This document shows positions 1-42,401 of a stretch of 42,401 bases of DNA, piece by piece. Every line of letters begins with the position of its first letter. The first letter of the stretch is position 1. Location: NCBI GenBank assembly GCA_014384555.1, contig JACNFR010000052.1, forward strand, positions 1 to 42,401. The letters run 5' to 3'. The DNA comes from Candidatus Nitrosopumilus sp. (GTDB lineage: Archaea; Thermoproteota; Nitrososphaeria; Nitrososphaerales; Nitrosopumilaceae). Position numbers and translations under genes: made by a program. A model generated the notes under the pieces. The model did no database searches. It had not been told where the DNA came from and saw nothing but the letters and a program-made list of their open reading frames with translations.

Positions 1-1022
1 ATAACTTTGCCAGTCATCCAAGGATGGACCATGCAGAAATAATCAAAAGTTCCTGCATCATCAAATGTATGTTCAAAAGTTGCTCCAGACATAAACAAAC
101 TAGAATCAAACACTCCAGTTATTCCTGCAGTGACAGTTCCACTAGTTACTGTATGTGCTGCAGAATCATCATTAATCCAAGACACAGAAGAACCTGAAGA
201 TATAGTGACTTCATAAGGCAAATAACATTCGTTTGTTTCCTCACATCCTGGAACAGCAGAACCAACAGGAACTGAAACAATTGCAGTTGATGATTGAGGT
301 TCAGGGGTTGATTCGACAATCATTTCTTCAACACCAGTAACACCGGGTGCAGGCATTTTCATAGTTGGTTCTAATTCAACAACTGGTTCTTCGATAGGCT
401 CTTCAAGAGCAGGTTCCTCACCATCATTAATTGGTAAATCCATAACGGGTGCTTCAGTAACAGATTCGGGAATTATGCTAATTGTACTTTCAATTCCCTT
501 GGGTTCAGTGATATCTTCACCATGGCCTAAACCTTGTATTACTACTAAAATCTCAACTGAAGATTCATCAAGAATTGCTGTTTCATGAATAGTGTGCATT
601 CCAGGATGTCTGTGCGAACCAGGTTCGGAAAGTATACTGTCACCATTTTGGGTTGCAGATATATCATAATTTACGTGATCAATTATGTTCTTGTCATCAT
701 CTCTAAATTCAACTTCAACAAGTAAAGTCTCACCAGCAATAGCGGTTTTTGGCATAATGTAAGAAGTGATAGAGATTGGTGCATCGACACATTCACCTTG
801 ATAATCCAATTTTACATCAGCTGCATCCAGCATGCACATATTTCCATAAGTTTCACCGTCAACACCACACATAGGATCCCATTGCATAGTACAAGCAGTA
901 GGTCTTTCTTCAGCATCAACAATTCTGGGTTCTATGACATCTCCAGGATCCATTACAATGAATCCAATGGATATTGCCGCAAGAATTCCAACTATAGCTA
1001 TAATTCCATAAGAAAAGTTCAT
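1..1022 (-). CDS. Membrane-anchored Kazal domain plus plastocyanin-like copper protein (3' end cut by window)
   Basis: The reading frame opens at ATG 1022 and is still open at base 1, so the C-terminus is missing. Residues about 5-24 form a hydrophobic N-terminal anchor. Residues 44-78 look like a four-cysteine Kazal-type domain (Cys44, 52, 63, 78; core PMCGVDGETYGNMC). A His-rich beta-type segment follows (GSHRHPGMHTIHE), then a Pro/Glu-rich linker, then a cupredoxin domain with copper-ligand motifs AAHTV and YFCMVHPWMTG (His, Cys, His, Met). It is probably an extracytoplasmic electron carrier, typical of ammonia-oxidising archaea. The start lies 1 nt after the stop of the HEAT-repeat gene, so the two are likely cotranscribed. 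The domain calls come from motif reading; the role of the Kazal part is unknown. Confidence 0.85.
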   Translation of the reverse strand, partial: MNFSYGIIAIVGILAAISIGFIVMDPGDVIEPRIVDAEERPTACTMQWDPMCGVDGETYGNMCMLDAADVKLDYQGECVDAPISITSYIMPKTAIAGETLLVEVEFRDDDKNIIDHVNYDISATQNGDSILSEPGSHRHPGMHTIHETAILDESSVEILVVIQGLGHGEDITEPKGIESTISIIPESVTEAPVMDLPINDGEEPALEEPIEEPVVELEPTMKMPAPGVTGVEEMIVESTPEPQSSTAIVSVPVGSAVPGCEETNECYLPYEVTISSGSSVSWINDDSAAHTVTSGTVTAGITGVFDSSLFMSGATFEHTFDDAGTFDYFCMVHPWMTGKV

Positions 1023-1023
1023 C

Positions 1024-1512
1024 TCATCCACCTGTTAACTTTGCAAAGGCCTCATTCTTACTTAACTTTTCCATAAATTCAATATTAGATAATGCAACAA
1101 CTGCAGATTCCACTACAGGCTCTTCCGGATCTTCTAATGCTTTTTGCAGTGCCTCTTTTGCATCTTTAGAACCAACAACTCCCAAAGCAATAGCAGCTTC
1201 ATGTCGCACAAACATGCTCGGATCATGTAGGGTGGCATCAGTTAGTGGAGGAATTGCACTAGAATAGCTCATCTGACCCAATGCAAATGCAGCCTCATGA
1301 CGTACCAATTCATTATCATCATTTTTTAAAACTTTAGCAATATACGGAACTTTATCTTCTCCACCAAAATCAACCAAAATGCAAGCAACTCTTGTTCTTA
1401 CAACATAATCTGGGTGTTCTAAAAGAGAGACAAAATATTCGGTATCTTTTTGCTCATATTTTGATTCCATTTCCGCAAAAAGTGCCAATCTCTCTTCAGT
1501 TACTGCCTGCAT
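1024..1512 (-). CDS. Small HEAT-repeat protein with two HE motifs (half-size deoxyhypusine hydroxylase-like)
   Basis: This 162-residue protein has about four HEAT-like helical repeats. The two central repeats carry His-Glu pairs, RHEAAFALGQM (H72-E73) and VRHEAAIALG (H104-E105), about 32 residues apart. Such HE pairs bind the di-iron centre of eukaryotic deoxyhypusine hydroxylase, which has four of them in two similar halves. This protein has only one half, so a dimer would be needed for an equivalent site. A plain protein-binding PBS-lyase/HEAT scaffold is the alternative. It is first in a unit with the downstream copper protein; a TATA-like box lies 27 nt before the ATG. Confidence 0.85.
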   Translation of the reverse strand: MQAVTEERLALFAEMESKYEQKDTEYFVSLLEHPDYVVRTRVACILVDFGGEDKVPYIAKVLKNDDNELVRHEAAFALGQMSYSSAIPPLTDATLHDPSMFVRHEAAIALGVVGSKDAKEALQKALEDPEEPVVESAVVALSNIEFMEKLSKNEAFAKLTGG

Positions 1513-1532
1513 TTCGTTTTAGAACTTTCTGA

Positions 1533-1543
1533 GTCATATATTA
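1533..1543 (-). promoter_or_regulatory. TATA-like promoter of the HEAT-repeat gene
   Basis: Read on the minus strand this is TAATATATGAC, centred about 27 nt before ATG 1512. That spacing fits a leaderless transcript. Confidence 0.5.
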
Positions 1544-1610
1544 GGTTACTTGAGTGAAATCAAAATTTTATTGCGTTATGTATTTAATGGAAAAAATACG
1601 ATAATTGATC

Positions 1611-2276
1611 ATGAAGGCAATAATAGGCGAAAAAGCGCCAAATTTCGGAGTGTCAGAATGGGTGCAAGGAGCTCCAACAAATTTCGATCAAGAAAAAGAT
1701 CACATCGTATTGTTAGAAGTCTTTCAGGTAAATTGCCCAGGATGTTTCATGAACGCAATTCCTGAAGCAATCAACATCTACAACAAATACAAAGATGAAG
1801 GAGTTAGAGTTTTAGGTCTGGCTACTGCTTTTGAGGATTTTGATAAAAATACACTAGATAATTTGAAAATGCTTGCAGAGACAGGAGAAGTTATTGGAGA
1901 AACAAAAGATGCACTTTCACAATACGGTCAATTACAAGAAGGAAACAAACTATCATTTAAAATTCCATTTCCATTAGCAATGGACAATCTGACAAAAACA
2001 TCCGGAGAAATCAGTCAAGAGAAAATTATGGAATTTATCTATCCACAAATTCCAGAGTTTGATTCACAGCCAGATGAATACAAGAATCAGATCATTGAGA
2101 AAGTGAAAAGTTACATGAAATCAAAAGAATATTCAGCCGAGACCTTTGAGAAATTTGCCCTGCAAGGCACACCTTCAATGATTTTAGTGGATAGAAAAGG
2201 AATTTTGAGGGATGTGTCATTTGGACAATCAGGCCATGTGGATGCAATGATTCAAAAATTACTTAACGAAGACTAG
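1611..2276 (+). CDS. Thioredoxin-fold (AhpC/TSA or TlpA-like) protein
   Basis: A cytoplasmic protein of about 221 residues with no signal peptide. It starts IIGEKAPNFGVSEW, typical of the redoxin family, and carries a CPGC pair (VNCPGCFMNAIPEA) in the position of a thioredoxin CxxC active site. A later GTPSMILVDRKG segment matches the cis-Pro/strand region of TlpA-like domains. An insertion of about 90 residues between these parts makes it longer than an ordinary thioredoxin. It is probably a thiol-disulfide oxidoreductase or peroxiredoxin; the substrate is unknown. ATG 1611 is preferred to the in-frame TTG at 1605, with TATTTAAT about 27 nt upstream. It is divergent from the HEAT gene. Confidence 0.85.
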   Translation: MKAIIGEKAPNFGVSEWVQGAPTNFDQEKDHIVLLEVFQVNCPGCFMNAIPEAINIYNKYKDEGVRVLGLATAFEDFDKNTLDNLKMLAETGEVIGETKDALSQYGQLQEGNKLSFKIPFPLAMDNLTKTSGEISQEKIMEFIYPQIPEFDSQPDEYKNQIIEKVKSYMKSKEYSAETFEKFALQGTPSMILVDRKGILRDVSFGQSGHVDAMIQKLLNED

Positions 2277-2277
2277 A

Positions 2278-2358
2278 TCATCTTATCAAAACTAGTGTTA
2301 CCGATAATATCACAATTATTACAAATCCACCAACAAGAGCAATTTTGACATTATCCAT
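2278..2358 (-). CDS. Putative 26-residue single-span membrane peptide
   Basis: A short frame from ATG 2358 to TGA 2278 encodes MDNVKIALVGG, a continuous hydrophobic stretch and a final Arg. Apart from the charged ends it is almost entirely Val, Ile, Leu, Ala, Gly and Phe, as in one transmembrane helix. It fills most of the gap between the thioredoxin-fold gene and the membrane protein at 2388 and lies downstream of that gene on the same strand. Whether it is translated cannot be told from the sequence; no function can be assigned. Confidence 0.45.
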   Translation of the reverse strand: MDNVKIALVGGFVIIVILSVTLVLIR

Positions 2359-2387
2359 AATTACTATGATTAAAAAAAGGATATTTT

Positions 2388-2924
2388 TTATTTTCTTTTC
2401 TTAATCATCAATACAATAAATGCTACAACTACCACTAACCCTGCCAAGGCTATCAGTTCTAATGAATAATCAGTAGATTCTCTAAACTCTGAAGTAGGTT
2501 TTTCATCTATGTTTTCAGACAAACCAGAAAGATAAGTGGTTCCAAAAACATCCAATTTGTTATCCCCAGAGCCCGTAAAGTTTAATGTTATAAATGAAAT
2601 TTTTTCATTTGAGTTCATCTTAGGAAAATATTCTTCACCATTAAGATAGAAGGTTAGATTTCCCCCCAAAAGATTTTGAGGTATTATCATTTCGCCCAAA
2701 TTATTTTCCAATCCACTAGTAATGTAGAGAGTTAATTTTTTCTCATCTTTATCAAATTCAAAATCAGGAATGTCAAAATTCGAAACAGTTTCTACTTCAA
2801 ATGAATACAAATCAGTTTCAATATCTAATCGATTCACCAAACCAGTTGCATCAGATAGCAATCCACCATAAACAGGAGTTATTACAAAAAGTAATGCAAT
2901 AGATGCTAGAAATATAATTTTCAA
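2388..2924 (-). CDS. Exported protein with C-terminal membrane anchor, unknown function
   Basis: A 178-residue protein with an N-terminal signal peptide (MKIIFLASIALLFVITPVYG), a beta-type extracellular domain of about 110 residues, and a C-terminal hydrophobic helix ending in the basic tail MIKKRK. This resembles sortase-processed or simply tail-anchored archaeal surface proteins, but I see no clean PEFG motif (the local sequence is SEFRES). The start is a TTG only 1 nt after the stop of the L15e gene, so it is probably cotranscribed with and coupled to it. I do not recognise the family. Confidence 0.75.
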   Translation of the reverse strand: MKIIFLASIALLFVITPVYGGLLSDATGLVNRLDIETDLYSFEVETVSNFDIPDFEFDKDEKKLTLYITSGLENNLGEMIIPQNLLGGNLTFYLNGEEYFPKMNSNEKISFITLNFTGSGDNKLDVFGTTYLSGLSENIDEKPTSEFRESTDYSLELIALAGLVVVVAFIVLMIKKRK

Positions 2925-2925
2925 T

Positions 2926-3381
2926 TTATGCAGTTCTAGGAATTCTCTTAGTTATTTCTTTATCTTGAGCAATTCTAGGATGATCTGGATCTGCCAAAAT
3001 AACTTCAAACCAATAGTGTTTTCCATCTTTATAGATATAGTAAGAACCTAAAAGTTTCATGTTAGGATAACGCTCAAGAACTCTTCTTTCTGCAACAGTT
3101 TTCATATCATCATCAGCTTTAATTCTAAGAACACCAAGATGTTTTGGTCTTCTACCACCAGTAGGTCTTTGTTTTCTCATACCACCAGTACCAACTCTCA
3201 TTCTAACAACAATAATTCCTTGTTTTGCCTTGTAACCTAATCTTCTAGCCCTTTGTAATCTGCTAGGCTTGTCAATACGTGTGACTGCACTCTGTTTACG
3301 CCATCCAATTACACGCTCACGTATTTCAGGAGAATTCTCTTTCCATAGTCTGATCCACGTTTGGTCTTGAATGCTAGGCAT
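2926..3381 (-). CDS. rpl15e: 50S ribosomal protein L15e
   Basis: A 151-residue basic protein matching the archaeal/eukaryotic L15e family throughout: a W-rich N-terminus (QDQTWIRLWKENSPEIRERV), the core RARRLGYKAKQGIIVVRMRVG and the conserved GGRRPKHLGVL segment. It belongs to the large ribosomal subunit and has no bacterial counterpart. A TATA-like element lies about 26 nt before ATG 3381. A membrane protein gene follows after 1 nt, an unusual partner for a ribosomal gene. Confidence 0.97.
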   Translation of the reverse strand: MPSIQDQTWIRLWKENSPEIRERVIGWRKQSAVTRIDKPSRLQRARRLGYKAKQGIIVVRMRVGTGGMRKQRPTGGRRPKHLGVLRIKADDDMKTVAERRVLERYPNMKLLGSYYIYKDGKHYWFEVILADPDHPRIAQDKEITKRIPRTA

Positions 3382-3400
3382 ATCGAGATTAAAAAAATCC

Positions 3401-3412
3401 CCTTTAATAATG
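3401..3412 (-). promoter_or_regulatory. TATA-like promoter of rpl15e
   Basis: The minus strand reads CATTATTAAAGG, centred about 26 nt before ATG 3381; this fits a leaderless start. Confidence 0.5.
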
Positions 3413-3430
3413 GTTAACCGAGATTTGTTC

Positions 3431-3555
3431 GTATTTTTTTAAAACCCAAGCAATGCTAACCAGTAAAAATTCTCTTGAGTGGCGTTTCACAATCCACACA
3501 CTCGAAGAGTTTGCTTCCGCAGAAAACTCGATAAATCAGATATGCTCAAGTTATT
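3431..3555 (+). other. Structured non-coding stretch between rpl15e and the 3620 gene
   Basis: The 238-nt gap between divergent genes contains no convincing ORF. It has a T/A-rich TATA-like run (3434-3444), then two adjacent hairpin-capable segments: CTCTTGAGTG at 3471-3480 against CACTCGAAGAG ending near 3509, and GAGTTT near 3507 against AAACTC near 3529. In addition CTTGAG (3474-3479) is complementary to CTCAAG (3545-3550), which could close the whole element. No T-loop consensus or C/D boxes were found, so it is not a tRNA or an obvious C/D sRNA. It could be a small RNA or a regulatory site. Confidence 0.3.
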
Positions 3556-3619
3556 AAAAAGGATTCCTCAGTATTACTTTGAGATTTTTATTGAGTATTG
3601 AGACTTTCAAGAAAAGATA

Positions 3620-4282
3620 ATGATATCCAAAATCATATTATTGCCAGCAATTTTTGTAATTTGTTTTACAGTATTTGCACCAACTGCCCATGCAGAACCT
3701 ACAGTTTCCATCATTATGGAAAAAACAACATATCAGTATTGTGAAAAATTATCCTATATCATTGAAGTTTCTGAAGTAACAGGGAACCCTGCAATTATTC
3801 ACATTAGAGATGAATCAGGTAAAGGAAGTAGTGCAATCCCCATTCAGATCGGAGGATTGCAAAATTTAATTCCAGCAGCATTTCCATTTGAAAAAGAACA
3901 ATTTGTACCTGGGAAATATTTCATAGATGTGGAATATAATGAAATATCAACTACAGTGGAATTTGAAATAATTGATTCAGATAATATTTGTATACCAGGA
4001 GCAATCAAACAATTTATCGTAGGATGGATAAATGGAGAAATCCCAGACGGTTACTTTGTAGATGCATTACAAAAGAATGTTGATCCAAAATTAATTAAAG
4101 TGCCATTTGAAGTAAATGCAGAAAATATTTTAGAAATAAGCATGCCAAGCTGGGTAAGAAACAATGTAGGGGTTTGGTGGGTCAATGATATGATTTCTGA
4201 TAAGGATTTTGCTCAAGTGTTCAATTATCTATTTGACAAAAAAATCATTAAAGAAAAAATGATTGAAGATGATGCCATTTGA
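3620..4282 (+). CDS. Exported protein with thaumarchaeal W-V-x-N/F/I envelope motif
   Basis: A 220-residue protein with a signal peptide (hydrophobic residues 5-22, cleavage likely after AHA at 26). The central region is beta-rich. The C-terminal part contains MPSWVRNNVGVWWVNDMI followed by SDKDF and YLFDKKII. The same pattern occurs in the copper protein at 38106. In thaumarchaea I recognise it as a frequent short module of surface proteins, without an established role. The next gene starts on a TTG overlapping this stop codon, so the two are probably translationally coupled. The specific function is unknown. Confidence 0.8.
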   Translation: MISKIILLPAIFVICFTVFAPTAHAEPTVSIIMEKTTYQYCEKLSYIIEVSEVTGNPAIIHIRDESGKGSSAIPIQIGGLQNLIPAAFPFEKEQFVPGKYFIDVEYNEISTTVEFEIIDSDNICIPGAIKQFIVGWINGEIPDGYFVDALQKNVDPKLIKVPFEVNAENILEISMPSWVRNNVGVWWVNDMISDKDFAQVFNYLFDKKIIKEKMIEDDAI

Positions 4283-4794
4283 ATAAACATTCAATCATTA
4301 CAATCATCGCAATCATTGTAATCATTGCACCATTTGCATATTCAGGAATGAGCATATTTGGAATGCAACAGCTAGAATATAGATGGGATAATCCAGGACG
4401 GTTTAGTTTTTTTACAATGTCTAATCATGGAAATGTAGAATTTTGTAATGCAATGCCATTTTGGATTAGTTTTGAAAAATTGCAAGTAACCACATATTAC
4501 GATGCAACCGATATAGGTTCATTTTCAGTAGACTCTCTTACAATTAATCCATTTTCATCAACCGTGCAAAAAGGATTATTTTCTTCTGAAGAATTATCTG
4601 CAGCACAACATATTTTCATGACATTGGACTTTGAGTTTGATGGTGGAGACATTAGACTTGATCCAAACAAGTTCATTGTCGTGATACGTGCAGATACACC
4701 AATCATTGGCGTAATTCCCTACTCAACTACAACTCAAATCACAGGATTTGATTTTGATCAGATAATGAATTCAGAAGATTTGACTTGTGATTAA
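4279..4794 (+). CDS. Membrane-anchored extracellular protein, unknown function
   Basis: A 171-residue protein with an N-terminal hydrophobic segment (residues 5-22) and a presumably extracytoplasmic beta-rich domain with no recognisable motif. The start is TTG 4279, which overlaps the TGA of the preceding gene by 3 nt; no ATG fits the hydrophobic N-terminus better. The stop overlaps tail-to-tail with the stop of the convergent gene at 4791. It is best seen as the second gene of a two-gene envelope operon. Confidence 0.7.
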   Translation: MNKHSIITIIAIIVIIAPFAYSGMSIFGMQQLEYRWDNPGRFSFFTMSNHGNVEFCNAMPFWISFEKLQVTTYYDATDIGSFSVDSLTINPFSSTVQKGLFSSEELSAAQHIFMTLDFEFDGGDIRLDPNKFIVVIRADTPIIGVIPYSTTTQITGFDFDQIMNSEDLTCD

Positions 4795-5720
4795 TTACTA
4801 CTCTTACTGGCTCTGGCGATTATTCCAAAAATTACTGCAACAATTCCAGCAATTACAAAGGCTACAACAAATCCCATCAGAGATTCTTTACCCATACCTT
4901 TGGAAGAACCAGATGATTGTGAAGTTGAATCAAGAACACATGCTCCATCTTTTAGAACAGTGCCAGGTCCACATCGTTCATCTAGGACACATGCACCATC
5001 TTTTAGAACAGTGCCAGGTCCACATTGAATTTTAGGGGTGTTATCCACAGGTGGTTCTACAGTTGGTGTTTCAACTACAGGTGGTTCTACAGTTGGTGTT
5101 TCAACTACAGGTGGTTCTACAGTTGGTGTTTCAACTACAGGTGGTTCTACAGTTGGTGTTTCAACTACAGGTGGTTCTACAGTTGGTGTTTCAACTACAG
5201 GTGGTTCTACAGTTGGTGTTTCAACTACAGGTGGTTCTACAGGTTCAGAAAGTATAGAGTTATTGAAAGATGTTCCTATAACATCTACTTCAATAGTTCC
5301 TGCAGGTAATTCAATATTCAAAGTTCTACTTAGAGAAGTAGTAGTTTCTGTAAAGACTAAGTCCTCACCGAATTGATTGATTATAATGAAAGGATCATCT
5401 TCACCTTCAAATGTAGAGTCTAAGAAGGAACGTTCTAAAACAAGATTTAGAATTCCAATTGAATCAGTTACATCTACAGTAAAGAGTAACGAACCAAATC
5501 CAGAATCAGATTCAACATCATCTACAGTGAATCCAGTAGCAGTATATTCAACATCAAAAGAAGTTCCTTCAACGTCAACAGACATTGTTTCTGCATATAC
5601 CAGGGCAGTTGAAAGCATAGTAAACAAGATTAGACCAAGCGAGATTTTCAATAAAGAACTAACACTGGGTAGCGATGTGTGTTTATCCGAGTATAGTTCC
5701 TTTACAGCGAAATTATTCAT
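4791..5720 (-). CDS. Repeat-containing surface protein with C-terminal TM anchor
   Basis: A 309-residue protein. Residues about 25-43 form a signal or anchor helix. A beta-type domain follows (about 45-155), then a low-complexity stalk of six to seven copies of the decapeptide VEPPVVETPT, then two copies of CGPGTVLKDGACVLD (each with two Cys, probably a small disulfide-bonded motif), and finally a C-terminal transmembrane helix (LMGFVVAFVIAGIVAVIFG) with a basic tail. The layout suggests a Pro-rich spacer holding a domain away from the membrane. The stop overlaps that of the convergent 4279 gene by 4 nt. Confidence 0.85.
   Translation of the reverse strand: MNNFAVKELYSDKHTSLPSVSSLLKISLGLILFTMLSTALVYAETMSVDVEGTSFDVEYTATGFTVDDVESDSGFGSLLFTVDVTDSIGILNLVLERSFLDSTFEGEDDPFIIINQFGEDLVFTETTTSLSRTLNIELPAGTIEVDVIGTSFNNSILSEPVEPPVVETPTVEPPVVETPTVEPPVVETPTVEPPVVETPTVEPPVVETPTVEPPVVETPTVEPPVDNTPKIQCGPGTVLKDGACVLDERCGPGTVLKDGACVLDSTSQSSGSSKGMGKESLMGFVVAFVIAGIVAVIFGIIARASKSSN
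5047..5243 (-). repeat. 30-bp coding tandem repeat (about 6.6 copies)
   Basis: The unit, plus strand ACAGGTGGTTCTACAGTTGG plus GTGTTTCAAC and T-phase variants, repeats every 30 bp with no base differences in the full copies. It encodes the VEPPVVETPT decapeptide. Perfect nucleotide identity indicates recent expansion or gene conversion, so copy number may vary between strains. Confidence 0.9.
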
Positions 5721-5826
5721 TTGTATATTTTAACTTCCAAATTGACGTTAAAAATGAAGAGACGATAATTAATCACGATAAAGTCAAGCTTTTTTACTTA
5801 TTTTTAAAGTTCAGGCAGAAATTCTA

Positions 5827-6759
5827 CTAAATTACGCCACGTAATATCTGGATAATTTTTTCGGCAATCACATTTGCTGCTAGAGATTGAGCCTCTTTTG
5901 TTTGTGCGCCAATGTGTGGTGTTAAAATTACATTGTCAAGTTCGGCTAATTTAGTTCCAATAGCAGGTTCTTTTTCAAACACATCCAAAGCGGCACCGCC
6001 CAAATTACCATTTTTAATTGCATTGTAAAGGGCATCTTCATCAACTACACCACCTCTAGAAGTGTTGATAATTTTTGCAGTCTTTTTCATAGTAGCCATT
6101 TTTTCAGCATTAAGAAGATGGTATGTAGAATCTAAAAGTGGAACATGTATGGAGACATAGTCAGAACTTTGTAAAAGTGTACTCAAATCAGCTTTCATCA
6201 AACCAACTTCTTTTGCAAATTCCTCATCAATTGGCATTACATCATATCCAATAATGTTCATGTTTAATGCACGAGCAAGTCTTCCCAATCTTTTTCCAAT
6301 ATTTCCTAGACCAATAATTCCTAAATATTTTCCTCGGAGTTCTGTTCCCTTTAGTTCTTTTTTGAGCCATTGTTCATTTCTTATTGCTCTATCACCTCTT
6401 GCAGTTTGTCTTGCAAGAGATAGCATTAATCCTAAAACTAATTCAGCTACAGCATTCATTGCACCTTCAACGGCATTAATTACGCGAATATCTTTTGTTT
6501 TAGCTGCTTCTTGATCAACATTATCTAGTCCAACTCCAACTCTTGCAATAATTTTACAATTATCAGCTTTCTCAATCATCTCTTTTGTAATTGTAGTTCT
6601 GCTTCGAACAATTACAATATTAAAAGTAGAAATTTTTTCAAGAATTTGTTCAGGAGTTATTTCAGGTTCATATGAAACCTTTAGACCATTATCTATCAAA
6701 ATTTTATTCAATATAGGATCGACTTCATCACAAATTAGTACAGAGTCTTCAAATCCCAT
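5827..6759 (-). CDS. serA: D-3-phosphoglycerate dehydrogenase (short form)
   Basis: An NAD-dependent 2-hydroxyacid dehydrogenase, probably oxidising 3-phosphoglycerate in serine synthesis. Visible are the Rossmann motif LGIIGLGNIGKRLGRLA, the catalytic-Arg region INTSRGGVVDEDAL and the catalytic His in LTPHIGAQT. At about 310 residues it lacks the C-terminal ACT or intervening domains of longer SerA proteins. Another 2-hydroxyacid dehydrogenase substrate remains possible. ATG 6759 is chosen because a TATA-like box (6782-6790) lies 27 nt upstream; ATG 6777 would add six residues but would sit only 9 nt from that box. Confidence 0.9.
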   Translation of the reverse strand: MGFEDSVLICDEVDPILNKILIDNGLKVSYEPEITPEQILEKISTFNIVIVRSRTTITKEMIEKADNCKIIARVGVGLDNVDQEAAKTKDIRVINAVEGAMNAVAELVLGLMLSLARQTARGDRAIRNEQWLKKELKGTELRGKYLGIIGLGNIGKRLGRLARALNMNIIGYDVMPIDEEFAKEVGLMKADLSTLLQSSDYVSIHVPLLDSTYHLLNAEKMATMKKTAKIINTSRGGVVDEDALYNAIKNGNLGGAALDVFEKEPAIGTKLAELDNVILTPHIGAQTKEAQSLAANVIAEKIIQILRGVI

Positions 6760-6781
6760 ATCTAAAGAAAATGACATGCGG

Positions 6782-6790
6782 AATATAATT
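6782..6790 (-). promoter_or_regulatory. TATA-like promoter of serA
   Basis: The minus strand reads AATTATATT, centred 27 nt before ATG 6759. It supports that start over ATG 6777. Confidence 0.45.
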
Positions 6791-6794
6791 CATT

Positions 6795-6818
6795 AAGAAA
6801 ATAAAAAGAAAAAAAGAT
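6795..6818 (-). terminator. T-rich terminator after nirK
   Basis: Read on the minus strand, the stretch just after the NirK stop is almost all T (CTTTTTTTCTTTTTATTTTC). That is the usual form of an archaeal intrinsic terminator. Confidence 0.4.
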
Positions 6819-6827
6819 GTTAAAATA

Positions 6828-8249
6828 TCAAGAAGTAAGGATTTCTGCTACTACAGGAATTACTTCCCATAATGCGACATAATCGCCACTTGCTTGCATT
6901 TCAGAAGCTACTTCATCAGTCATTAAACCGTGAATGTTTAGTGCAGGGTGAGCAATACTGTTCATTCCCATTGGTGGGACAGCATCACTTGGATTGCCTA
7001 AAGCATATGCATAAGATGCGACTGGTGCTGGGATAACTCCTTTCTCAACTAGAACTGGGTTCAAGCCGAATGGGTCACCTGCTACAAAGACTGTAGCTGC
7101 GCCAGTGTAAATTGCTGCATAATCATGGTTTACTGCTGCATATGCACCTGGTTCATCAAAGACCAAGTCAACAATCATGTTTTGTGAACCTCCGAGTAAC
7201 CATGTTTCAGTTGCTGCGGATTGTACTCTGTTACCTTGGGTAACTCTGTCCAAGATTTCTCCAACAATGTGGAAGAATAGTGGTTCGTTACCGTGGTTTT
7301 CGATAAAGAGTCTCACGTGTTGATCATTTTCAACAAACAAGAGTTGTGATTGGTATTGCTTGTGTTCAAGTCCATTCCATGGTTGTGCGACAAAGATGTT
7401 CTTGTTTACATCGCCATTGACGAGTAAGTTATGAGCCATGTTTGGTACATAACCAAATTGCATTCCGTTAACAACTGTTGCAGTGTTTTGATGCTTGAAC
7501 ATTGCTCCTGCATCATAGTTACCTTCAGGTGTTAGGTACAATTGATTGTATTGGAGTTGGAACTCTAATGCGTCTGCATCGTAGAATTGTCTATCTAATG
7601 AAACTTCGCTACCACTAACTGAGGTTTTCTCTACCATTAGTTTCTTGTATCCATTGATTGGATCAACGATTGCAATTCCGTACATGCCGGAAAGAACGTG
7701 TTGGTCCATACCAATTAGTTTGACACCAGAACAGTGGTATTTGAAAACACCAGCAGATTCAGCAATGTAGCAGTATTGACTTGTTTCACCCGGATTAACG
7801 GATTCAAAGTTTCCTGCTGACATTTGTGATGCGTGCATGTCGTTACCGTGTCCAGTAACTTCATCATCTGGAATTGTTAAAGTCATTTTTACAACGTCAC
7901 CTTGTGTAACTCTTAATGTTGGTCCTGGGACTTGTCCATCAAAAGTCATGGCGTTGTATGTTTTACCACCCATAATTGGGAGTTCAACACTATAACCTTC
8001 CAAATTAAACTCAACGACTGTTCGTCCAGTTTGCTCTAATGCACCACAATCAGTTTCTGCGAATGCTTGAGGCATTACAAGTTGTAAACCGCCCATTTGA
8101 TGGATTTGTTCAAGTACGTCTACATCTAATTTGTTGACGTCAAGTCCTTGTCCACTAATTTGGGTATTTGTGTATGTGCTTCCGAATAAGGTTGCTCCCA
8201 TTACAGCTACTGCTGCAATTGTGAAGAGCATACTAATGCGCTTATTCAT
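6828..8249 (-). CDS. nirK: Copper-containing nitrite reductase, thaumarchaeal NirK type
   Basis: A 473-residue exported multicopper oxidase with a signal peptide at residues 1-25. Ligands can be matched to classical NirK. Type 1 copper: His134, Cys173, His184, Met189. Type 2 copper: His139, His172 (in YHCSG) and His375 (VNHDYAAI). Catalytic: Asp137 (HGNDMH) and His327 (FFHIVGE). It reduces nitrite to NO; in ammonia oxidisers it is highly expressed and its exact role in ammonia oxidation is debated. The Cys-His spacing is two residues longer than in the bacterial enzyme. It has its own promoter 26 nt before the ATG and a T-rich 3' end, so it is a single-gene unit. Confidence 0.93.
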   Translation of the reverse strand: MNKRISMLFTIAAVAVMGATLFGSTYTNTQISGQGLDVNKLDVDVLEQIHQMGGLQLVMPQAFAETDCGALEQTGRTVVEFNLEGYSVELPIMGGKTYNAMTFDGQVPGPTLRVTQGDVVKMTLTIPDDEVTGHGNDMHASQMSAGNFESVNPGETSQYCYIAESAGVFKYHCSGVKLIGMDQHVLSGMYGIAIVDPINGYKKLMVEKTSVSGSEVSLDRQFYDADALEFQLQYNQLYLTPEGNYDAGAMFKHQNTATVVNGMQFGYVPNMAHNLLVNGDVNKNIFVAQPWNGLEHKQYQSQLLFVENDQHVRLFIENHGNEPLFFHIVGEILDRVTQGNRVQSAATETWLLGGSQNMIVDLVFDEPGAYAAVNHDYAAIYTGAATVFVAGDPFGLNPVLVEKGVIPAPVASYAYALGNPSDAVPPMGMNSIAHPALNIHGLMTDEVASEMQASGDYVALWEVIPVVAEILTS

Positions 8250-8270
8250 AAAGCAAAGCGCTAGCGAATC

Positions 8271-8280
8271 CTATATAATA
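8271..8280 (-). promoter_or_regulatory. TATA-like promoter of nirK
   Basis: The minus strand reads TATTATATAG, centred about 26 nt before ATG 8249. The 8-bp palindrome CGCTAGCG (8259-8266) lies between the box and the start, where a regulator could act. Confidence 0.55.
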
Positions 8281-8358
8281 ATTCCCATTATTGGTCAGGG
8301 GAAATTTTCAAAATAACAGAAAAAGAATGAATAATGGGGGAAATTTAGTAAAGTCAGC

Positions 8359-9720
8359 ATGAAGTTCAGATTAGATCAAGATTCACTAGGAAAAGTCAAA
8401 ATTCCAGCAGACGCATATTATGGAGCATTTACAGGAAGAGCAATCAAGCAATATCATGTTACAGGTAGCAAAAGCCATGAAAATTTGATAAAGTCATTTG
8501 TCATGATTAAGCGTTCTGCAGCAATTGCAAACATGAAGACAAAAGCCATCGACACAAAGAAGGGAAAGGCAATTGTTTCAGCATGTGATAAAATCTTGTC
8601 TGGAAAGTATGTTGATCAATTTGTGGTAGATATGATAAATTCTGGAGCAGGTACGGCATTTAACATGAATTCAAATGAAGTCATTTCAAATGTAGCACTA
8701 GAAGTACTCCATAAAAAGAAAGGTCAATACGAATTCTTACATCCAAATGATCATGTCAACATGTCACAATCAAGTAACGATACATATCCTACTGCAATGC
8801 ATGTTGCAATTTTGATTAACCTCAAAGAGACAATTCCTGCTATTGATATTTTGATAAAGTCATTATCTAAAAAAGCAAAAGAATTTTCATCATTTAAGAA
8901 AATTGGAAGAACTCATCTAATGGATGCATTGCCAGTAACACTAGGCAGCGAATTTGCAGCATATGCCACATCAATTACTAAAGCAAAAAATGAAATTCTC
9001 GATGCACAAAAAGAATTACAAAATGTTGCACTCGGAGGAACCGCAGTAGGTTCTGGAGCTAACACTCCAAAAGGTTATCGAAAAATTGCAATATCTGAAC
9101 TAGGGAAAATTTCAAAATTATCATTAAAGCCAGAAAAAGATATGCAACATAGTTTGCAAAGTAAATTTGCAGTTGCAAATTTGTCAAGTGCTTTAAGAAA
9201 TTTAGCAATTGAAATTGGAAAGATTGCAAATGACATCAGACTAATGGCATCAGGCCCAATTGCAGGGTTGGCAGAACTAGGAATTCCAGCAGTGCATGCA
9301 GGTTCATCCATCATGCCTGGAAAAGTAAATCCATCTTTAGCAGAATGCATGAATATGATTTGCTTTAACATCATTGGAAATGATACATCAGTTTCATGTG
9401 CAGCGCAAGGTGGACAGTTTGAGCTAAACGTTATGCTTCCTGGAATGCTAAAGTGTATGTTAGAATCAACAGACATGCTCAAAAATTTCTTGCCAATATT
9501 TTCTGCAAATCTAATTGATGGACTAACTGCCAACAAAGACAAATTACGTGAAGATATTGAAAATAGTCCAGTAATTGTCACATTGTTAACACCAAAAATA
9601 GGATATCTAAAATCAGCAGAACTTTTCAAAGAATCATTGAAAACAGGGAAAACTATCAGAGAACTTGTTGTTTCAAAGAAGCTAATGAGTAACAAAGAGA
9701 TCGATTCTCTATTCGGATAG
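8359..9720 (+). CDS. Class II fumarase / aspartase-family lyase
   Basis: A 453-residue homotetrameric lyase. The family signature GSSIMPGKVNPSLAE is intact, with GTAFNMNSNEVISN and the HPNDHVNMSQSSND active-site segment. The Gly after MP favours class II fumarase over aspartate ammonia-lyase (usually MPAKVNP). The likely reaction is fumarate to malate, needed in the TCA segment and in the 3-hydroxypropionate/4-hydroxybutyrate carbon-fixation cycle. The ATG is divergent from nirK. The next gene follows after 3 nt, so the two are cotranscribed. Specificity between fumarase and aspartase is inferred, not proven. Confidence 0.88.
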   Translation: MKFRLDQDSLGKVKIPADAYYGAFTGRAIKQYHVTGSKSHENLIKSFVMIKRSAAIANMKTKAIDTKKGKAIVSACDKILSGKYVDQFVVDMINSGAGTAFNMNSNEVISNVALEVLHKKKGQYEFLHPNDHVNMSQSSNDTYPTAMHVAILINLKETIPAIDILIKSLSKKAKEFSSFKKIGRTHLMDALPVTLGSEFAAYATSITKAKNEILDAQKELQNVALGGTAVGSGANTPKGYRKIAISELGKISKLSLKPEKDMQHSLQSKFAVANLSSALRNLAIEIGKIANDIRLMASGPIAGLAELGIPAVHAGSSIMPGKVNPSLAECMNMICFNIIGNDTSVSCAAQGGQFELNVMLPGMLKCMLESTDMLKNFLPIFSANLIDGLTANKDKLREDIENSPVIVTLLTPKIGYLKSAELFKESLKTGKTIRELVVSKKLMSNKEIDSLFG

Positions 9721-9723
9721 ATT

Positions 9724-10992
9724 ATGGCAAAAATTTTCGTAGAGGCTTACGGATGTTCTGCTAGCTTTGCAGATTCAGAAATGATTTCAGGGTTAATTTT
9801 GAATGGGGGTCATACATTAGCAGATAATTCTTCAGAGTCAGATCTAAATATTGTAGTGACATGTTCAGTCAAAGATTCTACTGCTAACAAGATGATGTAT
9901 AGAATTAATTCATTAAAATCAAAGCCATTAATTGTAGCAGGATGTCTTCCTAAAGCAGAAAAAGAAACGGTTGAAAAATTCTCAGAAAATGCTAGTCTAT
10001 TAGGACCAAACTCATTGGGAAAAACTCTCCAAGTAATCAATTCAACATTAGGAGGACAAAAGCTAATTGCGCTAGAAGATTCAGATTTATCAAAAGTTGG
10101 ACTTCCCAAAGTCAGATTAAATCCAACGGTAGGAATCGTAGAGATTGCAAGTGGTTGTATGAGTGAATGTACATTTTGTCAGACCAAGCTATCCAAAGGA
10201 GATCTTTCAAGTTACAGATTAGGAGATATTGTAAGACAAGTTCAAACAGAAATTAAAGAAGGATGTAAAGAAGTATGGCTAACATCCACAGATAATGGAT
10301 GTTATGGATTAGATATTGGCACAGACTTGCCATCACTAGTAAATGCAGTTACTGAAATTCCAGATGATTTTATGGTAAGAGTAGGTATGATGAATCCAAT
10401 GTATATGCCAAGAATCAAAGAAAAACTAATCGATTCATTTGATAATGAGAAAGTTTTCAAATTTTTGCACATTCCGGTTCAAAGCGGAAGTGACAAAGTA
10501 CTAAATGATATGAAACGAGGACATACATCTGGAACATATAGAGAAATTGTAAATAAAGTAAAAGAAAGATTTGGAGACTTTACTATTTCCACAGATATCA
10601 TTGTGGGTTTTCCTTCAGAAACTGAAGAAGAATTCCAGAAAACAATATCATTACTTGATGAAACAAAACCGGATGTTGTAAATTTATCAAAATATAGTGC
10701 AAGGCCAGGAACTGATGCGGCTGAATGGGAACAAATTGATGCCGCTGAAGTTAAGAGAAGAAGTAAGATAGTTTTTGAACAGATCAGTAAATTATCAATG
10801 GAGAGTAATCAAAAATGGATCGGATGGAAAGGCAAAGTCCTATTTGATGAGATGACAGATGAAGGGATAAAGGGCAGAAACTTTGCTTACAAGCCTATAG
10901 CTGTTGAAGAGGATGTAAAGTTGGGTCAATCACACATAGTAGAAATCACAGATGCAACTGTGAAAAGACTGATCGGTAAGATCGCAAGCTAA
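9724..10992 (+). CDS. MiaB-like tRNA methylthiotransferase (archaeal e-MtaB/CDKAL1 type)
   Basis: A 422-residue radical-SAM enzyme expected to add a methylthio group to t6A37 in ANN-decoding tRNAs. The N-terminal UPF0004 domain has three cluster cysteines (EAYGCSASFADSE, VTCSVKDSTANK, VAGCLPKAE). The radical-SAM motif CMSECTFC lies near residue 145, and PVQSGSDKVLNDMKRGHT is typical of the family. The C-terminal 60 residues fit a TRAM RNA-binding domain. It is downstream of the fumarase-like gene by 3 nt. The tRNA substrate is inferred from the archaeal subfamily. Confidence 0.88.
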   Translation: MAKIFVEAYGCSASFADSEMISGLILNGGHTLADNSSESDLNIVVTCSVKDSTANKMMYRINSLKSKPLIVAGCLPKAEKETVEKFSENASLLGPNSLGKTLQVINSTLGGQKLIALEDSDLSKVGLPKVRLNPTVGIVEIASGCMSECTFCQTKLSKGDLSSYRLGDIVRQVQTEIKEGCKEVWLTSTDNGCYGLDIGTDLPSLVNAVTEIPDDFMVRVGMMNPMYMPRIKEKLIDSFDNEKVFKFLHIPVQSGSDKVLNDMKRGHTSGTYREIVNKVKERFGDFTISTDIIVGFPSETEEEFQKTISLLDETKPDVVNLSKYSARPGTDAAEWEQIDAAEVKRRSKIVFEQISKLSMESNQKWIGWKGKVLFDEMTDEGIKGRNFAYKPIAVEEDVKLGQSHIVEITDATVKRLIGKIAS

Positions 10993-11033
10993 TTTTTTTC
11001 GATCTAAAATTTGATTAAAAAAACGTAAGAAGG

Positions 11034-11043
11034 TTTTTTATCT
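11034..11043 (+). promoter_or_regulatory. TATA-like promoter of the FtsZ-like gene
   Basis: TTTTTTATCT is centred about 27 nt before ATG 11066, consistent with leaderless transcription. Confidence 0.5.
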
Positions 11044-11065
11044 AAATCAGAAAATAAGATCAGAA

Positions 11066-12016
11066 ATGAGTTTTCAAGTTAAAGAACCAGTGTTAGTAAT
11101 AGGCTTGGGCGGCATAGGCTCAAAAATAGCAGTAAAAGCTAAAGATTCCTTAAATTCAGATTGTCTTATAATCAGTAATGATAAGAAAGATTTCCCATCA
11201 GACATTCCATCAGTTCATGTTTCAACGGATTCAGTAATCAATCCATCAGTTCAACTAATCAGAGGCTCAACTTACAAAGTTGCAGATGAGATTAAATCAA
11301 AAATTTCAGGCTATTCCACAGTCATCTTAATGAGCAATTTGGCAGGTAAAGCAGGCTCAGCAATGGCACCAGTAGTGTCAGAAATGTGTAAAGAGGCAGA
11401 TGCAGGATTATTGTCATTTGCAATCATGCCTTTCAAATATGAAAAAGATAGAATTTTCAACTCTGGAGTGGCTCTAAAAAGAGTTAGAGAAAACTCAGAA
11501 TGTACTGTAGTACTTGATAACGATTCATTACTTGACAGTAATCCAGATTTAAGTCCAAAAGCATGCTATGATATTGCAAATTCTGCAATGATGCACGTTG
11601 TAGAATCCCTTAGCACATCTGAAATATCCAGTCAAACAAATATTCTAACTACAAGTAAAGATGGACAAAATATAGAAGATTCACTCAGAGATTCACTAAA
11701 AATGTTATACGGTAATGCACCACCAAACTCAGTCAAACGCTCAATATTGTATGTAGTAGGAGGAAGTAACATCCCTGTTGGCGTAATTAACTCAATTACA
11801 AATCTTAGTGCAGGAATTGTAAATGAAAGCAATTCACAAATTGACATGAATTCAGCATCAGATGAATCCAAAGTTGTGATGTTATCATCCATTCAAGGAA
11901 TGACAAAATTCGATAACTATGATCCACTTGGAATGATTCCACAAAAAGATACTCTTGATTGGGCTACACCAGATTGCAGTATTGATTGTGAATTAGACTT
12001 GTACCAATTAGAGTAA
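11066..12016 (+). CDS. Divergent FtsZ/tubulin-like protein with degenerate GTPase signature
   Basis: A 316-residue protein with an overall FtsZ/tubulin GTPase fold pattern: an N-terminal nucleotide-binding loop (VLVIGLGGIGSKIAVKA), then MAPVVSEMCKEADAGLL and IMPFKYEKDRI, both parallel to the FtsZ segments after the signature loop. The tubulin signature itself (GGGTGTG in FtsZ) is replaced by LAGKAGSA, and I find no NxDxAD T7 catalytic loop. This agrees with the thaumarchaeal FtsZ homologue thought not to drive division, since these cells divide with Cdv/ESCRT proteins. Nucleotide hydrolysis is probably lost; the function is unknown. Confidence 0.8.
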   Translation: MSFQVKEPVLVIGLGGIGSKIAVKAKDSLNSDCLIISNDKKDFPSDIPSVHVSTDSVINPSVQLIRGSTYKVADEIKSKISGYSTVILMSNLAGKAGSAMAPVVSEMCKEADAGLLSFAIMPFKYEKDRIFNSGVALKRVRENSECTVVLDNDSLLDSNPDLSPKACYDIANSAMMHVVESLSTSEISSQTNILTTSKDGQNIEDSLRDSLKMLYGNAPPNSVKRSILYVVGGSNIPVGVINSITNLSAGIVNESNSQIDMNSASDESKVVMLSSIQGMTKFDNYDPLGMIPQKDTLDWATPDCSIDCELDLYQLE

Positions 12017-12051
12017 GCTGATTTTTTAAAATTTTAATTTTTTGAAAGTAA
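12017..12051. terminator. T/A-rich convergent terminator region
   Basis: The 35-nt gap between the convergent FtsZ-like and L31e genes carries T runs on the plus strand (ATTTTTTAAAATTTTAATTT) and matching A/T-rich sequence on the other, suitable for termination from both sides. Confidence 0.35.
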
Positions 12052-12552
12052 TTATTCTTTCTTTGGTGCTTCTTTAGCAGGTTCTTCTTTCTTTGGTGCT
12101 TCTTTAGCAGGTTCTTCTTTCTTTGGTGCTTCTTTAGCAGGTTCTTCTTTCTTTGGTGCTTCTTTAGCAGGTTCTTCTTTCTTTGGTGCTTCTTTAGCAG
12201 GTTCTTCTTTCTTTGGTGCTTCTTTAGCAGGTTCTTCTACATTGTCAGAAACTTTTTTGGCTTCTTTTTCAGGAGTTACTTTAGATTCTGCACCGTCATC
12301 ATATTTTGAAACAAGAACGTAACCTTCGTCAGTTTTACTCATTCTAACTCTAACTTTTCTTGGAGGATTTCTAACACCTCTTGCCCATATGTCACGAGCT
12401 AATTCTTCATCTATTTTGATTGTCTCAACTTTCATGTGATGTTGAGCAAATTCTCTAATCATGTTGATTGCTCTAACAGCCCTATGTTGGGATTGTGAAA
12501 GTTTTACTTTACCAAGTGGAATTGTATAAACTCGTTCTAATTCTTGAGACAT
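12052..12552 (-). CDS. rpl31e: 50S ribosomal protein L31e with repetitive Lys/Glu/Pro/Ala tail
   Basis: Residues 1-90 are a normal L31e (ERVYTIPLGKVKLSQSQHRA, then ARDIWARGVRNPPRKVRVRM). After about residue 92 there is a low-complexity extension with six copies of a 10-residue unit EEPAKEAPKK, giving 166 residues against roughly 90 for ordinary archaeal L31e. The tail is charged and probably disordered; it would project from the large subunit near the exit tunnel. It lies 2 nt after the L39e stop and forms a ribosomal operon with it. Confidence 0.95.
   Translation of the reverse strand: MSQELERVYTIPLGKVKLSQSQHRAVRAINMIREFAQHHMKVETIKIDEELARDIWARGVRNPPRKVRVRMSKTDEGYVLVSKYDDGAESKVTPEKEAKKVSDNVEEPAKEAPKKEEPAKEAPKKEEPAKEAPKKEEPAKEAPKKEEPAKEAPKKEEPAKEAPKKE
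12055..12237 (-). repeat. 30-bp coding tandem repeat in the rpl31e tail (6 copies)
   Basis: The plus-strand unit CTTTGGTGCTTCTTTAGCAG plus GTTCTTCTTT repeats every 30 bp from about 12055, identical in all full copies until the last diverges at about 12238. It encodes EEPAKEAPKK. Confidence 0.92.
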
Positions 12553-12554
12553 AT

Positions 12555-12713
12555 CTATCCTACCTCCACATCAGTTGATCTCCAAGCTCTGCGCTTTGGA
12601 TTTGTTCTTACACTTCTCTTTGTTTTGAGAATAATCCATGCAGGTACTGCTGAAGTTTGTCTAGTCTTTTTGAGTAGACGAATTTTCCTTGGAGAGGACT
12701 TACGTGCAGCCAT
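12555..12713 (-). CDS. rpl39e: 50S ribosomal protein L39e
   Basis: A 52-residue, very basic protein read from ATG 12713 to TAG 12555: MAARKSSPRKIRLLKKTRQ, then AVPAWIILKTKR and NPKRRAWR. The SSPRK...AVPAW...NPKRR.WR pattern is diagnostic of L39e, a small protein lining the exit tunnel. It is the first gene of a two-gene operon with rpl31e, 2 nt apart; the SD-like GGAGG near its end may help the L31e start. A TATA-like box lies about 27 nt upstream. Confidence 0.95.
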   Translation of the reverse strand: MAARKSSPRKIRLLKKTRQTSAVPAWIILKTKRSVRTNPKRRAWRSTDVEVG

Positions 12714-12735
12714 AGATTTTCAGGCACGAAGAGCT

Positions 12736-12745
12736 CTTTTTAAAT
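12736..12745 (-). promoter_or_regulatory. TATA-like promoter of rpl39e-rpl31e
   Basis: The minus strand reads ATTTAAAAAG, centred about 27 nt before ATG 12713. Confidence 0.5.
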
Positions 12746-12750
12746 GAATC

Positions 12751-13299
12751 TCAGGATTTTAGGCAATCTTGAATCTGTTTTAGTATTCTTGCAGAAGCTC
12801 CCCACACGATTTGATTTTCATATTCAAATGTGTACATTTCTTGAATAAGATTATGAGATGGATCAGGATCCCTTGCTTCAGTTTTTAAAAATGACTCTAG
12901 AGGAATATGGAAGATTTTTTCAACTTCAGCATTAGCAGAAAGTGCAGGTATTTTATCAACAATCGAGATAAAGGGTAAAATCAAAAAGCCAGAATTTAAT
13001 GTAATCACAGGTTCCAATTGACCAATTACTTGTTCTTTAGAAATCGAAAGTCCAATCTCCTCACTGGTTTCACGTAAAGCAGTTTCTAAAAGATCTGAAT
13101 CATTAGAATCTAATTTTCCACCAGGAAATGAAATTTCTCCGGCATGGAATTTCATATGTTTTGGTTTTTCAGTCATTACAACAATTGGTTCATTTCCATA
13201 AATTACCACAAGGATGGATGCCAAACTATACTTTCCAGGGTTTTTGATTGTAGAATTGACAGAGTTAGAAAGGCGGGATTTTAAATCATCTAATAGCAT
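12751..13299 (-). CDS. Nudix hydrolase, CoA-pyrophosphatase (NudL/UPF0035) type
   Basis: A 182-residue protein. The extended motif FHAGEISFPGGKLDSNDSDL followed by LETALRETSEEIGL matches the Nudix box in its CoA-diphosphatase variant (H-x-G-x-x-x-F-P-G-G-x-x-D-x-x-D ... T-A-L-R-E-x-x-E-E-I-G-L). Glu residues of REtsEE bind the catalytic Mg2+. The likely role is hydrolysis of CoA or oxidised CoA to phosphopantetheine and ADP; other nucleotide substrates are possible. It is divergent from the MTHFR-like gene. Confidence 0.85.
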   Translation of the reverse strand: MLLDDLKSRLSNSVNSTIKNPGKYSLASILVVIYGNEPIVVMTEKPKHMKFHAGEISFPGGKLDSNDSDLLETALRETSEEIGLSISKEQVIGQLEPVITLNSGFLILPFISIVDKIPALSANAEVEKIFHIPLESFLKTEARDPDPSHNLIQEMYTFEYENQIVWGASARILKQIQDCLKS

Positions 13300-13343
13300 C
13301 GTGGTTCTTTCCTACTATTCCATATGGGTTTTGGTATTCAAAG

Positions 13344-13351
13344 GTTTTAAC
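13344..13351 (+). promoter_or_regulatory. TATA-like promoter of the MTHFR-like gene
   Basis: GTTTTAAC is centred about 27 nt before ATG 13374. Confidence 0.4.
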
Positions 13352-13373
13352 CCAGAAGAAAAGAAATGAAAAT

Positions 13374-14111
13374 ATGACAATCAGGTATGAAGCTAATCCA
13401 CCTAAAATTTTACCTGGGGTAGATACAAATGAATCGATTCAAAAATTTATAGAAAAAATAAAAATAATTTCAAAAAAATGTGATGCAATTCATCTGACTG
13501 AAAATGTATTAGGGTTTCAAAGGGTATCTCCAATTGAAGTTGGAAAAATCATAAGAAAAGAAATCCCCAGTTTACCAATTACCGTAAGTCTCAGAGTTAG
13601 AGACAAGAGTGAAAAGGAAATTTTAGAATTTGTAGATAATTGCATCGCGATAGGATTTTCAGGGATTTTAATTCTAATGGGAGATCCATCCCAATCAGGT
13701 AAAGCAGATTCAGGCCAAATTCCAAGTGCTACTGCAAAGAGATTGAAACAACAAGGACTAGATTCCAAAATTGATCTATACCTTTCGATATCAAACAAAC
13801 CTAATTTCTCCAAAATCGGAAAAAAAATAGATGCAAATCCAAAAGGATTCATGACTCAAGTAATTCAAAACATAGAACAGGTTCAAAGTTTATCAGATAA
13901 TCTCAAAGAGTTTTCAATAATACCAATCATCCTATATCCATCAGATAAAAATGAAAAATCTGCAAAGTTTTTGAATTTAGATTTAGAATCATACAGTCAA
14001 AAATTTGAAGAATTGTTACAGAAAACACAAGAAATTACTGGAGATGTATTACTTACATCACCTAATGACTTCATTGGATTGAATGAATTTTTAGAAAAAC
14101 AATCCAATTAG
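13374..14111 (+). CDS. Short methylenetetrahydrofolate reductase-like protein (MetF family)
   Basis: A 245-residue TIM-barrel-type protein. The N-terminus YEANPPKILPG resembles the EF-PPK start of MetF. ITVSLRVRDKSEKEI and GILILMGDPSQSG fit the central strands, where MetF has a GD-P element near the flavin. It would make methyl-tetrahydropterin for methionine synthase, whose two subunit genes are convergent and adjacent. It is shorter than bacterial MetF (about 290 residues) and divergent, so the activity is inferred from the motifs and context. Its TAG overlaps the metH stop tail-to-tail by 4 nt. Confidence 0.75.
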   Translation: MTIRYEANPPKILPGVDTNESIQKFIEKIKIISKKCDAIHLTENVLGFQRVSPIEVGKIIRKEIPSLPITVSLRVRDKSEKEILEFVDNCIAIGFSGILILMGDPSQSGKADSGQIPSATAKRLKQQGLDSKIDLYLSISNKPNFSKIGKKIDANPKGFMTQVIQNIEQVQSLSDNLKEFSIIPIILYPSDKNEKSAKFLNLDLESYSQKFEELLQKTQEITGDVLLTSPNDFIGLNEFLEKQSN

Positions 14112-16606
14112 AGTACAAAATATTTTGCATCAGGGTGATGAATCACTATTGCTGCAGTAGATTGTTCAGGTATTATTTGCCCGGATTCAGTCAAAGTCAT
14201 TCCAGACTTTTCAGGTTGTAATAATTTCCATACTAGATGATGCTGTGCCACGTCAGGACAACTAGGGAATCCCCAACTATATCTCAACCCGCCTTTTTCT
14301 AAATTTAGTTCGGTTTTGATTCTCCGATTAACCCATTCAGCCAAAGCTTCTGCAACTTCAACTGCCAATCCATGAAGATAATATGCATCAGTGTATTTGT
14401 CCTCTTTATTCCACTGTTCAATGATATCTGCTACTTTATTGCCCACGGTTACTGATTGAAATGCAACCACATCATCATCACCAAAATAATCAGTTAGACA
14501 GAGATGGTCAGATTTTGTAGAACGAGGAAACTCCAACTCCACATCATCCCCGTGAGGATTTTCAACTAGTAATTTTCTATTTTTATTATGACATTTGAAA
14601 TACCCATAAACAATTTCAGGCTCTATGAGTTTATCTCGAATGATCCTCATCTTCCATTCAGTTAACAATTGTTCATGATCATCTTGAGATTCAGAACCTG
14701 CCTTTCCTCTCAAACCCCAAGATAATTTGAACAAGGATTTTTTATCAATCATAGTCCAAACTTCGGCCATATTGATTTGATCTAGTTTTAATCGGATTGG
14801 TTCTCCAATAATTTTTGGAGTGGGGGCTTGAACTGCCTTGACATCACTTTTTGGAAGAGTGTCAGGATCAACAGGAGCAGTTGATTTGTCTTTCCAGTTT
14901 TCTAACTTTACTTTCCAGTCATCTAGGAGCTTTTGTTTTTCATCTGAAACCAAAACATCCATTGTTTTGAGACCTTCGAACATAGTATTACAATAAAATA
15001 CACCGGGTTCGTATATTCCATCTTCTTTTGCTATTCTGTTAATGTAATTACTGTTAATTGCAGCACCACCACAAAGAATTGGAACAGTCATATTATTTTT
15101 TCTTGCATGTTCTACAAAGAACTTCATTTGTTTTGAGGTGGAAACTAGTAATGCAGATAATCCAATTGCATCAGGCTTTGTTTCATCAATTTTTTCAAGG
15201 AATTTTTGCAAGGGAACTTGTTTTCCCAAATCATGAACAGTGTATCCATTATTTTGAAAAATAGTTTTTACAAGATTTTTACCAATATCATGAACATCGC
15301 CATAAACAGTACCCAAAACGAATACACCCTTACTTGTTCCCTCTTCTTTGACCAAATATTTCTCCAATTCTCCAACTGAAGCCTTCATACATTCTGCAGA
15401 TTTTAGAACAAATGGTAGGATCAATTCACCTGAACCAAATTTGTCACCAACCTCTTTCATTGCAGGAAGCAAGTCCTCATTGAGCGTTTTAATGGCGCCA
15501 TCATGAGTAGACTCCTTTGGCAAATCAAGAGAAAGAACGCCATCAGTATCTTTGACAAGATCACTTTTCCCAAGTTTTTCTGCAATGGCAGATACAACAT
15601 CATTTTGAATTCCATCTTTTAGTCTATTTACAATTCTAAAGTTTGCACGTTTTCCTGCAGGCCAGGAAGGATCAACATCAACTTTCTTTGAAGCAGTAGT
15701 ACCTTGAGGTCCTGCATTTTCAAAATAAGTAATCAAATCAGACAAGGCATTTGGATGAGCATTAAAGATTAGATCGTCTGCAAGTTTTTTCTCTTTCTCG
15801 TCAATTTCACCATATGGGATTATCTCTTTTGCATTAACTATTGCACTATCAAGACCAATTTTGACTGCATGATACAAGAATGCAGAATTTAGAATTTTTC
15901 TAGCATGAGGTGAAAGACCAAAGCTAATGTTACTCAGGCCCAATGTTGTAAAACAATTTGGGAATTTTTCCTTAACTAATCTAATTCCTTCAAGAGTATT
16001 TTTCCCTGCATCAAGAAATTCATCCTCACCAGTTGCCAAAGTAAATGTAAGAACATCAAAAATAAACTGCTCAATTTTTAATCCATATTTTTTTCCTGTT
16101 TCATAAAGTAATTCAGCAGTGTCAACTTTTTGTTGAGCTGTTTTTGCCATACCTTCGGGACCAATGCACAATGCAATTGCAGGTAAGCCATATTTTGCCA
16201 TGATAGGAGCCAGTTTTTCAAATCTACTTCCATCACCTTCAAGATTTATTGAATTGATTATTGGTCTTCCAGGAATTTGAGTAACTGATGCTTCAATGAC
16301 TTCAGGATCAGTGGAATCAATTACAAGCGGAGCATCAATTTCTAAGCTTAATCTTTTAACTAAATTTAACATAAACTCTTTTTCATCTGCACGTTCAGTT
16401 GTTGCAACACAAACATCAAGACAGTGTGCACCATCCTCAACTTGCATTCTACCCAAATCAACTAATCCATCAAAATCATCTTCAAGAACTAGCTTCTTTG
16501 CTTTACGAGAACCTTGAGTGTTGATTCTTTCACCAATGATTAAAGGAGCAGGAACTTGCTTCAAATCAACTGCTTTTAGTGCTGAACTTACTCTTGGAAC
16601 TTTCAA
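14108..16606 (-). CDS. metH: Cobalamin-dependent methionine synthase, C-terminal polypeptide
   Basis: An 832-residue protein containing MetH modules 2-4. A pterin-binding (DHPS-like) barrel starts IIGERINTQGSRKAK. A cobalamin module has YGDVHDIGKNLVKTI, including the His that ligates cobalt. A C-terminal reactivation domain has LRYSWGFPSCPD and FPRSTKSDHLCLTDYF. The homocysteine-binding module is absent and is encoded just upstream as a separate protein, so the enzyme is split in two. The gap to the upstream gene is 32 nt, so the two form an operon. It makes methionine from homocysteine using methyl-tetrahydropterin. Confidence 0.95.
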   Translation of the reverse strand: MKVPRVSSALKAVDLKQVPAPLIIGERINTQGSRKAKKLVLEDDFDGLVDLGRMQVEDGAHCLDVCVATTERADEKEFMLNLVKRLSLEIDAPLVIDSTDPEVIEASVTQIPGRPIINSINLEGDGSRFEKLAPIMAKYGLPAIALCIGPEGMAKTAQQKVDTAELLYETGKKYGLKIEQFIFDVLTFTLATGEDEFLDAGKNTLEGIRLVKEKFPNCFTTLGLSNISFGLSPHARKILNSAFLYHAVKIGLDSAIVNAKEIIPYGEIDEKEKKLADDLIFNAHPNALSDLITYFENAGPQGTTASKKVDVDPSWPAGKRANFRIVNRLKDGIQNDVVSAIAEKLGKSDLVKDTDGVLSLDLPKESTHDGAIKTLNEDLLPAMKEVGDKFGSGELILPFVLKSAECMKASVGELEKYLVKEEGTSKGVFVLGTVYGDVHDIGKNLVKTIFQNNGYTVHDLGKQVPLQKFLEKIDETKPDAIGLSALLVSTSKQMKFFVEHARKNNMTVPILCGGAAINSNYINRIAKEDGIYEPGVFYCNTMFEGLKTMDVLVSDEKQKLLDDWKVKLENWKDKSTAPVDPDTLPKSDVKAVQAPTPKIIGEPIRLKLDQINMAEVWTMIDKKSLFKLSWGLRGKAGSESQDDHEQLLTEWKMRIIRDKLIEPEIVYGYFKCHNKNRKLLVENPHGDDVELEFPRSTKSDHLCLTDYFGDDDVVAFQSVTVGNKVADIIEQWNKEDKYTDAYYLHGLAVEVAEALAEWVNRRIKTELNLEKGGLRYSWGFPSCPDVAQHHLVWKLLQPEKSGMTLTESGQIIPEQSTAAIVIHHPDAKYFVL

Positions 16607-16638
16607 TGTAGTAAAATCATCTCTGTTTTTCTAAATAC

Positions 16639-17625
16639 TTAACCCTCGATAAGGTTGGCTTTTTCGTCAATTACTTTTCTCAATGCCCTGATGTGTTCAG
16701 GATTTGTTCCACAGCAACCACCGATGATTCGAACTTTTTTGTAGTCATCAAGGAAATCACCTAATACATCACCCATTTTATCGGGAGTCATTTTGTAAAC
16801 TGCTTGTCCGCCATCATTTTCAGGCATGCCAGCATTTGGTACCACCAATATGTTATGTTCATCTTGTTCATTTAACCACTGAACACTGGGATTCATCTCA
16901 ATAGGCCCAGTAGAGCAATTCAAACCAAAAACATCAATTCCCATATCAGAGACAGTTGTGTATGCTGCTTGAATATTTGTGCCAAGCAACATTTTCCCAT
17001 ATTGATCCAACGTAGTATTTGCAATAATTGGAACTTTTTTATCGATTTTTTTCATAGCGTTGTGGCATGCCTCTATAACTAATTTAACTTCTAGAATATC
17101 TTGACTTGTTTCAATTAACAGTGCGTCTACACCTCCAAGAATTAATCCTTCAGCTTGCAATTCAAATGCTTCACGAATTGTATCAAGCGATATTTGGCCT
17201 AAATCAGGATCATTAGAACTTGGAAGATATCCTGTTGGACCCATAGACCCAATTACATATCGTGGTTTATCTGAATATTCTGCACAAACTTCAGATGCAA
17301 GAGATGCAATTTTTTTATTGAATTCAATAGTTTGATCACCAAAACCATATTCATCAAGTTTAATTTTATTTGAACCAAAAGAATTAGTTTCTATGCAATC
17401 AGAACCAGCATCTAAATAATTTCTATGAATCTCTTTAATCCATTCAGGATGTGTAATTATCAATCCATCATTAAACCCATCTTGATTATTTGGAAAGTCT
17501 TCAGGTTTAGGATCATGTCTTTGGATTTCAGTTCCCATTGCACCGTCAAACAATAAAACTCTATTTTTCATTGCATCAAGAAAAGGCTCTTTTTCTGTCA
17601 ATGTAATTTTAAAACATTTCAACAT
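16639..17625 (-). CDS. Methionine synthase homocysteine-binding subunit (MetH N-terminal module)
   Basis: A 328-residue homocysteine S-methyltransferase barrel. It has the N-terminal LLFDGAMGTEIQR, and the zinc cysteines lie in FGLNCSTGP and in the terminal GGCCGTNPEHI. Together with the following gene it supplies a complete MetH in two chains. The length equals one module, and both chains end and start at domain boundaries, so this is a natural gene split and not a frameshift. ATG 17625 gives a short N-terminal lead; ATG 17571 (MKNRVLLFDGAMG) is an alternative start. Confidence 0.93.
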   Translation of the reverse strand: MLKCFKITLTEKEPFLDAMKNRVLLFDGAMGTEIQRHDPKPEDFPNNQDGFNDGLIITHPEWIKEIHRNYLDAGSDCIETNSFGSNKIKLDEYGFGDQTIEFNKKIASLASEVCAEYSDKPRYVIGSMGPTGYLPSSNDPDLGQISLDTIREAFELQAEGLILGGVDALLIETSQDILEVKLVIEACHNAMKKIDKKVPIIANTTLDQYGKMLLGTNIQAAYTTVSDMGIDVFGLNCSTGPIEMNPSVQWLNEQDEHNILVVPNAGMPENDGGQAVYKMTPDKMGDVLGDFLDDYKKVRIIGGCCGTNPEHIRALRKVIDEKANLIEG

Positions 17626-17711
17626 AGTTTAACTCTTTTCAGAAAAAACAACTGAGCAATAGAATTGATACGTATGTTGAAATTAGGTAAAACATAATTT
17701 TTTGTACATTT

Positions 17712-18812
17712 ATGCAAAAGTTGCCAGTAAACAATCTAGTTCGTAGTGCCACCTTTTTTCAACATGCAGGAATTTCCATAATCTTTGTTTTTATGCCTAT
17801 AATTGCAAAAGGTGTTACAGAATCAATTTTTGAAATCGGACTGCTAGTGGCATCATTTAGTTTTGCTCAGATTTTATCAGAAATCTATTTTGGAAGACAT
17901 TCAGATAAGAAGGGAACTAGGCTCAAATTTATCAGAATTGGTTTTATCGGATGTGCCATAGCATTTGGATTGCATTATTTTGCAGATGACCTGAGCATGT
18001 TTTTCCTAGTAAGAATTGCAGCAGGAATTGCTAGTGGAATAATGATCCCAGCAATGATTGCATATTCCTATGAGGCAAATATTGACAAAAAGAGAGCAGC
18101 AACTGTAATTTCATTTCATGCACTAGGATGGCTTGCAGGAATTGCAGCAGCAGGAATTGCAAACGATTTGAGATTAATTTTCTTGATTAGTGCGGCTTCA
18201 TTTTTTATTGGATTATTATTCACAATCAAATTGCCAAATCCGCAACAAGTAAAAGAGTTGACTCCAGGAACTACAAAAAATGTTATCTTAAAAAACAAGT
18301 TTCTATTTTCATCATTATTACTAAGACATATCGGAGCAGCAGCTGTTTGGACTATTCTCCCAATAATGTTGATGGAAAAATTAGGTGCCGAACTTTATCA
18401 AATATCAATTGTATATGTTGCAAACACATTGACTGCTTTTATTTTGATGAATGTTATGGCAAGTAAAATTCATCTATCAAATGTCACAAAATTTCAAATC
18501 GGTGTAGGATTTACAACATTTGTCTTTGTAGGATTAGCAATAGTTACAGACTGGTGGATGGCCATGCCATTTATGGCACTTGTTGGTGCCACATGGGCAT
18601 TTTTATTCATAGGCGGAAACTTTCATCTAATGGATAACAATCCACGTTCAACTTCAACTGGAATATTTAGTTCAACAGTATCTATTGCAACAGTTGTAGG
18701 CCCAGTGGTTGCAGGTTCTATAGCATTTCTATTTGATTATACTGCAGTAATGTATTTCGCAATTGTAATTATTATTTGTGCATTTGGAGTATCTTTAAAA
18801 ATTAAAAAATAG
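17712..18812 (+). CDS. Major facilitator superfamily transporter
   Basis: A 366-residue polytopic membrane protein with about 11-12 hydrophobic helices. The loop after helix 2 reads GRHSDKKGTRLKF, the MFS motif A (GxxsDrxGrr). No motif fixes the substrate, and the neighbours (methionine synthase on one side, a stress-protein pair on the other) do not help. It is shorter than the usual 400 or more residues. It is divergent from metH and seems to be a single-gene unit. Confidence 0.85.
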   Translation: MQKLPVNNLVRSATFFQHAGISIIFVFMPIIAKGVTESIFEIGLLVASFSFAQILSEIYFGRHSDKKGTRLKFIRIGFIGCAIAFGLHYFADDLSMFFLVRIAAGIASGIMIPAMIAYSYEANIDKKRAATVISFHALGWLAGIAAAGIANDLRLIFLISAASFFIGLLFTIKLPNPQQVKELTPGTTKNVILKNKFLFSSLLLRHIGAAAVWTILPIMLMEKLGAELYQISIVYVANTLTAFILMNVMASKIHLSNVTKFQIGVGFTTFVFVGLAIVTDWWMAMPFMALVGATWAFLFIGGNFHLMDNNPRSTSTGIFSSTVSIATVVGPVVAGSIAFLFDYTAVMYFAIVIIICAFGVSLKIKK

Positions 18813-18907
18813 ATGAATTGCCCACGAATTAAAATATCATTTTAGGGATAAAAATAGATGTAGATATGCATGTAAATGAAATTGAGTTTTTCGTTCATAC
18901 AGACTAA

Positions 18908-19777
18908 CTATTTTGAACTATTATCAATGTAAATTGCTTTCAAAACGTCAGTTTTGCTAATCACGCCACCTAATTTTCCATTAATTCTGACACCCAAACC
19001 ATTAATTCTATTCTGAGCCATAGTATCGCATGCAACAGAAAGGTCTTCTTCAAAGTCTACAGATTCAAAAGTTTTAGTCATTACATCTTTTGCCTGAATT
19101 GTATTTCCAAAACCAGAATTAGAAAGAAATCCCTTTCTTGTAAAAACTATAGAAATCATTTGATCAGAATTATCTAAAACTGAATCAGAATTACCTTGTT
19201 CTAATGCAATATGAAACAAATCACGAAATGTAAGAATTCCCTCAGGATCATTATTTTTATTTTTTAAGAAAATTCTAGAAATTTTTTCATCAATCATTTT
19301 GGACACCACATTTCTAAGAGAATCATCAGAATTCATAGAAAGATAAGAAATGGTCATAACGTCTCCAATTTTATGAGATCCAGTATATTTTTGAGCATAA
19401 TATTGTGCAATATCAGATTTTGTTATTATTCCAACAAGACCTTCAGCATTTGAGGAAACTCCCAAGGAGCCAATTCCTTTTTCAAGCATTATTTCAACAC
19501 AAGTTTCAATGTCAACTGAGTCATTCACAGAAGTTAATCTGTTCATAATTTGAGACACATGAATCTCATCAAGATTTTTTTCAGTATCGTCATTTAGTAA
19601 AAATAAACCAATGTCTTTCTCAGTTATTATTCCTACAGGAGAAGTCTCATCAGTTACAATCAATCTGCTGATATTATTTTTTAAGAGTTCAGAAATTGCA
19701 TGAGACAAAGACAAGTTTTTTTCAATAGTGATTGGTTTTTTGAGAATGGAAGATAAATCAGACAATCTAATCACCAA
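18908..19777 (-). CDS. Four-CBS-domain protein
   Basis: A 289-residue protein consisting of four CBS domains. Repeating elements are VGIITEKDIGLF, VGIITKSDIAQY, EGILTFRDLFHI and GGVISKTDVLKA, each closing one domain, with ISRLIV, IGSLGV, ISRIFL and INGLGV strands before them. CBS pairs bind adenosyl ligands such as AMP, ATP or SAM and sense energy state. No catalytic domain is present. It starts 1 nt downstream of the UspA-type gene, suggesting a joint role in nucleotide-responsive regulation. Confidence 0.9.
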   Translation of the reverse strand: MVIRLSDLSSILKKPITIEKNLSLSHAISELLKNNISRLIVTDETSPVGIITEKDIGLFLLNDDTEKNLDEIHVSQIMNRLTSVNDSVDIETCVEIMLEKGIGSLGVSSNAEGLVGIITKSDIAQYYAQKYTGSHKIGDVMTISYLSMNSDDSLRNVVSKMIDEKISRIFLKNKNNDPEGILTFRDLFHIALEQGNSDSVLDNSDQMISIVFTRKGFLSNSGFGNTIQAKDVMTKTFESVDFEEDLSVACDTMAQNRINGLGVRINGKLGGVISKTDVLKAIYIDNSSK

Positions 19778-19778
19778 A

Positions 19779-20195
19779 TTATTTAACTAAATATACTGGA
19801 ATTTTAGATTTTTGAAGAACATAATTTGAGACACTGCCAATCATATCTTTAGATGCAGAACCAGATCCAGTACTGCTCATTACAATATGATCAAACTTGC
19901 CAGATTTTGCAGTGTGTAAAGTGACATGGCTAGGGGAGCCTCTCAAAAGCTTTGTAGAGAATTTGACATTTTTATTACCTGCACGTTTGGATGCTTTTTT
20001 CAAGACGATCTCTCCATCTTCTTTCAATATTTTATCAAACGCTTTAGTCCTTGGACCACCTTCTGAAACATGAGGAATAACATGAATACATGTAATATGT
20101 CCATGAGTAAACCCTGCAAGAGTTATTGCTCTATCCAAGGCTTTGAAAGAATTTTTTGAACCATCAATCGGCACTAGAATTTTATTAAGATCCAT
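19779..20195 (-). CDS. Universal stress protein, UspA family (ATP-binding type)
   Basis: The N-terminus MDLNKILVPIDGSKNSFKAL and the C-terminal STGSGSASKDMIGSVSNYV are typical of ATP-binding Usp proteins (G-x2-G-x9-G-S). The protein has about 138 residues. ATG 20195 is preferred to ATG 20243 because the family begins at this Met and a TATA-like box (20217-20224) lies 25 nt upstream; starting at 20243 would put the promoter inside the gene. It leads an operon with the CBS protein. Confidence 0.9.
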   Translation of the reverse strand: MDLNKILVPIDGSKNSFKALDRAITLAGFTHGHITCIHVIPHVSEGGPRTKAFDKILKEDGEIVLKKASKRAGNKNVKFSTKLLRGSPSHVTLHTAKSGKFDHIVMSSTGSGSASKDMIGSVSNYVLQKSKIPVYLVK

Positions 20196-20216
20196 AAAAA
20201 AAGTGTAAAACCGTCT

Positions 20217-20224
20217 AATATTAA
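20217..20224 (-). promoter_or_regulatory. TATA-like promoter of the UspA-CBS operon
   Basis: TTAATATTA, palindrome-like on both strands, is centred about 25 nt before ATG 20195. It supports the shorter Usp start. Confidence 0.5.
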
Positions 20225-20226
20225 GA

Positions 20227-20589
20227 GTGAAATTGATTGTCATCCTAGAAATTAAACTCCTGAAATTATTTGAGCAATTACAGTACCGATTTATTGTAAG
20301 AAATTTGAAAAATCCGTTTAGTAAAAAAAATAACTGTATTCAATGTGAAGCAAAATTTTCAAATCATGAGGATTTGGTAGTACATGTAAGACATGAACAT
20401 CACAAAACAATTGTGAAATGTCAGAAATGTGGCAAAGAGTTCATTCATGAAAAAGATAGATTGCATCATGCAAGAAAAGAACATGAAGAAGAAATGAGAG
20501 AAAGATCCAATAGAAGTTCATATCCTGATGAATATAACACTCAAAGTAGAGTCGATAAATTCAGATCTAGATTCAGTGATAAACTCTAG
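20227..20589 (+). CDS. C2H2 zinc-finger protein
   Basis: Up to 120 residues with two tandem fingers: CIQCEAKFSNHEDLVVHVRH and CQKCGKEFIHEKDRLHHARK, each closed by His residues (HVRHEHH, HARKEHE). The tail is Arg/Ser/Asp-rich. Such proteins bind DNA, RNA or protein; the target is unknown. The start is uncertain: the frame has no ATG, GTG 20227 is the longest choice, and TTG 20305 just before the fingers is possible. It is divergent from the UspA gene. Confidence 0.75.
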   Translation: MKLIVILEIKLLKLFEQLQYRFIVRNLKNPFSKKNNCIQCEAKFSNHEDLVVHVRHEHHKTIVKCQKCGKEFIHEKDRLHHARKEHEEEMRERSNRSSYPDEYNTQSRVDKFRSRFSDKL

Positions 20590-20652
20590 TCAGTATTTTA
20601 TTATGATGAAGTGAGTTACAAAAGGACCCATGATGATTAAATCTTTAGAAAA

Positions 20653-21411
20653 CTATCTCAAACCCCAGCGAGACATTACTTTGTCTTCCAATCTTTTAAA
20701 AATAACACCATCAACTGCCAGACCAATTCCCATGATCACCACCATGATTCCAATGACTTGTGAGACATCATTAAGAGAACGACCCGCATTAAGCAAGAAT
20801 CCCAATCCTAAGAATGAAAATAGAATTTCAGCACCAATCACACCCCTCCAAGCAAATGCCCAGCCTTGTTTGAACCCAGAAATCATGTATGGAAACGCTG
20901 CAGGAATCAATACAGCCGTAATCAACTGAGTTCCCTTTGCACCCATATTTCGAGCAGCCTCGATAAAGTGAGGATCTATGTTTTTGACTCCGGTGTAAGT
21001 ATTAATGGTAACCGCAAAAATTGCACCAATTGCCGTGACAAAAATTATTCCCCCATCAGTTAATCCAAACCAGAGTATTGCTAACGGAACCCAAGCAATG
21101 GAAGGAATTGATTGTAATCCCAAAACTAGTGATCCAACAGTTTGATTGATGACCTCCACTCTTGCCATAAAAATTCCAAGAACAACACCGCCAGCAATTG
21201 CAATTGCCAATCCAATTGACAGTCTCCACATACTAGTTGCTATTCCATACAACAAACTACCATCTGCTGCACCATATGCTAAATCTTCTGCAACCTCATA
21301 TGGAGATGGGAAAATATTATCAGGCCATACTCCAGCCATTGCAATTACTTGCCACACTACAATAATTCCAATATAAAATGCAATTCTGTGTGGTGTGAAA
21401 TTCTTTGCCAT
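20653..21411 (-). CDS. ABC transporter permease, SsuC/TauC/NrtB type
   Basis: A membrane protein of about 252 residues with six hydrophobic helices and the cytoplasmic EAA loop EAARNMGAKGTQLITAVLIP, which contacts the ATPase. It belongs to the nitrate/sulfonate/taurine permease family. The substrate cannot be decided here; sulfonates, taurine or related anions are typical. ATG 21411 is given; GTG 21420 overlaps the TGA of the ATPase gene (GTGA) and is an equally plausible start. It is the last gene of the transporter operon. Confidence 0.9.
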   Translation of the reverse strand: MAKNFTPHRIAFYIGIIVVWQVIAMAGVWPDNIFPSPYEVAEDLAYGAADGSLLYGIATSMWRLSIGLAIAIAGGVVLGIFMARVEVINQTVGSLVLGLQSIPSIAWVPLAILWFGLTDGGIIFVTAIGAIFAVTINTYTGVKNIDPHFIEAARNMGAKGTQLITAVLIPAAFPYMISGFKQGWAFAWRGVIGAEILFSFLGLGFLLNAGRSLNDVSQVIGIMVVIMGIGLAVDGVIFKRLEDKVMSRWGLR

Positions 21412-21416
21412 GATTA

Positions 21417-22181
21417 TCACTCTTTACTTTTCTTTACCTCTGGTCGAAGTTCTGCCAAAATATCTTGTTGGAATTTTAATAATGATTCATCATCAGTGAT
21501 TCTAGGTCGTGGGAAATCATTATCAACTTCTTTTTTAATCACAGATGGACGATTACTGAAAATTGCAACTTTGGTTCCAAGAACGGCAGCTTCTGAAACA
21601 CTGTGAGTGACAAACAAAATGGTCTTTTTTGTTTTCTCCCAAATCAATTGCATTTCAACTAAAAGTAAATCACGAGTTTGTGCATCAAGTGCAGCAAAGG
21701 GTTCATCCATCAGCAATACATCAGGATCCATTACAAGTGCTCTTGCAATAGCTACACGCTGTTTCATTCCAGTTGAAAGTTGGTAAACATAAGAATCTGC
21801 AAATTTTGTCAATTGCATCATATCCAAATATCTATGAGATATTTTGGCTCGCTCCTCTTTAGGAATACCGGCCATCTTTAATCCAAATTCTACATTATCT
21901 TGAACCTTAAGCCACGGGAACAATGCACCCTCCTGAAAAACCATAATCCTTTCAGGTCCAGTTTCACTAACACTATGACCATCAAACAAGATTTGTCCTT
22001 CATCAGGTTTTTCCAAACCTGCAACTATGCGCAAAAAAGTAGATTTTCCACAGCCTGAAGGACCTACCAAACATACAAAATCTCCCGCCTCAACTTTGAG
22101 ATTTATTCCTCCCAGAGCTTTGAGTTTGTGAGAATCATGGCTGAAATATTTTACAATATTTCTTGCTTCAAGTTTGGTCAT
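21417..22181 (-). CDS. ABC transporter ATP-binding protein, SsuB/TauB/NrtD type
   Basis: A 254-residue ATPase with Walker A GPSGCGKST, a Q-loop in MVFQEGALFPW, ABC signature LSTGMKQR (Thr in place of the usual second Gly), Walker B VLLMDEPFAALD and switch His in FVTHSVSEA. It powers the neighbouring permease. ATG overlaps the stop of the substrate-binding gene (ATGA, 4 nt), so the operon is translationally coupled. Confidence 0.92.
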   Translation of the reverse strand: MTKLEARNIVKYFSHDSHKLKALGGINLKVEAGDFVCLVGPSGCGKSTFLRIVAGLEKPDEGQILFDGHSVSETGPERIMVFQEGALFPWLKVQDNVEFGLKMAGIPKEERAKISHRYLDMMQLTKFADSYVYQLSTGMKQRVAIARALVMDPDVLLMDEPFAALDAQTRDLLLVEMQLIWEKTKKTILFVTHSVSEAAVLGTKVAIFSNRPSVIKKEVDNDFPRPRITDDESLLKFQQDILAELRPEVKKSKE

Positions 22182-23209
22182 GGGTTATTGTCTCCTTCAT
22201 CCGAATTTGTATCAAAGTAGTAAAAAATACCAGACAAATCATATCCATTTCTTCCAAGATAACCTAGTGCATCTGCTTTTTCTGCAAATGAATGAACAGA
22301 ATCAGGTAAAGGATCATCTGTGATTACAAGATTAGATAATGCAATATCTACAACATCATCAGATAAGGATTGGCCCAAATGAGAAGTCATGAAATTATTA
22401 AAAATAATTCTAGTCTCTACAGGATTTTGATTAATCCAAGTTGCTGTGTCACTATGTGAGTCTAACAAATTTGTTATCAATTCAGGATTTTTTTCTACAA
22501 AATCGACATTTCCAATTAAAAGAACAGATGCAAATTCTTGATTTGGCCATAATTCTTCTTCATGGAATAATCGTGTTCCATTTAATTCAGTTTCTAATAT
22601 AGTAGCCCAGGGTTCTGCAACCCATGCACCATCTATTTCACCTTTAACAAATAATGTATAGATATCAGGATTTGGAATATTGTAAACAATTACAGAACCA
22701 CCTTTTTCTGCAGTAGTTAGTCCATTTTCAGATAGATAATGTCGCAAGGACACATCTTGAGTATTACCAATTTGAGGAGCTGCAATTTTTTTCCCCGCAA
22801 AATCAGTTTCTGAAAAGTCCATTATAGATGAGGGATGAACAATAAAACTTGCACCACCACTTGCAGCACCAGCAAGAATTTTTACGTTATGATTTTCTGA
22901 ATTTAAAAACCCATTAATTGCAGGTCCAGGTCCAACATATGCCAAATCAATGGAATTGGCAAATAGAGATTCGATTGCCTGAGGGCCACTATCAAAAACT
23001 CGAGTTTCAATATTGGTTGTATTTCCTATACTTTTCTCAAAGAATCCTTTTTCCATCCCAACAATTGGGATTGCATGGCCAATATTTGGAAAATATGCAA
23101 TACGGATTTTATTTTCATCAGATGAATTACCAGAGTTAAGAGCAATACCAATTCCAGATAATATGATAATTCCTGCAATACCGGCAGAAATTATCGATCG
23201 AGTTTTCAT
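22178..23209 (-). CDS. ABC transporter substrate-binding protein, SsuA/TauA/NrtA-like
   Basis: A 343-residue protein with an N-terminal hydrophobic helix (residues 7-24) serving as signal or anchor, and no lipobox Cys. KIRIAYFPNIGHAIPIVGME begins a periplasmic-binding-protein type II fold, and later GEIDGAWVAEPWA is characteristic of the SsuA/NrtA family. It captures the solute outside the membrane for the permease and ATPase encoded next. The ligand is not readable from the sequence. A TATA-like box lies 26 nt upstream. Confidence 0.9.
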   Translation of the reverse strand: MKTRSIISAGIAGIIILSGIGIALNSGNSSDENKIRIAYFPNIGHAIPIVGMEKGFFEKSIGNTTNIETRVFDSGPQAIESLFANSIDLAYVGPGPAINGFLNSENHNVKILAGAASGGASFIVHPSSIMDFSETDFAGKKIAAPQIGNTQDVSLRHYLSENGLTTAEKGGSVIVYNIPNPDIYTLFVKGEIDGAWVAEPWATILETELNGTRLFHEEELWPNQEFASVLLIGNVDFVEKNPELITNLLDSHSDTATWINQNPVETRIIFNNFMTSHLGQSLSDDVVDIALSNLVITDDPLPDSVHSFAEKADALGYLGRNGYDLSGIFYYFDTNSDEGDNNP

Positions 23210-23230
23210 AAAACAGCGTTATATTTGGCG

Positions 23231-23240
23231 GTTAAATAAT
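23231..23240 (-). promoter_or_regulatory. TATA-like promoter of the ABC operon
   Basis: The minus strand reads ATTATTTAAC, centred about 26 nt before ATG 23209. Confidence 0.5.
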
Positions 23241-23341
23241 CATCGAATTTTAGCTCAAGCTAGTCAGAAATTTTTTAAAAATAATTTATTTTGAGCCTAT
23301 CACAAAAGATAAATTCCAAAATACGACGGGAAAGATGTTTT

Positions 23342-24541
23342 ATGACTCAAAAAGGAATTCTTGCATTTTCTGGCGGATTAGATACATCAGTTGTTGTGAA
23401 ATATCTTCAGGATGAACACGATATGGACGTCATTACAGTAACCGTAGATGTTGGACAAGGTGATGATTGGAAAAAGATTGCAGCAAAAGCAAAAAAACTT
23501 GGCGTAAAAAAACACTACAATATTGATGCAAGAGAAGAATTTGTCAAAGATTACATTTTTCCATCAATTAAAGCAAATGCTCTTTATCAAAAAAAATATT
23601 GTCTTGCTACTGCCCTCGCTAGACCATTAATTGCAGAAAAAGTTTTAGAGATTGCAAAAAAAGAAAAAGTAACATCACTTGCACATGGTTGTTCTGGAAA
23701 AGGAAATGATCAAGTAAGATTTGATATCACATTGCGTTCAGGTTCTGATCTTCCAATCATAGCCCCTATACGGGATAAAAATTTGGATAGAGATACAGAA
23801 TTAAAGTTTGCAAAAAAACACGGAATAGAAATTGACACTGTCGCTAAAAAATTCAGCATTGATCAAAACTTGTGGGGTCGCGCAATAGAAGGAGGCGTGT
23901 TAGAGGATCCATATAATGAACCACCTGATGATGCATTTATTTGGGTTAAAACAAAAAATTTACCAGACAAACCAACATACTTGGAAATTAAATTCAATAA
24001 AGGAATTCCAGTAGAAGTGGATGGAAAAACAATGGAACCTCTAAAACTTATTGAATATATTAACAAAAAAGCAGGTAATGCAGGTGTTGGAATAGTTGAT
24101 CATATTGAAGACAGGGTTGTTGGAATCAAATCTCGCGAAGTATATGAAACTCCAGCAGCAGCATGTCTAATTGAAGCTCATACAGATTTGGAAAAAATGG
24201 TTCACACCAAACATGAAAATAAATTCAAATCAATGATTGATGATGAATGGGCATATTTGGTCTATTCAGGACTTTGGCAAGATCCTCTCAAAACAGATCT
24301 GGATGGATTCATCGAGGCATCACAAAAATCAGTTTCAGGAACAGTGAAGCTAAAAATGTACAAAGGAAGTCTCAGAGTTGTCGGAAGAAAGTCCAATAAT
24401 TCATTGTACAGTCACGATATTGCAACTTATGGCGTAGAATCAACATTTGATCAAAGATTGGCCAAAGGATTCGTAGAATTATGGGGAATGCAGTCAACAG
24501 AAGCTAATAAATTACAAAAGAAAAGGTCTACAAAAACATGA
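23342..24541 (+). CDS. argG: Argininosuccinate synthase
   Basis: About 399 residues, the normal family length. The N-terminus ILAFSGGLDTSVVVKYL is the PP-loop that binds ATP; HGCSGKGNDQVRF is a second signature. It condenses citrulline and aspartate to argininosuccinate. ATG 23342 is chosen over TTG 23291 because the family starts close to the PP-loop. The stop overlaps the lysW1 start (ATGA). It is the first gene of the arginine operon; argH and argF are not in the window. Confidence 0.95.
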   Translation: MTQKGILAFSGGLDTSVVVKYLQDEHDMDVITVTVDVGQGDDWKKIAAKAKKLGVKKHYNIDAREEFVKDYIFPSIKANALYQKKYCLATALARPLIAEKVLEIAKKEKVTSLAHGCSGKGNDQVRFDITLRSGSDLPIIAPIRDKNLDRDTELKFAKKHGIEIDTVAKKFSIDQNLWGRAIEGGVLEDPYNEPPDDAFIWVKTKNLPDKPTYLEIKFNKGIPVEVDGKTMEPLKLIEYINKKAGNAGVGIVDHIEDRVVGIKSREVYETPAAACLIEAHTDLEKMVHTKHENKFKSMIDDEWAYLVYSGLWQDPLKTDLDGFIEASQKSVSGTVKLKMYKGSLRVVGRKSNNSLYSHDIATYGVESTFDQRLAKGFVELWGMQSTEANKLQKKRSTKT

Positions 24542-24705
24542 ACTGCCCAGAATGTGATGCAACATTAAACATCCCAGACGATGCCTCAGTAGGAGAAATT
24601 GTCTCCTGTCCTGATTGTGGCGCTGACTTTGAAATCGCAAAAAAAGATGGATCAAATGTCGAGCTTAAACAAGCAGAAACCGTAGGCGAAGACTGGGGAG
24701 AGTAA
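24538..24705 (+). CDS. lysW: LysW-type amino-group carrier protein (first copy, Glu C-terminus)
   Basis: A 55-residue acidic protein. Four zinc cysteines form two pairs (CPEC at 3-6, CPDC at 24-27), and the conserved tail is EDWGE. In the LysW system the gamma-carboxylate of this last Glu is joined to the amino group of 2-aminoadipate or glutamate, protecting it during the later steps. Overlaps argG by 4 nt (ATGA) and lysX1 by 1 nt (TAATG), so the three are coupled. Its position beside argG suggests the arginine/ornithine branch. Confidence 0.93.
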   Translation: MNCPECDATLNIPDDASVGEIVSCPDCGADFEIAKKDGSNVELKQAETVGEDWGE

Positions 24706-25562
24706 TGTCAAAAGTTTGTATTGTCTTTGACCGCTTAAGAGCGGAAGAAAAGATGCTACAAAAAGAAGCATCTGAATTAGGACATGATGTATTGATGTTA
24801 GATGCAAAAATCACTCAGATCAATACGGATAGTAAAAAGGAAGATTTTGATTTGGGAGATGTTGTTTTGGAAAGATGTGTTAGTTATTTCAGAGGCCTTC
24901 ATTTTACAGCTAGTCTAGAATTTATGAACATTCCAGTATTGAACAAATTTGAAGTTGCAAATATTTGTGGAAATAAAATGTTCATGACATTACTTTTGAA
25001 AAAAAATAACATTCCAACACCAAAAACATATTTTTCATTTTCAAGTGAAAGTGCCGCAGAAAATTTAGAAAAAGTAGGATTTCCACTAGTAATAAAACCA
25101 GTAATTGGAAGTTGGGGAAGAGGAGTAATGCCACTTAAAGATAAAGATACCATGGAGGCAGTTTTTGAAATCAGAGACATTACAGATAGCCCTCATGATA
25201 GAATTTACTATTTGCAAGAATTAATCCAAAGACCGCCAAGAGACATCAGAGTGATTACGGTAGGAGATGAGCCCATTGCAGCAATGTATAGAAAATCTTC
25301 AGGTGGATTCAAAACAAATATCGCTCTAGGAGCAGATCCAGAACTTTGTGAGATCACAAAAGAGATGGAGGATATGGCAGTAAAAGCATCAAAAGCCATG
25401 GGGGGTGGAATTTTAGGAATAGACATGATGGAAGACGACCAAAGAGGCCTGGTAGTACATGAAGTTAACAATACAGTAGAATTCAAAGGGTTGGCAAGAG
25501 TTGCACAACGAAACATACCAAAAGAAATGATAGAATTTGCTTTAAACCACGTAAGAAAATAA
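24705..25562 (+). CDS. LysW-amino acid ligase, LysX/ArgX family (first copy)
   Basis: A 285-residue RimK-like ATP-grasp ligase that attaches an amino acid to the C-terminal Glu of LysW with ATP. Visible are VIKPVIGSWGRGVMPL (ATP-binding region), QRPPRDIRV and VVHEVNNTVEFKG (metal and substrate region). Placed directly after lysW1 and before argC/argB/argD, it most likely acts on glutamate (ArgX role). The substrate assignment is from context; the equivalent segment in the second copy is NTTEYKN. Confidence 0.88.
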   Translation: MSKVCIVFDRLRAEEKMLQKEASELGHDVLMLDAKITQINTDSKKEDFDLGDVVLERCVSYFRGLHFTASLEFMNIPVLNKFEVANICGNKMFMTLLLKKNNIPTPKTYFSFSSESAAENLEKVGFPLVIKPVIGSWGRGVMPLKDKDTMEAVFEIRDITDSPHDRIYYLQELIQRPPRDIRVITVGDEPIAAMYRKSSGGFKTNIALGADPELCEITKEMEDMAVKASKAMGGGILGIDMMEDDQRGLVVHEVNNTVEFKGLARVAQRNIPKEMIEFALNHVRK

Positions 25563-25589
25563 TTATACTCCTTTAGAAGGGGTCTTATC

Positions 25590-26636
25590 ATGAAAGTAGG
25601 AGTTGTAGGAGCATCAGGATATGTAGGAGGAGAAACACTTCGTCTTCTAGTAAATCATCCAGATGTAGAAATCGCAATGGTCACATCAAGACAACATGTA
25701 GGAGAATATCTCCACAGAATCCAACCAAGTTTGAAAGGATTTACCGATCTCACTTTTTCAGAATTAGATTATGATAAATTAACAGACAAGTGTGATGTTG
25801 TATTTACCGCAGTACCTCATGGAACTGCAACTGAAATTGTAAAGGCCCTCTACGATAGAGGAGTCAAAGTAATTGATTTGAGTGCAGACTATAGATTGCA
25901 CAATCAAGACGCATATGACAAATGGTATGGTTGGGAACATCCACATCCAGACTATTTAGAAAAATCAGTTTTCGGAGTACCAGAATTACATAGAGAGAAA
26001 ATTAAAAATGCACAACTAGTTTCTTGTCCAGGTTGTATGGCAGTTACATCAATGCTTGCACTTGCACCATTGATCAAAAATAATCTAATTGATGAAGAAC
26101 ATATCATTGTGGATTCAAAAATAGGTTCATCAGGAGCAGGTTCTGGTTCAGGAACAGCTCATGCAATGAGAGCAGGAGTGATTAGACCATACAAGCCAGC
26201 AAAACATAGACACACAGGTGAAATCGAACAAGAGCTTAGTGAAATTGCAGGACATAAAATTCGTGTATCAATGAGTCCACATGCAGTAGATGTAGTGAGA
26301 GGTATTTTGTGTACAAATCACACATTCTTGAAAAAAGATATTGAAGAAAAAGAACTATGGAAAATATATCGTCAAGCATACGGTGAAGAAAGATTTGTTA
26401 GATTAATTAGAGATAAAAAAGGATTGTACAAATTCCCAGATCCAAAATTCTTAGTAGGTTCAAACTTTTGTGATATTGGATTTGATTTAGATGAAGATAA
26501 CAATAGATTGATTGCACTTTCTGCATCAGATAACTTGATGAAAGGTGCAGCTGGTTCTGCTATTCAAAACATGAATGTAATGTGTGGTTTTGATGAAATG
26601 GACGGACTAAGATACACGCCATTAACTCCTGTTTAG
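25590..26636 (+). CDS. argC: LysW-aminoadipate/glutamate semialdehyde dehydrogenase (ArgC/LysY)
   Basis: A 348-residue NADPH-dependent reductase: GASGYVGGETLRLL is the Rossmann start and SCPGCMAVTSMLAL holds the catalytic Cys. SSGAGSGSGTAH is also typical. It reduces the acyl phosphate on the carrier-bound substrate. Only one copy is present, so it probably serves both arginine and lysine synthesis. A GGGGT-type ribosome-binding sequence precedes ATG 25590. Confidence 0.92.
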   Translation: MKVGVVGASGYVGGETLRLLVNHPDVEIAMVTSRQHVGEYLHRIQPSLKGFTDLTFSELDYDKLTDKCDVVFTAVPHGTATEIVKALYDRGVKVIDLSADYRLHNQDAYDKWYGWEHPHPDYLEKSVFGVPELHREKIKNAQLVSCPGCMAVTSMLALAPLIKNNLIDEEHIIVDSKIGSSGAGSGSGTAHAMRAGVIRPYKPAKHRHTGEIEQELSEIAGHKIRVSMSPHAVDVVRGILCTNHTFLKKDIEEKELWKIYRQAYGEERFVRLIRDKKGLYKFPDPKFLVGSNFCDIGFDLDEDNNRLIALSASDNLMKGAAGSAIQNMNVMCGFDEMDGLRYTPLTPV

Positions 26637-26638
26637 AA

Positions 26639-27442
26639 ATGATCACAATCAAAATTGGTGGAAGTGTAGTGGATGATTTACATCCATCAACGATTTTAGA
26701 TATTAAAAAAATAGCAGAAACTGAAGGAATTATAATTGTTCATGGCGGAGGAAAAGAAGTTACCAAAGTATGCGAACAACTTGGAAAAGAACCAAAATTC
26801 GTAACATCACCAAGTGGCATTAAGAGCAGATATACAGACAAAGAAACTGCAGAAATTTTCACCATGGTGATGTCAGGTAGAATCAATAAAACAATTGTCC
26901 AAATGCTTCAGAAAAATGGTATTAATGCAATTGGACTTTCAGGAGTCGATGCAAAGGTCATTCAAGCAGATAGAAAAAAGAAATTACTCATAGTTAATGA
27001 AAAAGGTAGAAAACAAGCAATTGATGGAGGATACACAGGGAAAATCAGAGAAGTTAATTCAAAATTCATCTTATCACTTTTAGAGCAAGGTCTCACGCCT
27101 GTAATTTCACCCATTGCAATTAGTGAAGAATCAGAATTTCTCAACATCGATGGAGACAGGGCTGCAGCATATGTTGCAGGTAAAGTTGGTTGTGATAAAG
27201 TATTATTCATCACAAATGTAGATGGATTATTAATGGATGACAAACTTGTTCCAAAACTAACATTGGCAGAAGCAAAAGAGATTAGACCAAAAATTGGACC
27301 TGGAATGGAAAAAAAGATTTTGGCATCAACTGAAGCTCTAGATATGGGAGTGAAAGAAGCATTGATTGGAAATGGACAAAGAGAAAACCCAATTTCATCA
27401 GCAATTGCACATGATAATTGTACGGTGATTGAACATGAGTGA
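26639..27442 (+). CDS. argB: LysW-aminoadipate/glutamate kinase (ArgB/LysZ)
   Basis: A 267-residue amino acid kinase. The N-terminal IKIGGSVVDDL and IIVHGGGKEVTKV form the phosphate-binding glycine loops, and NIDGDRAAAYVAGKVG with ITNVDGLL completes the family pattern. It phosphorylates the side-chain carboxylate of the carrier-bound substrate. It is 2 nt after argC and overlaps the start of argD by 8 nt. It is the single copy in the window and presumably shared by both branches. Confidence 0.92.
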   Translation: MITIKIGGSVVDDLHPSTILDIKKIAETEGIIIVHGGGKEVTKVCEQLGKEPKFVTSPSGIKSRYTDKETAEIFTMVMSGRINKTIVQMLQKNGINAIGLSGVDAKVIQADRKKKLLIVNEKGRKQAIDGGYTGKIREVNSKFILSLLEQGLTPVISPIAISEESEFLNIDGDRAAAYVAGKVGCDKVLFITNVDGLLMDDKLVPKLTLAEAKEIRPKIGPGMEKKILASTEALDMGVKEALIGNGQRENPISSAIAHDNCTVIEHE

Positions 27443-28616
27443 AGACCAATTTATGGGAAATCTATATCAAAGATTTCCAGTAACAATTGAAAAAGGTGAA
27501 GGATCTCATGTATGGGATATCGATGGAAAAGAATACATCGATTGTATGGGAGGGTATGGAGTAGCTTTAGTTGGCCATAAAAACAAAAAAGTCAATGATG
27601 CAATCAAAGAACAGATTGATAAAATAATTACAGTTCACAGTTCCCTATACAATAAAACCAGAGAAGAATTTTTGACAACCCTTATAGGTTTAGCACCAAA
27701 AGGTTTGACACAAGTTCATCTAAACAACAGTGGTGCTGAAGCTATAGAAGCTGCAATGAAATTTGCAAGAAAGTTTACAGGAAAAAAAGGAATGGTCGCA
27801 ATGAAAGGATCATACCATGGAAAATCATTTGGAGCATTATCATTAACATTTAATCCAAAATATAGAAAAGCATTTGCACCACTAGTAGAGAAAGTTTCTT
27901 TTGCATCGTTTGGAGACATGGAATCATTACGTTCAGTAATTGATGATGATACAGCATTTGTGATTTTAGAACCTATTCAAGGTGAAAGTGGAATTGTTGT
28001 TGCACCTGAAGGATTTTTACAAGAAGTTAGAAAACTTTGTGACGAAAAAGGAATCGTGTTAATTTTTGACGAAATACAAGCTGGTTTAGGTAGAACAGGA
28101 CGATTATGGGCATGTGATCATTGGAATACTGCACCTGACATCTTGTGTCTTGCAAAAGGAATTGCAGGAGGAGTACCAATGGGTGCAACTCTTGTAAGAC
28201 CAGATATCTTAGCTTCAATTACTAAAGGCGAACATTCATCTACATTTGGAGGTAATCCAATATCTTGTGCAGCAGGAACTGCAGCTCTTAAAGCAATTAC
28301 AGAAGATGGTTTAATTGAGAATGCAGATAAGATGGGAAAACTATTCAGAGAAGGTTTAGAAAAATTAAAAGAGAAACACGATATGATTAGAGAGATTAGA
28401 GGCAAAGGCCTCATGATAGGAATTGAGATGAAATTTGAGGTTAAAGATATCTTGATGGGATTAATCAAAAAAGGAGTTTTAATGCTCTATTCTGGAAGAA
28501 ACATCCTCAGAATTCTCCCTCCATTAGTAATATCAGAAGATGACGTAACAAAAGTTTTACATGCTCTGGATTCAGTACTAACAGAAGAGGAAGAAAAAAG
28601 AAATGTACAAGGATAA
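27435..28616 (+). CDS. argD: LysW-lysine/ornithine aminotransferase (ArgD/LysJ)
   Basis: A 393-residue class III PLP aminotransferase. The PLP lysine lies in CLAKGIAGGVPMGAT, with IFDEIQAGLGRTGRLWA before it and NSGAEAIEAAMKFARK near the N-terminal phosphate site. It transaminates the carrier-bound semialdehyde. ATG 27435 fits better than TTG 27429. It overlaps argB upstream and the Lrp-type regulator downstream (14 nt), so it is deep in the operon. Confidence 0.93.
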   Translation: MSEDQFMGNLYQRFPVTIEKGEGSHVWDIDGKEYIDCMGGYGVALVGHKNKKVNDAIKEQIDKIITVHSSLYNKTREEFLTTLIGLAPKGLTQVHLNNSGAEAIEAAMKFARKFTGKKGMVAMKGSYHGKSFGALSLTFNPKYRKAFAPLVEKVSFASFGDMESLRSVIDDDTAFVILEPIQGESGIVVAPEGFLQEVRKLCDEKGIVLIFDEIQAGLGRTGRLWACDHWNTAPDILCLAKGIAGGVPMGATLVRPDILASITKGEHSSTFGGNPISCAAGTAALKAITEDGLIENADKMGKLFREGLEKLKEKHDMIREIRGKGLMIGIEMKFEVKDILMGLIKKGVLMLYSGRNILRILPPLVISEDDVTKVLHALDSVLTEEEEKRNVQG

Positions 28617-29022
28617 AGTAGATGAAAAAATTATCGGGTATCTAAAAGAAGATTCCAGAGAGTCATTTGTAGACATAGGGAAAAAACTAAAACTATCAGA
28701 ATCTGCAGTTAGAAGACGTGTAAAGAATTTAGTAGACAGCGGAACTATTAAGAAATTCACTTTGGAAATTGGAGAAGAAAATACCACTAGTGCAATTGTT
28801 TTAGTTTCAGTAGATTCTGCAACAGATACATCCAAGGTATCACTAAAACTTGCAAAATTAGATGGGGTGAAAACAGTTTATGAGATTACTGGTCAATATG
28901 ACATTACAACTATAATGAGTGCAACAAATATTGCAGAAATTAATTCCACCATTGACGCTCTAAGGAAAATTCCAGGAGTAGTAGATACCAACACAGTCAT
29001 AATTTTAAGAAAAATTATCTAA
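28603..29022 (+). CDS. lysM: Lrp/AsnC-family transcriptional regulator (LysM-like)
   Basis: A 139-residue protein: an N-terminal winged helix-turn-helix (LKEDSRESFVDIGKKLKLSE, then SAVRRRVKNL) and a C-terminal RAM/ACT-type domain that binds amino acids (ITGQYDITTIMSATNIAEI). Located at the end of the arg/lys operon, it resembles LysM of Sulfolobus, the Lrp-like regulator of lysine synthesis. It may sense lysine or arginine and regulate this operon or the following one; no operator can be named from the sequence. Confidence 0.9.
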   Translation: MYKDKVDEKIIGYLKEDSRESFVDIGKKLKLSESAVRRRVKNLVDSGTIKKFTLEIGEENTTSAIVLVSVDSATDTSKVSLKLAKLDGVKTVYEITGQYDITTIMSATNIAEINSTIDALRKIPGVVDTNTVIILRKII

Positions 29023-29121
29023 TCACGACTTTCGTTTCAAAATTTAATTTTAAAACTAAATTAGGATCATTTTTGCTTTTTATCACCGAAGTTAGTACGA
29101 ATATGTTTATATCATCAATTT

Positions 29122-30315
29122 ATGTCAACGATATCAGTAATGAAAGATCCGAATCACTATGCAAACATATACAACGCATATGAAAAAAATCCAAAGAAAA
29201 TTAGAATTTTGGATAGTACTCTAAGAGAAGGTGAGCAACATCCAGGTGTTTCATTTACGAATAAACAAAGAATTCAGATTGCATGGATGTTAGATTATTT
29301 TGGTGTTGATCAAATTGAAATTTCCCCAGTAGTGTCTAACGATCATAAAGAAGCAACTAAAACAATTATCAAACAAGGGTTAAAAGCTGACATTGTTTCC
29401 CACGGACGTGCACTCAAATCAGATATAGACATTTCATTAGATTGTGATGCAAAATGGTGTGCAGCATATTTGGGAATTTCAGATATTCATCTAAAAGATA
29501 AATTAAGAATTTCAAGGGAAGAAGCACTTGAAAGGGCAGTAGAAACTGTAGAATATGCAAAATCCCATGGACTAAAAATTAGATTCACAGTGGAAGATGG
29601 AAGTAGAGCAGAACCAGAATTTCTATTAAAAGTTTGCAAAGCTATCGAAGAGGCAGGAGTTGATAGAATTAGTCTCCCAGATACTGTAGGAATTCTACGT
29701 CCAATTGGAATGTATAATTTTGTTAAAAAAGTAAAAGAGGTTGTAGATGTGCCATTAGATGCACATGTGCATAATGACATTGGTTTTGCAGTAGCAAATG
29801 CATTTTCAGCATGTGATGCAGGAGTAGATCAAATTCACACTACAATTGACGGAATTGGAGAAAGAACAGGAATTCCTCCCCTTGCAGAAGTGGCAGTAGC
29901 ATTAACTTATCTTTACAAATCACCAAACGATTTCAGGTTAGACATGTTACTTGACTTGTCTAGATTAATTGAAGAATACACATCGATTACACCATATGAC
30001 TCTAAACCCATAGTAGGTTCATCAGCTTACAAACACAAAGCAGGCACACATCTTGCAGCAATTCTTCGAAATCCTGCAGCCTATGAGCCAATTCCTCCTA
30101 GAGCAGTTGGAAATAGGCGAAAGATAGTGTTCGGAGAATTGGCAGGAAAAACAGGTGCAGCATATTTGATGTCCCTTTTAGGATTGGAAAAGAACGATGA
30201 AGGTGCAAAAGCTGTCGCTGCAGGGTTAAAGGGTCTAAGAATGGGTGATCTCATAGAGATCCCTCTAGAAGACAGACTTGAAAAAAAGATAATTAATGAT
30301 AAATTAGAGGAGTAA
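29122..30315 (+). CDS. lysS: Homocitrate synthase (2-isopropylmalate synthase family)
   Basis: A 397-residue DRE-TIM metallolyase-family enzyme. ILDSTLREGEQHPGVSF carries the catalytic Arg and metal site, and DAHVHNDIGFAVANAFSACD the metal HxH region. EQHPGVSF and GERTGIPPL favour homocitrate synthase over isopropylmalate synthase, as does the placement before lysW2-lysX2-lysK. It would start lysine synthesis via 2-aminoadipate. A TATA-like GTTTATATC at 29105-29113 lies too close to ATG 29122 but 31 nt before ATG 29140 (MKDPNHYAN), so the shorter start is possible. Confidence 0.87.
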   Translation: MSTISVMKDPNHYANIYNAYEKNPKKIRILDSTLREGEQHPGVSFTNKQRIQIAWMLDYFGVDQIEISPVVSNDHKEATKTIIKQGLKADIVSHGRALKSDIDISLDCDAKWCAAYLGISDIHLKDKLRISREEALERAVETVEYAKSHGLKIRFTVEDGSRAEPEFLLKVCKAIEEAGVDRISLPDTVGILRPIGMYNFVKKVKEVVDVPLDAHVHNDIGFAVANAFSACDAGVDQIHTTIDGIGERTGIPPLAEVAVALTYLYKSPNDFRLDMLLDLSRLIEEYTSITPYDSKPIVGSSAYKHKAGTHLAAILRNPAAYEPIPPRAVGNRRKIVFGELAGKTGAAYLMSLLGLEKNDEGAKAVAAGLKGLRMGDLIEIPLEDRLEKKIINDKLEE

Positions 30316-30327
30316 CGAAGAGAGAAT

Positions 30328-30495
30328 ATGTCAAAATGTGAAGAATGTGATGCAGATATTTCCATCCCAAGTGATGCACTTGAAGGAGAAATCGTAACAT
30401 GTCCGGAATGTGGCGCAAGTTTTGAATTGTCTAAAGGTTCAAGCGGTTTCGATCTAAAGCCGGCCCAAACGGTTGGCGAGGATTGGGGACAGTGA
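30328..30495 (+). CDS. lysW2: LysW-like carrier protein, second copy, with Gln in place of the acceptor Glu
   Basis: A 55-residue acidic protein of the same design as lysW1: four Cys in two CxxC pairs (CEEC at 4-7, CPEC at 25-28) and the tail TVGEDWG. Its last codon is CAG, so the chain ends EDWGQ, while the family ends EDWGE. The gene lies between homocitrate synthase and the second ligase, and its TGA overlaps the GTG start of that ligase (GTGA), so it looks functional and coupled. Either the Gln is converted to Glu, or the carrier works differently, or it is not an acceptor. Confidence 0.9.
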   Translation: MSKCEECDADISIPSDALEGEIVTCPECGASFELSKGSSGFDLKPAQTVGEDWGQ

Positions 30496-31334
30496 ATCCT
30501 GACGTTACCATTCTTTACGATACCATCCGTTGGGAAGAAAAAGCTCTGTTAGAAGCAGGCAAAAAAAAGAACATCAACATTCAGATGGTCGATTGTAAAA
30601 AATTGGCAATAGATTTAGAAAAAAAACCTGAAGATTATGGTGTAGTTATTCAGAGATGCGTGAGCTATTATAGAAATTTACACTCAACTGCAGCTCTTGA
30701 AGGATTAGGTGTCAAAGTTATCAATTGTCTCAACACAGGAGTTTTTGCAGGAAATAAATTATTTACACATATGTTATTAAAAAAATTCGGGGTTCCAACA
30801 CCAGATGCAACTGTAGCCTTTTCAAAAGATGCAGCACTTGAAGCATTAGATTCACAAGGATATCCAAGAGTGATAAAACCTACAGTTGGTAGTTGGGGAA
30901 GATTAATTTCAAAATTAAATGAAAGAGATGCAGCTGAAGGAATTATTGAAAGCAGAGAGAATATGTATCCAATTTATCAAGTTCATTATTTAGAAGAATT
31001 TGTACAAAGACCACCAAGAGACATTAGAGCAATCATGGTAGGAGATAAGATAGTTGCAGCAATTTATCGTTCATCTAAACATTGGAAAACCAACATGGCA
31101 CTTGGAGGAACAGCTGAGCCATGTGAAGTAACACAAGAGATGGAAGAGATGTGTATTAAAGCAAAACATGCAATTCAAGGAGATATCGTAGGTGTAGATT
31201 TGATGGAAAGCGATGAGAAAGGACTAGTTGTACATGAGGTAAACAATACAACAGAATACAAAAACACAGTTAGAGTGTGTGAAGTGGATATTCCTTCCTT
31301 AATGCTAGACTATGCACTGAAGATAGAAAAGTAA
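30492..31334 (+). CDS. lysX: LysW-amino acid ligase, LysX family (second copy)
   Basis: A 280-residue RimK-like ATP-grasp protein starting at GTG 30492, in a GTGA overlap with lysW2. Visible are VIKPTVGSWGRLISKL, QRPPRDIRAIMVGD and VHEVNNTTEYKNTVR. Its place between homocitrate synthase and the LysK-type hydrolase suggests it loads 2-aminoadipate (LysX role) while the copy at 24705 serves glutamate. The two copies are clearly related but differ in the substrate-region segment. The partner LysW2 ends in Gln, so which carrier it uses is open. Confidence 0.88.
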   Translation: MNPDVTILYDTIRWEEKALLEAGKKKNINIQMVDCKKLAIDLEKKPEDYGVVIQRCVSYYRNLHSTAALEGLGVKVINCLNTGVFAGNKLFTHMLLKKFGVPTPDATVAFSKDAALEALDSQGYPRVIKPTVGSWGRLISKLNERDAAEGIIESRENMYPIYQVHYLEEFVQRPPRDIRAIMVGDKIVAAIYRSSKHWKTNMALGGTAEPCEVTQEMEEMCIKAKHAIQGDIVGVDLMESDEKGLVVHEVNNTTEYKNTVRVCEVDIPSLMLDYALKIEK

Positions 31335-31337
31335 GAA

Positions 31338-32465
31338 TTGGACACTAATTTCACAGTAACACCAAGATTTGCAGTCAAGATGCTAGAGAAAGCACTTAGA
31401 CTTTACACTCCATCACTGAGTGAAAAACCAATGGCAGAATTTTTGGCAGACAAATGTGATGATTTAGGATTTGAGGATATTCAGATAGATGAAGTGGGTA
31501 ATGTAATTGCAAAAAAAGGTTCTGGATCTCCAAAAATTATGTTATGTGGACATATGGATGTAGTACCAGGGAAGGTCAAAGTTAGAAAAGAGGGAGATTC
31601 ACTTTATGGTAGAGGAGCATCAGATGCAAAAGCACCATTAATGGCAATGTTATTTGCTGCAGCTTCAATTCAAAATAATAATGGAACCGTATTTTTTGTC
31701 GGAGCAGTAGATGAAGAAGGCAATGCCACAGGTATTAAAAATTTAGTTAAGAAAAAGATGGATATCGATTACGCAATTTTTGGAGAACCAAGTGGAATTA
31801 AACAAGTAACAATCGCATACAAAGGAAGATTGGCAATAAATCTCAAAATCAGCGTACCAGATAGCTCTCATGCAAGTGCACCATGGTTGTCAAAAAATGC
31901 AATTTTAGAATCTATGATATTTGCAAGGGAATTAAAAGAAAAACTAGAAGCAAATCAAGAAAGTAAAACTAAAGGAATGTTATTGACAGCTACAATGACT
32001 GAAGTGAAAGGAGGAACAAGTCACAATGTTACTCCAAAAGATTGTGAAACAACTTTTGATATTAGAATCCCAGTAGATATGAATTGTAAAACAATTGAAC
32101 AAAAAATTTCAACACTTGTCAAAGAAATATCTCAAGAAAGAGATGTCGAAGCATTTTATTCAATTTTAGATGAAACTGAACCCTTTGAAGCTCCTCATAA
32201 TTCAGCACTAGTCAGAGCTTTTACTCTAGGGATTATGGAAACTGAGCATTCAAGACCCACTTTAATTAGAAAAACAGGAACTGGAGACATGAATGTTCTC
32301 GGGAATCAATGGAAAATTCCAGTTGTAACTTATGGACCAGGAGATCCTCACGAAGCCCATACAATTGATGAGAAAGTTTCAATAGATGAATATCTCAGAG
32401 GAATAGAAATTCTCAAGAAAACACTACAGCATTTAAAAAGACTTCATGATAAAAATATTCAATAA
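31338..32465 (+). CDS. lysK: LysW-lysine/ornithine hydrolase (LysK, M20 peptidase family)
   Basis: A 375-residue M20-family metallopeptidase. Metal ligands appear in LCGHMDVVPG (His), YGRGASDAKAP (Asp), GAVDEEGNATG (catalytic Glu and metal Glu) and FGEPSG. It would release lysine, and probably ornithine, from the carrier. TTG 31338 is the likely start, 3 nt after the lysX2 stop; ATG 31380 would delete the first 14 residues. Its last base is shared with the first base of the dphB start codon (TAATG). Confidence 0.9.
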   Translation: MDTNFTVTPRFAVKMLEKALRLYTPSLSEKPMAEFLADKCDDLGFEDIQIDEVGNVIAKKGSGSPKIMLCGHMDVVPGKVKVRKEGDSLYGRGASDAKAPLMAMLFAAASIQNNNGTVFFVGAVDEEGNATGIKNLVKKKMDIDYAIFGEPSGIKQVTIAYKGRLAINLKISVPDSSHASAPWLSKNAILESMIFARELKEKLEANQESKTKGMLLTATMTEVKGGTSHNVTPKDCETTFDIRIPVDMNCKTIEQKISTLVKEISQERDVEAFYSILDETEPFEAPHNSALVRAFTLGIMETEHSRPTLIRKTGTGDMNVLGNQWKIPVVTYGPGDPHEAHTIDEKVSIDEYLRGIEILKKTLQHLKRLHDKNIQ

Positions 32466-33502
32466 TGCTGTGGTTTGTCGGTCTAGGGATTTCGGGATTC
32501 AAGTCTATTCCTAGTGAAGCACTAGATGTATTATCAAAAGCAGATATTGTGTATTTGGAACAATTTACGAGTCCAATAGCAAAATCAGATCTAACAAAAA
32601 TCAAAAATGCAACAAAAGGAGAATTCAGACTTGCAAAAAGATGGCTAGTTGAAGATGGTAGTGAAATTTTAAAAAATGCAAAGAAAAAGAAAGTGGTTTT
32701 ATTGGCATATGGAGATCCATACATCGCTACAACTCACATTGAATTAAGAACAAGAGCAATAGAAGATAAAATTAAAACATATTCAATTCATGCAGCATCA
32801 TCGCTTACTTCAATGATAGGAGAATGTGGTTTGCATTTTTACAAAGTAGGAAGAATTGCAACAATAATGAGTGAGATGAAATCCCTAACAACTCCATATT
32901 ATGTAATATACAAAAACATTATTGAAGGGAATCACACAGTACTTCTCTTAGAATATAATCAAGACAAAGATTTTTTCTTAGATCCTAAAGATGCATTAAA
33001 TGGATTATTAGAAACTGAAAAAGGACAAATAAGAAATGTCATTAGTCCATCTACATATGTAATTATTGCATCAAGAATAGGATTCAAAGATCAAAGTATT
33101 ATTTCAGGAAAAATATCGAGTTTAAAGAAAACAGATTTTGGAAAACCACCACACACCGTAATTATTCCAGGAAGATTGCATTTTACAGAATCAGATGCCT
33201 TGAAAATATTTGGTCAATGTGTGGATGAACCATTTGATAATACAGAAAAAACAGAGAAAATATCCATACAAATGATGAAAAAATATGTTCCAATGGTAAG
33301 AGAAGCACTTGAAGAAGTAGAACCGCTATACAAAGACCAAAAAGAATTTCAGGGAATTTTGGAAAATGCAGAATTATACGTTAAAGATGCAGAAAAATTT
33401 CTCGAAGACGGTCAAGATGAGGTAGCAATATTGAGTATTGGTTATGCAGATGGTCTTGTCGATGCTTTAAGATTAGCAAAAGGCCTTGAACCAAAGATGT
33501 AA
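32465..33502 (+). CDS. dphB: Diphthine synthase with C-terminal DUF357-like domain
   Basis: A SAM-dependent methyltransferase for diphthamide synthesis on elongation factor 2. The N-terminal FVGLGISGFKSIPSEALDVL is the SAM-binding start, followed by IVYLEQFTSP and later LAYGDPYIATTHIELR. The normal enzyme is about 260 residues; this protein has 345, because residues about 265-345 form an extra helical domain that resembles DUF357 (VPMVREALEEVEPLYKDQKE, then ILSIGYADGLVDALRLAKG). The fusion may tie the enzyme to another process. It overlaps lysK by one base (TAATG). Confidence 0.88.
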   Translation: MLWFVGLGISGFKSIPSEALDVLSKADIVYLEQFTSPIAKSDLTKIKNATKGEFRLAKRWLVEDGSEILKNAKKKKVVLLAYGDPYIATTHIELRTRAIEDKIKTYSIHAASSLTSMIGECGLHFYKVGRIATIMSEMKSLTTPYYVIYKNIIEGNHTVLLLEYNQDKDFFLDPKDALNGLLETEKGQIRNVISPSTYVIIASRIGFKDQSIISGKISSLKKTDFGKPPHTVIIPGRLHFTESDALKIFGQCVDEPFDNTEKTEKISIQMMKKYVPMVREALEEVEPLYKDQKEFQGILENAELYVKDAEKFLEDGQDEVAILSIGYADGLVDALRLAKGLEPKM

Positions 33503-33546
33503 TTTTTAGCGATGAATTAAAGAGAGGGTCAAAAATAGAAAAAATA

Positions 33547-34164
33547 TTGGAACAAAGCGAAAAATCTATTTTATCTATCATGTATGCATGTCAGATTGAA
33601 GAAAAAGACGCATTTGAAATAATTAAGAAAAAAAGTATGTTTTCAGAAGATATGATTAATTCAAAAATTGACAATTTAATTCAAAACCAATTAGTAAATG
33701 AAGATAGAAACACACTCACCGAGAAAGGAAGAGATTCATTATGTATAGTATTAGCAGGAGGGGTTTTTGATATCATTCATCCCGGACATATCCACACACT
33801 AAATGCAGCAAAAGAATTAGGAGATGTTTTAGTGGTAGTTGTGGCAACAGACAATACGGCAGTAAAAATGAAGAAACGCAGACCACTTCATGCACAAGAA
33901 CAAAGACAAGAATTAGTTAATTCATTATCAATGGTAGATCTTTGTTTAATTGGTCAAGAAAATGATATTTTTAAAACAGTAAACCATGTCCGGCCACAAA
34001 TAATTGCATTAGGTTATGATCAAGCCCATCAAGAAAAATTCATCACAGAAGGATGTAAGAAAATTAATCTTGATGCAAAAGTTGCAAGATTACAATCACC
34101 AATTCCTGAAAGTTCCAGCTCTAAAATTCAAAAAGAGTATGGTGAATCCATTCACGGGATTTAG
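33547..34164 (+). CDS. ribL: FAD synthase (RibL) with N-terminal winged-helix-like extension
   Basis: A 205-residue protein. The C-terminal 140 residues are an archaeal nucleotidyltransferase: VLAGGVFDIIHPGHIHTLN has the HxGH motif, and later ALGYDQ and SSSSKIQ fit FAD synthetase. It transfers AMP from ATP to FMN. Residues 1-65 are extra and look like a winged-helix module (ITEKGRDS-type ending, LTEKGRDSL). The start is TTG 33547, supported by GAGAGGG upstream; ATG 33583 is possible. It is convergent with ribK, and the stops overlap. Confidence 0.87.
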   Translation: MEQSEKSILSIMYACQIEEKDAFEIIKKKSMFSEDMINSKIDNLIQNQLVNEDRNTLTEKGRDSLCIVLAGGVFDIIHPGHIHTLNAAKELGDVLVVVVATDNTAVKMKKRRPLHAQEQRQELVNSLSMVDLCLIGQENDIFKTVNHVRPQIIALGYDQAHQEKFITEGCKKINLDAKVARLQSPIPESSSSKIQKEYGESIHGI

Positions 34165-34844
34165 GAATTTATTGGAATTTTAATTGAAACTTTTGAACCA
34201 TCTTTTAATTTAGCAATTTTTCTCAAACAAGTCTTTGAAATTAATTCTATTATAGAATCATCATGATGAGTACGTTCAAGAATGATTAATTCGCAATTTG
34301 CAGAATTATTGAGTTTTGCAGCAAAGCATTTTACCCATCCATAGGTTCTTTTTCCATCTGAGAAGCTCTTTATTTTGACACCATTCAAAGTTTCAAATTG
34401 TTTAATCGCTTCTTGATGAATTTTTTGATCTAGTTTAACATTTAGAGTTCCAGGATATGGAATATACCCAATTTTTGTTTCAAATTGTTTCGTATAGCCC
34501 TTTAGTCCCATATAGTATGCACCTTCACCCATTCCAGAAACCAAAGTACCTTTTAGTTCTACATGTGATGGAGAAGAATCAAGACTTTTTTGTAAAACTG
34601 CTGAGAGTTTTACCATTTCAGAAAACCCCTTTGAAGTAATTTTAACTGAAATGTTTCTTCCATTAATTATTCGCTCAATGAATTGATTTTGTTCTAATTC
34701 AAGAAGATGTTTTGATGCAGATTGTTGTGATTTTTTGATATTTTTTCCAAGTGAGGACGTAGTAATAGAAACATAATTGTATTTTGCACCTTTTGAAAGC
34801 AAATACGAGAGAGTTAAGAGGTGCTGAATTTTTAGTTCAGTCAT
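34161..34844 (-). CDS. ribK: CTP-dependent riboflavin kinase (RibK) with N-terminal winged helix
   Basis: A 227-residue protein. Residues 1-90 are a winged-helix DNA-binding module (SASKHLLELEQNQFIERI), and residues 95-225 are the archaeal kinase (LVSGMGEGAYYMGLKGYTK, IGYIPYPGTLNVKL). It makes FMN from riboflavin with CTP, so it and the convergent ribL form successive steps. The winged helix suggests it may also regulate riboflavin genes, as proposed for archaeal RbkR; no binding site can be identified here. Stop overlaps ribL by 4 nt. Confidence 0.92.
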   Translation of the reverse strand: MTELKIQHLLTLSYLLSKGAKYNYVSITTSSLGKNIKKSQQSASKHLLELEQNQFIERIINGRNISVKITSKGFSEMVKLSAVLQKSLDSSPSHVELKGTLVSGMGEGAYYMGLKGYTKQFETKIGYIPYPGTLNVKLDQKIHQEAIKQFETLNGVKIKSFSDGKRTYGWVKCFAAKLNNSANCELIILERTHHDDSIIELISKTCLRKIAKLKDGSKVSIKIPINS

Positions 34845-34849
34845 CTATT

Positions 34850-35992
34850 CTAAGATACACCCAGGTCAGCGAATGTTTTTAGTGTCATTCCATCAGAGTT
34901 TGTCAATTTTGCAACTCTATGTCCAATTACACATTCAACACCAGCATTTTTGGCACCCTCTAAAAGTCTCTTGGTGATAATTCCATCCAACAAAAGATAT
35001 TTGATTCCAGACTGTGAAGATAGTTTGCTTACAACTTCACTGATTGGAACTTTGAAAATTTCATTTTGATCACCATCTAATGCAACTGCCTCAAGGGTTT
35101 CATTGAGATTTGGAAATACTTTTGCAGCCATTTCAGATATAGGTTTATCATCTTCACTTTTTAGTTCAGGTGCAGGTTTTCCTTCTTTAATCTCATCAGC
35201 AATAGGTCTTAGAATTTCATCAATTCTTTGCGGAGTTAATTCTTCAACTTCAACACCAGAATCGGCTTGAATTTCATAGTCTAATGTAACAACAGATTTG
35301 AGTTCTTTAAGAATAAACCCACCTGATCTGTCACCATCAAGGAAAGCGACAACAGTATCTTTAGAATTACATAATTCTTTAATTGATTCATCAATTTTTG
35401 CACCTTCAATTGCAAGTGCATTATCAAATCCAGCCCTTAGAAGATTGATTACATCAGCTCTTCCTTCTACTAGAATAACCCAACTAGAATTAGCAAGGCC
35501 AGAACTACATGTTAGTTTTGATGGACCATATGTTGATAATTTTCCAGTATCACCTCGGTGAACATCATTTAGCATACTTTCACCTTCACTAACAGTTTTA
35601 GTTGCCCATTTTTGTTTGATTTCTTTTGCACGTTTTACAATATCATCTTTCTTTGCAGCTCGAACATCATCAATAGCTTCTAATCTGAATTTACAATCAA
35701 ATGGACCTACTTTGTCAATGCTTTCAATACCGGCTGCAATTAATGCACAAGTATCAATATCAGTACTCATGGGAATTAATGCATCACCATTAGTAGTGTT
35801 TGTAGTAGGTTTTGCACTAACTTCAATGCGACCTACTTTAGAAACTCGTTGCAGCTCATTCAAATTCATCTCTGGGCCTAACAGTCCTTCTGTTTGGCCA
35901 AAGATGGCTCCGATTATATCTGCTCTTTCAACGAGTCCATCGACTTCATAGGAAAGTTTAACGTGATATTTGACAATTCCTGATTGAGGCAT
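34850..35992 (-). CDS. dnaG: Archaeal DnaG-type primase
   Basis: A 380-residue protein with a central TOPRIM domain: WVILVEGRADVINLLRAGF (Glu) and VVAFLDGDRSGG (DGD metal site). The family is the archaeal DnaG, which lacks the bacterial zinc-binding domain. In archaea it is found with the exosome and has weak primase activity. It is upstream of ribK (5 nt between genes) and 3 nt downstream of a small membrane ORF, with GGAG 11 nt before its ATG, so it forms part of a unit that starts further up. Confidence 0.94.
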   Translation of the reverse strand: MPQSGIVKYHVKLSYEVDGLVERADIIGAIFGQTEGLLGPEMNLNELQRVSKVGRIEVSAKPTTNTTNGDALIPMSTDIDTCALIAAGIESIDKVGPFDCKFRLEAIDDVRAAKKDDIVKRAKEIKQKWATKTVSEGESMLNDVHRGDTGKLSTYGPSKLTCSSGLANSSWVILVEGRADVINLLRAGFDNALAIEGAKIDESIKELCNSKDTVVAFLDGDRSGGFILKELKSVVTLDYEIQADSGVEVEELTPQRIDEILRPIADEIKEGKPAPELKSEDDKPISEMAAKVFPNLNETLEAVALDGDQNEIFKVPISEVVSKLSSQSGIKYLLLDGIITKRLLEGAKNAGVECVIGHRVAKLTNSDGMTLKTFADLGVS

Positions 35993-35995
35993 AAA

Positions 35996-36109
35996 CTATT
36001 CATCTCCTTTATTATCATATTTTGAGGTTTTACCTGCGATATATGAGGGTATCGCAAAAAAGGATATCAAAAAAATGAAAATTTTCAAAAAATGTCTTTT
36101 CCATAGCAT
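35996..36109 (-). CDS. Putative 37-residue single-span membrane protein upstream of dnaG
   Basis: A short frame from ATG 36109 to TAG 35996. It begins MLWKRHF, continues with a hydrophobic helix (LKIFIFLISFFAIPSYIAG) and ends in a charged tail (KTSKYDNKGDE). The layout, a basic N-terminus, one TM helix and an acidic end, is that of a real small membrane protein. It is 3 nt upstream of the dnaG start and its last codons hold the SD-like GGAG. Its function is unknown; expression is inferred only from arrangement and composition. Confidence 0.5.
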   Translation of the reverse strand: MLWKRHFLKIFIFLISFFAIPSYIAGKTSKYDNKGDE

Positions 36110-36149
36110 TCGCTAGGAAAAACTAAAAATGAAAAATAGTGATATTGGT

Positions 36150-36500
36150 TTATTCGGTGCTAAATGAGTGACCACATGAACAGGATTTTGTAACATTTGG
36201 ATTGTTAATTTTGAATCCAGAACCCATTAGGCTTTCAATATAGTCTACGTTTGCACCTTGCAGATGATCAACACTGTAGCTGTCAACTAGAAGTTTGACG
36301 CCATTTTCTTCTAAGACAATGTCATCTTCTTCTGGTGCTTTTTCAAAACCCATTCCATATGATAGACCAGAACAACCGCCACCTTGAACATATACTCTAA
36401 GGTATTCAGGGGCTTCTGCTTCTTCTTTCATAAATTCTTGGATCTTTTCAGCTGCTTTTGAGGTAACTGTGACCATCTTTTGTGTTTGCTCAGTTGCCAT
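36150..36500 (-). CDS. Iron-sulfur cluster carrier, IscA/ErpA/HesB family
   Basis: A protein of about 116 residues. The conserved VYVQGGGCSGLSYGMGFE and the C-terminal SCSCGHSF supply the three cluster-binding cysteines of the A-type carriers. It probably delivers Fe-S clusters to enzymes. ATG 36500 is chosen because a TATA-like box (36522-36531) lies 27 nt upstream, so the longer reading starting at 36551 would include the promoter. It is a single-gene unit. Confidence 0.93.
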   Translation of the reverse strand: MATEQTQKMVTVTSKAAEKIQEFMKEEAEAPEYLRVYVQGGGCSGLSYGMGFEKAPEEDDIVLEENGVKLLVDSYSVDHLQGANVDYIESLMGSGFKINNPNVTKSCSCGHSFSTE

Positions 36501-36521
36501 TATGAAGAAAAAAGATGATTC

Positions 36522-36531
36522 AAAATATAAG
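36522..36531 (-). promoter_or_regulatory. TATA-like promoter of the IscA-type gene
   Basis: The minus strand reads CTTATATTTT, centred about 27 nt before ATG 36500; it supports the shorter start. Confidence 0.5.
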
Positions 36532-36591
36532 AAGTTTTTCCCACCAGACACACTAGTAATTCAAGAAATCAAGGTAATTCTCTCATAGTTT

Positions 36592-36993
36592 TTAGTGATC
36601 AGCAATATGTTTGACCAAATCACTAGAAGTTAAAATTCCAACGACTTTATCATCATCAATAACAGGCAATTTTTTTACATTTCTAGTAGACATTAAATCT
36701 GATGCCACCCATAAATCAGAATCAGAATCAATTGAGATGAGTGGAGAAGACATTATTCTTCGGATAGGAGTGTCAATAGGATAAGAATGTGCAGTGATCT
36801 TAATTGCAAAGTCCCTATCAGTTACAATTCCAACGGGCAAATTATTTTCTAAAACTATCACAGCTCCAACCCCAGTATCTTCCATCATTTTTGCAGCATT
36901 AGTAGCAGTGATAGAAGAATCAACAGAGACAATAGAAGTATTCATAATTTGCTTTACCCAAGTTTTTTGTTGCATAGGATCAGATGAATTCAT
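36592..36993 (-). CDS. Two-CBS-domain protein
   Basis: A 133-residue protein with one CBS pair: a first domain ending in PVGIVTDRDFAIKI, and a second with the core KKLPVIDDDKVVGILTSSDL. CBS pairs bind adenosine nucleotides and act as sensors. No other domain is present. It is encoded between the Fe-S carrier and a ribbon-helix-helix protein on the same strand, with gaps of 40-90 nt, so they are not necessarily one operon. Confidence 0.9.
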   Translation of the reverse strand: MNSSDPMQQKTWVKQIMNTSIVSVDSSITATNAAKMMEDTGVGAVIVLENNLPVGIVTDRDFAIKITAHSYPIDTPIRRIMSSPLISIDSDSDLWVASDLMSTRNVKKLPVIDDDKVVGILTSSDLVKHIADH

Positions 36994-37038
36994 TGATAGA
37001 TATTATGAAGAGAGATATTTCAAAGAGATAATCAAATT

Positions 37039-37641
37039 TCAATTATGATAATCATGTTCATTAAAATCAGAGCCTAAAGATACATACAAAATTACTGTGG
37101 TTTCAGTTGTCTGAAATTTTAGTTCTTTTTCAGGTAAGAAACTTCGAAAGACTTGAGTTAGTAATTGTTCAGTGAAAACAGACCACTTTAATCCCAAATC
37201 ATGCTGAATCAAAAACGTATGCATATCACCCTCTACTCGATGATCAGAATTCATTCCTGATGCTCGCATGTAATCTTCTAATGTTTCAATACATCGTTTC
37301 AAATCATACCCACCTTTGATAAACAAAACAGTGTCCTTTATCATAGGAAACATCAAAGTGATTATTTCATCAATGTCTTGTCCATCTAATTCACCACCCA
37401 AGGCTTCAAGAATTCCTTTTGGAACTGGAATCATTCCAATTTTACTAGAAAATCTATCCCATTGAACATATTTTTCTAGAATCTGTCTAACAAGTACATT
37501 TTGTGAAATACCTTTTTGAGTTGATTCAGTTTCTAACTCAGAGACTAGTTTTTCTGGAAGTCTGTATGTAATGCTTCGAGTAGATTCTTTTTTTGAGGAA
37601 TGTATTTGTCGATTTGATGTATTGAGATCTTTTTCCATCAT
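37039..37641 (-). CDS. Ribbon-helix-helix-type DNA-binding protein with unknown C-terminal domain
   Basis: A 200-residue protein. Residues about 20-60 (SITYRLPEKLVSELETESTQ, then GISQNVLVRQILEKYVQWD) match a CopG/Arc-like ribbon-helix-helix. Residues 65-200 form an unrecognised mixed alpha/beta domain, possibly ligand-binding. The next gene downstream in the block encodes a CBS protein and the one upstream a winged-helix regulator. It is likely a transcription factor; its targets are unknown. Confidence 0.75.
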   Translation of the reverse strand: MMEKDLNTSNRQIHSSKKESTRSITYRLPEKLVSELETESTQKGISQNVLVRQILEKYVQWDRFSSKIGMIPVPKGILEALGGELDGQDIDEIITLMFPMIKDTVLFIKGGYDLKRCIETLEDYMRASGMNSDHRVEGDMHTFLIQHDLGLKWSVFTEQLLTQVFRSFLPEKELKFQTTETTVILYVSLGSDFNEHDYHN

Positions 37642-37668
37642 TTTATCTCAAACAAAAATCCTCAATGG

Positions 37669-38010
37669 TTAACTTACAGGCGATGTGTTTGGAATCAATT
37701 CAACGGTGGTTATCTCTAAATCACATTTTAGAGAAATGGATTTTACCCTACTCTTGTATAGAAAGTACTTTTTTCCATCCTGATTAATTGAGCCAGAAAT
37801 AGCAAGTAATTTGGCATCATATAGAGTCTGTAATCTTCTATACACAGTGCTAATAGGAATATTTTTTTCATTAGATATTTCCATAGCAGATTTTGGCTTT
37901 TCTAGAGTGTTATGGAGAATTAATTTACAATATTTGTCAGCAAGTATTTCCAAAATAACCTGCTTTCTACCATCATCCATTATTTTTTGAGATTGAATCA
38001 ATTCTTGCAT
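37669..38010 (-). CDS. Winged-helix transcriptional regulator, ArsR-like
   Basis: About 113 residues with one helix-turn-helix (AMEISNEKNIPISTVYRRLQ) followed by a wing (SGSINQDGKKYFLYKSR). It is similar in size to small archaeal ArsR/HTH proteins; no metal-binding Cys motif is visible. ATG 38010 is supported by a TATA-like box (38030-38039) 26 nt upstream; the TTG at 38019 is less likely. It is divergent from the copper protein gene, which shares the same intergenic region, so it may control that gene. Confidence 0.85.
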   Translation of the reverse strand: MQELIQSQKIMDDGRKQVILEILADKYCKLILHNTLEKPKSAMEISNEKNIPISTVYRRLQTLYDAKLLAISGSINQDGKKYFLYKSRVKSISLKCDLEITTVELIPNTSPVS

Positions 38011-38029
38011 GATTATCAAGTATGAAAAT

Positions 38030-38039
38030 TAGATATAAC
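38030..38039 (-). promoter_or_regulatory. TATA-like promoter of the winged-helix regulator
   Basis: The minus strand reads GTTATATCTA, centred about 26 nt before ATG 38010. Confidence 0.5.
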
Positions 38040-38074
38040 AAATCAGTACGCAGTGCAAGACAAAGAACACATAT

Positions 38075-38084
38075 CTTATAAATT
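38075..38084 (+). promoter_or_regulatory. TATA-like promoter of the copper protein gene
   Basis: CTTATAAATT is centred about 26 nt before ATG 38106. It lies about 40 nt from the divergent regulator promoter, so one DNA-bound factor could affect both. Confidence 0.55.
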
Positions 38085-38105
38085 GGCAAAATTCAACATA
38101 GAGAT

Positions 38106-38627
38106 ATGAAAAACGCATCAAAAGTTGCATTTGTTCTAGTTATAGTATTATCAATTTCCCTAGTATCAATTTCAGTTAATTTTGCCAGTGCACAAGCAGT
38201 TCCAGATTGGGTAAAAAATACTGCATTGTGGTATGGTGAAGGAGTTGTTTCTGAAGGGGAATTTCTCAACATGATCAAGTTTTTGATTGAAAATAAAGTC
38301 ATTGTTGTAGAAATATCAGAACATATACCTCAAGTTACAAATGCAGAGATATTCATTCCCAATGGAAACTTTGATGTTACTGGTGCAGGATTTTATTCTC
38401 CATTGAATCTTGAAATTCCAACAGGTACAACAGTTACATGGATAAATGATGATTCTGTACCTCACAATATACAAAGTATTGGGGAGAAAGGAAAGGTTAT
38501 ACAACTGTTTAATAGTCCTCCACTAAACACAGGAGATAAATTTGAATTTACATTTGAAGAATCAGGTGTTTACAACTACTTTTGTTCATTCCATCCATGG
38601 AGAGTTGGAGTAGTAACAGTATCTTAG
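38106..38627 (+). CDS. Exported plastocyanin-like protein with envelope motif, axial Met apparently missing
   Basis: A 173-residue protein with a signal peptide (residues 6-29, cut near ASA). The mature N-terminus has VPDWVKNTALWYGEGVVSEG, then EFLNMIKFLIENKVIVVE, the same module as in the 3620 gene. The C-terminal 100 residues are a cupredoxin: TVTWINDDSVPHNIQ supplies the first His and YFCSFHPWRVG the Cys and second His. The fourth ligand position, Met in the copper protein at 1-1022 (HPWM), is Arg here (HPWR). It may hold copper with three ligands or a different axial ligand. It is expected to be an extracytoplasmic electron carrier. Confidence 0.88.
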   Translation: MKNASKVAFVLVIVLSISLVSISVNFASAQAVPDWVKNTALWYGEGVVSEGEFLNMIKFLIENKVIVVEISEHIPQVTNAEIFIPNGNFDVTGAGFYSPLNLEIPTGTTVTWINDDSVPHNIQSIGEKGKVIQLFNSPPLNTGDKFEFTFEESGVYNYFCSFHPWRVGVVTVS

Positions 38628-38683
38628 AGATAGAAAAAACTCTAAAAAAATAACTAATAAAATAAAAAAGAAATTAGAAATAG

Positions 38684-39481
<798 letters not shown>

Positions 39482-41599
39482 CTATTTTCCGCGTACTTTG
39501 CCCCATTGAGCTAATGCAGATGCTGCTGCAACCCATGTTCGAAGATCTTGATAAACTGGAACATTGTGTGACTCAATCAGTTTTATCATTTTTTCAGTAT
39601 ATGGACCACCATTACCTCCAGCAAGAATAGGTTTCTTGTTTTTCTTTGAGAGATCAGATAGATAGCCTACAATTGTTTCTTCAAGAGGATCATCTTGGAA
39701 GACAAACCAAGGCATTGCAATATCAACATTATTTTCATCTAAGAATTGTTCAATGACAAATCTATAGTCATCTGCAGTAGCACCACCACCAACGTCTGCA
39801 GGATTACCGTTATGAATTGGAACAGTTGGAGGGAAATGATCCTTTATATTTTTCATAATTTTTGGAGATAATTTTCCTATTGCAAGACCATGTTTTTCTA
39901 GTTGATCAATTCCACCAATCATTGGACCTGCACCATTACTTGTCATTGCAACTTTGTTACCCTTTGCATGAGGTTGCCAGGCTAGTGCTTTTAGGACTCC
40001 AACTAATTCTTGATAACTGTCAACTGAAATAATTCCTGCTTGTTTGAATGCACCCATAATCATTGCATTAGAACCTCCAAGAGAACCGGTGTGTGATGCA
40101 GCTTGTTTTGCACCTGCAGCAGTTCTTCCACTCTTCCAAATAATAACTGGCTTCTTTTTTTCTTTCATTACACGTTTTGCAGTATTGATGAATTTTCTAC
40201 CATCACCAAATCCTTCAACGTATAATCCAATTACTTTAGTTTGAGGATCATTTGCAGCATACCATATCATGTCTGCTTCATCAACATCAGAACGATTACC
40301 AAAACTAATCATTTTTGATAAACCAAACAAATCAGCACTTTCCAACATACTAATTCCCATAGTTCCACTTTGTGAAAAGAATGCAACATGGCCTAATTTT
40401 GAACGTACCATTCTTTCTTGTCCTTGGAATGCACAATCAAGTCTATTTGCTGCATTAAACATTCCAATACAATTAGGACCAATTACACGAATTTTGTGTT
40501 TTATAGATAATTCTTTGACTTCAGCTTCCATTACTGCTCTGTCACCACCAAGTTCTTTACCGCCACCTGAAACAATTACAACATTATGAATTCCTTTTTT
40601 AGCACAGGCTTTCATAATTGGGACACATGCTGAAAGATCAATACAAACAACAACCAGATCAACTTTTCCTGGTATGTCTTCTAATGATGGATAACATTTG
40701 ATTCCAAGAATTGATTTTTGTTTAGGATTAATTGGATATACTTTACCTTTGTAATCTTGTTTTCCAAGTGCATCTAATACAGAATTACCAATCTTTCCAG
40801 GTGTTGCAGATGCACCAACTAGTGCAACAGATTTTGGAGTAAAGAAGGACTCCATTGATGTAATGTTTGGTTTAGCTTTTGAGATTGAATTCTTTTTGAA
40901 TTTATTATTTAAAATAATTTTTGCATCAACTACAAAATGAGATTTTGGATATACAATTACTGGATTAAAGTCAATACTGTTAATGTAATCGGCATTATCT
41001 ACACCTAGTTTACCAATGTCTACCAACATTTTTGCAACCATGTTTAGGTCAACTGGAGCACTACCTCTGAATCCTTTGAGAAGTTTGGAACCTTTGAGTT
41101 CATTAATCATAGATTTTGCATCAGATGTTGTAATTGGTAACATTCTAAATGCAACATCTTTGAAAACCTCAGTCATTACTCCACCTAATCCTGCCATGAT
41201 CATTGGACCAAATTGTGGATCATTTTGAATACCTACAATTAGTTCAACACCTTTTGGAACCATTTTCTCCAAAAGAATGCCTTTAACGTTAACTCCTTTC
41301 TTTTTAGAAAGTCTACCATACATGTCATTGAATGTTTTTTTAACATCAGCTACATTGTTTACTCCAACTTTGACACCACCAACATCAGTCTTGTGTAAGA
41401 TTTGTGGAGATACTACTTTCATTACAAGTGGAAAGCCAATTTTTTTTGCTTGTTTTGCCGCATCTTCAGCAGATGTTGCTAATGCAAATGGTGGAACTTT
41501 GACACCATAAGATTTGAGAATAGATTTTGATGATTCTTCAGTGATAACCTTGTGATCGGTTTGAATTATTTCTTCAAAAATTTTCTTCACTGCTGACAT
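39482..41599 (-). CDS. ADP-forming acyl-CoA synthetase (likely 3-hydroxypropionyl-CoA synthetase)
   Basis: A 705-residue single-chain enzyme. Residues 1-230 are the ATP-grasp (beta) part ([20 protein letters not shown]), and residues 250-705 the CoA-ligase (alpha) part: [20 protein letters not shown] binds Co[13 protein letters not shown] follows, and ASHTGSLGG holds the phospho-His region. ADP-forming activation spends one phosphate bond only. In Nitrosopumilus such enzymes activate 3-hydroxypropionate or 4-hydroxybutyrate; the hydratase next door acts on 3-hydroxypropionyl-CoA, favouring the former. Acetate or another acid cannot be excluded. Confidence 0.9.
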
Positions 41600-41623
41600 C
41601 GTTCGATCGATAAATCAAAACTC

Positions 41624-41632
41624 AATATATTA
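41624..41632 (-). promoter_or_regulatory. TATA-like promoter of the synthetase gene
   Basis: The minus strand reads TAATATATT, centred about 29 nt before ATG 41599. Confidence 0.5.
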
Positions 41633-41640
41633 AACTTTGG

Positions 41641-42324
41641 TCAAAGATCAAATGATGATTTGAAATTGTTGTAAAAATTCTTCATATTTGATTTTACAAT
41701 TGAAATATTCTCATTTATTTCTGATCGGATTTCTTGTGGATTGATATATGAGATTTTTTGTAATTTTTCTTTGGTGTTATCAAGCCACGAATTCACCATC
41801 TCTTCATTTACCTCTAAATGAAATTGTAATCCAATAGCACTTTTGTATTGAAATGCTTGATTTAGATAATGCTCAGATGAGGCTAATCTCAGGGCACCTT
41901 GAGGCAAATCAAAGGTATCACCATGCCAATGAAAAACAGTGAATGGATTTTGAAAACCTGAAAAAAATGTAGAGTTACTAGAAATTTTCAAATCATTGTA
42001 AAAACCAATCTCTTTTTTTGGACCAGAATAGACTTTAGCACCAAAAGTTTTTGCAATTAGTTGTGATCCTAAACAAATTCCCAAAACAGGGATATCGTTA
42101 TTTACAGAATTTTTAATTAATTCTTGTTCTTCTATAAGATAAGGAAAATCATCATTAGCACTTTCAGGAGCACCTAATATCACTACCAATGAAAATTTTT
42201 TGTGAGGAATTGTTTCATGTTTTGCATTAATTGAAGTAATACCAAATCCATCACGAGCTAATAATTCTCCCAAATACCCTGAACTTTCAATCCGAGTATT
42301 TTGTACTACTAAGACATCAGACAT
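41641..42324 (-). CDS. Class I glutamine amidotransferase (GMP synthase-like)
   Basis: A 227-residue protein with the nucleophile Cys in PVLGICLGSQLIA and the catalytic His-Glu pair in AIGLQFHLEVNEE, as in the glutaminase domain of GMP synthase. No synthetase domain is fused. It belongs to the stand-alone GATase class; the acceptor of the released ammonia is unknown. A gamma-glutamyl hydrolase-type role is another option. It is upstream of the synthetase on the same strand but separated by 41 nt and a promoter. Confidence 0.88.
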   Translation of the reverse strand: MSDVLVVQNTRIESSGYLGELLARDGFGITSINAKHETIPHKKFSLVVILGAPESANDDFPYLIEEQELIKNSVNNDIPVLGICLGSQLIAKTFGAKVYSGPKKEIGFYNDLKISSNSTFFSGFQNPFTVFHWHGDTFDLPQGALRLASSEHYLNQAFQYKSAIGLQFHLEVNEEMVNSWLDNTKEKLQKISYINPQEIRSEINENISIVKSNMKNFYNNFKSSFDL

Positions 42325-42353
42325 ATTTTGAATTAAATTGAAAAATAATTGAA

Positions 42354-42401
42354 TTAAGGCCAGATGCCTTTTTGATTAAATGCTTCTAAAACACGTTCAA
42401 C
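42354..42401 (-). CDS. C-terminal fragment of a gene cut by the right edge
   Basis: The last 48 bases, read on the minus strand, give VERVLEAFNQKGIWP and a TAA stop at 42354. This frame is open to the window edge and the sequence looks protein-like. Fifteen residues are not enough to name the product. The next gene downstream starts after 29 nt. Confidence 0.5.
   Translation of the reverse strand, partial: VERVLEAFNQKGIWP

Follow-up and report, generated by a model that had tools for sequence, protein, structure and literature searches.

The closest described relatives of the protein analyzed here are the amino-group carriers LysW of Thermus, Sulfolobus and Thermococcus and ArgW of Natrinema. 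These are small zinc-ribbon proteins with four cysteines and an acidic EDWG tail that are encoded beside a LysX or ArgX ligase together with a LysYZJK gene set, and they all end in glutamate (structures 3vpb, 3wwl and 5k2m; PMC10433800). The terminal glutamate is essential in Natrinema, where the argW(E54A) mutation causes arginine auxotrophy (PMC10433800), in support of the statement in an initial annotation of this DNA that the known LysW proteins are loaded on the gamma-carboxylate of this residue. The second of the two LysW-type carriers encoded in the 42,401-nucleotide stretch of Candidatus Nitrosopumilus DNA that we analyzed (hereafter, the window) shares the zinc ribbon, the four cysteines, the tail and the gene neighborhood of these proteins but ends in glutamine. 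The attachment residue is the very position that the known chemistry needs, yet abundant ammonia-oxidizing archaea encode and conserve another residue there.

A full-text search of 5.39 million PMC papers found no mention of EDWGQ or of a Gln-ended LysW. In its passages on LysW, a metabolic model of N. maritimus that invokes this carrier names one LysW gene (Nmar_1287), located beside ArgX, and does not mention the Gln end (PMC6038301). Apparently, the Gln-ended LysW and any step that would activate it are undescribed in the literature.

The lysW2 gene and its operon

The genes of the operon in the window, in their order, and the terminal codons of lysW2 are as follows.

23291..24541, +: argG, argininosuccinate synthase (open reading frame and sequence reading; syntenic in relatives)
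24538..24705, +: lysW1, 55-residue carrier ending EDWGE (translation; NF041070, 93.4 bits, cut-off 75)
24705..25562, +: argX, first LysX-type ligase, with the arginine-type motif EFKGLA (TIGR02144, 295 bits; motif rule)
25590..26636, +: lysY, reductase (open reading frame; homologs in all related operons)
26639..27442, +: lysZ, LysW-aminoadipate/LysW-glutamate kinase (NF010662, 301 bits)
27435..28616, +: lysJ, aminotransferase (TIGR00707, 438 bits)
28603..29022, +: Lrp-like regulator (sequence reading; same place in related operons)
29122..30315, +: gene of the homocitrate/isopropylmalate synthase family, likely homocitrate synthase (TIGR02146, 381 bits, just under the cut-off of 413; operon position)
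30328..30495, +: lysW2, 55-residue LysW-type carrier ending EDWGQ (translation; NF041070; PF21344; Gln kept in relatives)
30490..30495, +: CAG TGA, terminal Gln codon and stop of lysW2 (sequence)
30492..31334, +: lysX2, RimK-family ATP-grasp ligase with the lysine-type motif EYKNTV (TIGR02144, 327 bits; motif rule)
31338..32465, +: lysK, M20-family amidase, candidate LysW2-Gln deamidase (TIGR01902, 277.5 bits, cut-off 163)

Positions 30328-30492 translate to MSKCEECDADISIPSDALEGEIVTCPECGASFELSKGSSGFDLKPAQTVGEDWGQ, followed by TGA; the EDWGQ end and the last codon, CAG, are as initially annotated. The stop codon overlaps the GTG start of lysX2 (CAGTGAATCCTGAC) at 30492, an overlap that recurs in the Nitrosopumilaceae loci read. 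The location described for lysW2, between homocitrate synthase and a LysX-type ligase with a GTGA overlap, was likewise recovered, the synthase being assigned to the homocitrate/isopropylmalate-synthase family with a profile score below the cut-off. LysW2 scores 88.6 bits against the NCBIfam model carrier_LysW_Arch (NF041070, cut-off 75) and 45.1 bits against Pfam PF21344 (cut-off 27); its translation contains the four cysteines of the zinc ribbon, as CEEC and CPEC, and retains the EDWG tail, as VGEDWGQ. The gene shares its operon with LysX, LysY, LysZ, LysJ and LysK genes, and the terminal Glu that characterizes LysW carriers is replaced by an encoded Gln (CAG), here and in nearly all LysW2 relatives. 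From its sequence, we class LysW2 as a LysW in which one of the defining features differs, a variant that would work like LysW. The gene looks functional, as the initial annotation noted.

According to the rule that separates lysine-type ligases (Asn-Thr) from arginine-type ones (Gly-Phe in Sulfolobus; PMC10433800), the first ligase, with a Gly-Leu motif, resembles the arginine type, and LysX2, with Asn-Thr, is predicted to be of the lysine type. The best PDB match of the lysX2 product is the LysX-family chain 3vpd. LysZ, LysY, LysJ and LysK are encoded in one copy each in this operon, alongside the two carriers.

Elsewhere in the window, on the minus strand, methionine-synthase-like functions appear, on sequence reading, to be split over two adjacent open reading frames (16639-17625 and 14108-16606, within 14108-17625). 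Also on this strand are genes for a secreted-looking protein with PPVVETPTVE repeats (4791-5720) and for a small basic protein that carries a series of EEPAKEAPKK repeats at its C-terminus (12052-12552).

Distribution of the terminal glutamine

All of an initial set of 30 lysW2 copies, mostly from the same genus, end in CAG-TGA (L001, L003-L031), and Gln ends LysW2 in each of 20 other genera of the window's family. When 398 Thermoproteota genomes were scanned, EDWGQ followed by a stop was present in 62 of the 63 genomes of this family, and the LysW1-type end, EDWGE, in 61 of the 63. Over the whole set, the EDWGQ-stop pattern matched 88 genomes, a few of them spuriously, compared with about four for the reversed-pattern control. 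Because TGG also fits the stop pattern TRR, the match in G510 and one of the two in G383 are spurious; those at L062, L146, L148, L163, L178 and L179 are chance matches. With a longer tail pattern applied to the named contig collection, 58 of the 63 matching contigs contained a LysW gene, in nearly every case within an arginine/lysine operon; this pattern demanded Val, Ile or Met before the tail and a TAA or TAG stop, a restriction under which Gln-ended LysWs of bacteria or Euryarchaeota may have been missed.

Gln-ended LysWs were seen in Nitrosopumilaceae, Nitrososphaera, Nitrosocosmicus, Nitrosocaldus and genomes labeled Caldarchaeum or Aigarchaeota. Three entries in the collection carry a LysW and neighboring genes of the Nitrosocosmicus/Nitrososphaeraceae type under other titles, namely, two Nitrosopumilus sp. 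MGR bins (L159, L173) and bacterium ES-bin-123 (L182), and the titles or bins look wrong.

Among 105 LysWs selected by homology rather than by the tail pattern, 74 end in Gln, 31 in Glu and none in any other residue, including the single-base neighbors Lys, Val, Gly, Asp and Leu. Both Gln codons, CAG and CAA, occur among the relatives, indicating that conservation acts at the protein level. On this evidence, the protein appears to be under selection for either of two residues whose sole difference is an amide.

The window comes from a draft genome of 84 contigs, and one relative reads GAG at the last codon of LysW2, as might be expected of a sequencing, assembly or annotation artefact or of relaxed drift in a dying gene. 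Against such an origin, numerous independent genomes share the Gln, some of them complete and in a single contig, the end is never other than Gln or Glu, and both Gln codons are used; we give this explanation virtually no credence, and sequencing error in particular is ruled out by the conservation across genomes and the restriction of the ends to Gln and Glu. The initial annotation had proposed that GAG or GAA in relatives would betray such an error. GAG does occur in a congener, G143, the sole exception among the 63 family genomes; it reflects repeated exchange of Gln and Glu rather than an error. Likewise ruled out is the possibility that the GTG overlap with lysX2 forces CAG: GAGTGA, as in G143, preserves the start, and Gln persists where there is no overlap (CAATAA, CAGTAA).

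Glutamine-only genomes and glutamine-glutamate exchange

Three complete genomes of the genus g24 (G476, a single contig of 2,989,777 bases, G500 and G383) encode one LysW each, which is Gln-ended; a LysW search to E = 1 did not find a second copy. The g24 loci L185 and L204 keep argG, argX, lysY, lysZ, lysJ, the synthase, lysW2, lysX2 and lysK, with LysW1 absent between argG and argX. The same arrangement, without LysW1, is found in named Nitrosocosmicus contigs (L128, L137, L141 and L165), and clustering in the ligase tree suggests that g24 is Nitrosocosmicus. A member of this genus, N. franklandus, grows axenically on inorganic medium (PMC4830249). Nitrososphaera-type genomes have two LysWs, both Gln-ended, and Caldarchaeum-type genomes have one, also Gln-ended, with LysX, LysY, LysZ and LysK nearby; within the window's own family, G015 has Gln-ended LysWs only.

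Every DAP route to lysine needs DapB, which was absent in all 13 genomes tested (the control was positive in 11 of 14 reference genomes). Hence Gln-only organisms, if they make lysine, most likely do so on a Gln-encoded carrier, and we infer that the Gln-only genomes make lysine and arginine by the LysW route and that the individual organisms are prototrophic. Because some cultivated lineages appear to be Gln-only, lysine/arginine synthesis must include either a step that activates the carrier or a new way of attaching the substrate. A non-acceptor role, one of the options raised in the initial annotation, is very unlikely for the Gln-ended LysW because this form occurs throughout the order and several DapB-less lineages have no other carrier; as a general answer, it is ruled out by the existence of Gln-only genomes, which keep argX, lysX, lysYZJ and lysK.

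A narrower version of that option concerns the window's family, where Glu-ended LysW1 is nearly universal and might carry both pathways, like the single LysW of Sulfolobus, such that LysW2 need carry nothing and could act as a regulator, a chaperone or a decoy for LysX2. However, Nitrosocosmicus-type genomes have no LysW other than the LysW2 at this operon position, G015 belongs to the family and is Gln-only, LysW2 has lost none of the LysW features, the EDWG tail among them, and LysW2 of G143 ends in Glu. We consider a non-acceptor LysW2 improbable in this family as well.

The two terminal residues have been exchanged at least 11 times on the tree of 149 neighboring ligases. The genera g63 and g79 each contain both Gln-ended and Glu-ended LysW, and the ligase of G143 shares 94% identity with its counterpart in a Gln genome. 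In g63, the gene order around the two forms is identical, and comparison of the neighborhoods in this genus found no extra gene beside LysW, a candidate deamidase, accompanying the Gln form. A comparison of the ligases, which has low power, found no residue tracking the Gln/Glu difference among those listed.

Tabulation of the last residue by genomic context, as suggested in the initial annotation, yielded Gln or Glu only, with no general tie to the lysine branch. Gln as a mark of that branch is ruled out since the ArgX-side LysW of Nitrososphaera-type genomes is also Gln-ended, and two Nitrososphaerales archaea, TH526 and TH703 (L135, L150), show the reverse arrangement, with Gln on the ArgX-side LysW and Glu on the LysX-side one. 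In g79, two complete genomes with a single LysW each, G317 (L092) and G282 (L205), differ in the terminal residue; their neighboring ligase is of the arginine type, the LysYZJK genes are not nearby, and a LysK homolog is encoded elsewhere in the genome.

The repeated exchange also bears on the possibility that the ligase uses the alpha-carboxylate of the terminal Gln as the attachment point for the substrate, which would make deamidation unneeded. LysX2 belongs to the same ligase family as RimK, the enzyme of ribosomal protein S6 glutamylation; RimK adds to alpha-carboxylates, and such a group is always present at a C-terminus. Under this scheme, though, the single LysZ, LysY, LysJ and LysK would have to serve both gamma-linked LysW1 adducts and alpha-linked LysW2 adducts, and other terminal residues should be tolerated, of which there are none among the 105 LysWs. 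In addition, Gln and Glu replace each other between closely related genomes, and none of the ligase residues listed follows the change. Attachment to the alpha-carboxylate therefore appears unlikely.

A possible activation step and its parallels

By analogy with Pup, the terminal Gln of LysW2 is probably hydrolyzed to Glu before the ligase loads the carrier. LysW2 would then be made as a pro-form that becomes a working amino-group carrier after activation: the C-terminal Gln would be converted to Glu once, early in the life of the protein, LysX2 would attach alpha-aminoadipate to the gamma-carboxylate thus formed, and LysZ, LysY, LysJ and LysK would act as usual. Release of lysine by LysK would leave LysW-Glu, so that one deamidation per LysW molecule would be enough. 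The single LysZ/LysY/LysJ/LysK set, the exchange of Gln and Glu without a tracking ligase residue and the shared gene order in g63 all favor conversion to the common form by something that is always present; switches between forms, including those between near-identical relatives, with no tracking residue in the low-power ligase comparison, are what a convergence of both forms on Glu would predict.

The most economical deamidase would be LysK, which is encoded directly after lysX2. By family, LysK cleaves a gamma-amide at the terminal residue, and Gln would present the same bond, with ammonia as the leaving group. A LysK-family protein was found in all 20 genomes searched, and it occurs alongside Glu-ended LysWs as well, so its presence is not specific to the Gln form. 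The assignment of the deamidation to LysK is the weakest part of the proposal, and we put it forward tentatively. Two known kinds of protein deamidase are ruled out as the general agent: Dop/PafA (PF03136) was found in none of 11 genomes (the Corynebacterium control was positive), and CheD, a receptor glutamine deamidase that acts on protein Gln, in one of 11 genomes with a Gln-ended LysW, which excludes it as a general LysW deamidase.

Alternatively, the ligase might exchange the amide directly, by phosphorylating the carboxamide oxygen of Gln and letting the amine displace ammonia, to give the gamma-linked product in one step. No separate deamidase would be needed, and none was found in the g63 neighborhood or in the Dop/PafA and CheD searches. 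We know of no chemical precedent for this reaction among ATP-grasp ligases. For Dop acting on PupQ, the Gln side-chain carbonyl has been suggested to attack the gamma-phosphate of ATP (PMC8599861). Given that LysK would leave Glu after the first cycle, the ligase would have to use Glu anyway, and no ligase feature marking Gln partners was seen in the low-power comparison; direct exchange seems highly improbable.

To return to activation by deamidation, a simple conversion of Gln to Glu would be expected to allow freer drift between the two residues, yet Gln is retained in LysW2 across nearly the whole order, as is Glu in LysW1 within the window's family. Presumably, Gln confers some advantage, perhaps control over the timing of carrier activation.

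The comparison with Pup made in the initial annotation proved a good lead and suggests deamidation of LysW by analogy. Pup of actinobacteria, too, is a small protein with a C-terminal acceptor that is Gln or Glu depending on the lineage, Glu being required for ligation (PMC8599861); the corresponding numbers for LysW are 74 and 31. The two proteins are unrelated in sequence, and Pup is a degradation tag whereas LysW is a metabolite carrier. The Pup system includes Dop/PafA, which the 11 genomes searched for it lack, and the likeness would thus be one of working, not of membership. In that system, a single hydrolase, Dop, cleaves the amide as well as the conjugate, deamidating PupQ and removing Pup from substrates (PMC8599861). 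It is quite possible, if short of probable, either that LysK similarly performs the deamidation of the carrier and the release of the product, as a convergent counterpart of Dop/Pup in primary metabolism, or that the ligase acts directly on the amide or on the alpha-carboxylate. Direct use of either group would be new chemistry for the loading of amino-group carriers; deamidation, if it occurs, would extend the Gln-to-Glu activation of a C-terminal acceptor beyond pupylation.
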